Shown here one piece after another: positions 1 through 64,000 of a stretch of DNA of 64,000 nt. The notes under the pieces were generated by a model, which worked only from the letters and a program-made list of their open reading frames with translations, made no database searches and was not told where the DNA came from. This DNA is from Speluncibacter jeojiensis (GTDB lineage Bacteria > Actinomycetota > Actinomycetes > Mycobacteriales > Mycobacteriaceae): the NCBI RefSeq assembly GCF_029589495.1, contig NZ_JAAIVF010000004.1, forward strand, positions 62,001 to 126,000, given 5' to 3'. Each line of letters starts with the position of its first letter. Positions within the stretch are counted from its first letter, which is position 1. The translations under genes were made by a program, and so were the position numbers.

Positions 1-366
1 CGCGCGCACCAGGTTCGGGTAGGAGGTGGCGATGCGCAGCCCGGCGAGGTCCTCGGCCTTCCACTCGCGGCCCTTCGGCCCGGCGTACCGGAAGTTGGAC
101 CGGCCGAAGCCCAGCGAGAGCCGCTCGCGCACCGGAGCACCCGAATCGAGCGCCAGGTCCCGGCCGGTGATGCCCAGGTCCAGCTCACCCGAGCCGACGT
201 AGATGGCGATGTCCTTAGGACGCAGGAAGAAGAACTCGACCTGGTTGACCGGGTCGAGGACGGTCAGGTCCTTCGCGTCGGACCGGCGGCGGTAGCCGGC
301 CTCGCTGAGGATTTCGGCGGCGGACTCGGAGAGCGAGCCCTTGTTCGGAACGGCGACACGCAACAT
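1..366 (-). CDS. hisG: ATP phosphoribosyltransferase HisG, N-terminal part (cut by window edge)
   Basis: Catalyses the first step of histidine biosynthesis, ATP plus PRPP to phosphoribosyl-ATP, in the cytosol. The 122 codons visible begin [15 protein letters not shown], the typical HisG start, and continue with the [25 protein letters not shown] segment type that forms the first lobe of the periplasmic-binding-like catalytic domain. The frame is open to base 1, so the C-terminal lobe and any ACT-like regulatory domain lie outside the window. The ATG lies 48 bp downstream of the hisE stop on the same strand, so the two very probably form one histidine operon (hisE-hisG), as in mycobacteria. 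Confidence 0.95.
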
Positions 367-414
367 GCGGATGGCTCCTGGAGATCTGTGGTGGGTCCGG
401 GCGGCGGCAGCTAC

Positions 415-696
415 CTACAGATGTCGGTAGATGTCCTCCGGGGTCAGCCCACGCGAGACCATAAGCACCGCAGACCAATACATCAGCTGGGAGATCTCCC
501 CGGCGAGCGCCTCGTCGCTCTCGTGCTCCGCGGCGATCCACACCTCGCCGGCCTCCTCGATCACCTTCTTGCCGATGTGATGCACGCCGGCATCGAGCGC
601 CGCGACGGTGCCGCTGCCCTCGGGTCGGGTCGCAGCGCGGTCGGCCAGTTCGGCATACAGGGCGTCGAAGCTCTTCACGAGCACCGATTCTTTCAT
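415..696 (-). CDS. hisE: Phosphoribosyl-ATP pyrophosphatase HisE
   Basis: Hydrolyses phosphoribosyl-ATP to phosphoribosyl-AMP, the second step of histidine synthesis. The 93-residue protein is the usual length of stand-alone actinobacterial HisE and shows the MazG-fold core: a helix with [14 protein letters not shown], then [13 protein letters not shown], whose Glu/Asp residues bind Mg2+, and the family C-terminus [10 protein letters not shown]. It is upstream of and probably co-transcribed with hisG. The 44-bp gap to the divergent DUF3311 gene must hold promoters for both directions. Confidence 0.96.
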
Positions 697-740
697 GCGG
701 TGCCATCCCGCCGCGCGCCGGTCTGTGTCAGGCTCGGCGG

Positions 741-1004
741 GTGAGCCCGCGCACCCGAGATCAGTCGCGCCGACACCGACCTCGCCGCCGCTCTCTCTGG
801 CTGCTGCCGGTGCCGACGGTGTTGTACTGCCTGGCGCCGGTGGTCGCCGACCGCATCGAACCGCGCATCTTCGGTGTCCCGTTCCTGATCTTCTGGATCG
901 CCGCGGTCACCGTGCTCAGCCCGCTGATCATGTGGCTGATCGCGCGGCTGGACCCGCTGTACCGGTCGGGCGCCGAGGAGCCGGTCCCGGCGGACGAGCC
1001 GTGA
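741..1004 (+). CDS. DUF3311 small membrane protein, symporter partner
   Basis: An 87-residue protein with a basic N-terminus and two hydrophobic segments (about residues 18-36 and 43-66), the layout of DUF3311. In actinobacteria this family is repeatedly found directly before a sodium:solute symporter, as here; by analogy with paired small subunits it may help assembly or gating, but no function is established. The GTG start is supported by the short gap to divergent hisE. The stop TGA shares four bases with the GTG of the next gene (GTGA), so the two are translationally coupled. Confidence 0.8.
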
Positions 1005-2494
1005 GCGGGTCGGCGGCCGTCGCGACCGGGATCTTCGCGGCAGCAATGGTGCTCGTCCTCGTCGTCGGCACCCTGTCGGCACGCGGCCGCGCCGGCGGGC
1101 TGACCGAGTGGTCGCTGTCCGGGCGACGTCTGGGCATCGTGTTCGTCTGGCTGCTGATGGCCGGCGAGAGCTACACGAGCTTCTCGTTCCTGGGTACGGC
1201 CGGATGGTCGTACGCCTACGGGGTGCCGATCCTGTACCTGGTCGCCTATCTGACCGTCGGCCTCACGATCGCCTACGTGGTCGCGCCGATGATGTGGACC
1301 TACGCGTCGCGGCACCAGCTGGTCTCGATGGCCGACATCGCCGAACACCGGTTCTCCTCGCGGCGCATGGGTGTACTGGTCGCGCTGGTCGCCACGGTGT
1401 TCCTGGTGCCGTACATCCAGCTGCAGATCCAGGGCATGGGCGCGGTCGTCGGCGCGATGACCTACGGCGCGGTGGACGCGAAGGCCGCGGCGGTGATCGC
1501 GTTCCTGGTGGCCGAGGGGTTCATCCTGGTGTCGGGCCTGCGAGGGTCGGCCTGGGTGAGCGCGCTCAAGGACGTGCTCGTCATCGCCGTCGTGCTGTTC
1601 CTGGCGATCTACCTCCCCTGGCACTACTTCGACGGCATCGGCGGGTTGCTCGACCGGATGGTCGCCGAGCGGCCGCAGTGGCTGACCTTCCCGGGACACC
1701 ACTCGGGTTCGCTGGGCGGCGCATGGTTCGTCTCGACCGTGCTGCTCAACGGCTTGACGCTCAGCGTCTTTCCCAACAACGTCTCCGCCTACCTCAGCGC
1801 GAAAGACCCGAACACGTTGCGGCGCAACTCGATTCTGCTGCCGTGGTATCAGCTGCTGCTGTTCATCCCGATGATGATCGGGGTGGCCGCGCTATTCGTG
1901 GTCCCCGCCCTGCGCGACTCCGACCTGGCGCTGTACACACTGGTCACCGATTCGCTGCCCGCCCCGGTGGTCGCGCTGATCGGTGTGGCGGGCGCACTGT
2001 CGGCGATCGTGCCGATGAGCGTGTTCATGCTGGCGCTGGGCACCATGTGGGGCCGGACGGTGCTCGGCGGCGGACTGACCGGCCGGCGCGCGTCGGACGC
2101 CCGTCAGAAGCGGCTCGCACAGCTGGTCTGCTTCCTCGTCGGCCTGGTCGCGCTCGTCGGCGCCCTGTTCGTGCCGGTGCTGCTGGTGCGGCTGTCGGTG
2201 CTGTCCTATGAGGGGTTCGCGCAACTGGTGCCGCCGGTGCTGCTGGCGCTGCTGTGGAAGTCGATGACGGTGCGCGGCGCGGTGTGCGGGCTGGCCGCCG
2301 GGCTCGCCGTGACGGTGTCGCTGGTGTGGTCCGGCAACGATCCGCTGTTCGGGGTCAACGCCGGACTGATCGCGTTGGGGGTCAACGTCGCCGTGAACGC
2401 GACCGTGTCCCGGTTCGATGCGCGCGGGCCGCGGCGACCCCGGGTCAGCGCGGCGACGCCGAGCGCCATGCCTCCGACAGCTCCGCGACCGTGA
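1001..2494 (+). CDS. Sodium:solute symporter family transporter
   Basis: A 497-residue integral membrane protein with about 13 hydrophobic segments, the size and topology of the SSS family. Family features include the early ESYTSFSFLGTAGWSYAYG region, near TM2, where substrate and Na+ are bound, and a long run of alternating hydrophobic helices to residue ~470. Substrate cannot be told from sequence; actinobacterial DUF3311-linked members are often called monocarboxylate or proline/pantothenate-type carriers. The GTG at 1001 overlaps the DUF3311 stop and fits coupling, whereas the same frame runs open further upstream without coding character. Its last 50 bases overlap the convergent HAD gene. 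Confidence 0.88.
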   Translation: MSGSAAVATGIFAAAMVLVLVVGTLSARGRAGGLTEWSLSGRRLGIVFVWLLMAGESYTSFSFLGTAGWSYAYGVPILYLVAYLTVGLTIAYVVAPMMWTYASRHQLVSMADIAEHRFSSRRMGVLVALVATVFLVPYIQLQIQGMGAVVGAMTYGAVDAKAAAVIAFLVAEGFILVSGLRGSAWVSALKDVLVIAVVLFLAIYLPWHYFDGIGGLLDRMVAERPQWLTFPGHHSGSLGGAWFVSTVLLNGLTLSVFPNNVSAYLSAKDPNTLRRNSILLPWYQLLLFIPMMIGVAALFVVPALRDSDLALYTLVTDSLPAPVVALIGVAGALSAIVPMSVFMLALGTMWGRTVLGGGLTGRRASDARQKRLAQLVCFLVGLVALVGALFVPVLLVRLSVLSYEGFAQLVPPVLLALLWKSMTVRGAVCGLAAGLAVTVSLVWSGNDPLFGVNAGLIALGVNVAVNATVSRFDARGPRRPRVSAATPSAMPPTAPRP

Positions 2495-3157
2495 TGCCCT
2501 CAAGCGACTCGCGGTGCACCCTTCCCGGGGCTCCGGGCACCGGAACCGCGCACGGCACCACCAGGGTCGGGCAGCCGGCGGCCCGCGCCGCGGCCGCGCC
2601 GGTCGGCGAGTCCTCGACCACCAGGCACCGCGCGGGCGCGACGCCCAGCAATCCGGCCGCCCTCAGGTAGGGATCGGGGGCGGGTTTGCCGGACGGCACC
2701 TCATCGCCGCACACCACCGCGGCGAAACGCTGCGCACCGAGCGTCGGGAGGGCGCGTTCGGTCAGGTGGCGCTCCGTGTTGGTGACCAGCGCCATCGGCA
2801 CCCCCGCGGCGCCGAGCACGTCGAGCGTCTCGCGGGCGCCCGGTCGCCAAGGCAGACCCTCGGCGAACAGCTGTGCCGTGTGGTCGCGCAGCCAGCGGCC
2901 GGCCCGCAGGCGCTCGTCGTCGTCCGGCCGCAGGCCCAGGTCCTCGAACAGCAGGCCGATGCTCACCGCCATATTGCTGCCGACCATCGCGGCGCGCGTC
3001 GGCACGGACAGCACCCCACCGAGCTCGGCGGCGAGGTCGTCGAGCGCGACGTCCCAGATCTTCTCGGAGTCGAGCAGGGTGCCGTCCATGTCCCACAACA
3101 CCGCATCCGGTCCCACCGCAGATGCGGTCGGGACCGGACGCGCGAGGGTCGTCTCGC

Positions 3158-3161
<4 letters not shown>
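2445..3161 (-). CDS. HAD-superfamily phosphatase (beta-phosphoglucomutase-like)
   Basis: A 238-residue HAD hydrolase of the subclass I type. Motif I is WDMDGTLLDSEK (nucleophile and acid/base Asp), motif II is the LVTNTE serine/threonine segment, motif III is the Lys of SGKPAPDPY, and motif IV is VVEDSPTGAAAA. The helical cap between motifs I and II indicates a small phosphorylated substrate; which one is unknown. The GTG start overlaps the metH stop (GTGA), so it is the coupled second gene of a metH operon. A phosphatase clearing a damaged or dead-end phosphometabolite is possible, but that is inference. The 3' end overlaps the symporter gene on the opposite strand by 50 bp. Confidence 0.85.
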
Positions 3162-6748
<3,587 letters not shown>

Positions 6749-6755
6749 GGCTACC

Positions 6756-6793
6756 AGCGTAATGGTCGAAACCAACGGCGGTGATCGTAGGCT
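6756..6793. promoter_or_regulatory. Back-to-back leaderless promoters of metH and the PAC2 gene
   Basis: On the minus strand TACGCT (6761-6756) ends 7 nt before the metH ATG. On the plus strand TAGGCT (6788-6793) ends 6 nt before the PAC2 GTG, whose G should be +1. Both -35 regions must fall within the shared ~25 bp between the boxes, so the two polymerases probably compete. Confidence 0.6.
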
Positions 6794-6799
6794 GGTGCT

Positions 6800-7669
6800 G
6801 TGAGTGACGACGAGCTCCCGACGCTGCGCGACCCCATCGTGGTGGCGGCCTTCGAAGGGTGGAACGACGCCGGCGACGCCGCCAGTGGCGCGGTCGAACA
6901 CCTGGCGCTGATCTGGGAGTCCGATCCGCTGGTGGACATCGATTCCGAGGACTACTACGACTACCAGGTCAACCGCCCGATGATCCGCCAGATCGAGGGC
7001 GTCACCCGCGAGATCGACTGGCCCGCCACCCGATTGTCGGTGTGTCGGCCGCCCGGGTCGTCGCGCGACATCGTGCTGGTGCGCGGCATCGAGCCGAACA
7101 TGCGCTGGCGCACCTTCTGCCACGAACTGCTGTCGATCTTCGAACGCGTGCAGGTCGGCACCGTGGTCCTGCTCGGTGCCCTGCTGGCCGACACCCCGCA
7201 CACGCGGCCGGTGCCCGTCACCGGCAGCGCCTACAGCGGCGAGGCCGCCCGCAAGTTCAACCTCGAACAGACCCGCTACGAGGGGCCCACGGGCATCACC
7301 GGCGTCCTGCAGGACGCCTGCGTGCGCGCCGGTATTCCCGCGGTCATGTTCTGGGCCGCGGTCCCGCACTACGTGTCGCAGCCGCCGAACCCGAAGGCGA
7401 TGGTCGCGCTGCTCGAGCGGGTCGAGGAGGTCCTCGACATCGAGGTGCCGCTCGGCGAACTCCCCTCCCAAGCCGAGGACTGGGAGGAGGCGGTCACCGA
7501 GATGACGCACGGCGACGAGGAGATCGCCGAATACGTGCGCACGCTCGAGGAGCGCGGCGACGCCGAAATCGACATGTCCGAGGCTCTCTCCAAGATCGAC
7601 GGCGACGCCCTCGCCGCGGAGTTCGAGCGCTACCTGCGCCGGCGCGGACCGGGCGGGTTCGGGCACTGA
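6800..7669 (+). CDS. PAC2 family protein (Rv2125-like)
   Basis: A 289-residue soluble protein of the PAC2 (proteasome assembly chaperone 2-like) family found across actinobacteria. It starts with the family pattern DPIVVAAFEGWNDAGDAAS, and continues with VLVRGIEPNMRWRTF and the LLGALLADTPHTRPV loop. The C-terminal ~60 residues are acidic and probably helical. In M. tuberculosis the equivalent gene is also next to metH. A role in proteasome assembly is not demonstrated in bacteria. The GTG start lies exactly where transcription from the TAGGCT -10 box at 6788-6793 should begin. Confidence 0.88.
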   Translation: MSDDELPTLRDPIVVAAFEGWNDAGDAASGAVEHLALIWESDPLVDIDSEDYYDYQVNRPMIRQIEGVTREIDWPATRLSVCRPPGSSRDIVLVRGIEPNMRWRTFCHELLSIFERVQVGTVVLLGALLADTPHTRPVPVTGSAYSGEAARKFNLEQTRYEGPTGITGVLQDACVRAGIPAVMFWAAVPHYVSQPPNPKAMVALLERVEEVLDIEVPLGELPSQAEDWEEAVTEMTHGDEEIAEYVRTLEERGDAEIDMSEALSKIDGDALAAEFERYLRRRGPGGFGH

Positions 7670-7834
7670 ACGCGCCCTGACCGGCCGCGACCGGCGCCGA
7701 TGCGCCGCCCTCCCCTCGGTGCCTGGTGTGGGGTGTGCCCGCCAGGGCGCACCTCGCACCCGCTCCATCAGTTGGCTCCCGCAGCCGACCGAGATTCGGA
7801 GATTCATACACTTCCGTATCGGTCGGACTTCGAC

Positions 7835-7849
7835 TATGATGATCATCAT
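7835..7849 (+). promoter_or_regulatory. TATGAT -10 box overlapping a perfect 14-bp palindrome
   Basis: TATGAT (7835-7840) ends 7 nt before the ATG at 7848. ATGATGATCATCAT (7836-7849) is its own reverse complement and covers the -10 box, the presumed transcription start and most of the start codon. It is a likely operator, perhaps for the HTH protein encoded downstream. Confidence 0.55.
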
Positions 7850-8924
7850 GTCGCCCGAATCCGCCGCGGCCCATCGCCCGCACCGCTACATCGACATCTA
7901 CCGGCAGGCGCTGGCCGGGCTGGAGGCCTGCCTGCCCCACGGCTGGACGATCGCCTCGGACACCGCCCGCTCCCCCGCCGCGCCGAACCGCATCGTGGTC
8001 ACCGCGCCGGATGACGAGGCGGTTTCCTACGCGGTCGTCGCGTCCCGTGGGGTGCTCAGCGGCGACGTCGCACGGATCGCGGCGGAACTGGGGTCCGGCG
8101 ACCGCGGATTCGTCTGCGCCCACTACCTGTCCGATCCGGTACGCCGCCAGCTCGACGACCACCGGATCAGCTACGCCGACGCGACCGGCAACCTGAGCCT
8201 CGTCGCGGACCGCCCCGCGATCTGGGTGCGGAGCCGGGGCGCGGACGCGGATCCCTGGCGCGGCCCCGGCCGGCCGTCCGGTGTGTTCACCGGAGAACCC
8301 AGCGACCGCGTGGTGCGGGCACTGGCCGAACACGCCGGCGAGCTGACCGTCCCGGAGCTGATCCGGATCTCCGGCACCTCCACCGGCGCCGCCTACCGCG
8401 TCGTCGAGGTGCTCGAGGAGCGTGAACTGATCCGGCGGGTGCCGCGCGGCCCGATCACCGTGGTGCGGTGGCAGCCGATGCTGCGGGCCTGGGCCGACGA
8501 GCGGAAGCGTTGCGTCACAAGACAGTTCGCCGCCCGCGACGGACTGGAGGCGACGCTCCGCGCATTGGCCGGGAGCGCCGGTCTGGGCTATGCGGTCAGC
8601 GGTCTCGGCGCGGCCGAGGACCTGGGCGGTGCGCACCCGCACGGGGGCCGCCTGCAGCTGTACGCCGACGACGTCGACGCACTGGCCGCCGCATTGAACC
8701 TGCATCCGGTCGACCGCGACGGCGACGTCGTCGTCGCGACCCCCTGGTCCGCGGTGGTGTTCGACCGGTTGCGTCAGGGCACCGGCGGGCTCCGCCTGGT
8801 CGCGATGGGTCAGTTGTACGCGGACCTGCTGTCCGGACCGTTCCGCGACGAGGCCGCGGCCGACCGGTTGGGCGACCGTCTCGCCGCCGACGGATCCACC
8901 TGGCGCCGGCCCGTCCCGCGCTGA
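7848..8924 (+). CDS. AbiEi-antitoxin-like HTH regulator without an adjacent AbiEii toxin
   Basis: A 358-residue protein resembling the actinobacterial proteins annotated as type IV AbiEi-family antitoxins. An N-terminal domain includes a segment like YADATGNLSLV. Next come the DPWRGPGRPSGVFTGEPSDRVVRAL linker and a winged-helix region (about residues 148-190: ELTVPELIRISGTSTGAAYRVVEVLEERELIRR). The C-terminal ~160-residue part contains YAVSGLGAAEDL, like the nucleotidyltransferase-related sensing domain of such proteins. No AbiEii nucleotidyltransferase toxin lies on either side, so it is more likely a stand-alone regulator. ATG codons at 7836 and 7839 are also in frame; 7848 is preferred because TATGAT ends 7 nt before it. 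Confidence 0.65.
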   Translation: MSPESAAAHRPHRYIDIYRQALAGLEACLPHGWTIASDTARSPAAPNRIVVTAPDDEAVSYAVVASRGVLSGDVARIAAELGSGDRGFVCAHYLSDPVRRQLDDHRISYADATGNLSLVADRPAIWVRSRGADADPWRGPGRPSGVFTGEPSDRVVRALAEHAGELTVPELIRISGTSTGAAYRVVEVLEERELIRRVPRGPITVVRWQPMLRAWADERKRCVTRQFAARDGLEATLRALAGSAGLGYAVSGLGAAEDLGGAHPHGGRLQLYADDVDALAAALNLHPVDRDGDVVVATPWSAVVFDRLRQGTGGLRLVAMGQLYADLLSGPFRDEAAADRLGDRLAADGSTWRRPVPR

Positions 8925-8944
8925 CCGACCGCCTGGCCCGGCCG

Positions 8945-10186
8945 TCAGATCAGGCGCACACCCAGCAACGCGTCGACCGCGGCGGCCACCAGCGCCGGCG
9001 CGCCCTCGTCGCGGCCGCCGTGCTCGATCGCCTCGCGCGCCCAGCCGTCGACCGCGGCCAGCGCCTTCGGGGTGTCCAGGTCGTCGGCCAGATGCTGACG
9101 CAGTCGGGCGACCGTGTCCTGCGCGTTCGGGCCCGATGACAGCGACACCGCCCGGCCCCACCGCTCGAGCCGGTCCTGCGCCTGCGCGAGCACCGCGTCG
9201 GTCCAGGCTCGGTCTGTGCGGTAGTGCCCGGCGAACAGGCCCAGCCGGATCGCCATCGGGTCCACGCCCTCGCCGCGCAGCTTGGACACGAACACCAGGT
9301 TGCCGCGGCTCTTGGACATCTTCTCGCCGTCCAGGCCGATCATGCCGGTGTGCACGTAGTGCCGCGCGAAGCGGCGCTCGCCGGTCGCCGCCTCGGCGTG
9401 CGCGGCCGAGTACTCGTGGTGCGGGAAGATCAGGTCGCTGCCGCCGCCCTGCACGTCGAACCCCTCGCCGATCCGGTTCAGGGCGATCACCGAGCACTCG
9501 ATGTGCCAGCCGGGGCGGCCCGGCCCGAACGGCGACGGCCACGACGGCTCGCCCGGGCGGGCGGCCCGCCAGATCAGCGCGTCGATCGGGTCCTGCTTGC
9601 CGGCACGGTCGGGGTCGCCGCCCCGCTCGGCGAAGAAGCGCTCCATGGTCGCGCGGTCGTAGCCGGACTCGTAGCCGAACTGCTCGGTGGCGTCGGCCCG
9701 GAAGTAGATGTCGGGGTACTCCGCGTCGTCGACGACGTAGGCGGCTCCGGAGGCCATCAGCTTCTCGACCAACTCGACGACCTCGTCGACCGACTCGACC
9801 GCGCCGATGTAGTCGCGCGGCGGGAGCACCCGCAGCGCCTCCATGTCCTCACGGAACAGCGCGGTCTCCCGCATGCCGAGCACGATCCAGTCCTCACCGT
9901 CGCGGGCGGCACGCTCGAACAGCGGGTCGTCGACGTCGGTGACGTTCTGCACGTAGTGCACGTCGTGGCCACCGTCGCGCCACATCCGGTTGACCAGGTC
10001 GAACGCCAGATAGGTGGCGGCGTGGCCGAGGTGGGTGGCGTCGTACGGGGTGATACCGCAGACGTACATGGTCGCGGTGGGTCCGGGAGTCACCGGGCGG
10101 ACCTGCCGGTCCGAGGTGTCGTAGAGCCGGAGGGCGGGCCCCTCTCCGGGAACGGTGGGCACGTCGGTGTCGGACCAGGACTGCAT
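8945..10186 (-). CDS. mshC: Cysteine:1D-myo-inositol 2-amino-2-deoxy-glucopyranoside ligase MshC
   Basis: ATP-dependent ligase joining cysteine to GlcN-inositol, the penultimate step of mycothiol synthesis. It is a CysRS paralogue: the HIGH-type motif is THLGHAATY (about residue 51), a Cys zinc ligand is in [13 protein letters not shown], and the KMSKS motif is EKMSKSRGN. At 413 residues it is shorter than CysRS (about 460) and lacks the C-terminal anticodon-binding extension, as MshC does. The second zinc Cys and His lie in WHIECS and [13 protein letters not shown]. It is the third gene of a run with the DUF3090 and SCO1664-type genes (gaps 6 and 23 bp), an order conserved in mycobacteria. 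Confidence 0.96.
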
Positions 10187-10209
10187 GCGGCCAGCCTATG
10201 TGGTCGCAC

Positions 10210-11010
10210 TCAGAAGGGGGGCCACGGGATCGGGTGGCCGAGACCGGGCATCGGCATCCGGCCGTGCGCGACAAGGTCCCGCGCCCGCTCCCCCAGCGCC
10301 GCCACCTCGGCGGCGCTGATCAGCTCGCCGAGCCCGCGCACCAGCGCGTCGTCGGGTCGGCCGAGCCGCGCCGACAGCCCGCGCATGTCGGCCAGCAACT
10401 CCGGCGGCACCGGCTTGCCCGCCCAGCCCCACAGCACCGTGCGCAGCTTGTCGTCGGTGTGCAGGCAGATTCCGTGGTCGACGCCGTACACGTGCCCGTC
10501 GGGCGTCTCGATGATGTGTCCGCCCTTGCGGTCGGCGTTGTTGATGATCGCGTCGAAGACCGCCATGCGCTGCAGCCGGCCGTCGTCGGCGTGCACGAGC
10601 GCCACCGGCTCGCCGTCGGCGTCGTAGGCCCGCAGCACCGGGAGCATGCCGTCGGCCACGGCGTCGACCGGGCACAGGTCGACCAAGTCCAGTCGGTCGT
10701 CGTCCGGCTCGCGGCCGTCGATCCACTGCTGCACCATTCCGGTGCCGAACGGGCCGTCGCGCAGCACGGTCAGCGGCACCACCGACCAGCCGAGCGCCTC
10801 GGAGACGCGGAAGGACGCGACCTCACGGCCGGCCAGCGAACCGTCCGGGAAGTCCCAGAGGGGGCGTTCACCGCGGATCGGCTTGTACACGCACCGGATC
10901 CGCGTCCCGTCGAGTTCCGCATCGCACACGAGCGTGGCGTTGCTGGCCGTCGTCAGGCGGCCGACGACGCTCAGCTCCCCGCGGGTGAGCAGGTCCCGGG
11001 TGGTCGTCAC
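10210..11010 (-). CDS. SCO1664 family protein (Rv2133c-like, PI3/4-kinase-like fold)
   Basis: A 266-residue cytosolic protein of the SCO1664 family. Hallmarks are the early YKPIRGERPLWDFPDGSLAGREVA segment (a Lys suited to phosphate binding), FDAIINNADRKGGHI resembling a kinase catalytic HxDxxxxN loop, and VDHGICLH resembling the metal-binding Asp. These features resemble PI3/4-kinase-type folds, so phosphotransfer or AMPylation is possible but undemonstrated. It lies between the DUF3090 gene (6 bp) and mshC (23 bp) on one strand. This linkage recurs in mycolate actinobacteria and suggests a shared transcript with mycothiol synthesis. Confidence 0.87.
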   Translation of the reverse strand: MTTTRDLLTRGELSVVGRLTTASNATLVCDAELDGTRIRCVYKPIRGERPLWDFPDGSLAGREVASFRVSEALGWSVVPLTVLRDGPFGTGMVQQWIDGREPDDDRLDLVDLCPVDAVADGMLPVLRAYDADGEPVALVHADDGRLQRMAVFDAIINNADRKGGHIIETPDGHVYGVDHGICLHTDDKLRTVLWGWAGKPVPPELLADMRGLSARLGRPDDALVRGLGELISAAEVAALGERARDLVAHGRMPMPGLGHPIPWPPF

Positions 11011-11016
11011 GGCCGG

Positions 11017-11619
11017 CTAGTCGCCCTCGTCCTCGGGCTCCGGCTCGGTCACCTGACCGAACGCCGTGCCACGCCGATACCCGTTGGTGCGCACACACAT
11101 GTGTCCCTCCGGATCGAGCGGTTCCCCGCACAGCGGGCAGGGCGCCCGCCCGGCGGCGATGACCAGTTCGCTGCGGGCCGCGAACTCGCGGGCCTGCGCC
11201 GGGGTGAGGAACACGCGGACCGCGTCGGGTCCGTCCTCGGTGTCGTCGAGCACCACCGACTCGTCGAACTCGCCCTCGGTGACCGCGAGCAGTTCGACCA
11301 CCACGGTGCCCGCGTCCGAATCCCAGCCCAGGCCCATCGTGCCCACCCGGAACTCGGTGTCGATCGGCATCACCAGCGGCCGGGTGTCCCCGACCGCGAT
11401 CTCCTGCGGGGGGATCGCGGTGCCGAACCGGCGGTGGACCTCCTCGAGCAGGGCGCCGACGCGGTCGGCGAGCACCTGCACCTGCTGCTTCTCGAGCAGC
11501 ACGCTGACCACCCGGGCATCGTGGACGGCCTGCAGATAGAAGGCGCGGTCACCGGGTTCGCCCACGGTGCCCGCGATGAACCGGTCTGGACTGCGGAAGA
11601 TGTGAATGGCGCGTGGCAT
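11017..11619 (-). CDS. DUF3090 family protein with C-terminal zinc ribbon
   Basis: A 200-residue protein of the DUF3090 family (Rv2134c-like). The N-terminus MPRAIHIFRSPDRFIAGTVGEPGDR and the long central domain are typical. The tail has CPLCGEPLDPEGHMC, a CxxC...HxC arrangement fit to bind zinc. It is the first gene of the operon leading to the SCO1664-type gene and mshC. A GGAGG ribosome site lies 4-8 bases before the ATG. Upstream are a TAACAT box and a perfect 17-bp palindrome at 11651-11667. Function unknown; genetic linkage to mycothiol ligase is the best clue. Confidence 0.87.
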   Translation of the reverse strand: MPRAIHIFRSPDRFIAGTVGEPGDRAFYLQAVHDARVVSVLLEKQQVQVLADRVGALLEEVHRRFGTAIPPQEIAVGDTRPLVMPIDTEFRVGTMGLGWDSDAGTVVVELLAVTEGEFDESVVLDDTEDGPDAVRVFLTPAQAREFAARSELVIAAGRAPCPLCGEPLDPEGHMCVRTNGYRRGTAFGQVTEPEPEDEGD

Positions 11620-11629
11620 GGCACCTCCA

Positions 11630-11667
11630 ATGTTATCCAGCTACCGGCGTCCGGTTGTCACAACCGG
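11630..11667 (-). promoter_or_regulatory. Promoter and 17-bp palindrome of the DUF3090-SCO1664-mshC operon
   Basis: CCGGTTGT-C-ACAACCGG (11651-11667) is a perfect palindrome with one central base. It sits 32-48 bp before the DUF3090 ATG, just upstream of a TAACAT -10 candidate (11635-11630). That is the -35 region, where a bound regulator would block or recruit polymerase. Confidence 0.6.
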
Positions 11668-11683
11668 ACCGTGGCGCGTCCGC

Positions 11684-11723
11684 TTCCCGACTCACACCGC
11701 ACCTTCCCGCGTCACACCGCACC
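11684..11723. repeat. Tandem 20-bp direct repeat
   Basis: TTCCCGACTCACACCGCACC (11684-11703) is followed directly by TTCCCGCGTCACACCGCACC (11704-11723), 18 of 20 identical. The second copy includes the stop and last codons of the histidine phosphatase gene, the first lies upstream of the mshC operon promoter. Confidence 0.8.
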
Positions 11724-12419
11724 GCCGACCACAGCATCGGAGTCGCGTGCCGCGCCGCTCGTCTCCGCCTCGATGCGGGCGCCGTTGTGCGCCGGCGCCA
11801 GGCCCGACAGGTCGGAACCGGTGTCGTTCATGTGCAGCACGAACGGACGCGTCTCGGTGTAGCGCACCACGCTCACCGACGAGGGTTCCGCGACGATCCG
11901 CTGGAATCCGTCCAGGTGGGTGCCGAACGCGTCGGCCAGCACCGCCTTGATCACGTCTCCGTGGCTGCAGGCCACCCACAGCGTGTCGGCATCGTGCTCG
12001 GCGCGCAGGCGCGCGTCGTGCTCGCGGATCGCGGAGACCGCCCGCGCCTGCACCTGCGCGAGCCCCTCCCCGCCGGGGAACACCGCCGCCGAGGGGTGCT
12101 GCTGCACAACTCGCCACAGCGGCTCCTTGACCAGGTCCTCGAGCCGTCGGCCGGTCCAGTCGCCGTAGTTCACCTCGATCAGACGCTCGTCGAGGATCGG
12201 GGTGAGCGCCAGCGCGTCCGCGAGATGCTCGACCGTCTCCTGGCACCGCTGCAACGGCGAGGTCACCACCGCGGCGATCGGCAGACCCGCCATCCGGCCG
12301 ACCAGACCGCGCGCCTGCGCGCTGCCCCGCTCGTCGAGCCCGACCCCCGGGCTGCGGCCGGCGAGCGTCTGCGAGGTGTTGGCCGTCGAACGCCCGTGGC
12401 GCAGCAGTATCACCGTCAT
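11712..12419 (-). CDS. Histidine phosphatase family protein (Rv2135c-like)
   Basis: A 235-residue member of the phosphoglycerate-mutase-like histidine phosphatases. The RHG motif LLRHGRSTAN holds the phosphorylated His. The second Arg lies in SPLQRCQETVEHLA, the acid Glu in LIEVNYGDWTGR, and the second catalytic His in VACSHGDVIKAVLAD. Substrate unknown; broad acid phosphatase activity is typical of this subgroup. The ATG is 7 nt downstream of TACGCT, so the mRNA is probably leaderless, which supports this start over the longer open frame. A 20-bp tandem repeat covers its last codons and the following gap. Confidence 0.9.
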   Translation of the reverse strand: MTVILLRHGRSTANTSQTLAGRSPGVGLDERGSAQARGLVGRMAGLPIAAVVTSPLQRCQETVEHLADALALTPILDERLIEVNYGDWTGRRLEDLVKEPLWRVVQQHPSAAVFPGGEGLAQVQARAVSAIREHDARLRAEHDADTLWVACSHGDVIKAVLADAFGTHLDGFQRIVAEPSSVSVVRYTETRPFVLHMNDTGSDLSGLAPAHNGARIEAETSGAARDSDAVVGGAV

Positions 12420-12426
12420 GACCACC

Positions 12427-12432
12427 AGCGTA
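12427..12432 (-). promoter_or_regulatory. TACGCT -10 box of the histidine phosphatase gene (leaderless)
   Basis: Read on the minus strand, TACGCT ends 7 nt before the ATG at 12419, so +1 coincides with the start codon to within one base. Confidence 0.55.
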
Positions 12433-12514
12433 GGTGTGACCCGATCGGACGGCGTGGCATCACCGCACCCGAGGTGCAGTCCCGTTAATGTCCTGGACTT
12501 GTGGAGCTCCTGAA

Positions 12515-13471
12515 ATGAAGTACGCGATCGTCGGCGACAGCGGCCTGCGGGTGTCCCGGGTCGGGCTGGGCACACTCACCTGGGGTCGCGAGACGGACGG
12601 CGACGAGGCGGCCGCGCAGCTGGCGGGCTTCGTCGAGGCCGGCGGCACCCTCGTCGACACCTCCCCCGGCTACGGGGAGGGCGCCGCGCAACGGGTGCTC
12701 GGCGAACTGCTCGGCGATGTGGTCCCCCGCTCGGCGGTCGTGCTCAGCGCGTCCTCCGGCATCGACAACGGCACGCGCGGCTCCGGCCAGCAGGGCCTGA
12801 TCGACTGCTCCCGTCGGGCGCTGCTCGGCCAGCTCGATGGGACGCTGCGCGAACTCGGCACCGACCATCTCGACCTGTGGCACGTCGCCGGGTGGGACCC
12901 GATGACGCCGATAGACGAGGTGGCGGCCACCCTCGAATCCGCGGTGCTCGCCGGCAAGGCCCGCTATGTCGGCGTGCGCGGGCACCTGGGCTGGCAGCTG
13001 GCCACCCTCGCCGGCGCGGCGCGCGACTTCCCGCACTGCCGGCCGGTCGCCGCGCAGGCGGAATACTCACTGCTCTCCCGCGACATCGAACACGACCTGC
13101 TCGCCGCCGCCGACCACCACCGGGTCGGCGTGCTCGCGGCGGTGCCGCTGGCCCGCGGCGTGCTCACCGGTAAATACCGCGACGGCGTGCCCGCCGACTC
13201 GCGCGGCGCCAGCGACCAGCTCGCCGACGAGGTGCACGGCTATCTGCGCGGGTCGGCGGTGCGGGTCGTGGAGGCGGTCGCCACCGCCGCGGACGGCCTC
13301 GGGACCTCGCCGCTGGCCGTCGCGCTGGCCTGGGTCCGGGACCGGCCCGGGGTCGTCTCGGCGATCGTCGGCGCGCGCGACAGCGCCCAGCTGACCGGGG
13401 CCCTCGCCGCCGAGGACCTGGTGCTGCCGACGGCGATCGTCGCGGCACTCGACGACGTCAGCGCACCGTGA
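12515..13471 (+). CDS. Aldo/keto-reductase-fold protein with altered catalytic tetrad
   Basis: A 318-residue protein with the aldo/keto reductase (beta/alpha)8 layout: GLGTLTWGRETD start, TLVDTSPGYGEGAAQRVLG (tetrad Asp and Tyr present), SLLSRDIEHDLL, and AALAWV-type C-terminal segments with IVGARDSAQL for the NADP phosphate loop. Two tetrad positions look lost. The strand normally giving xTK reads VVLSASSG (Ser for Lys), and DLxxLHxxD reads DLWHVAGWD (Ala for His). It may therefore bind nucleotide without reducing carbonyls, or use other chemistry. The start follows a GGAG site by 8 bases. It is divergent from the phosphatase gene and convergent with the ABC genes. Confidence 0.82.
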   Translation: MKYAIVGDSGLRVSRVGLGTLTWGRETDGDEAAAQLAGFVEAGGTLVDTSPGYGEGAAQRVLGELLGDVVPRSAVVLSASSGIDNGTRGSGQQGLIDCSRRALLGQLDGTLRELGTDHLDLWHVAGWDPMTPIDEVAATLESAVLAGKARYVGVRGHLGWQLATLAGAARDFPHCRPVAAQAEYSLLSRDIEHDLLAAADHHRVGVLAAVPLARGVLTGKYRDGVPADSRGASDQLADEVHGYLRGSAVRVVEAVATAADGLGTSPLAVALAWVRDRPGVVSAIVGARDSAQLTGALAAEDLVLPTAIVAALDDVSAP

Positions 13472-13474
13472 CGG

Positions 13475-13508
13475 GGTGCCGGCCGGCCACGTTCGGCCGG
13501 CCGGCACC
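13475..13508. terminator. Bidirectional hairpin between the aldo/keto-reductase-like and ABC genes
   Basis: GGTGCCGGCCGGCC (13475-13488) pairs perfectly with GGCCGGCCGGCACC (13495-13508) over a 6-nt loop. It fills the 45-bp gap between two convergent stops; no T-run on either side. Confidence 0.75.
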
Positions 13509-13516
13509 GCGCCGGG

Positions 13517-15424
13517 TCAGCTGATCGCACCCACGAACTGCGCGTTGTACAGCCGCGCGTAGGCACCCTCGCGCTCGAGCAGTTCGGCGTGCGTGCCCTG
13601 CTCGACGATCTGCCCCTTCTCCATCACCAGGATCAGGTCGGCGTCGCGGATCGTGGAGAGCCGGTGCGCGATGATGAAGCTCGTCCGGTCGCTGCGCAGC
13701 GCCGCCATCGCGTGCTGCACCAGCGCCTCGGTGCGGGTGTCGACCGAACTGGTGGCCTCGTCGAGGATCAGCAGCGACGGCTGCGCCAGGAAGGCCCGGG
13801 CGATGGTGATCAGCTGCTTCTGGCCCGCGCTGACGTTGCCGGCCTCCTCGTCGATGACGGTGTCGTACCCGTCGGGCAGGGTGTGCACGAAGCGGTCGAC
13901 GAACGTGGCCTGCGCAGCGCGTTCGATGTCCTCCTCGCTCGCGTCCGGCCGTCCGTAGGCGATGTTGTCGCGAATGGTGCCGCCGAACAGCCAGGTGTCC
14001 TGCAGGACCATGCCGACCCGGCCGCGCAGGTCCGACCGGCGCATCTGCGCCACGTCGACCCCATCGAGGGTGATCCGTCCCGCGTCGAGTTCGTAGAACC
14101 GCATGATCAGGTTCACCAGCGTGGTCTTGCCGGCACCTGTCGGGCCGACGATCGCAACCGTCTGGCCGGGCTCGGCGACCAGCGACAGGTCCTCGATCAG
14201 AGGGGTGTCCGGTTGGTAGCGGAACGAGATGTGCTCGAACTCGACCCGGCCGCGGGTGGTAGGGCCCGGAGAGACCGGCACCTCGGGGTCCGGGGTCTGC
14301 TCCGGCTCGTCGAGCAGTTCGAAGACCCGCTCGGCGGACGCGGCGCCGGACTGCAGGCTGTTGGCCATCGACGCGATCTGGGTGAGCGGCTGGCTGAACT
14401 GCCGCGAGTACTGGATGAACGCCTGCACGTTGCCGAGCGACATGGACCCGTTCGCGACCTTCAGGCCGCCGATCACCGCCACGGCCACGTAGATCAGGTT
14501 CCCGACGAAACTCATCAGCGGCATGATCAGTCCGGACAGGAACTGCGCGCCGAAGCCGGCCTCGTACAGCTTCTGGTTGCGGTCGCCGAAGTCGCGCTCG
14601 ACCTCGCCCTGGTGGCCGTACACGCGCACCAGCACGTGGCCGCTGTAGGTCTCCTCGATCTGCGAGTTCAGCCGGCCCGTCTCCATCCACTGCGCCTTGA
14701 AGTGGCGCTGGGACCGGCGGCCGACGATCGCGACGATGATGAACGAGATCGGCACCACGATCAGTGACACCCCGGTCAGGGTCGGCGAGATCACGAACAT
14801 CATCGCCAGCACGCCGAAGACCGTCAGGACCGAGGTGACCAGCTGGCTCATCGTCTGGCCCAACGTCATCTGGATGTTGTCGATGTCGTTGGTGACGCGG
14901 CTGAGCAGTTCGCCGCGCGGCTGCCGGTCGAAGTAGCCGAGCGGCACCCGGTGCAGCTTCGCCTCCACCTGGGCCCGGAGCCGGTAGACGGTCCGCTGCA
15001 CGACGATGTTGAGCAGGTACGCCCCCGCCCAGGCGAGCACGGAGGACAGCACGTACACGGCCATCGCCAGCGCCAGCACGTTCGCGACCGCGCCGAAGTC
15101 GATGCCGTGGCCCGGGGTGACGCTCATGCCCGACACCATGTCGGCGAAGGTCGAGTTGCCCTCGGCGCGCAGCGCGGCCACCGCCTGGTCCTTGCTGATG
15201 CCCGGCGGCAGCTGGCGGCCGATCACACCGGCGAAGATCAGGTCGGTAGCCCGGCCGAGGATCTTCGGCCCGATCACCGACAGCACGATGCTGGCGACGG
15301 TGACCGCCAGGATGCCGATCGCGCGGGTCTTCTCCGGACGCAACTGCTCGACGAGCCGCTTCATCGCGGCACGGAAGTTCTTCGACTTCTGACCGGGCGC
15401 CCCGGCGCCCATCGGCGCGCTCAT
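13517..15424 (-). CDS. ABC exporter subunit with consensus Walker B and H-loop (Rv1272c-like)
   Basis: A 635-residue half-transporter: six transmembrane helices in an ABC exporter domain (residues ~30-340) followed by a nucleotide-binding domain. The Walker A is GPTGAGKT, Walker B is [10 protein letters not shown] with catalytic Glu, and the H-loop is IIAHRLST. The signature is altered to NVSAGQKQ. An unusual ~55-residue extracellular insertion after TM1 (residues ~60-115) enlarges the first loop. The ATG overlaps the stop of the upstream half-transporter gene (ATGA), so the pair are made together and form a heterodimer. The substrate is unknown; mycobacterial relatives are linked to drug or lipid export. 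Confidence 0.92.
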
Positions 15425-17154
15425 GCGCTCAACTCCGCGGGCAGCTGCGAACGCACGATCTCGCCGTAGGTCGGGCAGGTGCGGACCAGCTCCTCGTGCC
15501 GGCCGAGGCCGACCGTCACCCCGTCCTCGAGGACCAGGATCTGGTCGGCATCGGCGATGGTCGACACGCGTTGACCCACGATGATCACCGTCGCTTCCGT
15601 CACGGTCGGGCGCAGCGCGTGACGCAGCCGCGCGTCGGTGCCCAGATCCAGCGCCGAGAACGAGTCGTCGAACACGTAGATCTGCGGCCGGCGGACCACG
15701 GCGCGCGCGATGGCCAGGCGCTGGCGCTGTCCGCCGGAGAAGTTCGTACCGCCCTGGGCGACGGGCGCCTCGAGGCCCTCGGCCAGCTCGGCCACGAAAT
15801 CGTCGGCCTGCGCGATGCGCAACGCCTCCCACAGCTCCTCGTCGGTGGCGTCCCGCTTGCCGTAGCGCAGGTTGCTCGCGATCGTGCCGCTGAACAGGTA
15901 CGCCTGCTGCGGCACCAGGCCGATCCGGGCGCACAGCTCGTCCTGGTCCTGCAGACGCACGTCGATGCCGTCGACGAGGACCTGTCCGCCGGTGACGTCG
16001 AAGAGGCGCGGGATCAGACCGACCAGCGTCGACTTGCCGGAGCCGGTGCTGCCGACGATGGCGGTGACCGTGCCCGGGGCGCAGGTGAGGTCGAGGTCGG
16101 TCAGCACCGGGGTCTCGGCGCCCGGGTAGCTGAACTGGGCGCCGCGCAGTTCGACGGTGCCGGTGCGCGTCGCCGGCGTCTGCGGCTGTGCGGGGCGGTC
16201 GACAGCCGGAACGGTGTCGAGCACCTCCTTGATGCGGTCGGCGCACACCGCGGCGCGCGGGATGAGCACGGCCATGACCGTGGCCATCAGCACCGCGACG
16301 AGGATCTGCATCAGGTAGTTCAGGAAGGCCGACATCTGGCCGATCTGCAGCGATCCGTCGTCGATCAGGTGCGCGCCGAACCACAGCACGGCGACGGAGG
16401 AGACGTTCACGATCAGCATGACGATCGGGAACATCAGCGCCTGGTAGCGGCCGATCTGCAGCGCGGTCTCGGTCAGGTCCGAGTTCGCCTTGGCGAACCG
16501 CTCGCCCTCGAGCGGTTCGCGCACGAACGCGCGCACCACGCGCAGACCGGTCAGCTGCTCGCGCAGCACCCGGTTGACCGCGTCGATGAGTTTCTGCATC
16601 TGCCGGAACAGCGGCACCATCCGGGTGATCACCAGCGTGATCGCGAGCAGCAGCAGCGGCACGGAGACGGCGAGCAGCCAGGACAGGTCGAGGTTCTCGC
16701 GCAGCGCCATCACGACGCCGCCGATGCACATCAGCGGGGCGGACACCAGCATCGTGCAGGTGAGCATCACCAGCATCTGCACCTGGTTGACGTCGTTGGT
16801 GTTGCGGGTGATCAGCGACGGGGCGCCGAAGGACGAGAACTCCTGGTCGGAGAATCCGCCGACGGCGTGGTAGATACCCGCGCGCAGATCGCGACCGAAG
16901 CCCATCGACGCGCGCGCGCCGAAGTACACCGCACCGATCGTGCACAGGATCTGGCCGAAGGTGATCGCGACCATCACCCCGCCGGTGCTCAGGATGAACC
17001 CGGTGTCGCCCTTCGCGACGCCGTCGTCGATCAGCCGCGCGTTCAGCGTCGGCAGGAACAGCGCGGTGATCGAGGCCGCGAGCTGCAGCACGATCACCAC
17101 GGACAGCTGCAGGCGGTAGGGCCGCAGGTAGGTGCGCAGGACCGCGGTCAGCAC
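15421..17154 (-). CDS. ABC exporter subunit with degenerate catalytic residues (Rv1273c-like)
   Basis: A 577-residue half-transporter, first gene of a two-gene unit. The transmembrane domain spans residues ~10-300. The NBD has Walker [10 protein letters not shown] and a consensus signature NFSGGQRQR, but the Walker B ends [10 protein letters not shown] (Asp in place of the catalytic Glu) and the H-loop His is Gln (IIVGQRVST). These losses complement those of the partner subunit, as in TmrAB-type heterodimers with one active ATP site. The GTG start follows a GGGGCGGGGC purine-rich stretch. The coupled downstream partner starts within its stop codon. Confidence 0.92.
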
Positions 17155-17277
17155 GCCCCGCCCCCCGCTCGCGCACGGCGCACCGTTCGGAAAGTCATGG
17201 GCAACAGGCTAAACGTGATCCAGATCGCATGTCGTGGCGGCCTGGCGGTTTCCGGCCGGCGGAGGTCACCTGCCACC

Positions 17278-17652
17278 TCACATGCCATCGATTACCGAGC
17301 CGATCCGACTGAGGAAGGCCCGCACGGTCAGTCCGTCGCCGGGGGCCCCGTCGACCGGTTGGGCGTCGGCGACCGCGTCACGCACGACGGCGACCACGCT
17401 GCGCTCATCGGACAGGTCGACCTCGCGGACCGAGCACTGCGCGACCGCTTCGACGTCGTCCTGGCCGGGGACGGGCGAGCGCACGTCGGCGCGGTAGATC
17501 TCCAGGTGCAGGGTGCTGCGCCGCACCCGGAACGCGTAGGTGCGCCCGTCGCCGGTGCGCCCGAAGCCGTGTGCGTGCGGGCCGGTGGACAGGTCGTCGA
17601 TCGTGAAGTCCTGCTGGTCACCGTCGTGGAGGAATTCCGCGCTGTCGCTCAT
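17278..17652 (-). CDS. Conserved hypothetical protein (positional match to Rv2137c)
   Basis: A 124-residue acidic soluble protein with no motif I can assign. It reads as a compact alpha/beta domain: a DFTIDDLSTGPHAHGFGR start, beta-rich TYAFRVRRSTLHLEIYRA, then a C-terminal helix ending FLSRIGSVIDGM. An AAGGAGC ribosome site stands 8-9 bases before the ATG. Its position, upstream of and divergent from the lppL-like gene, matches Rv2137c in M. tuberculosis, so it may be that orthologue; that is an inference from order alone. The uppP gene (Rv2136c) expected beside it is absent here. Confidence 0.65.
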   Translation of the reverse strand: MSDSAEFLHDGDQQDFTIDDLSTGPHAHGFGRTGDGRTYAFRVRRSTLHLEIYRADVRSPVPGQDDVEAVAQCSVREVDLSDERSVVAVVRDAVADAQPVDGAPGDGLTVRAFLSRIGSVIDGM

Positions 17653-17937
17653 CGAACTGTTCCGCTCCTTCTGCCGGGTGCTCGGCCGGCCGACGTGGCA
17701 TCTGACCGCGATTCTTCACCGGCAATTCTTCCCCGGCAGGGACCGCCGGTCACGCGCACCCCGGCAATGCTGCGCGGGGCCACGGCCGATTCACATCCGG
17801 ATCACACTCTCGAACCGGGCACCTGTCCACATGCGCCGGAGCGGCGTCAGGGATGCTTGTGGATACGCCCGGGATCGAACGGGCACCCGAGCGTGTGCCC
17901 GGACCGGCACAGGTGGACGAACAGATGGGGTGACGAG
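17653..17937. other. 285-bp gap before the lppL-like gene
   Basis: Divergent intergenic region between the 124-residue hypothetical gene and the lipoprotein gene. It must carry both promoters. I see no convincing -10/-35 pair, repeat or open frame of coding character; a CCCGGGATCGAACGGG stretch resembles a tRNA T arm but lacks the rest of a tRNA. Confidence 0.5.
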
Positions 17938-18939
17938 GTGCGGGTGAGCGGACGGCTCATGACTGCGGCGACGGCGCTGGTCGCCGTGGCGCTGGTGGCG
18001 GGATGCTCGACGGACGAGGCGAGCCGGGTCCCGACGCGCGAGCCGGCCACCCCGGCGTCCGCGCCTGCGGTGACCGCTCCCCCGGTGGGCACGGTCTTCG
18101 GCAACGGCGTCGCGGTGTCGTCGACGGTTGTCGACCCGGCCTCGCACACGCTGGTCGTCGCGGCGACCGCGCCGAACCGGCTGCTGATGTTCGACACCAC
18201 CGACCCGGCCCGTGCGCCGCGCGAGTACCCGCTGCCCGCGCCGGCCGGGCAACTGTCGGTCGCCGACGGCCAGGTGCTGGTGCCGCTGCCAGGGCGGCTG
18301 GAACTGGTCGACGTGAGCAACGGTTCGCGGCGGCTGGGCCGTATCGACGGCGACGGCCGCGACGCGACCGCACTGCCGGGCGGCGGCTTCGCGGTCGCCA
18401 CTTCCGACGGTGACGTCGACGTCCTCGACCAGTACCTGGCGAAGCAGCGCACCCTGACCGGCCTGGTGTCGGCCGACTCGATCGTGGCGGTCGGCAACCA
18501 TCTGGCCGTCCTCGACCGCAAGCAGACCTCGATCACCCAGTTCGACGCGGACACCGGCAAGAACCAGGGCTCGCTGCGCGTGGGCGACGGCGCCACGAAC
18601 CTCGCGGTCGCGCGCAACGGCGCGGTGCTGGCCGCCGACACCGCGGGCAACCAGTTGATGGTGTTCGGTGTCGACCCGCTGCTCGAGCGGCAACAGTTCC
18701 CCGTCACCGGCGCCCCGTATGGCATCGTCTACGACGACAAGGCCCAGCTTGTCTGGCTGACGCTGACCGGCACCAACGAGGTCGTCGGATACGACATCAC
18801 CACGGGCACCCCGGTCGAGAAGCAGCGCTTCCACACGGTCCGTCAGCCGGATTCGGTGGCGGTCGACCCGGCCACCGGCGACCTGTACGTCGCGTCCGCC
18901 GCGGGCGACGGGATCGAGCAGATACCGACGAAGGGGTAG
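17938..18939 (+). CDS. LppL-like lipoprotein with beta-propeller repeats
   Basis: A 333-residue secreted lipoprotein. The N-terminal signal ends in the lipobox LVAGC (Cys23), followed by a Pro/Thr/Ala-rich linker. The rest is built of ~40-residue repeats such as ADSIVAVGNHLAVLDR, ATNLAVARNGAVLAADTAGNQL and PDSVAVDPATGDLYVASAAGD, the pattern of YncE/NHL-type beta-propellers. It is a probable binding protein on the outer face of the membrane; ligand unknown. The GTG at 17938 follows GATGGGG by 7 bases; a GTG at 17944 or ATG at 17959 would also keep the signal peptide. It precedes pyrD by gene order, as lppL does in M. tuberculosis. Confidence 0.8.
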   Translation: MRVSGRLMTAATALVAVALVAGCSTDEASRVPTREPATPASAPAVTAPPVGTVFGNGVAVSSTVVDPASHTLVVAATAPNRLLMFDTTDPARAPREYPLPAPAGQLSVADGQVLVPLPGRLELVDVSNGSRRLGRIDGDGRDATALPGGGFAVATSDGDVDVLDQYLAKQRTLTGLVSADSIVAVGNHLAVLDRKQTSITQFDADTGKNQGSLRVGDGATNLAVARNGAVLAADTAGNQLMVFGVDPLLERQQFPVTGAPYGIVYDDKAQLVWLTLTGTNEVVGYDITTGTPVEKQRFHTVRQPDSVAVDPATGDLYVASAAGDGIEQIPTKG

Positions 18940-18941
18940 TC

Positions 18942-19244
18942 GTGACCGATCCGCATCACCAGGGCGCGCACCATCCGCACGCGGGCACCGCGCGGCGGGC
19001 TCGCAAGCCGGCGCCCCGGCGCCGGACCCCCACCGACTGGGACACCAGCTCGCCCGAGTACGAGTTCCTGCCGCTGCGGCTGCCCCCGGACGTGACGCGG
19101 ATCAGCGCGTCGATGCGGTTGTCCATCCAGGCCGAGTTCGGCGGCTGGGAGCTGTCCCGGGTGCGCCTGTACACCGACGGCAGCCGCCGGGTCCTGCTGC
19201 GCCGCAAACGTCCACCACAGCCCGCCGCATCGTCGGCCGTATAG
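18942..19244 (+). CDS. DUF5703 family small protein
   Basis: A 100-residue basic protein. The N-terminal ~40 residues are His/Arg-rich and probably disordered. The C-terminal ~60 form the conserved core, with [22 protein letters not shown] and [23 protein letters not shown], which I recognise as the DUF5703 pattern found before pyrD in mycolate actinobacteria. The GTG start is 2 bp after the lipoprotein stop and the gene ends 10 bp before pyrD, so it is mid-operon. Function unknown. Confidence 0.78.
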
Positions 19245-19254
19245 GAGAGAAGCG

Positions 19255-20337
19255 ATGTACCGCCTGCTGCTCCGGGTGATGTTCCTGATGTCGCCGGAAC
19301 GCATCCACCACCTCGCGTTCCGCGCGATGCGCCTGGTCACCGCGTGGGGCCCGCTGCGCGCGCTGGTCGCGCGAGTGCTGGTCGTCGACGATCCGGTGCT
19401 GCGCACCCGGGTCCTCGGACTGGACTTCCCCGCGCCGCTGGGCCTGGCCGCCGGATTCGACAAGGACGCCGCCGGCGTCGACGTCTGGGGCGCGCTGGGC
19501 TTCGGCTACGCCGAGGTCGGCACGGTCACCGGACAGGCCCAGCCCGGCAATCCGCAGCCGCGGCTGTTCCGGCTGCCCGCCGACCGTGCCCTGATCAACC
19601 GGATGGGCTTCAACAACCACGGCGCCGGCGCGGCCGCGAACCGGTTGCGCCGCCGCGGCACCGCCGTGCCCATCGGCGCCAACATCGGCAAGACCAAGAT
19701 CGTGCCCGCCGCGGAGGCGGTCGGCGACTACCTGCACAGCGCGCGCCTGCTCGGGCCGCTGGCGGACTTCCTGGTCGTCAACGTCAGCTCGCCGAACACC
19801 CCGGGACTGCGCGATCTGCAGGCCGTCGAGTCGCTCCGGCCGCTGCTGTCCGCGGTCCAGGACGCGGTCGACGTGCCCGTCCTGGTGAAGATCGCTCCCG
19901 ACCTGTCCGACGAGGACGTCGACGCGGTCGCCGACCTCGCCGTCGAGTTGGGTATCGCGGGGATCGTCGCCACCAACACCACCATCGGCCGCTCCGGCCT
20001 GCGCACCCCGGACGCCGAGGTCCGCGCGATCGGTGCGGGCGGGCTGTCCGGGGCGCCGGTCGCCGAGCGGTCGCTCGAGGTGCTGCGGCGCCTGCACGCC
20101 CGGGTCGGTGGCCGGATCGTGCTCATCTCCGTCGGCGGCATCGAGACCGTCGATCAGGCGTGGGAACGCATCCTCGCCGGGGCGTCGCTGATCCAGGGCT
20201 ACACCGGCTTCATCTACGGCGGCCCGTTCTGGATGCGGCGCATCCACCGCGGCCTGGCCGCGAAGGTCCGCGAGGGCGGCTTCGACTCGATCGCCGACGC
20301 CGTCGGCGCCGGCCCCCAGGGAGCGAGCAAGCGATGA
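19255..20337 (+). CDS. pyrD: Dihydroorotate dehydrogenase (quinone), class 2
   Basis: Oxidises dihydroorotate to orotate, passing electrons through FMN to the quinone pool at the membrane. The 360 residues include the class-2 N-terminal amphipathic helices ([21 protein letters not shown]) that make the quinone tunnel. FMN-site segments follow: [21 protein letters not shown], and [14 protein letters not shown], whose Ser is the class-2 catalytic base. Near the C-terminus are [10 protein letters not shown] and [12 protein letters not shown]. An AGGAGAGAAGC site precedes the ATG. The stop overlaps the next start (ATGA). Confidence 0.97.
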
Positions 20338-20723
20338 CCATCACCGACGAGCAGCGGATCGCCGTCGCGCGCAGTTACCTCGACGCGCTGGTGAGCCACG
20401 ACGCCTCCGCCGTGCAGTTCGCGGCCGATGCGGTGCGTTACGAGGTCGGGGTCAAGACCGGCCGGTCGGGCGCGCACCTGCGGCGCAGCCTCGAGCGCGG
20501 GCCGCAGTTCCGGGTGATCGGCGGGATCCGCGAGTTGACGGCCACCGTCACCGGCGAGGTGGTGCACACCCACTATCTGCTCGACACCTCGGTGTTCGGG
20601 CGAAACCTCGTGGTTGCCGAGATCGACGAGACCTTCGTGGTCCCCGACGATCTGGTCATCCACCGCATCGACGCGAAGATCCGGCCGCGGCTGGGCGCGT
20701 CGCTGCGCCGGCACGCGAACTGA
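20334..20723 (+). CDS. SnoaL/NTF2-like fold protein coupled to pyrD
   Basis: A 129-residue protein with the helix-then-sheet pattern of NTF2/SnoaL-like cone folds: an N-terminal helix [32 protein letters not shown], then strands with [22 protein letters not shown] and the C-terminal [22 protein letters not shown]. The family contains small isomerases, hydratases and binding proteins; no activity can be assigned. Translation is coupled to pyrD through an ATGA overlap. A strong hairpin terminator follows 17 bp after the stop and ends the transcript. Confidence 0.75.
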
Positions 20724-20740
20724 ACCTCCGCGAGAACCGA

Positions 20741-20778
20741 CACGGGGCCGGCGCGGGTGATCCCGCGCCGGCCCCGTG
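20741..20778. terminator. Bidirectional hairpin terminator after the pyrD operon
   Basis: CACGGGGCCGGCGCGGG (20741-20757), loop TGAT, then the exact complement to 20778: a 17-bp perfect stem. It lies between the convergent stops of the SnoaL-like gene and the PEBP gene. Confidence 0.85.
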
Positions 20779-20786
20779 CGCTGCGG

Positions 20787-21317
20787 CTATCTCTGTTCGT
20801 AGGTGCCGACGATCGTCGCCCGCGCGATCGCGTGCATGAACAGGTTGAACCCGAGGTAGGTCGGGGTCGCCTCCGCGGGCAGTCCCAGCGACTCGACGTC
20901 CAGCGCGTGCACGGCGACCCAGTAGTGGTGCGGGCCGTGACCGGCCGGCGGGGCCGCGCCGATGTACCGGGCGGCGCCGGCATCACCCTTGAGTTGCAGC
21001 GCTCCCGCGGGCAGGCCCGAGCCGTCGTCGTCGCCCGCGCCGGCGACCAGCGATGTCACGCTCGCCGGGATGTCGGCGACCGCCCAGTGCCAGAAACCGG
21101 CGGCGGTCGGCGCGTCGGGGTCGTACACGGTGATCGCGAAACTCTTCGTCCCCGCGGGGAAGCCGCTCCAGGAAAGCTGCGGCGAGACGTCCTGACCGCC
21201 TGCGCCCATGATCCCGCTGACCTGCGCTTTGGCCAGCGGACCGCCGTCGGTGATGTCGGCGGAGGTCAGCGTGAACGTCGGCAGCTGGGGCAGATCGGCG
21301 TACGGATTGCGTGACAT
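20787..21317 (-). CDS. YbhB/YbcL family PEBP-like protein (Rv2140c/TB18.6-like)
   Basis: A 176-residue phosphatidylethanolamine-binding-protein-like protein, the same length as M. tuberculosis TB18.6 as I recall it. The ligand-pocket motifs are present: [21 protein letters not shown] (DPDxP and the HW pair) and the [15 protein letters not shown] stretch. It is cytosolic and has no signal peptide. Members bind small anionic groups; in mycobacteria the role is undecided. It lies 47 bp downstream of the M20 peptidase gene on the same strand, as in M. tuberculosis, so one transcript is likely. Confidence 0.93.
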
Positions 21318-21364
21318 GGAGGGCCTTTCGTCGAGTCGTGTCGGTGCGGACGGGATGGTGCGGT

Positions 21365-22765
21365 TCAGCAGTGCAGCAGGAAGTGTTCGAGCACGTCGGT
21401 GCCGAACTTCAACGCGTCGACCGGTACCCGCTCGTCGACGCCGTGGAACAGCGCCGCGAAGTCGAGGTCCGGCGGCAGTTGCAGCGGTGCGAAGCCGAAG
21501 CAGCGGATCCCGATGCGCGCGAACGCCTTCGCATCGGTGCCGCCGGAGAGCATGTACGGCACAGTCCGGCCGTTCGGGTCGTGTGCGAGGACCGCGGCGT
21601 TCATCGCGTCGACCAGGTCGCCGTCGAAGGTGGTCTCGTAGGAGTCCAGGCGGGTGATCCATTCGCGTCGCACGTGCGGGCCGAGCAGCTCGTCGACCTC
21701 CCGCTCGAACGCGGCCTGCCGGCCGGGCAGCACCCGGCAGTCCACGACCGCCTCCGCCGTCTGCGGGATCACGTTGGCCTTGTAGCCGGCCTTGAGCATC
21801 GTCGGGTTCGCGGTGTCGCGCAGGGTCGCCCCGACGATGCGGGAGATGCTGCCGAGCTTCGCGAGCATGCCCTCGATGTCCGGTGAGCGGGGGTCGAAGT
21901 CCAGGCCGGTCTCGTCGCCGACGGCCCGCAGGAACTCCGCGACCGAGTCGGTGACCACCAGCGGGAACGTGTGGTTGCCCAGCCGGGAGACGGCGTCCGC
22001 GAGCAGGGTCACGGCGTTGTCCTCGTGCAGGAACGAGCCGTGGCCCGGGCGCGCCGTGGCGGTCAGCCGCATCCAGGCGAGGCCCTTCTCTGCGGTCTCG
22101 ACCACGTACAGCCGACGTTCGGTGCCGTCGGGCCGGGGCACGGTCAGCGAGAATCCGCCGACCTCGCCGACCGCCTCGCTGATGCCCTCGAACAGGTCCG
22201 GCCGGTTGTCCACCAGCCACTGCGAGCCGTACTTGCCGCCGGCCTCCTCGTCGGCGAGGAAGGCGAACACCAGGTCCCGCGGCGGCACCACACCGCCTCG
22301 TTTGAACCGGCGCGCCAGCGCCAGCATCATGCCGACCATGTCCTTCATGTCGATGGCGCCGCGGCCCCACACGTAGCCGTCCGCGACCGCACCGGAGAAC
22401 GGGTGCACGCTCCAGTCGGCGGGCTCGGCGGGGACCACGTCCAGGTGCCCGTGCAGCAGCAACGCGCCGCGGCTGCGGTCGGCTCCCGCCAGCCGCGCGA
22501 AGACGTTGCCGCGGCCCGGCGCGCCCGACTCGACATAGGTGGTCTCGTACCCCACCTCCTCGAGTTGCGCGGCGACCCACTCGGCGGCCTCCCGTTCACC
22601 GCGCGTCGTCTCGAGCTCGCCGGTGTTGGAGGTGTCGAAGCGGATCAGCGCGCTGACGAGGCCGACCACCTCGTCCGTCGCGAGGGGATTCGCGCCGCCT
22701 TCGTTCGCGGGGACAGGGCTCGGGTGGACGCGGCCGGGCAGGTCGTGATCGGGTTCGGGCACCAC
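21365..22765 (-). CDS. M20 family metallopeptidase (Rv2141c-like)
   Basis: A 466-residue zinc hydrolase of the ArgE/DapE/carboxypeptidase G2 clan. Metal ligands and catalytic residues sit in HGHLDVVPA (His and Asp), [11 protein letters not shown] (bridging Asp), [13 protein letters not shown] (catalytic Glu and ligand Glu) and the distal HGVDERVP (last His). The lid domain between residues ~230 and 350 mediates dimerisation. It is annotated dapE-like in mycobacteria, but its actual substrate, probably a peptide or acylated amino acid, is unproven. The GTG start lies just after AGGAAAGGGTG; the codon after GTG (CCC) begins a short Pro-rich leader. Confidence 0.92.
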
Positions 22766-22872
22766 CCTTTCCTACCACCGACCGGACCGCCGTCGAAACA
22801 CCGCGACGCGGCCGTCCGGTCGCGTCGCGACCACCGCGTGAATCGCCCCGAAAGCGCCTCCTACCGGGCGAT

Positions 22873-22902
22873 TTGGGGCTGGCCGAACCCATCGGCTACG
22901 CT
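22873..22902 (+). promoter_or_regulatory. Promoter of tRNA-Leu
   Basis: TTGGGG (22873-22878), 18-bp spacer, TACGCT (22897-22902); predicted start near 22909, about 33 nt before the mature tRNA. Confidence 0.5.
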
Positions 22903-22941
22903 GATCCAGCACGCCGGAAGCGGCGCGCGAACAGTGTGCAT

Positions 22942-23027
22942 GCGCGAGTGGCGGAATGGCAGACGCGCTAGCTTGAGGTGCTAGTGTCCTATTAATGGAC
23001 GTGGGGGTTCAAGTCCCCCCTCGCGCA
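22942..23027 (+). tRNA. tRNA-Leu (anticodon GAG)
   Basis: The 86-nt cloverleaf closes with GCGCGAG (22942-22948) against CTCGCGC (23020-23026) and an A discriminator. The anticodon arm is CTAGC-TTGAGGT-GCTAG with anticodon GAG at 22975-22977, reading CUC/CUU. A long variable arm (TGTCCTATTAATGGAC) marks it as class II, and the T arm is GGGGG-TTCAAGT-CCCCC. CCA is not encoded. It ends 17 bp before a strong hairpin terminator. Confidence 0.97.
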
Positions 23028-23043
23028 CTCTGAGTTGAGACAG

Positions 23044-23087
23044 ACGACGAAGGCTCCGGCCCCGCAAGGGACCGGAGCCTTCGTCGT
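23044..23087. terminator. Bidirectional hairpin between tRNA-Leu and the response regulator gene
   Basis: ACGACGAAGGCTCCGG (23044-23059) pairs with CCGGAGCCTTCGTCGT (23072-23087), with an inner CCC/GGG pairing possible in the loop. It ends both the tRNA transcript and the convergent regulator transcript. Confidence 0.85.
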
Positions 23088-23130
23088 TGTGCCGGTTGGT
23101 CGTTGCGCTGCTCGCCCCGTCCGGCGGATC

Positions 23131-23775
23131 TCATTCGACCAGTCCGCGCCGCATGCCCTCGGCGACCGCGGCCGCCCGGTCCCCGACGCCGAGTTTCTCG
23201 TAGAGCCGCTGGGCATGGGTCTTGACGGTGCTGGCCCCGATGAACAGTTCGGCCGCGGTCTGCGGGATGGTCAGTCCGCGCGCGAATGCGTGGAGCACCT
23301 CGCTCTCGCGCGGGCTGAGTGTGGGACCACGGGGTTGCGAACGGGCCCGGATCTCACCGGCGAGGGTCGCACCGAGCTCGACGGGGATCACCGTCTGTCC
23401 CTTGGCGGCCCGGACGACCGCGTCGACGATCTCGCCGCGGCCGGCGTCCTTGCCGAGGTATCCGGCCGCGCCCTCCTCGATCGCGTCGAACACGACCGCG
23501 CTGTCGGTGATCGCCGAGAGCAGCACCACACGGGTGGGCAACCGGTCGCGGACCACCGCGTGCAGCACCGCGATGCCGTCCAGCCCCGGCATCTGGTAGT
23601 CGACGAGCGCCACGTCCGGCTGCTCGCGGCGGATCGCCTCGACCGCCTCGAGCCCGTCGCCGGCCTCCGCCACGACGTCGATCCGCCCGCTGCCGGCGAG
23701 TCCCCGTGTCACCCCGTCGCGGAAGAACGGATGGTCGTCGGCCACCACCACCCGCACCCGCCGATCCGTCGCCAT
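23131..23775 (-). CDS. LuxR/NarL-family response regulator
   Basis: A 214-residue two-component regulator. The receiver domain (1-120) has the acidic pair DD13-14, phospho-acceptor Asp59 in VALVDYQMPG, Thr/Ser at LLSAI and Lys in YLGKDAG. The C-terminal LuxR-type HTH (150-212) shows LSPRESEVLHAFARGLTIPQTAAELF and STVKTHAQRLYEKLG. It is paired with the histidine kinase transcribed divergently 162 bp away. A GTG 12 bases upstream (23787) is an alternative start. ATG is chosen because it begins immediately before the usual RVRVVVADDHP strand and has a purine-rich AGGTGGGA site. It reads into the bidirectional hairpin shared with tRNA-Leu. Confidence 0.93.
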   Translation of the reverse strand: MATDRRVRVVVADDHPFFRDGVTRGLAGSGRIDVVAEAGDGLEAVEAIRREQPDVALVDYQMPGLDGIAVLHAVVRDRLPTRVVLLSAITDSAVVFDAIEEGAAGYLGKDAGRGEIVDAVVRAAKGQTVIPVELGATLAGEIRARSQPRGPTLSPRESEVLHAFARGLTIPQTAAELFIGASTVKTHAQRLYEKLGVGDRAAAVAEGMRRGLVE

Positions 23776-23840
23776 CCGCAGTCCCACCTGCCGCTCATCG
23801 TCCTCGCCGAAGTCCGCAACACCAGCCGGTCAGCCGCTTC

Positions 23841-23876
23841 AGTCTAGGCTCCACGGGACCCGCAAACTGCTAGAAT
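23841..23876. promoter_or_regulatory. Divergent promoters of the two-component system
   Basis: Minus strand TAGACT (23846-23841) faces the response regulator; plus strand TAGAAT (23871-23876) faces the kinase. Both genes would have leaders of about 55-60 nt and share the 25 bp between the boxes as a control region. Confidence 0.45.
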
Positions 23877-23937
23877 CCGCGGCATCAGTGCAGGTAGAAG
23901 CGTTGCCGTGACTTCTGCACGCGATGGGGAGGCAGCG

Positions 23938-25197
23938 ATGTCACTGGTACCCGCGGACCTCGGCGACAGTCCCGATCTCGGGCGCATCGTGCTCGCGCAC
24001 GCCAACCGCGGTGTCCGCCTGCAGCTGGTGCTGCGCGGGGGGCTGGTGGTCTTCCTCGCCGGCACGCTGGCGTGGGTTCCGCCGAACAGTCCGATCGCGC
24101 CAGCCTGCTGGGCGATCCTCGGCTGCTATGCGGCGTGGACGGTCGCGCTGATCGTGGTGGCGCGTTCGGTCGGCCCGGCGACGGTGGACCGCATGTGGCT
24201 CACGTTGTTCGTCGACCTGGCGGTCGTCGCCGCGCTGGTGCTGCTGACCGGCCTTGCCGCGCAGCAGAGTTGGACCGCCGACACCCTCGGGTATGCACTG
24301 TTCGTGATCCCGGTCCTCGCCTGCACCCAGCTGAGGCCACTGGTCTGCTTCGGCGTGGTCGCGCCGACGGTGGTGGTGTTCCTGCTCAGCGCGTGGGCCA
24401 CCGACGACGCCAACGCGCAACCGTGGTCGTCCATCGCGATGAGCACCCTCGCGATGGCGCTTTTGTCGGCCGGGGCCGTGCGGCTCTCGGCGATCCAGCG
24501 GTCGCGGGTGCGCACCATCGGCCGGCTGGCGCGCGACCGCAGCGCGCTGCTGCTCGAGCTGATCGGGCTCGAGCAGCGTGAGCGCCGGTCGCTGTCCGAG
24601 CAGTTGCACGACGGCGCGCTGCAGTATGTCCTCGCGGCCCGGCACGATCTGGCCGAACTCCACCACGGCCCGGACCCGGAGTTGCTGGCCCGGGTCGAGC
24701 ACGCGCTCGCCGAGACGTCCACGTTGCTGCGCACGACGGTCTCGGAATTGCACCCCGCGGTGCTCGAGCGGCTGGGGCTGGCGCGGGCGCTGCGGGATCT
24801 GGCGCGGGCCACCGAGGCGCGCGGCGGCTTTCCCACCGAGGCGCGGATCGCGGCGTGGCCCGACGCGTTGCACACCGATGTCGACGATCTGCTGTTCGCC
24901 GCCGCCCGGGAACTGCTGACGAACGTGGTCAAGCACGCGGGCGCGTCGTCTGCACGGGTGACGCTCGAACGGGACGGCGACGACGCGGTGCTCACGGTCG
25001 CCGACGACGGCCGTGGCATCGCGGCCGAGGCGCGCGAGAAGAGCCTGGCGGGCGGCCACATCGGCCTCGCCTCGACCGAATTGCGGGTGGTGGCCGCGGG
25101 TGGCACCTTCCGGGCCGGACCGGGGCCGCGGGGTGGCACCGTCGTGTGGATCGGGGTGCCGCTGACGGTCAGGCCGGTGGCGGTCGGCGCACGGTGA
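23938..25197 (+). CDS. NarL-type sensor histidine kinase
   Basis: A 419-residue membrane kinase. About six hydrophobic segments (residues 30-190) with short loops form a sensor lacking a large extracytoplasmic domain, suggesting detection of a membrane or intramembrane signal. The HisKA_3-type dimerisation domain has phospho-acceptor His224 in RSLSEQLHDGALQY. The ATPase domain shows the N-box ARELLTNVVKHAG, and G-boxes VADDGRGI and GHIGLAST. A GGGGAGG ribosome site favours the ATG at 23938 over GTG at 23908. Partner: the divergent response regulator. Signal unknown. Confidence 0.92.
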   Translation: MSLVPADLGDSPDLGRIVLAHANRGVRLQLVLRGGLVVFLAGTLAWVPPNSPIAPACWAILGCYAAWTVALIVVARSVGPATVDRMWLTLFVDLAVVAALVLLTGLAAQQSWTADTLGYALFVIPVLACTQLRPLVCFGVVAPTVVVFLLSAWATDDANAQPWSSIAMSTLAMALLSAGAVRLSAIQRSRVRTIGRLARDRSALLLELIGLEQRERRSLSEQLHDGALQYVLAARHDLAELHHGPDPELLARVEHALAETSTLLRTTVSELHPAVLERLGLARALRDLARATEARGGFPTEARIAAWPDALHTDVDDLLFAAARELLTNVVKHAGASSARVTLERDGDDAVLTVADDGRGIAAEAREKSLAGGHIGLASTELRVVAAGGTFRAGPGPRGGTVVWIGVPLTVRPVAVGAR

Positions 25198-25206
25198 CCG
25201 GTCCGG

Positions 25207-25497
25207 TCACCAGACGCTGATCGACAACGACGAGCCTGCGCCGGTCGCGTTGGCGTTCACCGCGACGGTGCGGCCGTCCTTGTCGGCGAGCAGCGTCGAG
25301 GTGGTGACGCCCTCGTAGATGGGGGTGATCTCCCAGCCCGCGGCCGCCAGCCGCGCCCGCTGCCCGGCAGTCACCTCGCGCACCGAGTCCGCCGTGTGCA
25401 GCAGCGCGAACCACCGGGTCTCGACCAGCGCGACCGCGGGGCGGTAGACCGGGAGTTCGAAGGCGGTATGCGGGGCTTGGATGGTCGGCGCGGTCAT
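25207..25497 (-). CDS. Small hypothetical protein, 96 residues
   Basis: I do not recognise this gene. It encodes 96 residues with a mixed alpha/beta look: LPVYRPAVALVETRWFALLH, then a helix REVTAGQRARLAAAGWEI, then strands TSTLLADKDGRTVAVNANATG. There is no signal or membrane segment. A GGAGGACACCC ribosome site precedes the ATG, and codon use matches its neighbours, so it is probably real. It is convergent with the kinase gene, whose stop is only 9 bp away across the GTGACCGG-T-CCGGTCAC palindrome. Upstream lies a 214-bp gap with repeated GGATACGTGG sequences. Confidence 0.6.
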   Translation of the reverse strand: MTAPTIQAPHTAFELPVYRPAVALVETRWFALLHTADSVREVTAGQRARLAAAGWEITPIYEGVTTSTLLADKDGRTVAVNANATGAGSSLSISVW

Positions 25498-25621
25498 GGG
25501 TGTCCTCCGGGAAGTCGGTGGCCCCCGTCGTGGGGCCGGATCGTGGGGTCGGGTCGGCGGTGCGTCGACCACGGCTTCCAGCGTCGTCGCCGCGCGGGCC
25601 GCACACAGTCCACCCGCGGGG

Positions 25622-25666
25622 GGATACGTGGTCCACACGTGCCTCCCCCGATCGGTGGATACGTGG
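25622..25666. repeat. Repeated GGATACGTGG with ACGTG/CACGT inverted repeat
   Basis: GGATACGTGG occurs at 25622-25631 and 25657-25666. The first copy also forms ACGTG-N5-CACGT (25626-25640). The rest of the 214-bp gap (25498-25711), upstream of the 96-residue hypothetical gene, shows nothing else I can name; the repeats are possible regulator sites. Confidence 0.4.
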
Positions 25667-25711
25667 ATCCGGGCCCGGCGCACCCGTGCCCCGTGCCCCG
25701 CCGACCGGCCG

Positions 25712-26293
25712 TCAGCGGTGGCCGTCGGCCCCGTGCAGGTGGGCGCGTTCACCGTCGCGGTCGAATATCGACAGGATCTCCGCCGGCCCTTCGTGGGCGC
25801 CGACCGAGTGCGGGACCATCGTGGAGAACTCGGCGGCCTCGCCCTCGCGCACGAGGATGGTCCGCTCCCCCAGGTGCAGCCGGACGGTGCCGGTGAGCAC
25901 GGTGAACCATTCGCGGCCGGGATGGACCCGCTGATGGCCCGGGCCGCTGGGCCGGTCGGCGGTGAACCGCATCTTCGCAGCCGTGACCAACGCACCCTCG
26001 CGGGTGAGCATCCAGGTGGTCGTGCCCGCCGCGCGCTCGGCCCGCGGACGGATGATCACGTCCTCGTCCTCGACCGGCTCCACCAGCTGATCGAGCGTGG
26101 TGTCGAGTGCGCGGGCCAGCGGCACCAGCTGGTCGAGCGCGATCCGCCGGTGCCCGGTCTCGATGCGGCTGAGCGTGGAGGCGCTCAGGTGGCAGCGGGC
26201 TGCCAAGGCGTCGAGCGACCAGCCCCGCGCCAGCCGTAGTCCGCGGATGCGCCGCCGCACGATCGCCTCCAGGTCCATCTCTTCTTGCGTCAT
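25712..26293 (-). CDS. XRE-family regulator with C-terminal cupin
   Basis: A 193-residue two-domain repressor-type protein. An N-terminal HTH (residues ~8-65) shows RIRGLRLARGWSLDALAARCHLSASTLSRIETGHRRI. A C-terminal cupin (about 110-180) has HPGREWFTVLTGTVRLHLGER and VPHSVGAHEGPAEILSIF, probably sensing a small ligand. It is divergent from a methyltransferase and a thioredoxin-reductase-like gene, an arrangement I know from other actinomycetes, and probably controls them and itself. The ATG is 7 nt after TAGCCT; an in-frame ATG at 26278 is less likely. The inverted repeat TTGCG-N5-CGCAA straddles the start. Confidence 0.9.
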   Translation of the reverse strand: MTQEEMDLEAIVRRRIRGLRLARGWSLDALAARCHLSASTLSRIETGHRRIALDQLVPLARALDTTLDQLVEPVEDEDVIIRPRAERAAGTTTWMLTREGALVTAAKMRFTADRPSGPGHQRVHPGREWFTVLTGTVRLHLGERTILVREGEAAEFSTMVPHSVGAHEGPAEILSIFDRDGERAHLHGADGHR

Positions 26294-26334
26294 GCGCAAG
26301 AGGCTATGCGTTATGAGCATGCTGCGTCTACGGT
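26285..26334. promoter_or_regulatory. Divergent leaderless promoters and inverted repeat, XRE-cupin/methyltransferase
   Basis: Minus strand TAGCCT (26306-26301) ends 7 nt before the XRE-cupin ATG; plus strand TACGGT (26329-26334) ends 7 nt before the methyltransferase ATG. TTGCG-N5-CGCAA (26285-26299) straddles the XRE-cupin start and is a candidate autoregulatory operator. Confidence 0.55.
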
Positions 26335-26341
26335 GGAGCCC

Positions 26342-27187
26342 ATGACCCACACTCATGCCCACCCGGGCCACCACCATCACCCACACGACGACGCCGATCT
26401 CGCCGAGATCCTCGATCTCGACGGTGCGGTGTTCGGTCCGATGCTCGACCGGATCATCGAGTGGGTGCACGGGCAGGTCTCCGCCGGGACGCGGCGCATC
26501 GTCGACCTGGGCGCGGGCACCGGGACCGGGACGGTCGCACTGGCGCGCCGCTTCCCCACTGCCGAGATCACGGCCGTCGATGCCTCGCCGGTGATGCTCG
26601 ACCGCCTGGGCGAGGTCGCACACGAGGACGGACTGTCGGACCGGGTCCGCACGGTCGCTGCGGACCTCGACGAGTCCTGGCCGCCGGTCGGCCAGGTCGA
26701 CCTCGCCTGGGCGGCACTGTCCCTGCACCACGTCGCCGACCCGGACCGGGTACTGCGCGACGTGCACGCCGCGCTCGTTCCCGGAGGCGCGTTCGCGGCC
26801 GTCGAGATGGATGCACTGCCACGCGTGCTGCCCGACGACATCGGCCTGGGCCGGCCCGGACTGGAGACCCGCTGCCACCAGGCGTCCGCGCAGTCCCACG
26901 AGTTCGACGTCCACCCGAACTGGCGCGCGCAGTTGGAGGCCGCCGGATTCACCCCCGTCGAGCAGCGCACCTTCGACGCCGCCGACGATCCCGCCCCGTC
27001 CGGCCTGGCGCAGTACGCGCGCGCCACCCTGCACCGCTACCGCACCGGGCTGTCCGACATGCTGTCCGCCGAGGATCTCGGTGTCTTGGACCGCCTGCTG
27101 GACATCGACGGCCCGGACAGCGTCCTGCACCGCGACGACCTGGCGGCGGACGCCCGCCGGACCGTGTGGGTCGCGCACCACCCCTGA
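26342..27187 (+). CDS. Class I SAM-dependent methyltransferase
   Basis: A 281-residue Rossmann-fold methyltransferase. SAM motifs are clear: motif I VDLGAGTGTGTVAL, the acidic end of strand 2 AVDASPVML, motif II-like AADLDESWPPVGQVDLAWAALSLHHV, and motif III VPGGAFAAVEMD. The first 20 residues are His-rich (MTHTHAHPGHHHHPHDDAD) and could bind metal. The C-terminal ~100 residues are a helical substrate cap. It is divergent from the XRE-cupin gene and followed after 36 bp by the FAD oxidoreductase. A TACGGT box ends 7 nt before the ATG, and GGAG lies in between. Substrate unknown. Confidence 0.9.
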   Translation: MTHTHAHPGHHHHPHDDADLAEILDLDGAVFGPMLDRIIEWVHGQVSAGTRRIVDLGAGTGTGTVALARRFPTAEITAVDASPVMLDRLGEVAHEDGLSDRVRTVAADLDESWPPVGQVDLAWAALSLHHVADPDRVLRDVHAALVPGGAFAAVEMDALPRVLPDDIGLGRPGLETRCHQASAQSHEFDVHPNWRAQLEAAGFTPVEQRTFDAADDPAPSGLAQYARATLHRYRTGLSDMLSAEDLGVLDRLLDIDGPDSVLHRDDLAADARRTVWVAHHP

Positions 27188-27223
27188 CCGCCCGGCCCCT
27201 CGACCCGACCCGAAGGATCCAAG

Positions 27224-28174
27224 GTGAACCCTCCCGACCTGTGCTGTGACGTGACGATCGTCGGCGGCGGCCCCGCCGGCCTGAGTGCGGCGGTCGCGCT
27301 GGCCCGATCGCTGCGCTCGGTCCTCGTCGTCGACGACGGCACCCCCCGCAACGCGCCCGCCGCCGGCGCACACAACGTGCTCGGGCACGACGGCATCGCG
27401 CCCACCCGACTGCTCACCGACGGCCGCCGCGAGGCCGAGCACTTCGGCGCGCGGATCATCTCCGGCCGCGCGGTGACCGCCCGGCGCACCGAGGACGGAT
27501 TCGAGGTCGGTCTCGCCGACGGCGCGCGGGTCCGGTCGCGGCGCCTGCTGCTGGCCACCGGCCTGACCAACGAACTGCCGGACGTGCCGGGGGTGCGCGA
27601 ACTCTGGGGCAGGACCGTCCTGCACTGCCCCTATTGCCACGGCTGGGAGGTCCGCGGCAGGCGGATCGGTGTGCTCGGCACCGGGCCGATGAGCATCCAC
27701 CAGGCCCTGGTGTTCCGGCAGCTCACCGACACCGTCACGCTCTTCCGCCACGAACTCGACGAGATCGACCCGCTGTCGTCGCAGCGCCTCGCCGCGCTGG
27801 ACGTCGAGATCGTCGACGGCCCGGTGGACCGCGTGCTGGCGGCAGACGGCGCGCTGCGGTCCGTGGTGCTCGCGAACGGGCGCGAGCACGCGCTGGCGGT
27901 GGCGCCGCGGTTCACGGCGCGCGCGGAGCTCTACGAACAGCTCGGCGGCACCGTCACGGACCATCCGATGGGATCGTTCCTCGCCGCCGGGCCGACCGGG
28001 CAGACCGACCTGCCGGGCGTGTGGGCGGCGGGCAACGTCGACGACCTCAGCGCGATGGTGGCGGTCGCCGCGGGGGCGGGACTGGCCGCAGGGGTCGCGA
28101 TCAACGCGGACCTGGTGACCGAGGACGCCGACGCCGCGGTGGCCGCCCGGGCCGGGGCCGCCCCGGTTCGGTGA
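27224..28174 (+). CDS. Thioredoxin-reductase-like NAD(P)/FAD oxidoreductase
   Basis: A 316-residue flavoprotein. The N-terminal FAD dinucleotide fold is VTIVGGGPAGLSAAVALARS. The NAD(P) fold has IGVLGTGPMSIHQAL and carries, just before it, the redox-active pair CPYCHG (CxxC) of the low-Mr thioredoxin-reductase type. The C-terminal FAD contact is GVWAAGNVDD. The ATG/GTG site is preceded by GAAGGATCC. It is downstream of the methyltransferase (36 bp) and likely in the same XRE-cupin-controlled unit. It may reduce a thioredoxin-like or small-molecule disulfide; no thioredoxin gene is adjacent. Confidence 0.88.
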   Translation: MNPPDLCCDVTIVGGGPAGLSAAVALARSLRSVLVVDDGTPRNAPAAGAHNVLGHDGIAPTRLLTDGRREAEHFGARIISGRAVTARRTEDGFEVGLADGARVRSRRLLLATGLTNELPDVPGVRELWGRTVLHCPYCHGWEVRGRRIGVLGTGPMSIHQALVFRQLTDTVTLFRHELDEIDPLSSQRLAALDVEIVDGPVDRVLAADGALRSVVLANGREHALAVAPRFTARAELYEQLGGTVTDHPMGSFLAAGPTGQTDLPGVWAAGNVDDLSAMVAVAAGAGLAAGVAINADLVTEDADAAVAARAGAAPVR

Positions 28175-28233
28175 CGGACGGCCGCGTGCGTCACCTCGCG
28201 GCGGCCGGTGTGCTCGCCCGTTGGGACGGCCCG

Positions 28234-28281
28234 GTGACAACCTCGGGTCGGGTCCTGTAGGGTTTGGGCACCCTAACCTAA
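28234..28281 (+). promoter_or_regulatory. bfd-bfr promoter with DtxR/IdeR-type iron box
   Basis: GTGACA (28234-28239), 18-bp spacer, TAGGGT (28258-28263). The 19-mer TTTGGGCACCCTAACCTAA (28263-28281) matches 14 of 19 positions of the IdeR consensus TTAGGTTAGGCTAACCTAA and overlaps the -10 box end and start site, placed to control by iron. Confidence 0.7.
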
Positions 28282-28307
28282 CGTATTGAGTTGTGAAGGA
28301 TCCGCCC

Positions 28308-28505
28308 GTGTACGTCTGCATCTGTCACGCGTTGACCACCACGGACATCGAGGATCACATCACCGCGGGAGCGCGCACTCCCCTTCAGGTGGGCAAGCGC
28401 TGCGGCGCCGGGACCGACTGCGGCAGCTGTGTGAAGAAGATCTGCGCGATCCTGCGCGCAGCCGACGACGAGGCTGGCAATATCGACCTCAAGATCGCCG
28501 GCTGA
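28308..28505 (+). CDS. bfd: Bacterioferritin-associated ferredoxin Bfd
   Basis: A 65-residue [2Fe-2S] protein that reduces heme in bacterioferritin to release stored iron. Four Cys in the Bfd arrangement are visible: CxC in YVCICHA and the distal CGAGTDCGSC cluster. The GTG at 28308 is chosen over GTG 28293 because GAAGGA stands 7 bases before it and the protein then starts at the conserved MYVCICHAL. The promoter is overlapped by an iron box, and bfr follows after 65 bp. Confidence 0.92.
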   Translation: MYVCICHALTTTDIEDHITAGARTPLQVGKRCGAGTDCGSCVKKICAILRAADDEAGNIDLKIAG

Positions 28506-28570
28506 TCCGTCTGCGTCAGCACACACCGGCCGACGGTCATCCATCGGATCCGGCCCGTGGGAGGCGCACA

Positions 28571-29050
28571 GTGCAAGGCGACAAGACGGTCATCGAGTTC
28601 CTCAACGAACAGCTGACCGCGGAGCTCACCGCCATCAACCAGTACTTCCTGCACGCGAAGATGCAGGAACACCGCGGCTGGTCGAAGCTCGCGGCGCACA
28701 CTCGGGCCGAGTCCATCGACGAGATGCACCACGCCGAATGGCTCACCGACCGGATCATCTTCCTCGAGGGACTGCCGAACTATCAGCGGCTCGGCACCAT
28801 CTCGATCGGCCAGACCGTGCGGGAGATGTTCGAATCCGATCGGCAGATCGAGGCCGCGGCGGTCGACCGTCTGCGCCGCGGCATCGAACACATGCGGTCG
28901 GTCTCCGACATCACCTCGGCCCGGCTGTTCGAGAAGATCCTCGAGGACGAAGAGGACCACATCGACTACCTCGACCAGCAACTCGAACTGCTCGACCAAC
29001 TCGGCGAGCCGCTGTATCTGGCCCAGCACCTCGATCCCCCGACCGACTGA
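28571..29050 (+). CDS. bfr: Bacterioferritin
   Basis: A 159-residue four-helix ferritin that forms a 24-subunit iron store and binds heme between subunits. The ferroxidase residues are at the expected places: Glu in TAELTAINQYFLHA, Glu and His in SIDEMHHAEWL (with the heme-ligand Met), Glu near SDRQIEAAAVDRL, and Glu/His in EDEEDHIDYL. It closely resembles mycobacterial BfrA through MQGDxxVxxFLNEQL and the C-terminal LGEPLYLAQH. It is in tandem with bfd, probably under the same IdeR/DtxR-type control. Confidence 0.96.
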   Translation: MQGDKTVIEFLNEQLTAELTAINQYFLHAKMQEHRGWSKLAAHTRAESIDEMHHAEWLTDRIIFLEGLPNYQRLGTISIGQTVREMFESDRQIEAAAVDRLRRGIEHMRSVSDITSARLFEKILEDEEDHIDYLDQQLELLDQLGEPLYLAQHLDPPTD

Positions 29051-29153
29051 TCGCCCGGCGGTGTCCTGATCCCCCGGCCAGGGCTGCCCGCGCGACTACG
29101 CTGTCAGGTGAGCAGCGTCCGTCCCCGCCGGGCGGGCACAGGAAGAGCCGACG

Positions 29154-29558
29154 ATGGTCTACCGTGCGATCGACACGCTCACTGCGACAGTGCATTACGC
29201 CTTCGTGCTGTATGTGGTGTTCGGCGGTTTCGTGGCCTGGCGGTGGCGTCGCACCATCACCGCGCACCTGCTCGCCGCGGCGTGGGGCGCGGGATCGGTG
29301 CTGATCGGGTTCGACTGTCCGCTCACCGCCGTCGAGAACTGGGCTCGGCGCCGCGCCGGCGAGTCCACCCTCGACGGCGGGTTCATCGCGCACTACATCA
29401 CCGGGGTCCTGTATCCCGCGGACGCATTGACCGCGGTGCGGATCCTCGCCGCCGTCACGGTCGCGGTGTCCTGGGCGGGGTACCTCTGGCTCGGGCGCCG
29501 GGGTCACCGGCGCGATCGGGAGGCCGATCCGGTCGAGCACAGTAACCTGCACGGATGA
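29154..29558 (+). CDS. DUF2784 family membrane protein
   Basis: A 134-residue protein with three or four hydrophobic segments (about residues 8-30, 37-52, 75-92, 95-112). The family pattern includes ATVHYAFVLYVVFGGFVAWRW, GFDCPLTAVENWAR and GGFIAHYITGVLYP. Function unknown. An AGGAAGAG site precedes the ATG. The stop overlaps the start of the CoA transferase gene (ATGA), so they are coupled. The first-gene promoter may be TACGCT at 29097-29102. Confidence 0.85.
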   Translation: MVYRAIDTLTATVHYAFVLYVVFGGFVAWRWRRTITAHLLAAAWGAGSVLIGFDCPLTAVENWARRRAGESTLDGGFIAHYITGVLYPADALTAVRILAAVTVAVSWAGYLWLGRRGHRRDREADPVEHSNLHG

Positions 29559-30955
29559 GGATCGGCGTCGGAACGCCCGCAGCCGGGTTGCTGCGCGAGT
29601 ACGAACGGTGCGCGGCGGCCACCGTCGACCGGCACGCGGACCCCGACCCGGACCGTTTCCCCGATCCCGGCACCCTGCTCGCCGCGCGGTTGCCCGTCGC
29701 CGCGCTGGCATTCGGCGCGGTCGCCGCGTTCGCCGATGCAGCCGACCGGGTCCGCGTCGCCCGGGGCCTGCCGGTGTCCGTCGCACCACTGCACGCGGAC
29801 CGGATCGCGGCGTCGTTCTGCGGTGACCGCATGCTCCGGCTCGACGGCGAGCCCGTCTCCGGATTCGCCGAGCTGTCCGGCTTCTTCGCCGCGGCCGACG
29901 GCTGGGTGCGCACCCACGCCAACTATCCGCACCACCGCGCGCGGCTGCTCACGGTGCTCGGCCTGCCCGAGGACGCCGACCGCAGCGCCGCCGTCCGCGC
30001 GATCGCCGGACACGGCGCCGACGACCTCGAGCACGCTGCGGCGCTCGGCGGGGCGCTCGTCGTCCGGGTACGCACGCCGGAACAGTGGCGGACGGAGGAT
30101 GCGGGCCGCGCAGGCTCCGCGCAGCCACTCGTGCGGGTGCACACCCGGCCGACGCCCGCACCGGCGCGCCGACCGGCGCCGTGCGACACCGACGCGTCGG
30201 TACCTCTGCGCGGCCTGCGGGTGCTCGACCTGACGCGGGTGATCGCGGGCCCGGTGGCCACCCGCAGCCTCGCGCTGCTCGGCGCCGACGTGCTGCGCAT
30301 CGATCCACCGCAGTCAGCCGAGCTGGCCGCGCAGACGGCCGACACCTGCCAGGGCAAGCGGACCTCGGTGCTCGACCTGCACTCCCTGCCGAACTCCGCG
30401 GTGTTCGCCGACCTGGTCGCCGACGCCGATGTGCTGGTCACCGGCTACCGGCCGGGCGCGTTGGAACCGCTGCTCTCCCCCGACCGGCTGGGTGTCGGCT
30501 CGACCGCCCCGCGGGTGCATGCGCGGGTGACCGCCTGGGGCGACGACGGACCGTGGGCGCGGCGTCGCGGCTTCGATTCCCTGGTGCAGGCCGCCTCCGG
30601 CATCGCCGCCATCGAGGCCGACGCGCAGGGACGTCCGGGTGCACTGCCCGCCCAGGCGCTCGACCACGCGAGCGGATATCTGCTCGCGGCGGCGGTCCTC
30701 GACGCGCTGCTCGCCGGCGAACGCGACGGGCTCGGCCGTGCGGTGTCGGTGTCGTTGGCGGGCACGGCCTCCTGGCTGCTGCACGCACCGGGACGGCGCT
30801 CCGCGCCTCCGCCGGCCACCCTGCCCGGACCCGCCACCACCGTCACGCACGACCGCTTCACGACGGCCCGGCCGGCGCTCGCCGACCACGACGACTACCC
30901 CTGGCCCGCGCACACCTGGGGCGCCGACGACGCGCGCTGGCCGACCGCCACGTGA
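29555..30955 (+). CDS. CaiB/BaiF-type (class III) CoA transferase family protein
   Basis: A 466-residue protein with two CaiB/BaiF-related parts. The first ~185 residues hold a helical region ending in DGWVRTHANYPHHRARLL and a RTPEQW segment. From residue ~213 the canonical N-terminal fold begins: PLRGLRVLDLTRVIAGPVATRSLALLGADVLRIDPP, TSVLDLHS, DVLVTGYRPGALEPL and RVTAWGDDGPWARRRGFDSLVQAASG. A candidate catalytic Asp follows in PAQALDHASGYLLAAAVLDAL. This order recurs in actinobacterial homologues. It would move CoA between carboxylic acids; the acid is unknown. Coupled to DUF2784. Confidence 0.82.
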   Translation: MRIGVGTPAAGLLREYERCAAATVDRHADPDPDRFPDPGTLLAARLPVAALAFGAVAAFADAADRVRVARGLPVSVAPLHADRIAASFCGDRMLRLDGEPVSGFAELSGFFAAADGWVRTHANYPHHRARLLTVLGLPEDADRSAAVRAIAGHGADDLEHAAALGGALVVRVRTPEQWRTEDAGRAGSAQPLVRVHTRPTPAPARRPAPCDTDASVPLRGLRVLDLTRVIAGPVATRSLALLGADVLRIDPPQSAELAAQTADTCQGKRTSVLDLHSLPNSAVFADLVADADVLVTGYRPGALEPLLSPDRLGVGSTAPRVHARVTAWGDDGPWARRRGFDSLVQAASGIAAIEADAQGRPGALPAQALDHASGYLLAAAVLDALLAGERDGLGRAVSVSLAGTASWLLHAPGRRSAPPPATLPGPATTVTHDRFTTARPALADHDDYPWPAHTWGADDARWPTAT

Positions 30956-30984
30956 ATCGGGGGTCCCGGGTCGATACTGGCGGC

Positions 30985-31470
30985 ATGCACCTGCACGACT
31001 ACGAGCTGACCGTGGAGTGGACGGGAAACCGTGGATCGGGCACGTCCGGCTACCGGGACTTCGACCGCGACCACACCGTCCACGCCCCCGGTAAGCCGAT
31101 CCTGCTCGCCAGCTCCGACCCGGCGTTCCGGGGCGACCCGGACCGGTGGAATCCCGAGGAACTCCTGCTCGCGGCGCTCTCGCAATGCCACATGCTGTGG
31201 TTCCTCGGCCTGGCCGCACACGCCGGTGTGGTCGTCACCGGCTACGTCGACGACGCGACCGGGCAGATGCGCGAGCAAGACGACGGCGCCGGGCAGTTCG
31301 TCGATGCGGTGCTTCGGCCCCTGGTCACCGTCGAGTCGCCCGAGATGGTCGCGGCGGTGTCCGGCCTGCACACGGCCGCTCACGGCAAGTGCTTCATCGC
31401 CCGCTCGGTGAACTTCCCGGTCCGCCTCGCGCCCCGCACGACCGTCGCCAGCCGGGACCCGGACGAGTGA
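30985..31470 (+). CDS. OsmC family protein
   Basis: A 161-residue OsmC/Ohr-superfamily protein, usually a thiol peroxidase acting on organic hydroperoxides. The core helix has NPEELLLAALSQCHMLWFLGLAA with the first catalytic Cys. The second appears as HTAAHGKCFIARSVNFPV near the C-terminus; both Cys are therefore present. A catalytic Arg may be in the N-terminal GYRDFDRDH stretch. The stop overlaps the GTG of the nucleoside hydrolase gene (GTGA). A GATACT sequence ends 6 nt before the ATG. Confidence 0.9.
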   Translation: MHLHDYELTVEWTGNRGSGTSGYRDFDRDHTVHAPGKPILLASSDPAFRGDPDRWNPEELLLAALSQCHMLWFLGLAAHAGVVVTGYVDDATGQMREQDDGAGQFVDAVLRPLVTVESPEMVAAVSGLHTAAHGKCFIARSVNFPVRLAPRTTVASRDPDE

Positions 31471-32486
31471 CGACCGGTCCGCGCGGGCTGATCCTCGACG
31501 TCGACACCGGCGTCGACGACGCGGTGGCGCTGGTCTACCTGCTGGCCTGCCAGGACCGAGGCGTGGGTCTGCCGATCTCCGGGATCGCCTGCACCGCAGG
31601 CAATGTGTCGACCTCGCAGGTCGTCGCCAACACGCTCGCGTGGCTCGACCTCTGCCGCGCGCCGGCAATCGAGGTGGCGCTGGGCGCCCCCGGCCCCCTG
31701 GCGCAGCCGCTGCGGACCGCCGAGGACACCCACGGGCCGCACGGCACCGGATACGCCGAGCTCCCGCCGTCGGGTCGCGTCGTCTCCGGTCGCACGGCCG
31801 CGCAGCTGTGGGTGGCGACGGCCCGGAGCAGTCCCGGACGGCTGACCGGCCTGGTGACCGGCCCCTTGACCAACCTGGCGCTGGCGATCCGTCTCGAACC
31901 CGATCTGCCGCGGCTGCTCGACCGGCTGGTCGTGATGGGCGGGGCGTTCGACCACCCCGGCAACACCACCGCGTGCGCGGAATGGAACATCGCCGTCGAC
32001 CCGGAGGCCGCCGCGGAGGTGTTCGCCGCGTTCTCCGGACTGCCCGCCGGACGACGCCCGTTGATCTGCCCGCTCGACGTCACCGAGACCATCGCGATGA
32101 CGCCCGCGCACCTGGACCGGCTGGCGCCACCCACCGCCGGCACCGACGGCACCGACGGCGAACGTGCCGGGACCGCGCTGCTGCGCCGACTGCGAGAGGC
32201 GATCGAGTTCTATGTCGACTTCCACCGCGACCACGGGTACGGCATGCTCGCCCAGATGCACGACCCGTTCGCCGCGGCCTGCGCGCTCGACCGCTCGCTC
32301 GCCCGTACCCGACCGGCGACGGTCGACGTGGAACTGCGCGGCACGCTCACCCGCGGCCAGACCGTCGCGGACCGCGTGGGCCTGTGGGGCCGGCCGGTCA
32401 ACGCCGACATCGTCTGCGGCGCGGACCCGGAAGCGTTCCTCGAGCACCTGATCGACCGGATCGGCGGTTTCGCCTCCCGTCTGTAG
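31467..32486 (+). CDS. Inosine-uridine-type nucleoside hydrolase
   Basis: A 339-residue nucleoside N-ribohydrolase that would cleave ribonucleosides for salvage. The diagnostic calcium motif LDVDTGVDDA is at residues ~10-19. Further active-site segments are GLVTGPLTNLALAI, VVMGGAFDHPGNTTACAEWNIAVDPEA and the C-terminal MHDPFAAACAL with the last metal-binding Asp. Base preference cannot be told. The GTG start overlaps the osmC stop. A TDGTDGE insertion before the substrate helix is a small lineage feature. Confidence 0.92.
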   Translation: MTTGPRGLILDVDTGVDDAVALVYLLACQDRGVGLPISGIACTAGNVSTSQVVANTLAWLDLCRAPAIEVALGAPGPLAQPLRTAEDTHGPHGTGYAELPPSGRVVSGRTAAQLWVATARSSPGRLTGLVTGPLTNLALAIRLEPDLPRLLDRLVVMGGAFDHPGNTTACAEWNIAVDPEAAAEVFAAFSGLPAGRRPLICPLDVTETIAMTPAHLDRLAPPTAGTDGTDGERAGTALLRRLREAIEFYVDFHRDHGYGMLAQMHDPFAAACALDRSLARTRPATVDVELRGTLTRGQTVADRVGLWGRPVNADIVCGADPEAFLEHLIDRIGGFASRL

Positions 32487-32527
32487 AACGTCGAACTACG
32501 GTGCACGCACAGGCGAAAGGAGCTTTC

Positions 32528-33094
32528 ATGGCACGGGTCGCGTGGTTCTTCCCGACTCCCTCGGACGACGACATCCCGGAGGGCCTGCGTTCGCTGTTTG
32601 CCAAGGCGCAGCAGGCGGTCGGCTTCCTGCCCAACGTGTTCCGCGGCTACGCCTACCGCCCGGAGCGTTTCTCTTCGTGGTTCCGTCACTTCTCGGCCCT
32701 GCAGGAACCGACGCCGAACCTCGACACCGCCGACCGGGAGATGATCGGCGTGGTGGTCTCGGCGATCAACCGGTGCCCCTACTGCGTGATCTCGCACGGT
32801 CATGCGCTGCGCGCCGCGCTCGGCGACCAGTTCACCGCCGACGCGATCGCGGTGAACTGGCGCCACGCGGATCTCGACGACCGCCGACGCGCGATCTGCG
32901 CCTATGCCGAGAAGCTCACGCGCGCACCGCACACCGTCGGGGAGGACGATCTGCGCGCGCTCGCGGCAGTCGGCTTGAGCACCGAAGAGGTCTGGGACGT
33001 CGTCGAACTCGTCGCCATGTACGCGTTCACCAACCGGCTGGCGCTCGCGACCGGTCAGATGCCGAACGAGCAGTACCACTACGTCGACCGTTGA
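32528..33094 (+). CDS. Peroxidase-related AhpD/carboxymuconolactone-decarboxylase-like protein
   Basis: A 188-residue all-helical protein of the AhpD-like family. The redox motif is NRCPYCVISHGHALRAALGD: a CxxC plus a proton-relay His two turns later, as in alkylhydroperoxidase D. The N-terminal VGFLPNVFRGYAYRPERF and C-terminal NRLALATGQMPNEQYH are typical of the subgroup called peroxidase-related enzymes. AAAGGAGC precedes the ATG. It lies 41 bp after the nucleoside hydrolase and may be the last gene of that run. With OsmC nearby, peroxide defence is a reasonable guess. Confidence 0.9.
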   Translation: MARVAWFFPTPSDDDIPEGLRSLFAKAQQAVGFLPNVFRGYAYRPERFSSWFRHFSALQEPTPNLDTADREMIGVVVSAINRCPYCVISHGHALRAALGDQFTADAIAVNWRHADLDDRRRAICAYAEKLTRAPHTVGEDDLRALAAVGLSTEEVWDVVELVAMYAFTNRLALATGQMPNEQYHYVDR

Positions 33095-33106
33095 CCGACC
33101 GCCACG

Positions 33107-34093
33107 TCAGCAGTCGAAGGCGTCCAGGATCTCCTGTGCGGCGAGCGCCGCGGTCAGCTCGCCGGACCGCACCTGCTCCTCGACCTTCCCGCGCAGGTCC
33201 CGCACGCCAGGGTTGTCGGCGAGACGCTGCAGGATCTGGTCGTGCACCATCGTCCACATCCAGTCGACCTGCTGGCTGCGCCGCTTCTCCTCGAATTCGC
33301 CTGCCTCGGCGAGCACCTCGCGGTGGCGCAGCACGGTGCCCCAGAACTCGTCGAGCCCGTCGCCCTCGAGACCGCTCATCGTGATCACCGGCGGATGCCA
33401 GATCGCGTCGTGCGGGTAGATCAGCCGCAGCGCCCCGGTCAACTCGCGCGCGGCGCGCTTGGCCTCGATGACGAACTTGCCGTCCGCCTTGTTGACCGCG
33501 ACCAGGTCGGCCAACTCGAGGACACCCTTCTTGATGCCCTGCAACTGGTCACCGGTGCGCGCGAGGGTCAGGAAGCAGAAGCAGTCGACCATGTTCGCGA
33601 CGGTCACCTCGGACTGTCCGACACCGACGGTCTCGACAAGGATCACGTCGTAGCCGGCGGCCTCGAGCAGCACGATGGTCTCGCGGGTGGCCTTGGCCAC
33701 GCCGCCGAGGGTGCCGGCCGTCGGCGAGGGCCGGATGAACGCGTCGCGCTGGACCGACAGCCGCGCCATGCGGGTCTTGTCGCCGAGGATCGACCCGCCG
33801 GTGCGCGTCGACGACGGGTCCACCGCCAGCACCGCGACCCGATGCCCCCGCTCCATCAGGTGCATGCCGAGCGCGTCGATGAAGGTCGACTTACCCACGC
33901 CGGGCACGCCGGTGATGCCCACGCGGTGCGCCCCGCCGGCATGCGGCAGCAGGCGCAACAACAATTGCTGGGCCTGCGCCCGATGATCGGCGCGGGTCGA
34001 CTCGACCAGTGTGATCGCCTTGGCGAGCTCGGCGCGCCCGCCGCCGCGGATGGCGGCGGCGAGCGCGTCGATGTCCAACGGGGGGCGCGACAC
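33107..34093 (-). CDS. meaB: Methylmalonyl-CoA mutase-associated GTPase MeaB
   Basis: A 328-residue G3E P-loop GTPase that guards delivery of adenosylcobalamin to methylmalonyl-CoA mutase (Rv1496-like, formerly ArgK). Walker A is GVPGVGKST; the metal-binding DPSSTRTGGSILGDKTRM follows; VETVGVGQSE is the switch region; NKADGKF gives guanine specificity. The C-terminal dimerisation arm runs to residue 328. It is third in a tight mutA-mutB-meaB operon, 13 bp after mutB. Confidence 0.95.
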   Translation of the reverse strand: MSRPPLDIDALAAAIRGGGRAELAKAITLVESTRADHRAQAQQLLLRLLPHAGGAHRVGITGVPGVGKSTFIDALGMHLMERGHRVAVLAVDPSSTRTGGSILGDKTRMARLSVQRDAFIRPSPTAGTLGGVAKATRETIVLLEAAGYDVILVETVGVGQSEVTVANMVDCFCFLTLARTGDQLQGIKKGVLELADLVAVNKADGKFVIEAKRAARELTGALRLIYPHDAIWHPPVITMSGLEGDGLDEFWGTVLRHREVLAEAGEFEEKRRSQQVDWMWTMVHDQILQRLADNPGVRDLRGKVEEQVRSGELTAALAAQEILDAFDC

Positions 34094-34106
34094 TACGACA
34101 CCACCG

Positions 34107-36386
34107 TCAAGACGCCTCGTGACCGAGCTGCTCGCGGAGCTTCTCGATCAGTCCCGACGCCGCATCGGCGATGACCGTGCCCGGCGGGAAGATCGCCGCC
34201 GCACCCGCCTCGTACAGCTCGTCGAAGTCGCCCGGGGGGATGACGCCGCCGACGACGATCATGATGTCGGGGCGCCCCACCTCGGCGAGCGCCTCACGCA
34301 GGGCGGGGACCAGCGTGAGGTGACCGGCGGCGAGCGAGGACACACCGACGACGTGGACGTCGTTGTCGGCTGCCTGCTGCGCCACCTCTTCCGGGGTCTG
34401 GAACAGCGGGCCCACGTCGACGTCGAAGCCGAGGTCGGCGAACGCGGTCGCGATCACCTTCTGTCCCCGGTCGTGACCGTCCTGGCCCATCTTGGCGACG
34501 AGCACACGCGGACGGCGCCCCTCGTCCTCGGCGAACTTCTCGACCAGTTCGGTTGCCCTGGTGATGTTTCCGGCCTTGCCGGCCTCGTCCCGGTACACCC
34601 CGGAGATGGTACGGATCTCGGCCTGGTGGCGTCCGTACACCTTCTCGAGCGCGTCGGAGATCTCGCCGACGGTGGCCTTGACCCGCGCCGCGGCGATCGC
34701 CAGCGCCATCAGGTTGTTGCCCAGCCCTTCCTCACCGGCCCGGCCGGTCGCCTCGGCCGCGCGGGACAGCTCGGCCAGCGCCGCGTCGACCGCGGACTGG
34801 TCGCGCTCGGCGCGCAGCTTCTCGAGCTTGGCCAGCTGCTCGGCCCGCACCTTGGAGTTCTCGACCTTGAGGACCTCGACCTCGGTGTCCTCTTCGACCT
34901 GGTACTTGTTGACGCCGATCACCGGCTGGCGGCCCGAGTCGATGCGCGCCTGCGTGCGGGCGGCGGCCTCCTCGATGCGCAGCTTCGGGATGCCCTGGCC
35001 GATGGCCTGCGCCATACCGCCGGCCTCCTCGACCTCGCGGATGTGGGCGCGGGCCCGCTCGGCGAGCTGGTGGGTGAGCCACTCGACGTAGTTCGAACCG
35101 GCCCACGGGTCGATCGGCCGCACCGTGTTCGACTCCTGCTGGATCAGCAGCTGGGTGTTGCGGGCGATGCGCGCCGAGAAGTCGGTGGGCAGCGCGAGGG
35201 CCTCGTCGAGTGCGTTGGTGTGCAGCGACTGGGTGTGGCCCTGGGTGGCGGCCATTGCCTCGACGCAGGTGCGCGCGACGTTGTTGTAGGCGTCCTGCGC
35301 GGTCAGCGACCAGCCGGAGGTCTGCGAGTGGGTCCGCAGCGACAGCGACTTGCTGTTCTTCGGCGCGAACTCCGAGACCAGCTCGTTCCACAGCAGCCGC
35401 CCGGCGCGCAGCTTGGCGACCTCCATGAAGAAGTTCATGCCGATCGCCCAGAAGAACGACAGGCGCGGCGCGAACTGGTCGATCTCCATGCCCGCGTCGA
35501 GACCGGCGCGGATGTACTCGATGCCGTCGGCGAGCGTGTAGGCCAGCTCGAGGTCGGCGGTGGCCCCGGCCTCCTGGATGTGATACCCGGAGATCGAGAT
35601 CGAGTTGAACTTCGGCATCTTCGCCGACGTGTACGCGAAGATGTCGGAGATGATCCGCATCGACGGCTTCGGCGGGTAGATGTACGTGTTGCGGACCATG
35701 AACTCCTTCAGAATGTCGTTCTGAATGGTTCCGGCCAGCTGCTCGGGCGTGACGCCCTGCTCCTCCGCGGCGACCACGTACAGCGCCAGGATCGGCAGCA
35801 CCGCGCCGTTCATCGTCATCGACACCGACACCTTCGACAGATCGATGCCGTCGAAGAGCTGGCGCATGTCGAGGATCGAATCGATCGCGACGCCCGCCAT
35901 GCCGACATCGCCCTGCACGCGCGGGTGATCGGAGTCGTAGCCGCGGTGGGTCGCCAGGTCGAACGCGACCGACAGGCCCTTCTGGCCGGAGGCCAGGTTG
36001 CGGCGGTAGAACGCGTTGGACTCGGCGGCGGTGGAGAAGCCCGCGTACTGGCGGATCGTCCACGGCTGGTTGACGTACATCGTCGGGTACGGCCCTCGCA
36101 GGAACGGGGACGTGCCGGGGAAGGTGTCGAGCGGATAGCCCTGGGCCTCGACCTCGTCGCGGTCGGCCCGCACGTACACCGGCTTGACGTCGATGCCCTC
36201 CGGGGTGGACCAGACGACGTCGTCGGCCGTGTAACCGTTGGCCTTCGCGGCGGTCTCGCTCAGCGCGGACGCCGCCGCGACGGTCGGTGCCGCGGTGACC
36301 GCGGCGTCCGGGTCGTGCAACGGCACATCGGCGAAACTGCCGATCCCGGAGGAGGTTCGAGTCGGAGAATTGTCGGTCATGCTCAC
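34107..36386 (-). CDS. mutB: Methylmalonyl-CoA mutase large subunit MutB
   Basis: The 759-residue catalytic subunit interconverts succinyl-CoA and (R)-methylmalonyl-CoA with adenosylcobalamin. The TIM barrel shows [21 protein letters not shown]-type CoA contacts (actual start TIRQYAGFS), [10 protein letters not shown] and the [19 protein letters not shown] substrate tunnel. The C-terminal cobalamin domain has [11 protein letters not shown] (His ligand) and [11 protein letters not shown]. The GTG at 36386 overlaps the mutA stop (GTGA) and follows GGGAG; an ATG two codons on is possible. Confidence 0.97.
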
Positions 36387-38296
36387 TTCACTCCCAGGAT
36401 GTCGAGCAGCCCGGACAGGGTCGCGACCGCGTCGATCCGCGCGGTGACGAATCCGTCGGGAAGGTCGGTGGTCGCGCCCGCCAGTGCCTTTTCCGGCCCG
36501 GCCAGCACCACGTGGGTCACGCCCGCGGCGCGCAGCGCGGCCACGGCCTCGGTGCCCAGTGCGCCGTACTGCTTGTCGCTACCGCAGATCACCGCCACCG
36601 CGGGCTTGCCCGCGGCCGCGACCGCGTCGGCGATGCCGGCGACGTCCAGCGGCCCCGGGTTGACGGAATCGATGCCGCCGGAGGCGAGCAGGTTGGCCGC
36701 GAACGTCGAGCGCGCATTGTGCTCGGCGACCGAGCCCAGCGTGGCCAGCAGCGCACGCGGACGGGCACCGGTCACCGCGAGGTGGTCGTCCGACCGGTCC
36801 CGCAGCGCCTCGAAGTCCGCCGCGTAGCGGACGACGTGGCTGCCCGCCGAAGACACCGACCCGGTGCCCGCCAGGGCGGCCTCACCGAGGTTCGGGAACT
36901 CGTTGACGCCGGTGACGGCGGTGCGGCGGTGCGCGATGTCCGCGGCCCGCTGCTCATGGGTCCGCGCGATCGCCTCGGCGATCAGCCCGGAGCGCAGCGC
37001 CTCGTCGTATCCGCCGCTGGCCTCGATCTGCTGGAAGAACGCCCACGCGGTCTGGCCGAGCTGCTCGGTCAGCGACTCGATGAACCAGGAGCCGGCGCCG
37101 GGGTCGAGCACCCGTCCGAGGTGGGACTCCTCGAGCAGCAGCAGCTGGGTGTTGCGGGCCATGCGCTCGGAGAACGACTTCGAGACCGTCCGTGCGTCCG
37201 CGGGCAGTGCGGCGTCGAACGGCAGCACGGTCACCGAGTCGGCGCCGCCCACGCCCGCGCCGAACGCGGCCAGCGTGGTGCGCAGCATGTTCACCCACGG
37301 ATCGCGCTGCGTCATCATCGCCGAGGAGGTCACCGCGTGCTGGGGCGCGGCGCCGGACTCGGCGGCCCCGCACACCTGCGCCACACGCGCCCACAGGGTC
37401 CGGGCCGCGCGGAACTTGGCGATGGTCTCGAACTGGTCGTCGGTGGCGGCGAAGCGGAACTCGATCTGCCCCAGCGCCTGCTGCGGGGACAGACCGGCCG
37501 CGGTCAGCGCGCGCACGTAGGCGACGCCGGCGGCGATCGCGGCACCGAGTTCCTGCGCGTCCGCGGCACCGCGGTCGTGGAAGACCGTGCCGTCCACGGT
37601 GATCGCACGGATCTGCTCGGTGCGTTCGGTCGCGCGCTGCGCCAGCTGCACGGTCTCGGCCAGGCCGATCCCGGGGCGGGCGCCGAACTCGTCGGTCAGC
37701 GGACCGGCGCCGAGGCCGACCCGCACGGACTCGCGCTCGGCGATCTCCCGGGTGTCCAGCAGGGCGAACAGCGCCTCGGCCGCGGCGCGCGCCTCCGCCC
37801 CGGCGTCGATGGTCACCGGAGCGAGGTCCAGCAGTACCCCGGCGAGCGCGTCGGCCAGCGCGGAGGTGGCGACCGCACCGGCGCCGACGGACAGCCGCAG
37901 CGCGCTGACGCCGCTCTCCAGCGCCGAGAGGATCGACTCGTTGACCGCGGCGGCACTGCGCTCGCCGTGACCGAACTGCTGGGCGACCAGCCATCCGACG
38001 TTGACGTCGCGCTGGGCGTCGCGGCCGCGCACGAACGGGAAGGCTCCCGGCAGCGGCGGCTCACCGAGTTCATCGGCGCGCGTGTACAGCGGCGCCACGG
38101 TCACGCCGTCGTACGTGGTGGTCTCGAGAAGGGTCTCCGGCTGTGCCGGGAGTTCGGAGACGTTGACCCTGCGCGCCTTCGCCAGCACTCCCGCCACGGC
38201 TCGCTGCCAGTCCGCGTAGGACCGTGTCCGGTCCGCGTCCCGCTCTCTGCTCGGTGCGCCGCTCGTGGCCGCGCTCGTCGTCGAGTCCGTCGTCAT
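36383..38296 (-). CDS. mutA: Methylmalonyl-CoA mutase small subunit MutA
   Basis: A 637-residue paralogue of MutB that forms the structural half of the heterodimer. It keeps the barrel and the [28 protein letters not shown] segment, but the C-terminal flavodoxin-like domain lacks the DxHxxG cobalamin motif, with [15 protein letters not shown] in its place, as expected for MutA. The first ~40 residues are Ser/Thr/Arg-rich. The ATG stands 7 nt after TAACAT, so the operon mRNA is probably leaderless. Propionate, odd-chain and cholesterol-type catabolism feed this enzyme, and it supplies methylmalonyl-CoA for branched lipids. Confidence 0.96.
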
Positions 38297-38303
38297 TCTG
38301 CCG

Positions 38304-38309
38304 ATGTTA
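38304..38309 (-). promoter_or_regulatory. TAACAT -10 box of mutA (leaderless)
   Basis: On the minus strand TAACAT ends 7 nt before the mutA ATG at 38296. The -35 region is weak. Confidence 0.5.
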
Positions 38310-38435
38310 GACGGAGCACAGCACGGGCTTCGCGCCAGGTCTGCCACGGTTTTTCGTCCACCGGACCCGACCGAAACCAAACAAGCGTCTGCTAGGGCGA
38401 AGACCTGGCCTTACATCGTTTCCAGCCGGGCACCG

Positions 38436-38441
38436 TAACCT
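38436..38441 (+). promoter_or_regulatory. TAACCT -10 box of the TVP38 gene (leaderless)
   Basis: TAACCT ends 7 nt before the GTG at 38449. With the mutA box it makes another divergent leaderless pair, 126 bp apart. Confidence 0.5.
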
Positions 38442-38448
38442 CTCGCAG

Positions 38449-39225
38449 GTGAGCACCCGCACCCTCGCCGACCTCACCGGCGCCGCATCCGACCTCGCCG
38501 CGGCCTCGGCGCGCGCGGTGCGCGCGATGTCCCGCGTCAAACTCTGCTGCGCGCTGCTCGCGGCACTCGGCTTCGTCGTGCTCGTGGCCCTGGTGCCGAT
38601 GCCGTCGATCGACGCGGTCCGCCAGTGGTCCACCGCGATCGGCCCGGCCTTCCCGTTGGTGTTCCTGCTGGCCCACGCGCTGATCACGATCACCCCCGTC
38701 CCCCGCACGTTCTTCACCTTCGCGGCGGGCGTGCTGTTCGGCCCCGCACTGGGCATCGGGGTCGCGGTCGCAGCGACGACGATCAGCGCGATCGCCGCAC
38801 TGATGCTGGTGCGGGCGATCGGACGCGAGGCCGTCTCCGCGCGGCTGACCCATCCGGCGGCCGCGGCGGTCGACCGGCGTCTGCGGCAACGCGGGTGGCT
38901 CTCCGTCGGTTCGCTGCGGCTGATCCCCGCGGTGCCGTTCTCGGTGCTCAACTACTGCTGCGGTGTGACGGCGATCCGGACCGCGCCATACCTGCTGGCC
39001 ACGGTGGTCGGGGTGCTGCCCGGAACGGTGGCGGTCGTACTGCTGGGCAACGCGCTGACCGGCGGGTCGAATCCTGCGTTGCTGGCGGTCTCGGCGGCCG
39101 GCTTCGCGGTGGGACTGATCGGACTGGTCGTCGACGCGCGCACGCCCGTCAAGGACACGACCGTCAAGGCCAACGCCTGTCAAGGACCAACACTGGACAC
39201 TTCACAATCAAGTCTTAAACCTTGA
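38449..39225 (+). CDS. TVP38/TMEM64 (DedA-like) family membrane protein
   Basis: A 258-residue inner-membrane protein of the VTT/DedA superfamily (Rv1491c-like). Diagnostic are FFTFAAGVLFGPALGIGVAVAATTISAIAALMLVR (a re-entrant helix with the FxxGxxFG core), followed by LRLIPAVPFSVLNYCCGVTAIRTAPYLLATVVGVLPGT. About five hydrophobic segments are seen. The family is linked to phospholipid carrier flipping. The C-terminal ~25 residues, rich in Thr/Lys/Ser, are coded by a stretch carrying repeated TCAAG sequences and may not matter to the protein. GTG start 7 nt after TAACCT. Confidence 0.88.
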   Translation: MSTRTLADLTGAASDLAAASARAVRAMSRVKLCCALLAALGFVVLVALVPMPSIDAVRQWSTAIGPAFPLVFLLAHALITITPVPRTFFTFAAGVLFGPALGIGVAVAATTISAIAALMLVRAIGREAVSARLTHPAAAAVDRRLRQRGWLSVGSLRLIPAVPFSVLNYCCGVTAIRTAPYLLATVVGVLPGTVAVVLLGNALTGGSNPALLAVSAAGFAVGLIGLVVDARTPVKDTTVKANACQGPTLDTSQSSLKP

Positions 39226-39241
39226 CTCTTTGCGATCAAGG
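39148..39241. repeat. Array of (G/A)TCAAG(G/T) elements at the satD-like promoter
   Basis: TCAAG occurs on the plus strand at 39149, 39164, 39180, 39208 and 39236, and inverted as CTTGA at 39221, giving TCAAG-N8-CTTGA (39208-39225). Spacings are 15, 16, 28 and 28. The array runs from the last codons of the TVP38 gene into the promoter of the SatD-like gene. Confidence 0.65.
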
Positions 39242-39250
39242 TCGTAACCT
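39222..39250 (+). promoter_or_regulatory. Promoter of the SatD-like gene
   Basis: TTGACT (39222-39227), 17-bp spacer, TAACCT (39245-39250); start predicted near 39257, 28 nt before the GTG. The -35 lies inside the inverted TCAAG/CTTGA repeat. Confidence 0.65.
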
Positions 39251-39284
39251 CGCCGGACGGATCCAGCTCCCGGGAGGGTGAGAC

Positions 39285-39866
39285 GTGTACGTGCTGACCG
39301 TCGACCAACGCGGCAGCCGACGCAACATCGACCGCGTCGACTCACTGATCAACGACCTCAACAGGGCCCCGCTGCTGCGCCCGTTCGAGCGCACCGCCGG
39401 CGACGAGGCGCAGGCGGTCACCGAGAGCCCCCGGCTGACCGTCACCCTCGCCCTCGACCTGATCCGGCGCGGCCACTGGAGCGTCGGCATCGGACTCGGG
39501 CGCGTCGACGAGCCCCTGCCGGCGAGCACCCGCGCCGGGCGCGGACCCGCGCTCGAGGCCGCCCGACAGGCGGTCACCCGTGCCAAGTCGGCCCACGTCC
39601 CGGTGGCGGTGACCGGCCCCCACGCCGATAGCGCCGAGGCTGCCGAGACCGCCTTGACACTCGTCGCGCTGATCGTCTCGCGCCGGTCGCCGCAGGGCCA
39701 TGCCGCGGTCGGCCTGATGGACCGCGGCCACACCCAGGCCGAGGTGGCGCAGGCGCTCGGCATCAGCAAACAGGCGGTCTCCCAACGCCTGTCCGCCGCC
39801 GCCTGGCAACCCGAGGTCGCCGGCCGCTCGCTGGCCGAGCGCCTGCTCCGCGAGGCCGACCTGTGA
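39285..39866 (+). CDS. SatD-like protein with C-terminal HTH
   Basis: A 193-residue protein. The N-terminal ~130 residues follow the SatD pattern: a strand opening YVLTVDQRGSRRN, the FERTAGDEAQAVTESP segment, and GIGLGRVDEPLPASTRAGRGPALEAARQAV. The last ~60 residues form an HTH with RGHTQAEVAQALGISKQAVSQRLSAA. Its ligand is unknown; the SatD domain resembles nucleotide-cyclase-like folds in some alignments, which I treat as speculative. A TTGACT-N17-TAACCT promoter precedes it, embedded in TCAAG repeats that could be its own binding sites. Its stop overlaps the start of a broken membrane-protein gene. Confidence 0.75.
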   Translation: MYVLTVDQRGSRRNIDRVDSLINDLNRAPLLRPFERTAGDEAQAVTESPRLTVTLALDLIRRGHWSVGIGLGRVDEPLPASTRAGRGPALEAARQAVTRAKSAHVPVAVTGPHADSAEAAETALTLVALIVSRRSPQGHAAVGLMDRGHTQAEVAQALGISKQAVSQRLSAAAWQPEVAGRSLAERLLREADL

Positions 39867-40046
39867 TCGCCGCCGGCCTGTTCCGGCCGGCCCGAGGGCA
39901 TCGCCGTCGTGCCGGCGGTCAAGGGGACCACCCGATATCCCGAACTGCGCGAGCCCGAAGCCTCCGAGCAATTCATCATCGGCACGTTCTCCAGTGTGCT
40001 GTGGGCGGTCGCCGCGTGCGGGGTCGGCCGCGCGTTACTGGGCTGA
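39863..40046 (+). pseudogene. Remnant of a small membrane-protein gene downstream of satD-like gene
   Basis: A GTG overlapping the SatD-like stop (39863) opens a frame reading MIAAGLFRPARGH. The convincing coding sequence is in the next frame, from 39894 to a TGA at 40044-40046: EGIAVVPAVKGTTRYPEL, then EASEQFIIGTFSSVLWAVAACGVGRALLG. I recall similar C-termini in intact small membrane proteins that follow SatD-type genes in related bacteria. The N-terminal hydrophobic part is missing and the frames do not match, so an internal deletion with frameshift is the simplest reading. A 45-residue product from GTG 39909 cannot be excluded. Confidence 0.5.
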
Positions 40047-40084
40047 CCGTCACCGTCGACATTCGGCGTCGTTCACACAAATGA

Positions 40085-40165
40085 CTACCCGTCGGTAGAA
40101 AATTGCTACCCGGCGGTAATTTACCAGTCGGCACCGCGTGCCGTATTCGATCGGCACCGCGTGCC
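40085..40165. promoter_or_regulatory. Paired operators and direct repeats upstream of the PHA genes
   Basis: CTACC-CGTC-GGTAG (40085-40098) is a perfect inverted repeat; CTACCCGGCGGTAA (40106-40119) is a second, near-perfect copy 21 bp on, two helical turns away. TCGGCACCGCGTGCC follows twice (40128-40142 and 40151-40165). The form suits a dimeric TetR-type regulator. Confidence 0.6.
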
Positions 40166-40470
40166 ATTTAGCGCGCCATTTCCCGAATAAGGCCAGCAGA
40201 GGGACCCCGACCTGCGGTATACGTGCCGAGAGGTCACCGCAAATGCGGCCCCCGACTGGACGGATGTCCATTCCACTGAGCGCCTCATGTGGACGACCAT
40301 TCATTCACGTCCGTTATATGCTCCGGCCGTCCGACCACCTTTTCGGCGCTTTCCCGATATTCCGGGTAACCGGTACTCGGCGCCGTGCGCAATTTTCTTC
40401 GTGAATGCGCAGGCCGGCAATGAATGGCATCGATTCCGGAGAATTCCGAAATCCGTACACAGGGGATGAA
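40166..40470. other. Non-coding leader region before maoC-phaC
   Basis: Less G+C-rich stretch with no frame of coding character. A TATGCT box (40317-40322) could start a transcript with a leader of about 140 nt. The segment just before the ribosome site carries two ATTCCG copies. No known riboswitch fold was recognised. Confidence 0.4.
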
Positions 40471-40980
40471 ATGACCACCGAAACACAGGGCGGGGTCGGC
40501 ACGCGACGTGTCACCATGGCCGAACTTCCCGGGCTCGAGGGCAAGAGCCTCGGGGCCTCGTCACGGATCGTCGTCACGCAGGACCGCATCGACCTGTTCG
40601 CCGACGCCACCAACGACCACCAGTGGATCCACGTCGACCCGGCCCGCGCCGCGACCGGTCCCTTCGGCACCACGATCGCGCACGGCTATCTGACGCTGTC
40701 TCTCGCCGTCGAGTTCTTCTTCGACCTGCTCGACGTCACCGACTGCGCCCAGGTCATCAACTACGGACTGGACAAGGTGCGCTTCCCCGCCCCGGTCCCG
40801 GTCGGTTCGTCGATCGGCGCGCTCGCCGAGGTGACCTCCGTCGAGCCGTGCACGGGCGGATATCAACTCGCGGTCACCCTGACATTCGACGCCACCGGCG
40901 TCGAACGCCCGGTGTGCGTGGCGCAGATGATCGTGCGCTACCTCGCCGGCGCCGCGGAAGGAGACTCCCGTGCTCGGTGA
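40471..40980 (+). CDS. MaoC-family (R)-enoyl-CoA hydratase
   Basis: A 169-residue hot-dog-fold hydratase of the MaoC/PhaJ/NodN type. The catalytic Asp/His motif region reads FADATNDHQWIHVDPARAATGPFGTTIAHGYLTLSL (hydratase 2 motif: D and H spaced by five, then GxxxAHG). It converts trans-2-enoyl-CoA to (R)-3-hydroxyacyl-CoA. Next to phaC, this would draw fatty-acid oxidation intermediates into PHA monomers. An AGGGGAT site precedes the ATG. The last 11 bases overlap the phaC start. Confidence 0.9.
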   Translation: MTTETQGGVGTRRVTMAELPGLEGKSLGASSRIVVTQDRIDLFADATNDHQWIHVDPARAATGPFGTTIAHGYLTLSLAVEFFFDLLDVTDCAQVINYGLDKVRFPAPVPVGSSIGALAEVTSVEPCTGGYQLAVTLTFDATGVERPVCVAQMIVRYLAGAAEGDSRAR

Positions 40981-42649
40981 CGTCAAGCGCCGCGTGTCCG
41001 CGAAGGTCGACCCCGCCGGATGGCTCGCGGCCGGTGCCACGGTCGCGAAGAACGCCGCCCTCAACCCTGCCGGGGTCGCCGCTGCAACCGGCAGGCTGGC
41101 CGCCGGACTCTCCCAGATCCCCTCCGCGACAATGCAGGTCGCGGTGGGAGCGCAGGACGGAGCGCCCGCGCCCGGAGACGCGCGATTCCGCGACCCGGCC
41201 TGGGCGGACAACCCGGCCTACTTCGCACTGCTCCGGTCGTACCTGTGCGCACGCTCGTTCGCGGACGACCTGGTGGATGCCGGCAGCGCGGACGCGATCA
41301 CCACCGCGAAGGCGCAGCAGTTCGCCCAGTTGCTGCTCGATGTCGCGGCGCCGACGAACAACCCCTTCACCAATCCGGAGGTGCTCGGCCGGGCGATCGC
41401 CACCGGAGGCAAGAGCCTGGCGCGCGGGGCGTCGTACTTCGTCGAGGACGTCGTCCGGCGGGGTGGTCGGCCGCTGCGCACCGACGAGAACGCCTTCGTG
41501 CTCGGCGAGAACATGGCGGCGACCGAGGGGAAGGTCGTCTACCGCAACGACCTGATCGAAATCATCCAGTACGCACCGCAGACCGAGTCGGTCTACGCCA
41601 CACCGCTGCTCGCGTGCCCGCCATGGATCAACAAGTACTACATCATGGACATCGGCCCGGGCCGCAGCTTCGTCGAGTGGGCGATCCGCCACCAGCGCAC
41701 GGTCTTCCTGATCTCCTACCGCAACCCCGACGCGTCCATGCAGGACGTGACCTTCGAGGACTACCTCACCGACGGTGTGTCGGCCGCGATGGACGTCGTC
41801 GGCGAGATCACCGGGGCGAAGACGATCGACATCGTCGGCCTGTGCCTCGGCGGCGCCATGGCGTCGATCGCCGCCGGCCACCTGGCCGGCGCGGGCGACA
41901 CCCGCGTGGGCACCATCACCCTCGCGAACACCCTCCTGGACTACAGCAGCCCGGGCGCGCTCGGGCTGCTGACCGACCCCGCGACCCTCGCGCGCGCGGA
42001 CACGCTCATGTCCCGGCGCGGATTCCTCGACGGTGCGGACATGGCGCTGACCTTCGACCTCTTGCGCGCGAACGACCTGATCTTCCGGTACTGGATCAGC
42101 CGCTGGATGCTCGGCGAGGCTCCGCCGGCGTTCGACCTGCTGGCGTGGAACGAGGACTCGACCCGGATGCCGGCGGCCATGCACAGCACCTATCTGCGCT
42201 CGCTCTACGGCGAGAACCAATTGGCGCAGAACACATTCGAGGTCGCCGGGCGCACGATCTCGCTCGGCGACATATCGGGCGACGTCTACCTGGTGGGGGC
42301 GGTCGACGACCACATCGTGCCGTGGACATCGTCGTACGCCGGCGCACTGTTGTTCGGGGGGAAGGTCCGTTTCGTGCTCTCGAACGGCGGGCACATCGCC
42401 GGCATCGTCAACCCGCCGGGGAAGAAGAGCTGGATCGAGACGGTCGGCGCGCCGGAGGACGGCGCGGCACCGTTGCCCACCGACCCCGAGCAGTGGCGCG
42501 GCGAGGCCAGTCGCGAGACGGTTTCGTGGTGGCAGGACTGGGCCACCTGGTCGGCCGCGCGCGCCGGTGACCTGCAGTCACCGCCGCCGATGGGCAGCAA
42601 GCGTCACCCGGTTCTCGGCGCCGCGCCGGGAACGTACGTCTTCGGTTGA
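40970..42649 (+). CDS. phaC: Class I-like poly(3-hydroxyalkanoate) synthase PhaC
   Basis: A 559-residue polymerase joining (R)-3-hydroxyacyl-CoA into polyester granules. The lipase-box-like GLCLGG has Cys292 as nucleophile in place of Ser. The triad Asp is in GAVDDHIVPWTSS and the His in SNGGHIAGIVNPPG. The N-terminal domain carries FTNPEVLGRAIATGG and CPPWINKYYIMDIGPGRSFVEWAI, family marks of PhaC. An AAGGAGA site precedes the GTG. The gene is coupled to maoC upstream; phasin, hydrolase and regulator genes follow, making a complete PHA locus. Confidence 0.95.
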   Translation: MLGDVKRRVSAKVDPAGWLAAGATVAKNAALNPAGVAAATGRLAAGLSQIPSATMQVAVGAQDGAPAPGDARFRDPAWADNPAYFALLRSYLCARSFADDLVDAGSADAITTAKAQQFAQLLLDVAAPTNNPFTNPEVLGRAIATGGKSLARGASYFVEDVVRRGGRPLRTDENAFVLGENMAATEGKVVYRNDLIEIIQYAPQTESVYATPLLACPPWINKYYIMDIGPGRSFVEWAIRHQRTVFLISYRNPDASMQDVTFEDYLTDGVSAAMDVVGEITGAKTIDIVGLCLGGAMASIAAGHLAGAGDTRVGTITLANTLLDYSSPGALGLLTDPATLARADTLMSRRGFLDGADMALTFDLLRANDLIFRYWISRWMLGEAPPAFDLLAWNEDSTRMPAAMHSTYLRSLYGENQLAQNTFEVAGRTISLGDISGDVYLVGAVDDHIVPWTSSYAGALLFGGKVRFVLSNGGHIAGIVNPPGKKSWIETVGAPEDGAAPLPTDPEQWRGEASRETVSWWQDWATWSAARAGDLQSPPPMGSKRHPVLGAAPGTYVFG

Positions 42650-42669
42650 GCCGCACCGAAACCAATGGA

Positions 42670-42691
42670 TTAGCACTGAGTGTGCTAACTT
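42670..42691 (+). promoter_or_regulatory. Phasin promoter with perfect palindrome
   Basis: TTAGCAC-TGAGT-GTGCTAA (42670-42688) is a perfect inverted repeat with a 5-nt spacer, overlapping a TAACTT -10 candidate (42686-42691). A further TGCTAAC half-site follows. Start near 42698, 23 nt before the ATG. Confidence 0.65.
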
Positions 42692-42720
42692 GCTAACCGA
42701 ACCTACAACAAGGAGCTGAC

Positions 42721-43047
42721 ATGGCCACCCAGACCACCCCCAAGCCCGCCGCGACGGGCGCGAACGCCGCCGTCGCCGAAAGCGTCGAGACCCTCACCAA
42801 GTCGTTCGACGAGAACGTCGCGCGCGTCCAGGGCCTCGGCGAGAAGTTCGTCGACGCCGCCAAGCAGTCCGGCACGCTCGCCATCGACGCGTACGACAAG
42901 GCCGTCGACTCGGTGCTCGACTTCAACAAGTCGGTCGCCGGTGCGACGAAGCTCGGCTGGGTCGACACGGTCGTCGACGCCCAGGCCTCGCTGATCAAGG
43001 GAATCAGCAGCGCCGCCAGCACCGCCGCTCGCGGCATCCTGGCCTAG
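42721..43047 (+). CDS. Phasin-like granule-associated protein
   Basis: A 108-residue Ala/Lys/Asp-rich helical protein: TLTKSFDENVARVQGLGEKFVDAAKQSGTLAIDAYDKAVDSVLDFNKSVAG, and a second helix with IKGISSAASTAARGI. The composition and amphipathic pattern are those of phasins, which coat PHA granules, and of the related HBHA-type proteins. It stands 71 bp after phaC with its own palindrome-bearing promoter and an AAGGAGCTGAC ribosome site, so it is probably expressed at a higher level than the synthase. Confidence 0.87.
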   Translation: MATQTTPKPAATGANAAVAESVETLTKSFDENVARVQGLGEKFVDAAKQSGTLAIDAYDKAVDSVLDFNKSVAGATKLGWVDTVVDAQASLIKGISSAASTAARGILA

Positions 43048-43089
43048 CAGGACGGCCCGGCAGGGCCCGGAAACGGGGAGGACGTGCAC

Positions 43090-44220
43090 ATGCTTCGCGA
43101 ATCGTGTTCGAACGCGCTGCACTCGCAGCGGCAACTCACGACAGCGGCGGTCACGGCATGGACCGGGTACCTGCAGGAGTCCGCATCGCGCGGCGTGAGC
43201 CCACTGGGTGCCGCGACCGATTGTCTCGAGTTCTGGCGGGCGGTGATCAGCCGCCGCCCGCCAGAGTTCACCCATCCGCACACCGTGCGGATGCGTCGCG
43301 CCTCGGCTCGCCTGCTGCAGTTCTCCCCCGTCACCGATGCGGTGCCCACGCTCGTGCTGGCGCCGCTGTCCGGGCACGCCTCGTGCGTGATGGACCTCGC
43401 GCACGGGCACAGCCTGGTGCAGACCGCGATGACCGCGGGGCTCACAGGCGTCCACTGCCTCGATTGGACACCCTCCGACGAGTGGGAGCCGGCTCCCACG
43501 TCCGCCACCGGGATCGACACCGTCGTCGCGGCGGTCGACGCCGCGATCGAGCACCTGGGTGTGCCGGTCAATCTGGTGTCGTTCTCCCAGAGTGGTTGGC
43601 TCGCAGCCATGTACACCGCTCGCCACCCGGATCGCGTGCACACGCTCACCGTCGCGTCGGCACCGATCGACTTCTCCCTCGGGACACCGCTGCCGCGCGG
43701 GCTACGGGCGGCGACGCGTGGTGTCCGACGGGCGACGCGCATGGCCCGGCCCTCCGCCGCCGGGCAGGCGGCGGCGCTGCGCTGGGCGGAATGGCCCGAG
43801 CAGATCGGCCGGCTCGCGGACATGTGGGCGCACATCGGTTCCCCCGACCGCACAGACGCGCACATCGCCCTCGAGAGCTGGCTCGACACCCCGTGCGGCG
43901 TGCCCACCGACTTCTACCGCTGGACGCTCACCCACCTTTTCGCCGGCAACGAGCTGGTCCGCGGCAAGCTCGTCGTCGGTGGCGGCGCAGTCGACCTCGC
44001 GGCGATCACCTGCCCGCTGTTCCTCCTCACCGGCAGCCGCGACCGGATCGTCCCCAGCCGTCAGGTGCTCGCGCTCGCCGACCGGGTCTCGACGCCCCCG
44101 CACCGGATCGTCCGGCGCACGGTCGACTGCGGTCACCTCGACATGATCGTGGACGCCTCGGTGCTCCGGCGGGCATGGCGCCCGATCCTGCGTGACGTCG
44201 CCGCGCTCTCCCAGCGGTGA
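43090..44220 (+). CDS. Alpha/beta hydrolase in the PHA locus
   Basis: A 376-residue alpha/beta-hydrolase-fold protein. Nucleophile elbow: NLVSFSQSGWLAAMY (GxSxG-like FSQSG, Ser). Acid: LTGSRDRIVPSRQ. Base: DCGHLDMIVD. Several stretches (FSPVTDAVPTLVLAPLSGHASCVMDLAHGHSLVQTAMTAG, GVHCLDWTPSDEWEP) resemble the PhaC/PHA-depolymerase branch more than ordinary esterases, so intracellular PHA mobilisation or a PhaC-like accessory role is plausible. The ATG at 43090 is chosen because GGGGAGG lies 8 bases before it; GTG 43084 is too close. Confidence 0.8.
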   Translation: MLRESCSNALHSQRQLTTAAVTAWTGYLQESASRGVSPLGAATDCLEFWRAVISRRPPEFTHPHTVRMRRASARLLQFSPVTDAVPTLVLAPLSGHASCVMDLAHGHSLVQTAMTAGLTGVHCLDWTPSDEWEPAPTSATGIDTVVAAVDAAIEHLGVPVNLVSFSQSGWLAAMYTARHPDRVHTLTVASAPIDFSLGTPLPRGLRAATRGVRRATRMARPSAAGQAAALRWAEWPEQIGRLADMWAHIGSPDRTDAHIALESWLDTPCGVPTDFYRWTLTHLFAGNELVRGKLVVGGGAVDLAAITCPLFLLTGSRDRIVPSRQVLALADRVSTPPHRIVRRTVDCGHLDMIVDASVLRRAWRPILRDVAALSQR

Positions 44221-44257
44221 ATGCGCGGCGGACCACCGACTCTGCCTGCCGGCCGAC

Positions 44258-44674
44258 TCAATCGCCGGCTGCGGCCATACCCTCCCCCGCACCGTCCCCT
44301 GCTCGATCCGAGCCGCGACCCCGCCGCCGCTTCTCGAGCGTCACTTGACGGAATGTGTCATACATCTCCTCCAGCGACGCCCGCTGCGCCTTCGTGAGGT
44401 CGCCGTCCCTTCGGATGGCCGCGACCACCTCCGCCACCTCCTCGGCGTCGGCGCGGTGAGCCTTGGCGGTCAGGATGTCCGCAGAGGTGTGCAGGTGCTC
44501 GGCGATCGCCTCCAAGACCTGCTCACTGGGCGCCCGCAGGTTCCGTTCGATCTGCGACAGGTACGGATTCGAGATGCCCACCATCTCGGCGAACGTGCGC
44601 ATCGGCACCGCGGCCAGCTCCCGTTGCTGCCGGATCAACTCGCCCAGCGTCGGGGGCTTCGCATCATCCGCCAT
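44258..44674 (-). CDS. XRE-family regulator of the PHA/HBHA type
   Basis: A 138-residue regulator with a single HTH (residues ~10-65: LGELIRQQRELAAVPMRTFAEMVGISNPYLSQIERNLRAPSEQVLEAIAEHL). A charged C-terminal tail has RASLEEMYDTFRQV followed by an Arg/Gly-rich end. Proteins of this pattern neighbour phasin or HBHA genes in mycolate actinobacteria (Rv0474 beside hbhA, by recollection), so it is the best candidate to bind the palindrome in the phasin promoter. ATG 7 nt after TAGGCT on the minus strand, implying a leaderless mRNA. Convergent with the hydrolase gene. Confidence 0.85.
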   Translation of the reverse strand: MADDAKPPTLGELIRQQRELAAVPMRTFAEMVGISNPYLSQIERNLRAPSEQVLEAIAEHLHTSADILTAKAHRADAEEVAEVVAAIRRDGDLTKAQRASLEEMYDTFRQVTLEKRRRGRGSDRAGDGAGEGMAAAGD

Positions 44675-44681
44675 GTGGGCA

Positions 44682-44687
44682 AGCCTA
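44682..44687 (-). promoter_or_regulatory. TAGGCT -10 box of the PHA-locus XRE regulator (leaderless)
   Basis: On the minus strand TAGGCT ends 7 nt before the ATG at 44674. Confidence 0.5.
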
Positions 44688-44859
44688 CTGAATGCGTCTC
44701 CCGATACCCCCGCCGGTCGATCAAAGACGCTGCGATGGAGGAGATTTCGCCGAGTCCGGCGGTCCGCACGAAGGCCTGTCGCGCGCACCACGAATTCGCC
44801 AAACCTTATTTCGCTGTGCTAAGCAGGAGAGGGATTACACGAGGAACAGGAGGCATGTT

Positions 44860-46314
44860 TTGACGCCAAGGATCGCGATTTTGGGAGCCGGACCGAGCGG
44901 CCTCGCGCAGCTACGGGCATTCGAGTCGGCACGCAAAAAGGATCCTGGGTCAATACCCGACATCGTCTGCTACGAAAAGCAGGGCGACCTGGGCGGCATG
45001 TGGAACTACACCTGGCGCACGGGACTCGACCAGTACGGCGAACCGGTGCACGGCAGCATGTACCGCTTCCTCTGGTCGAATGGCCCGAAAGAATGCCTGG
45101 AATTCGCCGACTATTCTTTCGAAGAACATTTCGGCCGGCCGATTCCGTCCTATCCGCCGCGGGCGGTACTGCACGACTACATCCTGGGCCGGGTCGATCA
45201 GGACGACGTCCGCAAGTACATCCGTTTCGACACCGCCGTGCGCCGGGTCGAGACGGTCCCCTCGGGCAGCGTTGGCCCGGACAGGTTCGCGGTCACGGTC
45301 GCCGACCAGCGCAGCGGACGGCTCGAGACCGAACTGTTCGACGACGTGGTGGTCGCGACCGGCCACTTCTCGACCCCGAACGCCCCGCACTTCCCCGGCA
45401 TCGAGAGCTTCCCCGGCCGTGTGCTGCACGCCCACGACTTCCGCGACGCCCGGGAGTTCACCGGAAAACGCCTGCTGCTCGTCGGAAGCAGCTACTCCGC
45501 CGAGGACATCGGCACCCAGTGCTTCAAGTACGGCGCCGCCGAGGTCACCTTCAGCTACCGCTCGGCGCCGATGGGGCACGACTGGCCGGCGGGAATGGTG
45601 GAGGTACCGCTGCTGACCGAGGTCGACGGCAGCACCGTGCGATTCGCGGACGGGACGGATCGGGAGGTCGACGCGATCATCCTCTGCACCGGATACCGCC
45701 ACCATTTCCCGTTCCTGCCCGACGAGCTGACCTTGCGGACGAACAATCGACTCTATCCTCGGGGCATCTACAAAGGCGTGGTCTCCCAGGCGAATTCGCA
45801 CCTGTTCTTCCTCGGAATGCAAGACCAGTACTTCACGTTCAACATGTTCGACGCCCAGGCCTGGTTTGTGCGCGATGTCGTGCTGGGCCGGATCGAACTG
45901 CCGGACCACGATGGCCGCGAGCGTGACATCGACCATTGGCGCGAACATGAGGAGAATCTCCGGACGGCGGCCGAGGAGATCGACTTCCAGGCGGCCTACA
46001 TCCGCGACCTGGTCGACCGGACCGATTATCCGGAGTTCCACGTCGAGAAGCAGGGGGAGCTCTTCAAGCAGTGGAAGCACGACAAGAAGAACGACATCAT
46101 GGGCTACCGCAATTGCAGTTACGCCTCCACTCTCACCGGCAGCATCGCACCGCCGTTGCACGACGAGTGGATGAACATTCTCGACGATTCGGCGCTATCG
46201 TTCCTCGCCAACGACTTCGGTACCGGACGATCGGCCGCACCGCGGAAGGTGACCCCCATCGGCCGCCACCGAGCGGCCCGGAGCGCCGCCGTACCGGCTG
46301 AACGGTCCTCCTGA
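44860..46314 (+). CDS. tmm: Flavin monooxygenase, trimethylamine monooxygenase type
   Basis: A 484-residue class B flavin monooxygenase closely matching bacterial Tmm, which oxidises trimethylamine to its N-oxide. FAD fold GAGPSG (residues 9-14); FMO fingerprint FPGRVLHAHDF; NADPH fold GSSYSAEDIG. Tmm-like blocks are GGMWNYTWRTGLDQYGEPVHGSMYRFLWSNGPKECLEFADYSFEEHFG, CTGYRHHFPFLPDEL and FLGMQDQYFTFNMFDAQAW. The start is TTG, set by AGGAGG six bases upstream; the nearby ATG gives only Met-Phe-stop. A ~30-residue basic tail is extra. Some codons are less G+C-biased than in neighbouring genes, compatible with recent acquisition. Confidence 0.9.
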   Translation: MTPRIAILGAGPSGLAQLRAFESARKKDPGSIPDIVCYEKQGDLGGMWNYTWRTGLDQYGEPVHGSMYRFLWSNGPKECLEFADYSFEEHFGRPIPSYPPRAVLHDYILGRVDQDDVRKYIRFDTAVRRVETVPSGSVGPDRFAVTVADQRSGRLETELFDDVVVATGHFSTPNAPHFPGIESFPGRVLHAHDFRDAREFTGKRLLLVGSSYSAEDIGTQCFKYGAAEVTFSYRSAPMGHDWPAGMVEVPLLTEVDGSTVRFADGTDREVDAIILCTGYRHHFPFLPDELTLRTNNRLYPRGIYKGVVSQANSHLFFLGMQDQYFTFNMFDAQAWFVRDVVLGRIELPDHDGRERDIDHWREHEENLRTAAEEIDFQAAYIRDLVDRTDYPEFHVEKQGELFKQWKHDKKNDIMGYRNCSYASTLTGSIAPPLHDEWMNILDDSALSFLANDFGTGRSAAPRKVTPIGRHRAARSAAVPAERSS

Positions 46315-46327
46315 CCCAGGCCGGACT

Positions 46328-46370
46328 CCGGCCTCGTCCGGCACGCCGTGCGCGCGTCGGACGAGGCCGG
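46328..46370. terminator. Hairpin between tmm and the SPFH gene
   Basis: CCGGCCTCGTCCG (46328-46340) pairs with CGGACGAGGCCGG (46358-46370), 13 bp, between convergent stops. Confidence 0.7.
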
Positions 46371-46385
46371 CTACGGCTGTCCCGG

Positions 46386-47618
46386 CTACGGCAGGGGCGG
46401 GTACTGCTGACGAGGACCGCCCTCGGGTTGCGGCGGAACCGGGGGCTGCGGCGCAGCGGGCGGCGCGACGGGAATCTGCGGCTGCGGTACGGCCTGGTGC
46501 ACCGCACGCGGCTCCTCCCCCGCGACCGGCTGACGGGCCACCGCCTCTGCCGCGGCGACCGCCTTAGCAATCGCCGGGTCGGTCTTGGTCTCGAACCAGT
46601 CGGCGACCTCGTCGGAGTCGTCCTCGGGCCGGGCGAGGTCCGCGTCGGCCGCACTCGGCTCGTAGCGGAACACCCCGTCCTCCCCCGGCACGCCGAGGGT
46701 TTTGGCGAATCCCTTGAGCGCCGAACCGAAGTCGCTGGGCACCAGCCACACCTTGTTGGCCTCGCCACGCGCCATCTCCGGCAGCGTCTCGAGGTACTGG
46801 TAGGCCAGCAGCTCCGGCGTGGGCCGTCCCGCCTTGATCGCGGCGAACCGCTTCTCGATCGCCTTCGCCTCGCCCTGCGCCCGCAGATACTGGGCGGCGC
46901 GGTCGCCCTGGGCCCGCAGGATCCGGGACTGGCGATCAGCCTCGGCCGCAAGGATCGCGGCCTGCTTGGCGCCCTCGGCCGCGAGGATCTGCGACTGCTT
47001 GTTGCCCTCGGCCGTCTTGATCGACGACTCGCGCATGCCCTCTGCGTTGAGGATCATCGCCCGCTTCTCGCGGTCGGCCTTCATCTGCTTTTCCATCGAC
47101 TCCTGGATCGACGGCGGCGGGTCGATCGACTTGAGCTCGACACGCGCCACCCGCAGCCCCCAACGACCGGTCGCCTCGTCGAGCACCCCGCGCAGCTGAC
47201 CGTTGATCGAGTCACGCGAGGTCAGCGTCTCCTCGAGCGTCATCCCGCCGACCACGTTGCGCAGCGTCGTGGTGGTCAGCTGCTCCACGCCGATGATGTA
47301 GTCGTTGATCTCGTACACCGCGGCCTGCGGATTGGTGACCTGGAAGTACACGACGGTGTCGATCGACACCGTCAGGTTGTCCTGGGTGATCACCGGCTGC
47401 GGCGGGAACGACACGACGCGTTCACGCAGGTCGACCTTCGCCCGGACGCGGTCCACGAACGGCACCAGGAACGTCAGTTGGCCGGAGACCGTCTTGACGT
47501 ACCGGCCCAGCCGCTCGATCACCGCCGCCTGCGCCTGCGGCACCAGCGTGACCGACTTCGCCACGATGATCACCACCAGCACCACGATGATCACCAGAAC
47601 TATCAGTGCCGCAGCCAT
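46386..47618 (-). CDS. SPFH/stomatin-type membrane scaffold protein (Rv1488-like)
   Basis: A 410-residue paraslipin. One N-terminal transmembrane segment (residues ~3-22), then the SPFH domain (TLVPQAQAAVIERLGRYVKTVSG to SIDPPPSIQESM). A long Ala/Glu/Arg-rich coiled coil follows, rich in AEGxKQ repeats (~residues 195-270), and a Pro/Gln-rich tail (~360-410). Such proteins oligomerise on the inner face of the membrane and organise microdomains. The ATG overlaps the nfeD stop by one base (TGATG), and the NfeD-SPFH pairing is the classical operon. Confidence 0.93.
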   Translation of the reverse strand: MAAALIVLVIIVVLVVIIVAKSVTLVPQAQAAVIERLGRYVKTVSGQLTFLVPFVDRVRAKVDLRERVVSFPPQPVITQDNLTVSIDTVVYFQVTNPQAAVYEINDYIIGVEQLTTTTLRNVVGGMTLEETLTSRDSINGQLRGVLDEATGRWGLRVARVELKSIDPPPSIQESMEKQMKADREKRAMILNAEGMRESSIKTAEGNKQSQILAAEGAKQAAILAAEADRQSRILRAQGDRAAQYLRAQGEAKAIEKRFAAIKAGRPTPELLAYQYLETLPEMARGEANKVWLVPSDFGSALKGFAKTLGVPGEDGVFRYEPSAADADLARPEDDSDEVADWFETKTDPAIAKAVAAAEAVARQPVAGEEPRAVHQAVPQPQIPVAPPAAPQPPVPPQPEGGPRQQYPPLP

Positions 47619-48058
47619 CAGGCCTCCTTGAACACGATGGCGGTCGCGCCATCGATCTTGAGCACGGTCACGGTGTCGCCCGGGTGGTACACCGCGGCGG
47701 AGTCGAGCGGCCTGGCGGTCCAGATCTCCCCGGAGAGCTTGACCTGCCCGGAATCCAGCGCGACCTGTTCGGTGACGACCGCCTGCCGCCCGGTCAGGGC
47801 GGCCACGTTCGTCTGCAACTCCGGCGGGGTCCCGAAGCGCCGCAACAACATCGGGCGCACCCCGACCAGCAGTGCCAGCGACACGCCCGCGAACACCACC
47901 GCATCACCCCACACCGGCAGGTCCGTCAACCCGGACACGCCGGCGGTGATCAACGCGCCCCCGGCCAGCATCAGCAGGTAGAAGGTGCCGGTCACGGCCT
48001 CCGCGCCCGCCAGTACCACCGCTGCCGCCAACCAGATCAACGCCACCACGTGATCCAT
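47618..48058 (-). CDS. NfeD-like membrane protein (Rv1487-like)
   Basis: A 146-residue short NfeD protein: three or four hydrophobic segments in residues ~5-75, then a C-terminal OB-fold-like domain with ALTGRQAVVTEQVALDSGQVKLSGEIWTARPLDS. It lacks the N-terminal protease domain of long NfeD proteins. It is translated with the downstream SPFH protein, with which it forms membrane scaffolds. It starts 46 bp after the DUF3097 stop on the same strand, so it may share that gene's transcript. Confidence 0.9.
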   Translation of the reverse strand: MDHVVALIWLAAAVVLAGAEAVTGTFYLLMLAGGALITAGVSGLTDLPVWGDAVVFAGVSLALLVGVRPMLLRRFGTPPELQTNVAALTGRQAVVTEQVALDSGQVKLSGEIWTARPLDSAAVYHPGDTVTVLKIDGATAIVFKEA

Positions 48059-48104
48059 CTAACCAGAGCTGATGATCATGAGCAGCACCACGAGATCCGA
48101 GCGG

Positions 48105-48947
48105 TCAGTCGGCCTGGGGTTCCTCGGTGACGAAGTCGACCAGTCGCTCGACGGCCCCGATCAGCGGCGACTCGACGTCGCGGAAGGTCGACACCGCCGA
48201 GTCGATCCGGCGCCACCCCTGTTGCGGCGTGCCCCAGCCGAGTTCCCGGCAGACGCCGGTCTTCCAGTCCTGCCCGCGCGGGATGTCCGGCCACGCCTCG
48301 ATGCCGAGTGCCGACGGCTTCACCGCCTGCCAGATATCGATGTAAGGATGCCCGGTGACCAGCACGTGCTCGCCGAGGCCGCGCCCGTCGACCCCGCCGA
48401 TCAGCCGCGATTCCTTGGACCCTGCCACCAGGTGGTCCACCAGCACACCGACCCGACGACCGGGCCCCGGACCGAAATCCGCCAGGCGGTCGGCGAGGTT
48501 GTCGACACCCTCGATGTGCTCGACGACCACACCCTCGACCCGCAGGTCGTGACCCCACACCCGCTCGACCAGCGCGGCATCGTGGATGCCCTCCACCCAG
48601 ATCCGGCTGGCCCGGGCGGTGCGCGCCCGCAGTCCCTCGACGCGCACCGACCCGGAGGCGGAGCGCTGCGGCTGCTGCGCGGCGGCGGCCGGACGGACCA
48701 GCGTCACCGGCTTGCCGTCGATGTGGAAGGCGGCCTCGCGCATCGCGAAGATCCGGGTGCGCCCGCTCGCATCCTCGAGCCGCACGAACTCGCCGTCGTA
48801 GCTGCGTTCGAAACCGACCACGGCACCGCAGAAACCGCTCACCGGATCCTCGGCGACGAGCCCGCGCTCGGCCGCGACCTCCGGCACCCTGCGGCGCTGC
48901 TTACGCGAATGACCGGCGAAGATGTCGCCCCCGTAGATGTCGCTCAC
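48105..48947 (-). CDS. DUF3097 family protein (Rv1486c-like)
   Basis: A 280-residue soluble protein of DUF3097. Recognisable blocks are the N-terminal YGGDIFAGHSRKQRRRVPEV, the central IWVEGIHDAALVERVWGHDLRVEGVVVEHIEGVDNL, and VGVLVDHLVAGSKESRL with GHPYIDIWQAVKP. The WVEGIHDAALVE block resembles TOPRIM-like nucleic-acid enzymes, with acidic residues suited to metal binding; nuclease or ligase-like activity is a guess. GTG start 8 nt after a TACGCT box; divergent from the next gene. Confidence 0.88.
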   Translation of the reverse strand: MSDIYGGDIFAGHSRKQRRRVPEVAAERGLVAEDPVSGFCGAVVGFERSYDGEFVRLEDASGRTRIFAMREAAFHIDGKPVTLVRPAAAAQQPQRSASGSVRVEGLRARTARASRIWVEGIHDAALVERVWGHDLRVEGVVVEHIEGVDNLADRLADFGPGPGRRVGVLVDHLVAGSKESRLIGGVDGRGLGEHVLVTGHPYIDIWQAVKPSALGIEAWPDIPRGQDWKTGVCRELGWGTPQQGWRRIDSAVSTFRDVESPLIGAVERLVDFVTEEPQAD

Positions 48948-48955
48948 GCTGGGTC

Positions 48956-49018
48956 AGCGTAGTGATCACACCCGCGCGCGCCGGGACGGCGCGCCGACCC
49001 CGCACGGGGTCTTATCCT
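48956..49018. promoter_or_regulatory. Divergent near-leaderless promoters, DUF3097 and the 301-residue gene
   Basis: Minus strand TACGCT (48961-48956) ends 8 nt before the DUF3097 GTG; plus strand TATCCT (49013-49018) ends 9 nt before the ATG at 49028. ACGCTG-N3-CAGCGT (48946-48960) overlaps the first start. Confidence 0.45.
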
Positions 49019-49027
49019 TGTCTGGTC

Positions 49028-49933
49028 ATGTCCGATCCCCTGAACAGCCCCGCGTCCGCATTCGGCAAGTCCCCCGACGGGTGCCCGAGCCTGAGCCTGA
49101 CGTTGTGGGCGGACGCCTGGTTGCGCGGCAGCGCCGCCCCCGACGACGTCATCGACGCGATGGCGCCGTGGGCGCCGATGCATCTGGTCACCGCCGCGGA
49201 CGAGGCGAGCGCCCGGGCCACCGGTACACCGTGGCCGGCGGTCGAGGACCAGGCAGTGCCGACCCTGCTGCGTATCCTGCGTGAATCCCGCGGCCGGACC
49301 CGCACCAGTGTGGCCCACCTGACGCTCGCACTGCCCGTTCCGGGCGACGTCCGCGGTCTGCCGGTCGGCAGCGCGCTGGCACGCGAGGCCACTGCCGCGG
49401 GCGAAGCCCTCGTCGTGCACACCGGGACCGATCACACGCTCCCCGGCCCGGCGGGCATCGTCGGCATCGTCCCCGTCGTCGAGGGCCCCGACGTGCTGCG
49501 CTGGGTGGTGCACGTGCAGGGCGGTGACATCGCCGCCCTGCCCACCACCGCGGCACCGCTCGGCGAGGCCGAATACGCGATGCGCACCGCGGTCCGCGAC
49601 GCCGCCGAGACGCTCACCCGCCTGGGCACACCGGAATCCTCGGACGCCACCGGCGACCCCCGGACAGTCGTCGCCGACCTGATGGCCCGCGCAGGCGTGC
49701 ACCGCTACCCGGACGACCTGCCCGAACGCGCTCTGCGGGTGCTCGACTCGGCCGCCCACGTCGCGGCGATCCTGACGGTCGCCGGCGGCAACGCCACCGG
49801 CGGGCACCCCGGCGCGCCGCAACGCGAACAGGCACTGCGGCCGCTGTGGGACTCGGTGCGCGACGCGCGGTTGTCCGCGGTCGCCGCCGGACTGCAGCAG
49901 CCCGGCACCGGCGGATACGGCGCCGCATCCTGA
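49028..49933 (+). CDS. Conserved hypothetical protein, 301 residues
   Basis: I do not recognise a named family. It is a soluble 301-residue protein: an N-terminal LSLTLWADAWLRGSAAPDDVIDAMAPWAPMHLV helical start and a central beta-rich part (SVAHLTLALPVPGDVRGL, GIVGIVPVVEGPDVLRWVVHVQG). The C-terminal helical bundle ends in a Gly-rich tail. Codon use fits a real gene. A TATCCT box ends 9 nt before the ATG, so the leader is at most a few bases. It is divergent from DUF3097 and convergent with ferrochelatase. The equivalent place in M. tuberculosis lacks this gene, as I recall. Confidence 0.65.
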   Translation: MSDPLNSPASAFGKSPDGCPSLSLTLWADAWLRGSAAPDDVIDAMAPWAPMHLVTAADEASARATGTPWPAVEDQAVPTLLRILRESRGRTRTSVAHLTLALPVPGDVRGLPVGSALAREATAAGEALVVHTGTDHTLPGPAGIVGIVPVVEGPDVLRWVVHVQGGDIAALPTTAAPLGEAEYAMRTAVRDAAETLTRLGTPESSDATGDPRTVVADLMARAGVHRYPDDLPERALRVLDSAAHVAAILTVAGGNATGGHPGAPQREQALRPLWDSVRDARLSAVAAGLQQPGTGGYGAAS

Positions 49934-49958
49934 CACGGTCGGGCCCGGCGAGACCGTG
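49934..49958. terminator. Short hairpin between the 301-residue gene and ferrochelatase
   Basis: CACGGTC (49934-49940) pairs with GACCGTG (49952-49958) in the convergent gap; modest stability. Confidence 0.4.
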
Positions 49959-49965
49959 ATCGCGG

Positions 49966-51009
49966 TCAGCGCGGGCGGCGAACCGGCTCGCAGCACCCGA
50001 CCGCGCACGGCGCGCCGTCGACGGTGCACCCCAGTTGCGCCAGCGCACCGAGCCGCCGCGCCGCCACCCCCTCGGTGTGCTCGGCGACCAGTTCCACGAT
50101 CATCCGCGCGAACCGGTGATCGGCCCCGGCGGTGGCCGCCCGCGCGAAGCCGATGCCGAGCTCCGCGGCCCGCTCGCGCGCCTCTGTGTCCAGGTCCCAC
50201 ACCACCTCGAGGTGATCGGACACGAAGCCGACCGGACACACGATGACCGCCTCGGTCCCCGCCGACGCCAGCGCGTCGAGGTGATCGCGGATGTCCGGCT
50301 CGAGCCACGGCACCTGCGGGGGCCCGGACCGCGACTGCCACACCACGTCGAAGTCGTCGACACCCACCGCCGCCGCACACAACTGCGCAGCCTCCTGCAC
50401 CTGGCGGCTGTAGAGGCGACCGCCGAGGTCCGGGGGGCCGGCCGCGACGTCGGCGGACACCGGGATCGAGTGCGCGGTGAACACCAGCCGCGCCGAATCA
50501 CGGTGCGCCGGAGCGAGTGTCGCCCGGGCCGCGGTGATCGCATCGGCCACCGCGTCCACCATCAGCGGGTGGTCGTAGTACTGCCGCAGCTTCACCAGCT
50601 CCGGTGCGCCCTCGCCCACCGCGGCCCGTGCGCGGGCGATGTCCTCGTCGTACTGGCGGCAGCCCGAGTACCCGCCCCACGCCGACGTCGGGAACACCAA
50701 TGCCCGGCGGACACCGTCGCCGCTCATGCGGGCGACGGTGCCCTCGACCATCGGATGCCAGTTCCGGTTGCCGAAGTACACCGGCAATTCGGTTCCGGCG
50801 GAAGCGAACTGCTGCTGCACCGCCGCGATGATCGCGTGGTTGAGCGCGTTGATCGGCGACACACCACCGAAGTGCAGGTAGTGCTCGACGACCTCGTCCA
50901 GCCGCTCCGGCGGCACGCCCCTGCCCCTGGTGACGTTCTCCAGGAAGGGCCGCACGTCCTCCGGCTTGTCGGGGCCGCCGAAGGACAGCAGCAGTAGCGC
51001 ATCGAACAT
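49966..51009 (-). CDS. hemH: Ferrochelatase (actinobacterial, coproporphyrin type)
   Basis: Inserts Fe2+ into the porphyrin, in actinobacteria into coproporphyrin III (CpfC). The 347 residues show [22 protein letters not shown], the [15 protein letters not shown] loop, [11 protein letters not shown] with the catalytic His, and [21 protein letters not shown] with the second His and Glu. The C-terminus holds Cys328, 335, 339 and 340, suited to the [2Fe-2S] cluster known in mycobacterial enzymes. It starts 4 bp after the inhA stop, so fabG-inhA-hemH form one operon as in M. tuberculosis. Confidence 0.96.
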
Positions 51010-51013
51010 TGCG

Positions 51014-51847
51014 TCAGCCCATGAAGTTCTCGGGGAACCACGTGTTGTGGCTGGCACCGCCGTCGACGTAGATGATCGAGCCGGTGGTGGCGGGCAGGAA
51101 GTCCGACAGCACGGCGCAGACGCTGGTGCCCACGACGCCCGGGTCGTCGACGTTCCAGCCGATGGGCGACGCGCCGTCCCAGTAGTCGTTGAGCATGTTC
51201 AGCTTCTTGGCATCATCGGTCGCCGTGCCCGAGATCGCCTTGGCCGCAAGCGTCTTGATCGGGCCGGCCGCCACCAGGTTGGAGCGGATCTTCTTGGCGT
51301 AGCCGACTTCCCGTGCCACGTACCGGTTCACCGACTCCAGCGCGGCCTTGGCCACACCCATCCAGTTGTAGTCCGGCAGTGCCGTGCGCGGATCGAAGTC
51401 CATACCGACGATGGAGCCGCCCTCGTTCATCACTGGCAGCACGGCGCGAGCGAGCGAGGCGTAACTCCACGCCGAGATCTCGAAGGACTTGGCCACGTCG
51501 GGACCGGGGCCCTCGAGGAACGGCACCGCGTCCGGGCCCATCAGGGTCTTGGGCGCGAAGGCGATCGAGTGGACGACGCCGTCGAGACCTTCCGGTGCGA
51601 GCTCGCGGACCTGGTCGGCGAGCTTGCCGAGGTACTCCTCGTCGGTCACGTCGAGGGCGATCGCCGGCGGCACCTCCTGCGGGAGACGCTTGGCGATCCG
51701 ATCGATGAGCCGCAGCCGCTCGGGGATTCCGGTGATCAACACCTTCGCACCCTGCTCCTGGGCGACCCTGGCGGTGTGGAACGCGATCGACGCGTCGGTG
51801 ATGATGCCGGTGACGAGCACCGTCTTGCCTGCGAGGATTCCGCTCAC
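51014..51847 (-). CDS. inhA: NADH-dependent enoyl-ACP reductase InhA
   Basis: Reduces long-chain 2-trans-enoyl-ACP in FAS-II elongation of meromycolate precursors. A 277-residue SDR with the [13 protein letters not shown] nucleotide loop, [10 protein letters not shown] (Ser94, the position altered in isoniazid/ethionamide-resistant M. tuberculosis, is wild type), Tyr160 and Lys167 in [14 protein letters not shown] as catalytic pair, and [13 protein letters not shown] in the substrate-binding loop. It starts 59 bp after fabG. Close resemblance to mycobacterial InhA rather than to FabI of other phyla supports mycolic acid synthesis. Confidence 0.97.
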
Positions 51848-51906
51848 GGAAAAGCTCCTATCGTGCTGTTCAGGGGATGTGACTCGGCGAGAACGGTTCT
51901 GGGGGG

Positions 51907-52678
<772 letters not shown>

Positions 52679-52713
52679 ATGGGACACCCGTGCAACGACC
52701 GGATTGTGGGAAG

Positions 52714-53694
52714 TCACGGCAGTCTGCGGGTCAGCACCAGCGCGGTCGCACCGGCCACCGCGACCAGCACGGTGCCGAGGATCAGCCATGGACGGCCGGC
52801 ATCACCGCGGGTCGTCTCGAACCCGATCTGCTTCTCCAGGGTCTGATACACCTTGTGCAGCTCAGACAGGCTCGACGCGCTGAAGAAGGTGCCGCCGGAC
52901 AGGTTCGCGATCTCGTGCAGCGAGGCGTCGTCGACCGGCACCGGAATCGTCTGGCCCTGGATGTCGACAGTGCCGTACAGGGTGCCGAACGAGATGGTCG
53001 AGACCGGCACGCCCTTCTTCTTCGCCTCCCGCGCGGCGGTGAAGGCCCCCCGCGGATCGTCGAGATTCTGCGGGACCGTCTGCTTGCCGTCGGACTCCAT
53101 CACGATCCGCGCCGGCGGCGCCTGGTTCGCGCCGCCCAACGCCGAAGCGAGGTTCTCGATCGCCTGCAGCGAGGTGAAGATCGCCTCGCCGGTGGCGGTG
53201 CGCTCGGCCAGTTGCAGGTGGTCGATGGCCTCTTTGACGGCGTTGCGGTCCGTTGTGGGCGACACCAGCACCGAGGCGGTCCCGGCGAAGGACACCAGCC
53301 CGAGGTTGATGCCGGGGGTCAGCCTGTCCGCGAATGCCTTCGCCGCCTCCTGCGCGGCGGCGAGCCGCGACGGCGCCACGTCGGTCGCCTGCATCGACAA
53401 CGACACGTCGATCGCCAGGATCACCGTCGCCCGGTTGCGCGCCACCTTTTTCTGCGCGGTCGGACCGGCCAGCGCGACGGTCAGCAACACCAGGGCGACG
53501 AGCAGCAGCGCGGTCGGCACGTGCCGGGAACGGCCGGGCCGCTTCGGTGCGACGGACTCGAGCATCTCCAGGTTCGCGAACCGCAGCGCGTGCGTGTGCC
53601 GCATCCGCTGGACGTAGACGTAGCCACCGAGCAGCGCCGCGGGCGCCAGCAGGAACAGCAGCCACCACGGCTGAGTGAAACCGGACAGGCTCAT
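52714..53694 (-). CDS. VWA-domain membrane protein (Rv1481-like)
   Basis: A 326-residue BatA-like protein. Two N-terminal transmembrane segments (residues ~8-28 and ~60-78) anchor a von Willebrand A domain with the MIDAS motif AIDVSLSM (DxSxS), TPGINLGLVSFAGTA and the distal TATGEAIF metal-binding Thr. A third transmembrane helix lies at the C-terminus (~300-322). With MoxR and DUF58 it forms the MoxR-AAA/VWA chaperone system, thought to act on envelope proteins. Its ATG overlaps the DUF58 stop (ATGA). Confidence 0.93.
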   Translation of the reverse strand: MSLSGFTQPWWLLFLLAPAALLGGYVYVQRMRHTHALRFANLEMLESVAPKRPGRSRHVPTALLLVALVLLTVALAGPTAQKKVARNRATVILAIDVSLSMQATDVAPSRLAAAQEAAKAFADRLTPGINLGLVSFAGTASVLVSPTTDRNAVKEAIDHLQLAERTATGEAIFTSLQAIENLASALGGANQAPPARIVMESDGKQTVPQNLDDPRGAFTAAREAKKKGVPVSTISFGTLYGTVDIQGQTIPVPVDDASLHEIANLSGGTFFSASSLSELHKVYQTLEKQIGFETTRGDAGRPWLILGTVLVAVAGATALVLTRRLP

Positions 53695-54686
53695 CGTCGT
53701 CCGCCCGGGGTCGGGGTGCCGAACACGTGCCGCCGGGCGACCACGAACCGCGCCACGTCCGTGATCCAGTCACGGTCGGTGCGCAGGGTGAGCAGCGGTG
53801 CGCCGCAACGGCGCAGCGTCTGCTCGACGTCCGCGCGGTGCTGCTCGGCGGCGACCGCAAAGTCCGCGCGCAGCTTCGGGGTCGTGGTGAACTCGCGGGT
53901 GCGCCCGGTCTCAGGGTCCCGCAGCACGACGTGGCCGATGTCGGGCAGGGTCACATCCCGCGGGTCGAGGACCTCGACGCCGAGGAGGTCGTGCCGCGCG
54001 GCGACGCCGCGCAACTCCCGCTCCCAGTCGAGCGGCCCGAGGAAGTCGCTGATCACCACCGCCATGCCGCGGCGGCGTTGCGGCCGCCGCAGCGCGTCGA
54101 TCGCGGCGCGCAGGTCCCCGCGCGTGCCCTCGGACTGCCGCGGCGTGGTCGCGATGCGGCGCAGCACCGACCGGGCGTGCGCCTGTCCCGAGCGGGCCGG
54201 GATCCGGGTGATCCGGTCGCCGGCGGCCACCAGCGCGCCGATCCGGTTGCCGCCACCCGCGGTGAGGTAGGTGATCGCCGCGGCGGCCGCGACCGCCAGA
54301 TCACGCTTTTCGCACACGGTCGTGCCGAAGTCGAGACTTGCGGACAGGTCGACGACCAGCCAGGTCTCCAGCTCCCGGTCCGCAACACTCATCCGCACGT
54401 GCGGGTGCGTGGTGCGTGCGGTGACGGACCAGTCCATCTGGCGCACGTCGTCGCCGGGCTGGTACTCACGCGCGTCACCCGGCTCGGAACCCGGTCCGGG
54501 GATCAGCCCCAGATGATCGCCGTGCAGCACGCCGTCGAGCCGACGTCGCACGGTCAGCTCGAGCGTGCGCAGCGCTGCCGTCAGGCGCGGATCACGCAGT
54601 TCTCCCGATTCGAAGCTCGGCGGAGCACTGGCCGGGCGGTCCCCGCGCTCGCCCGGGGCACCGCCCGCCGGAATGCCCGACGTCAC
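53691..54686 (-). CDS. DUF58 protein of the MoxR-VWA system (Rv1480-like)
   Basis: A 331-residue cytosolic DUF58 protein. The signature REYQPGDDVRQMDWSVTAR lies about residues 73-91, followed by a VWA-like fold with LVVDLSASLDFGTT and GMAVVISDFLGPLDWERELR. It bridges the MoxR ATPase to the membrane VWA protein in the general model for these operons. GTG start overlaps the moxR stop (GTGA), and its own stop overlaps the VWA start; three-way translational coupling. Confidence 0.93.
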   Translation of the reverse strand: MTSGIPAGGAPGERGDRPASAPPSFESGELRDPRLTAALRTLELTVRRRLDGVLHGDHLGLIPGPGSEPGDAREYQPGDDVRQMDWSVTARTTHPHVRMSVADRELETWLVVDLSASLDFGTTVCEKRDLAVAAAAAITYLTAGGGNRIGALVAAGDRITRIPARSGQAHARSVLRRIATTPRQSEGTRGDLRAAIDALRRPQRRRGMAVVISDFLGPLDWERELRGVAARHDLLGVEVLDPRDVTLPDIGHVVLRDPETGRTREFTTTPKLRADFAVAAEQHRADVEQTLRRCGAPLLTLRTDRDWITDVARFVVARRHVFGTPTPGGRR

Positions 54687-55816
54687 CGTGCGTGGTCACC
54701 CGCGGCGGGCGCGGGGACCGGCGCGGACGGCGCGGCGCCGTTGACCGGAGCCGTCTGCCCGGCCGTCGGCGCCGGACCGGCGGTGGGCACCGGCTGCGCC
54801 CCCACCTGGGGCAGCGGCACGGTCCGGAGCACCTGCCCGATCACGTCCTCCGGCGAGATCTCATCGGCCATCGCGTCGTAGGTGAGCACCAGACGGTGCC
54901 GCAGCACGTCCGGCACGATCTCGACGACGTCCTGCGGCACCACGTAGTCGCGGCCGCGCAGCAGCGCCAGCGCCCGCGAGGCGGCGATGATGCCGAGGGT
55001 GGCGCGGGGCGAGGCGCCGTAGGCGATCCACTTGTCGACATCGGCCAGGCCGAACCGGGCCGGCTCGCGCGTGGCCGAGATGACCCGCACCACGTAGTCG
55101 ACCAGCGCGTGGTGCACGAACACGTGGCTGGCCATCTTCTGCAGCCGCACCAGTTCGTCGGTGTCGAGGATCTGCTTGGGCTCGGGGACCTCGGCGCCCA
55201 TGCGGTAGACGATCTCCCGCTCCTCCTCGAGGGTCGGGTAGTCCACCAGCACCTTGAACAGGAACCGGTCGCGCTGGGCCTCGGGCAGCGGGTAGACGCC
55301 CTCGGACTCGATCGGGTTCTGCGTCGCCATCACGAGGAACGGCTCGGGCATCGGGTAGGTGTGCCCGCCGATCGACACGTGCCGTTCGGCCATGACCTCG
55401 AGCAGCGCCGACTGCACCTTCGCCGGCGCGCGGTTGATCTCGTCGGCGAGCAGGAAGTTCGCCACCACCGGACCCAGTTCGGTGTCGAACTGTTCGCGGC
55501 CCTGCCGGTAGATACGGGTGCCGATCAGGTCCGTGGGCACCAGGTCGGGGGTGAACTGGACGCGGGAGAACGTGCCGCCGACGACCTTCGCGAAGGTCTC
55601 GACCGCGAGGGTCTTCGCGATGCCGGGCACGCCCTCGAGCAGCACATGCCCGCGGGCGATCACACCCACCAGCATCCGCTCGACCAGATGGTCCTGGCCG
55701 ACGATCACCCGCTTGACCTCGTAGATCGCGCGTTCGAGGGTGCGCACGTCCTCGGCCAGCGTCGCCGCCGGATCGACGGGCGCAGCCGTACCAGCCTCAC
55801 CATTGCCAGAGCTCAA
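54683..55816 (-). CDS. moxR: MoxR family AAA+ ATPase
   Basis: A 377-residue AAA+ chaperone ATPase. Walker A GVPGIAKT, Walker B LLADEINRAPAKVQSALLE, sensor 1 VMATQNPIESEG, and an Arg finger in PEAQRDRFLF; the C-terminal lid domain runs to ~330 and is followed by a Pro/Ala-rich tail. The start is inferred as TTG at 55816 with GGTGGA upstream, since no ATG or GTG in frame precedes the conserved LERAIYEVKRVIVGQDHLVERML block at a suitable place. It lies 109 bp after ripA, as moxR1 lies near ripAB in mycobacteria. Confidence 0.93.
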   Translation of the reverse strand: MSSGNGEAGTAAPVDPAATLAEDVRTLERAIYEVKRVIVGQDHLVERMLVGVIARGHVLLEGVPGIAKTLAVETFAKVVGGTFSRVQFTPDLVPTDLIGTRIYRQGREQFDTELGPVVANFLLADEINRAPAKVQSALLEVMAERHVSIGGHTYPMPEPFLVMATQNPIESEGVYPLPEAQRDRFLFKVLVDYPTLEEEREIVYRMGAEVPEPKQILDTDELVRLQKMASHVFVHHALVDYVVRVISATREPARFGLADVDKWIAYGASPRATLGIIAASRALALLRGRDYVVPQDVVEIVPDVLRHRLVLTYDAMADEISPEDVIGQVLRTVPLPQVGAQPVPTAGPAPTAGQTAPVNGAAPSAPVPAPAAGDHAR

Positions 55817-55925
55817 CGAGAGTCCACCGCTTTCCCAGCTAGGTCCGTGTTCGCGTTCGCCGCCAACTATTCCAGGTCCTCCGGCACCGTGCGAACACCC
55901 CGTGCACCGACGGCGTGGGCACGGC

Positions 55926-57482
55926 TCAGGGGAACATCCGAACCGCGTAGGGGTCGATCCCGGACCATCGCACCGGTGACACCTTGACGACCTCACCCGA
56001 TTCGGGCGCCTCGAGCATCTGCCCGTCGCCGAGGTACAGCGTGACGTGCTCGCTGCCGTTCGTCCCCCAGAACAGCATGTCGCCGCGCTTCATCTGTTTG
56101 ACGGGCACCTGTTTGCCGGCGGTGTACTGGTAGCCGGAGTAGTGCGGCAGCGACACGCCTGCCCCGGCGAACGCATAGACCATCAGGCCCGAGCAGTCGA
56201 AGCCGATGTTCTTGTAGTCGCCGTAGCTGTCGGCCACGCCGCCGTCGCGGATGCCGAGCGTCGGCCCCTTCGCGTTGCCACCGCCCCACGAGTACCGCAC
56301 CCCGAGTTGGGACAGTCCCCGGTCGATCACGATCTCGATCGCCTGCGCGCTGGTCAGGTTCGACGTGGCCGACGCGTCGCCCGAACCGTCGTCGCTCGTG
56401 TCCCCGGAACCGTCGTCACCCGAACTGTTCTCGCCCGAATTGTCGTCGGTGCCCGAGGTATCGGTCGAGGTGCCGTCGAGATCGGTGTGGCTGCCCTGGT
56501 CCTTGGCGATCTGCGCGGCGCGCGCGGCCGCCGCCGAATCCGCGGCTGCCCGCGCGGCGGCGGCGATCGCCGCCTGTTTCGCCGCGGCCGCGGCCGCCGC
56601 TGCCGCCGCCTCCTCGGCTTGGCGCTGCTGGTCCCACTGTTCGTACACCTGGCGCTGGTCCTGCAGACCCGTCACATTCTGACGCGCGGTGTCGAGCGCT
56701 TGCTGCGCATCGTTGCGCTGCGTCTCGATCTGCGCCTTCTGCGCCGCCTGCGCCTGTTGCGCACCGACCGCGGTGGAGATCGCGCCCTGCGCCGCCGATT
56801 CCTTCTGCTGGGCCGTCTGCGCCGCGGTTTCGGCCGCGATCTTCGCCGCCCGGGATGCGGACTCCTTGTTCGCCTCCTCGATCTGGGCGCGCTCGAGTCC
56901 CTCCATGGCAGCCTCGTGTGCCTTGGTGATCACCTGGAGGAACTGGGCCCGGCTGAGGATCTCGTCCGGCCCGTCCGCGCCGAGGAAGGCGGTGAGCGAG
57001 CCGACCGTGCTGCCCTGCTGGTAGCCGGCCGAGGCGAACTCGTCGAACTGCTTCTGCGCCTGGGCGATCGCCGCGGTCGCATCGGCGACCCGCTGGCGCG
57101 CGGAGAGCACCGCATCGGCGGCGCGGTCGGCGAAGGACCGCGCGTTCTGCAGGTCGACGAGGGCCTTGTTCGCGGCCTCCCGCTTGAGCTGCACCTGGCC
57201 GATCAGGTTCTGCAGTTCCTGATTCGCCGAGGCGACCTGATTGATGAGGGTGCCGACCTGTCCGACGCGCTGGTTCACCTGATCGTTCGCCTGCTGCAGT
57301 TGGGCGTCGCTGGGATTGGGCGGGGGCGGGGGCACCGCCAGGGCGTTGCCCGGCAACGCCACGATCAGCAGTCCGGCGATCACCGCACCGAGCAGCATGC
57401 GCACTGGGCGGACACCAGGCCGAGGAGTACCGGGACGGAGCACCCCGGCACCGCGCGCTCTGCGATGTCGCTTCCGGCTCAC
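55926..57482 (-). CDS. ripA: RipA-like NlpC/P60 peptidoglycan endopeptidase
   Basis: A secreted 518-residue cell-wall hydrolase that cleaves the D-Glu/meso-DAP bond for daughter-cell separation. Signal segment at residues ~29-50; a long coiled coil (~60-300) very rich in Ala/Gln that in RipA acts as inhibitory and protein-binding region; a Ser/Asp/Gly linker (~315-370); catalytic NlpC/P60 domain at the C-terminus. Cys430, His479 and Glu491 have the same spacing (49 and 12) as the RipA triad Cys383-His432-Glu444. GTG start with AAGGGAGA upstream. There is no ripB next to it. Confidence 0.94.
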   Translation of the reverse strand: MSRKRHRRARGAGVLRPGTPRPGVRPVRMLLGAVIAGLLIVALPGNALAVPPPPPNPSDAQLQQANDQVNQRVGQVGTLINQVASANQELQNLIGQVQLKREAANKALVDLQNARSFADRAADAVLSARQRVADATAAIAQAQKQFDEFASAGYQQGSTVGSLTAFLGADGPDEILSRAQFLQVITKAHEAAMEGLERAQIEEANKESASRAAKIAAETAAQTAQQKESAAQGAISTAVGAQQAQAAQKAQIETQRNDAQQALDTARQNVTGLQDQRQVYEQWDQQRQAEEAAAAAAAAAAKQAAIAAAARAAADSAAAARAAQIAKDQGSHTDLDGTSTDTSGTDDNSGENSSGDDGSGDTSDDGSGDASATSNLTSAQAIEIVIDRGLSQLGVRYSWGGGNAKGPTLGIRDGGVADSYGDYKNIGFDCSGLMVYAFAGAGVSLPHYSGYQYTAGKQVPVKQMKRGDMLFWGTNGSEHVTLYLGDGQMLEAPESGEVVKVSPVRWSGIDPYAVRMFP

Positions 57483-57675
57483 AACGTCTCCCTTGTCTGA
57501 CCACAACTCGCGCAGCGGCACTCGGCAAACCGTGAATTTCGTTGTCAACGCAACACGCCGATTACTTTCTCACTTGCGTCACATGAGTGCCATAAGCACC
57601 GTACGACAAATCTTTCCTCATCGTGAACTTCAGTCACAAACAACATCAATGTAATACGCGAGCCTCTGTTGGCAA
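57483..57675 (-). promoter_or_regulatory. ripA promoter and long 5' leader
   Basis: TTGCCA (57675-57670), 16-bp spacer, TACATT (57653-57648); start near 57641, giving a leader of about 159 nt. AGCCTCT-N7-AGAGGCT (57661-57681) is a perfect inverted repeat across the -35. GTCACA occurs at 57578 and 57633 on the plus strand. No ydaO-type riboswitch core seen. Confidence 0.5.
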
Positions 57676-57713
57676 GAGGCTTCCGCGTCGAGCAGATCGA
57701 CCGTCCATCGATC

Positions 57714-57746
57714 AAAAAAGCTCCGCCCGGATGTCCGGACGGAGCT
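57714..57746 (-). terminator. Intrinsic terminator of the DUF6676 gene
   Basis: On the minus strand GCTCCG-TCCGGACATCCGGG-CGGAGC followed by six T. The classic stem-loop plus T-run ends the upstream transcript before the ripA promoter. Confidence 0.85.
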
Positions 57747-57752
57747 CGAGGG

Positions 57753-57789
57753 TCGAATCCTGCTAGATCGAATACTGCTGGATCGAAAC
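57753..57789. repeat. 15-bp tandem repeat, 2.5 copies
   Basis: TCGAATCCTGCTAGA (57753-57767), TCGAATACTGCTGGA (57768-57782), then TCGAAAC. It lies between the DUF6676 stop and its terminator. Confidence 0.7.
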
Positions 57790-57796
57790 GGCGGGG

Positions 57797-58423
57797 CTAG
57801 CGCGCTATCGGTTCGCCGTCCGACGGCAGCGTCGCCGGCTCCATCTCGGCGACATCCGGCCCGGCCTGTTCCGGACCTGCCGGCTCGGTCTCCGTGCGGT
57901 CGGTGGTCTTCGCTGCGACCCCTGCATCGTCGACAGGGGCGGCGAGCCGGTGCCGGCGGACGTTCAGCCAGGTGCCCACCGCGATCGCCAACGCCACCAC
58001 GACCAGCAGGGCGACGGTGAATCCCGTCCACGGCAGCGGGGGTTTGCCGAGCTTGTCGACGAAGATCTCCGCGCTCGTCACGGGACTGCCCGTGTGGGTG
58101 AGGTGCTGCGCGGACTCGAGCTGGAACCGGTCGATCGAGTCGCTGTAGGTGCCGGACAGGTGCGGGCTCATCACCAGCACGGTGCCGCCCTCCTGCTTAC
58201 CCACCGTCGTCGCGAGGTCGCGCAGCTGCTCCTCGGCCGCCGGGTCCCGCTCGAGCACGACGATCCGCAGGTTGATGCCTTCGCCCGCGGCCTTCTGCAC
58301 CATCTGCTGCAGCCCGGGGGCGTCCGCCGCCGGCGCGTAGACGTGGCTCGTGCCGGCAGCGGCGAGGATCGCGTCCACGTCCACCCCCGAGGGCAGCGAG
58401 GCCGGCATCAACACAGGGGTCAC
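57797..58423 (-). CDS. DUF6676 membrane protein (Rv1476-like)
   Basis: A 208-residue single-pass protein. The outer domain resembles TPM-type folds: PSGVDVDAILAAAGTSHVYAPAADAPGLQQMVQKAA, then INLRIVVLERDP and VLVMSPHLSGTYSD. A transmembrane segment (~residues 140-162: WTGFTVALLVVVALAIAVGTW) and an acidic Glu/Pro tail follow. Start uncertain: GTG 58423 has GAAGGA 11 bases upstream and agrees with Rv1476; the frame is open to GTG 58483. A T-run terminator lies 51 bp past the stop, separating it from ripA. Confidence 0.82.
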   Translation of the reverse strand: MTPVLMPASLPSGVDVDAILAAAGTSHVYAPAADAPGLQQMVQKAAGEGINLRIVVLERDPAAEEQLRDLATTVGKQEGGTVLVMSPHLSGTYSDSIDRFQLESAQHLTHTGSPVTSAEIFVDKLGKPPLPWTGFTVALLVVVALAIAVGTWLNVRRHRLAAPVDDAGVAAKTTDRTETEPAGPEQAGPDVAEMEPATLPSDGEPIAR

Positions 58424-61579
<3,156 letters not shown>

Positions 61580-61607
61580 CCCTGATCTGACACACGCTGT
61601 GCACCGG

Positions 61608-61643
61608 CGGCGGGCCCGGGACGAGTTCGTCTCGGGCCCGCCG
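61608..61643 (+). terminator. Intercistronic hairpin between acnA and acnR
   Basis: CGGCGGGCCCG (61608-61618) pairs with CGGGCCCGCCG (61633-61643); the loop extends the stem through GACGA/TCGTC. Without a T-run it may be a partial terminator or mRNA stabiliser that lowers acnR expression. Confidence 0.6.
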
Positions 61644-61667
61644 TCGTTCACCGAAAGGAACCTCGCG

Positions 61668-62234
61668 GTGCCCAAGGTCAGTGAAGATCACCTCGCGGCG
61701 CGTCGCAGTCAGATCCTCGACGGCGCCCGCCGCTGCTTCGCGGAATTCGGCTACGAGGGCGCCACCGTGCGCCGGTTGGAGGAGGCCACCGGGCTGTCCC
61801 GGGGCGCGATCTTCCACCACTTCAAGGACAAGGACGGGCTGTTCCTGGCCTTGGCGCACGAGGACGCCCAGCGGATGGCCGACGTCGCCGCCGAGCAGGG
61901 CCTGGTGCAGGTGATGCGCGACATGATCGCCCAGCCCGAGCAGTTCGACTGGCTGGCGACGCGGGTCGAGATCACCCGGCGGCTGCGGACCGACGCCGAG
62001 TTCGCCCGGGCCTGGTCCCAGCGCGGGGCCGAGCTGACCGAGGCGACGGCGAGCCGCCTCGAGCAGCAAAAATCGGCGGGCAGGCTCCGCGACGACGTCC
62101 CGGACAAGGTGCTGCTCGAGTATCTGGACCTGGTGCTCGACGGGCTCATCAGCCGCCTGGCGTCAGGACAGGACACCGACCGGCTCGGTCAGGTGCTCGA
62201 TCTGGTGGAGGAGTCGGTGCGGAAGGTCAAGTAG
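61668..62234 (+). CDS. acnR: TetR-family repressor AcnR
   Basis: A 188-residue TetR regulator (Rv1474c-like). HTH at residues ~10-55: RSQILDGARRCFAEFGYEGATVRRLEEATGLSRGAIFHHFKDKDGLFLAL. The C-terminal ligand domain contains EQFDWLATRVEITRRLRTD. Its Corynebacterium glutamicum counterpart AcnR, also directly downstream of acn, represses aconitase and binds citrate and metal. The GTG start has AAAGGAA 8 bases before it. A large hairpin stands between acnA and this gene. Confidence 0.92.
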   Translation: MPKVSEDHLAARRSQILDGARRCFAEFGYEGATVRRLEEATGLSRGAIFHHFKDKDGLFLALAHEDAQRMADVAAEQGLVQVMRDMIAQPEQFDWLATRVEITRRLRTDAEFARAWSQRGAELTEATASRLEQQKSAGRLRDDVPDKVLLEYLDLVLDGLISRLASGQDTDRLGQVLDLVEESVRKVK

Positions 62235-62252
62235 CGGGCCGGTTCGACCCGG

Positions 62253-62465
62253 TCATGTCTTGGCCTTGCGGCGGTTCGCCCCGCCGCGTCCACGCAGGTG
62301 CGCGTCGGACTCGACCAGCACCTTGTGCACGAACCCGTAGGACCGTCCGGTCGACTCGGCGAGCGAACGGATGCTGGCACCGCCCTCGTACTGGGCCTTG
62401 AGATCGGATTTCACCTTGTCGCGCGTCTCTCCTGTGATCCGCGCGCCCTTCGTCATTCCGGCCAT
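62253..62465 (-). CDS. Small actinobacterial helix-turn-helix protein
   Basis: A 70-residue basic protein: ARITGETRDKVKSDLKAQYEGGASIRSLAESTGRSYGFVHKVLVESDAHLRGRGG. This is a homeodomain-like HTH (resolvase/transposase-type recognition helix RSYGFVHKVL) that I know as a widely conserved stand-alone actinobacterial protein of unknown role. The tail is GANRRKAKT. GGAGG precedes the ATG; ATG 62456 is an alternative. It is convergent with acnR (18-bp gap). Confidence 0.85.
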   Translation of the reverse strand: MAGMTKGARITGETRDKVKSDLKAQYEGGASIRSLAESTGRSYGFVHKVLVESDAHLRGRGGANRRKAKT

Positions 62466-62575
62466 CGGTACCTCCACTCCGCTGGGGTAGGTCACAAACC
62501 AACCAACCGCCGATGTGGGAAACGCCTCATGACCAGGCTAGGCAATCCTGCAGTACCGGGCAACAGAAACGATCA

Positions 62576-62603
62576 GGTCCGGCGCGTGACTCCGCGCCGG
62601 ACC
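62576..62603 (-). terminator. Terminator of the ABC-F gene
   Basis: GGTCCGGCGCG (62576-62586), loop TGACTC, CGCGCCGGACC (62593-62603): an 11-bp perfect stem 8 bp past the stop. Confidence 0.75.
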
Positions 62604-62610
62604 GTGCCGC

Positions 62611-64000
62611 CTATGCCAGCGTGATCAGGTCCAGGTACTCCTGCGACCAGTGATCCTCCGTGCCGTCCGGCAGCAGGATGACCCGCTCCGGGCTCAGCGC
62701 CTCGGCCGCGCCCGGATCGTGGGTGACCAGTACGACCGCGCCCGCGTAGCTGCGTAGCGCGTCGAGCACCTGCTCGCGCGAGACCGGATCGAGGTTGTTG
62801 GTCGGTTCGTCGAGCAGCAGCACGTTCGCCGCCGACGACACCAGACCGGCCAGCGCCAAGCGGGTCTTCTCGCCGCCGGACAGTGTCCCGGCCGGCTGGT
62901 CGAGTTGCGGACCGGTGAACATGAACGCGCCGAGCAGCCCGCGCAGGTCCTGCTCGCCCGCGTCGGGTGCGGCGTGCCGGATGTTCTCCCACACGCTCGC
63001 GTCGTCGTCGAGGGTGTCGTGCTCCTGCGCGAAGTAGCCGATCTTGAGTCCGTGACCCGGCACGAGTTCGCCGAGGTCCGGCTTCTCCGCCCCCGCGAGC
63101 AGCTTGAGCAGGGTCGTCTTGCCGGCGCCGTTGAGGCCGAGGATCACGACACGGCTGCCGCGATCGATGGCCAGGTCGACGCCGGTGAAGATCTCCAGCG
63201 AGCCGTACACCTTCGTCAGTTCCTTGCCCATGAGCGGGGTCTTGCCGCACGCCGCGGGCTCGGGGAAGCGGATGTGCGCGACCCGGTCGGCAACCCGCAC
63301 CTCGTCGAGCTCGGCCATCAGCTTGTCGGCCCGCTTGGCCATGTTCTGCGCGGCGGTCGCCTTGGTCGCCTTGGCCCCCAGCTTCGCCGCCTGAGCACGC
63401 AGCGCGCCCGCCTTCTTCTCGGCATTGGCGCGCTCACGGCGACGACGCTGCTCGTCGGTCGCGCGGGCGTCCAGATACTTCTTCCAGCCCATGTTGTACA
63501 GGTCGGCCTCGCCGCGCACTGCGTCGAGGAACCACACCTTGTTGACCACGTCGGCGAGCAGGTCGACGTCGTGGCTGATCACGATCAGGCCGCCGTCGTG
63601 GCCCTGCAGGAAGCCGCGCAGCCAGGTGATGGAGTCCGCGTCGAGGTGGTTCGTCGGCTCGTCGAGCAGCAGCGTGGTGTTCGACTTGCCGCCCGAGCCG
63701 TCGGATGCGGCGAACAGGATCCGCGCCAGCTCCACGCGGCGGCGTTGTCCACCGGACAGCGTGCGCAACTGCTGCTCGAGCACCCGGTCCGGCAGGCCCA
63801 GGCTGTGGCAGATCCGCGCCGCCTCGGACTCCGCGACGTACCCACCGAGCGAGGAGAACCGCTCCTCGAGGTTGCCGAACCTGCGCACCGCCTTGTCACG
63901 CTCGGCATCGTCGACGGCCTCGGCCATGATGGCCTGCTGCTTCTCCATGCCGCGGATGATCTCGTCGAGACCGCGCGCCGAGAGGACCCGATCCTTCGCG
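62611..64000 (-). CDS. ABC-F family ATP-binding protein (cut by right window edge)
   Basis: Soluble duplicated ABC ATPase acting on the ribosome (Rv1473-like). The visible part covers the end of domain 1 (signature LSGGQRRRVELARILF, Walker B LLLDEPTNHLD, H-loop IVISHDVDLL). Next is a Lys/Arg/Ala-rich linker (KKYLDARATDEQRRRRERANAEKKAGALRAQAAKL) and a complete domain 2 (Walker A GLNGAGKTT, signature LSGGEKTRLALAGL, Walker B LLLDEPTNNLD, VTHDPG). The frame continues past 63948 to base 64000 (KDRVLSARGLDEIIRG before the Met), so the N-terminal Walker A is outside the window. No membrane segment. Confidence 0.93.
   Translation of the reverse strand, partial: AKDRVLSARGLDEIIRGMEKQQAIMAEAVDDAERDKAVRRFGNLEERFSSLGGYVAESEAARICHSLGLPDRVLEQQLRTLSGGQRRRVELARILFAASDGSGGKSNTTLLLDEPTNHLDADSITWLRGFLQGHDGGLIVISHDVDLLADVVNKVWFLDAVRGEADLYNMGWKKYLDARATDEQRRRRERANAEKKAGALRAQAAKLGAKATKATAAQNMAKRADKLMAELDEVRVADRVAHIRFPEPAACGKTPLMGKELTKVYGSLEIFTGVDLAIDRGSRVVILGLNGAGKTTLLKLLAGAEKPDLGELVPGHGLKIGYFAQEHDTLDDDASVWENIRHAAPDAGEQDLRGLLGAFMFTGPQLDQPAGTLSGGEKTRLALAGLVSSAANVLLLDEPTNNLDPVSREQVLDALRSYAGAVVLVTHDPGAAEALSPERVILLPDGTEDHWSQEYLDLITLA

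Follow-up and report, generated by a model that had tools for sequence, protein, structure and literature searches.

A conserved half-site register in front of SatD-like helix-turn-helix genes suggests an autoregulatory operator for a regulator with a predicted cyclase-like fold

Genes for a branch of SatD-like proteins that end in a helix-turn-helix (SatD-HTH) are preceded by short half-sites that alternate in orientation at a fixed spacing. As judged by sequence comparison, this arrangement is an operator grammar shared across the branch, whose regulator has a predicted cyclase-like fold. We describe it from a 64-kb stretch of Speluncibacter jeojiensis DNA (the window) and from related genomes. 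Our interpretation, in which we have considerable confidence, is that the array is the operator of its own gene and that SatD-HTH is an autorepressor that would bind as a cooperative row of dimers, probably under nucleotide control. The analysis predicts a fold for the SatD-like branch, points to its probable DNA target and puts forward candidates for a specificity residue and a partner; the ligand and function of the branch are thereby open to direct test.

The array in the window and its register across orthologues

In the window, a VTT/TVP38 gene is followed by the gene for the 193-aa SatD-like protein and then by a decayed partner gene (Table 1). The first-pass annotation had described six TCAAG elements in this region, and all six are where it placed them, at 39149, 39164, 39180, 39208 and 39236 on the plus strand and at 39221 on the minus strand, with the claimed spacings of 15, 16, 28 and 28 bp between direct copies. 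The densest 92 bp of the window contains these six copies. When the window was shuffled 300 times with dinucleotides preserved, the richest 92 bp held three copies in 21 shuffles, two in 259 and one in 20; the observed cluster is far above chance. The suggested genome scan for TCAAG-N8-CTTGA found one place in the 4.87-Mb genome, which is the present array. Elsewhere in the window, at about 40083-40165 and ahead of an ORF at 40405, we observed near-palindromic repeats (CTACCCGTCGGTAG and CTACCCGGCGGTAA) that resemble another operator, together with a repeated word similar to ATCGGCACCGCGTGCC.

Table 1. Features of the SatD-like locus, in window coordinates.
Feature	Position	Strand	Basis or remark
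VTT/TVP38 (DedA-like) membrane protein gene; 3′ end holds part of the array	38449..39225	+	PF09335, E 4.5e-22
TCAAG, out of register, probably outside the operator	39149..39153	+	register table
TCAAG, out of register, probably outside the operator	39164..39168	+	register table
Half-site TCAAG, in register	39180..39184	+	register table
Half-site with one mismatch (minus strand reads TCCAG; CTGGA on plus), in register	39193..39197	-	
Half-site TCAAG, in register	39208..39212	+	
Half-site (CTTGA on plus), in register, overlaps the -35	39221..39225	-	
-35-like TTGACT	39222..39227	+	sequence; orthologue consensus TTGATT
Half-site TCAAG, in register, within the promoter spacer	39236..39240	+	
-10-like TAACCT, 17 bp from the -35	39245..39250	+	sequence; orthologue consensus TAGCCT
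Place of the next half-site, weak (3/5 letters), overlaps the end of the -10	39249..39253	-	equivalent at -8 conserved in orthologue consensus
GGGAGGG, probable ribosome-binding site of a leader absent from the orthologue consensus	39272..39278	+	sequence, inferred
SatD-like regulator gene, 193 aa, GTG start	39285..39866	+	cyclase-like fold domain and C-terminal HTH
Residues 1-128, predicted class III cyclase/GGDEF/palm-type fold	39285..39668	+	AlphaFold2, structure comparison, hhalign, conservation
Helix-turn-helix; recognition helix about residues 162-171, with Q167	39735..39797	+	
3′ remnant of the membrane-protein partner gene	39882..40040	+	tblastn

Orthologues were sampled from 21 named relatives and from matches in 30 of 61 genomes, that of the window included. 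After removal of copies, 47 loci remained, counting the window, and the 150 bp upstream of each gene were pooled. Among inverted 5-mer pairs, spacings of 13 bp (76 pairs against 6.5 expected) and 15 bp (74 against 7.2) were in excess, and those of 14 bp (7) and 16 bp (3) were not; among direct pairs, 28 bp (153 against 8.2) and 56 bp (45 against 4.8) stood out. These peaks define the array as a half-site, 8 bp, an inverted half-site, 10 bp and the next half-site, giving a shared register with steps of 13 and 15 bp and a period of 28 bp. Further inverted peaks (9, 11, 17, 19, 39, 45 bp and others) were taken as words longer than 5 bp about the same centres, and the surplus of direct pairs spaced by 6 bp (36 against 7.2 expected) was put down to the GGC run in one locus (L022). 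Individual arrays were significant at p<0.01 in 36 of the 47 upstream regions; the other 11 did not reach this threshold.

As a control for the second step, four half-sites were scored in 78 upstream regions with a threshold of 18 of 20 matching letters. The threshold was reached by 53 regions when the second step was 15 bp and by 1, 1, 3 and 0 regions when it was 13, 14, 16 and 17 bp, respectively; at 15 bp, none of 390 shuffles reached it. The three cases at 16 bp (L020, L044 and L093) have a gap of 11 bp instead of 10 bp between inverted pairs, and protein contact across the gap may differ there; for L093 a reading of 8/10/8 was rejected in favour of 8/11/8. Of 53 TCAAG-type upstream regions, 41 contained a run of four to six half-sites, none of them with more than one mismatch. 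In 1060 shuffles such runs were never longer than two, runs of two being built in because the 53 regions were selected for at least one in-register pair.

The register redraws the array of the first-pass annotation, which had counted all six elements. Four of them (39180, 39208, 39221 and 39236) fall in the shared register, as does an overlooked copy with one mismatch, CTGGA at 39193. The copies at 39149 and 39164 lie outside the register and were rejected as parts of the operator; both are Val-Lys codons (GTC-AAG) of the VTT/TVP38 gene. These two of the six copies lend some colour to the idea that the repeats arose by tandem duplication or as a codon artefact of the 3′ end of that gene. We give this idea almost no credence, since the array continues beyond the VTT stop codon, its letters differ among species at constant spacing, and the arrays in front of the L011, L013 and L022 genes are also significant, where the upstream ORFs are other genes. 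The claim that each element lies near multiples of half helical turns was likewise abandoned: 13, 15 and 28 bp are no such multiples, 28 bp being 2.67 turns at 10.5 bp per turn.

Linkage to the SatD-HTH gene, half-site letters and promoter

We searched 251 family genomes, 186 of which encode a SatD-HTH protein (E 1e-10), for the exact array pattern of 33 bp. It was found at 96 places in 61 genomes, compared with one place for the pattern read backwards. At 95 of the 96 places, the aligned start of a SatD-HTH orthologue follows at a distance of 3-116 bp (median 26), and each of the 61 array-bearing genomes has at least one such place. The 96th (G199:C247) is within a coding ORF and was taken as a chance occurrence; another ORF, which resembles an integrase, lies nearby. 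In the genome of the window, no match other than this promoter was found with up to two mismatches. A regulon was rejected, as three mismatches gave 13 other places on both strands versus 16 and 16 in the backwards control. Arrays at the gene itself, with a sole near-exact site in the window's genome, suggest that SatD-HTH regulates itself and has no regulon, to the extent that near-exact sites can show this. The comparison finds what characterizes an autoregulatory one-component factor, a putative operator in its own promoter that is conserved with the regulator. One orthologue, in Prescottella defluvii (CP121458.1; L015, 4001-4565), is frameshifted after about residue 97, through sequencing error or decay.

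The first-pass annotation had guessed that the SatD-like protein is the ligand of the array and had named absence of the array upstream of orthologues as the outcome that would speak against it. The array is present there, apart from the upstream regions without individual significance. Together with the placement of the exact arrays and the tracking of the recognition helix by the half-site letters (below), this comparison partly supports the guess: its main point stands, two details were wrong, and the finding is larger than had been stated.

Some other regulator could bind the array, with SatD-HTH merely as its target. The letters TTGA and TCAA are common in operators, and the HspR operator HAIR, CTTGAGT-N7-ACTCAAG, holds CTTGA and TCAAG as well. 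This we regard as very unlikely, since a global operator should occur elsewhere, yet nearly all exact arrays are at a SatD-HTH gene, and since the half-site letters follow the SatD recognition helix. HAIR has a step of 16 and requires GT/AC inside; here the steps are 13 and 15, that from CTTGA to TCAAG being 15, and GT/AC is missing.

The letters of the half-site vary among orthologues, with TCAAC in some and ACAAG in others, and the spacing is mostly kept. Residue 167 was K in 5 of 5 proteins with TCAAC-class upstream regions versus 0 of 53 with TCAAG-class regions (52 Q, one L; Fisher p 2e-7), both classes being strict, such that 20 of 78 upstream regions fall outside them; among these, residue 167 is K in 5 and Q in 11. 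In a tree built from the N-terminal part, K at position 167 needs 6 changes, at least 3 of which are forced by supported branches. Three independent pairs lie on supported branches and all agree, giving a sign test p of 0.25, a number of pairs at which significance is unreachable. Residue 167 seems to be associated with the last letter of the half-site, on few independent changes and in a test weakened by relatedness. The half-sites of L049 and L051 are TTAGG-like with, by eye, the same 8/10 gaps (both p<0.01), and in these loci the change accompanies the recognition helix ASVTGAL. Across actinobacteria, changes in the half-site word seem to go with changes in the protein, and a 13/15 register that stays fixed while the letters change would be an unusually clear example of joint change in a regulator and a multi-site operator. 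A natural loss case is provided by L050 and L052 (genus g3, genomes of 2.3-2.4 Mb), the most diverged orthologues in the family, in which Arg replaces Asp7 and no array is significant.

The consensus of 64 orthologue upstream regions contains TTGATT (-35 to -30), a 17-bp spacer and TAGCCT (-12 to -7), and the position of this -10 element indicates that the orthologue mRNA is probably leaderless. The window promoter is arranged alike, with an extra leader that contains GGGAGGG; a generic promoter scan did not call it. According to the first-pass annotation, an inverted pair encloses the -35 element. Instead, TTGACT overlaps the inverted half-site itself, and the last TCAAG sits in the spacer ahead of TAACCT. 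Half-sites at -36, -21 and -8 of the consensus cover the -35, spacer and -10, which favours repression. SatD-HTH might on the contrary activate its promoter from the array, and in the window the half-sites farther upstream, at -105 to -64, do lie where activators bind. We consider activation improbable, because the run ends at -8 in 31 of the 53 TCAAG-type orthologues, and a run across the -35, spacer and -10 should block polymerase.

In the autorepressor model, SatD-HTH dimers would occupy inverted half-sites (TCAAG-N8-CTTGA), and adjoining dimers would contact each other across the fixed N10 gap to form a cooperative row with a 28-bp period. Such a row would wind round the DNA, the mean step of 14 bp being 1.33 turns and three 28-bp units (84 bp) eight turns. 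By lying over the -35, spacer and -10, it would repress the SatD-HTH promoter, and with it the membrane-protein partner at loci that have one behind the gene. Binding of a nucleotide and metal to the N-terminal domain would tighten or loosen the row.

Predicted fold and membrane-protein partner

An AlphaFold2 model built from 21 sequences had a mean pLDDT of 94.8. The best structural match of residues 1-128 was the class III cyclase Ma1120 (5d0e_B; Z 11.4, rmsd 2.4 Å over 105 residues), and the mycobacterial class III adenylyl cyclases Ma1120, Rv1264 and Rv1900c together gave Z 10.5-11.4 and rmsd 2.4-2.5 Å over 103-108 residues. Nearly tied with these were GGDEF (3icl_B, Z 10.6), GTP cyclohydrolase III (10.5), mCpol (9pd0_D, 10.2 over 94 residues) and Y-family polymerase palms (10.0). 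The predicted model has a cyclase-type fold, with GGDEF within 1 Z unit, and the closeness of GGDEF, GTP cyclohydrolase III and Y-family palms means that the fold does not fix the enzyme class. Foldseek returned nothing below E 0.001 (best E 0.0036, probability 1.0). A profile search of solved structures gave helix-turn-helix stretches as best matches and no cyclase among the matches listed, and the class III cyclase family PF00211 was absent from the 19 Pfam families listed at E<=1 for the window protein.

A profile comparison by hhalign used 8 of the 9 class III cyclases of the same genome. It weakly paired VLTVDQRGS with VLFVDxxGS and GDEAQAV with GDxALAxF (probability 43), so that Asp7 and Asp40 would fall on metal-site acids, an assignment that rests on this pairing and the topology. 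Asp7 (44/46), Asp40 (44/46) and Glu41 (45/46) are conserved in orthologues, the latter two in a Gly39-Asp40-Glu41 motif. The N-terminal domain is thus predicted to have a class III cyclase/GGDEF-like fold, and the kept acids in such a fold suggest that a nucleotide is probably bound with metal.

Two other views of this domain were weighed. The domain may be a degenerate dimerisation scaffold without a ligand, as the GGDEF-like domain of PucR may be; the published part of the MabR (PucR family) account that bears on this describes a GGDEF fold without the catalytic motif, plus a helix-turn-helix (PMC11617747). We rate this as a substantial possibility, though one that we do not expect to hold, given the conservation of the three acids and of GDEFQG in 10 of 11 true SatD proteins, as against the lost motif of MabR. 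At the other extreme, SatD proteins would be active nucleotidyl cyclases or polymerases with a DNA-binding domain, forming a spiral on the promoter whose turnover sets repression of self and partner. This seems rather unlikely to us; if true, SatD would make its own nucleotide signal while polymerising along its promoter.

A membrane protein with the signature IGxLER...AVKGLARYPELRE...SEQFIIGT follows the gene in at least 21 of the 47 orthologue loci, often overlapping its stop codon, and one like it was seen by eye behind 7 of the 11 true SatD genes. In tblastn, the window remnant aligned with residues 126-178 of the partner query at 75% identity (E 4.2e-24). This query was matched over all 179 residues downstream of L103, a close relative, and over residues 50-178 in L104 and L105; no match to it was found downstream of L024 or L003. 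The regulator is kept in the window despite the decay of the partner. Five partner proteins compared with Pfam gave nothing better than E 0.49.

The SatD family and known systems

The window protein scored 16.6 bits against PF16264, below the Pfam cut-off of 29, and we therefore call it SatD-like, a homologue; its genome contains no PF16264 match at E<=0.001. An hhalign comparison with 10 of 11 above-cut-off SatD proteins (99.8%, E 3.6e-28, 193 columns) indicated full-length homology. A search of 198 genomes of the phylum with the Pfam model identified true SatD genes in 12, in 11 of them over the cut-off. As scored by script, the strand-one Asp is present in 10 of these 11 proteins, and in the eleventh (L101) it precedes the start chosen by the script. 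The present branch shares with the SatD family the strand-one Asp, the GDE motif, the helix-turn-helix and, in many cases, a membrane-protein neighbour of similar kind. Within the branch the 13/15 register is clear; in true SatD it appears only at single loci such as L093 (TCAAC four times, gaps 8/11/8). In the pooled upstream regions of the 11 true SatD genes, direct pairs at 28 bp were strongest (22, expected 4.0), and the inverted peaks were at 12 and 14 bp, not 13 and 15 bp. A six-letter word is repeated at 28 bp in 6 of the 11, two of which are AT-rich near-copies. Three genomes of genus g29 in the same family (L096, L099 and L100) encode true SatD together with a membrane partner of its own, and they gave no match to the present branch.

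Published reports on satD, as far as the passages concerned extend, describe it as essential where present in Streptococcus pyogenes, yet carried by only 178 of 249 genomes (PMC11323703), as the target of an sRNA in Streptococcus suis, under the label 'DNA-binding protein' (PMC12005413), as an acid-tolerance family in a Fusobacterium annotation (PMC10326533) and as a lowered transcript in S. gallolyticus (PMC5786311). A gene that is essential yet accessory would be consistent with a protein that represses a harmful partner. The passages on SatD in these four papers do not mention a fold, operator or ligand. Our literature searches, which lay mostly outside subscription journals, found no paper on this operator, the SatD fold or SatD biochemistry, in agreement with the first-pass remark that the last is essentially unknown. 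A text search within a class III cyclase survey (PMC2447327) found no passage on helix-turn-helix, DNA binding or metal.

Among known systems, the class III adenylyl cyclases Ma1120, Rv1264 and Rv1900c are alike in fold, and their metal Asp positions align, weakly, with those of the window protein. In contrast to them, its cyclase-like part has only about 130 residues, is fused to a helix-turn-helix and gives no PF00211 match. GGDEF domains, which belong to proteins that make c-di-GMP, and the minimal CRISPR polymerase mCpol/OptS are nearly tied with it in fold. Unlike the window protein, the mCpol chain, at 119 residues, is too short for a helix-turn-helix. PucR/CdaR factors such as MabR (Rv2242) resemble the window protein in carrying a GGDEF-type fold followed by a helix-turn-helix. 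Foldseek gave weak matches to 9f80 (probability 0.75) and 3onq (0.63) at rmsd 14-15 Å, and GGDEF_2 (PF17853) and HTH_30 (PF13556) were absent from the Pfam families listed at E<=1 for the window protein. MabR, in the portion of its description that bears on this, differs from the window protein by an absent metal motif and an extra globin-like domain (PMC11617747). To that extent the PucR family is the nearest published architecture that we found, from which SatD is set apart by the acids that it has kept, by its small size and by its operator.
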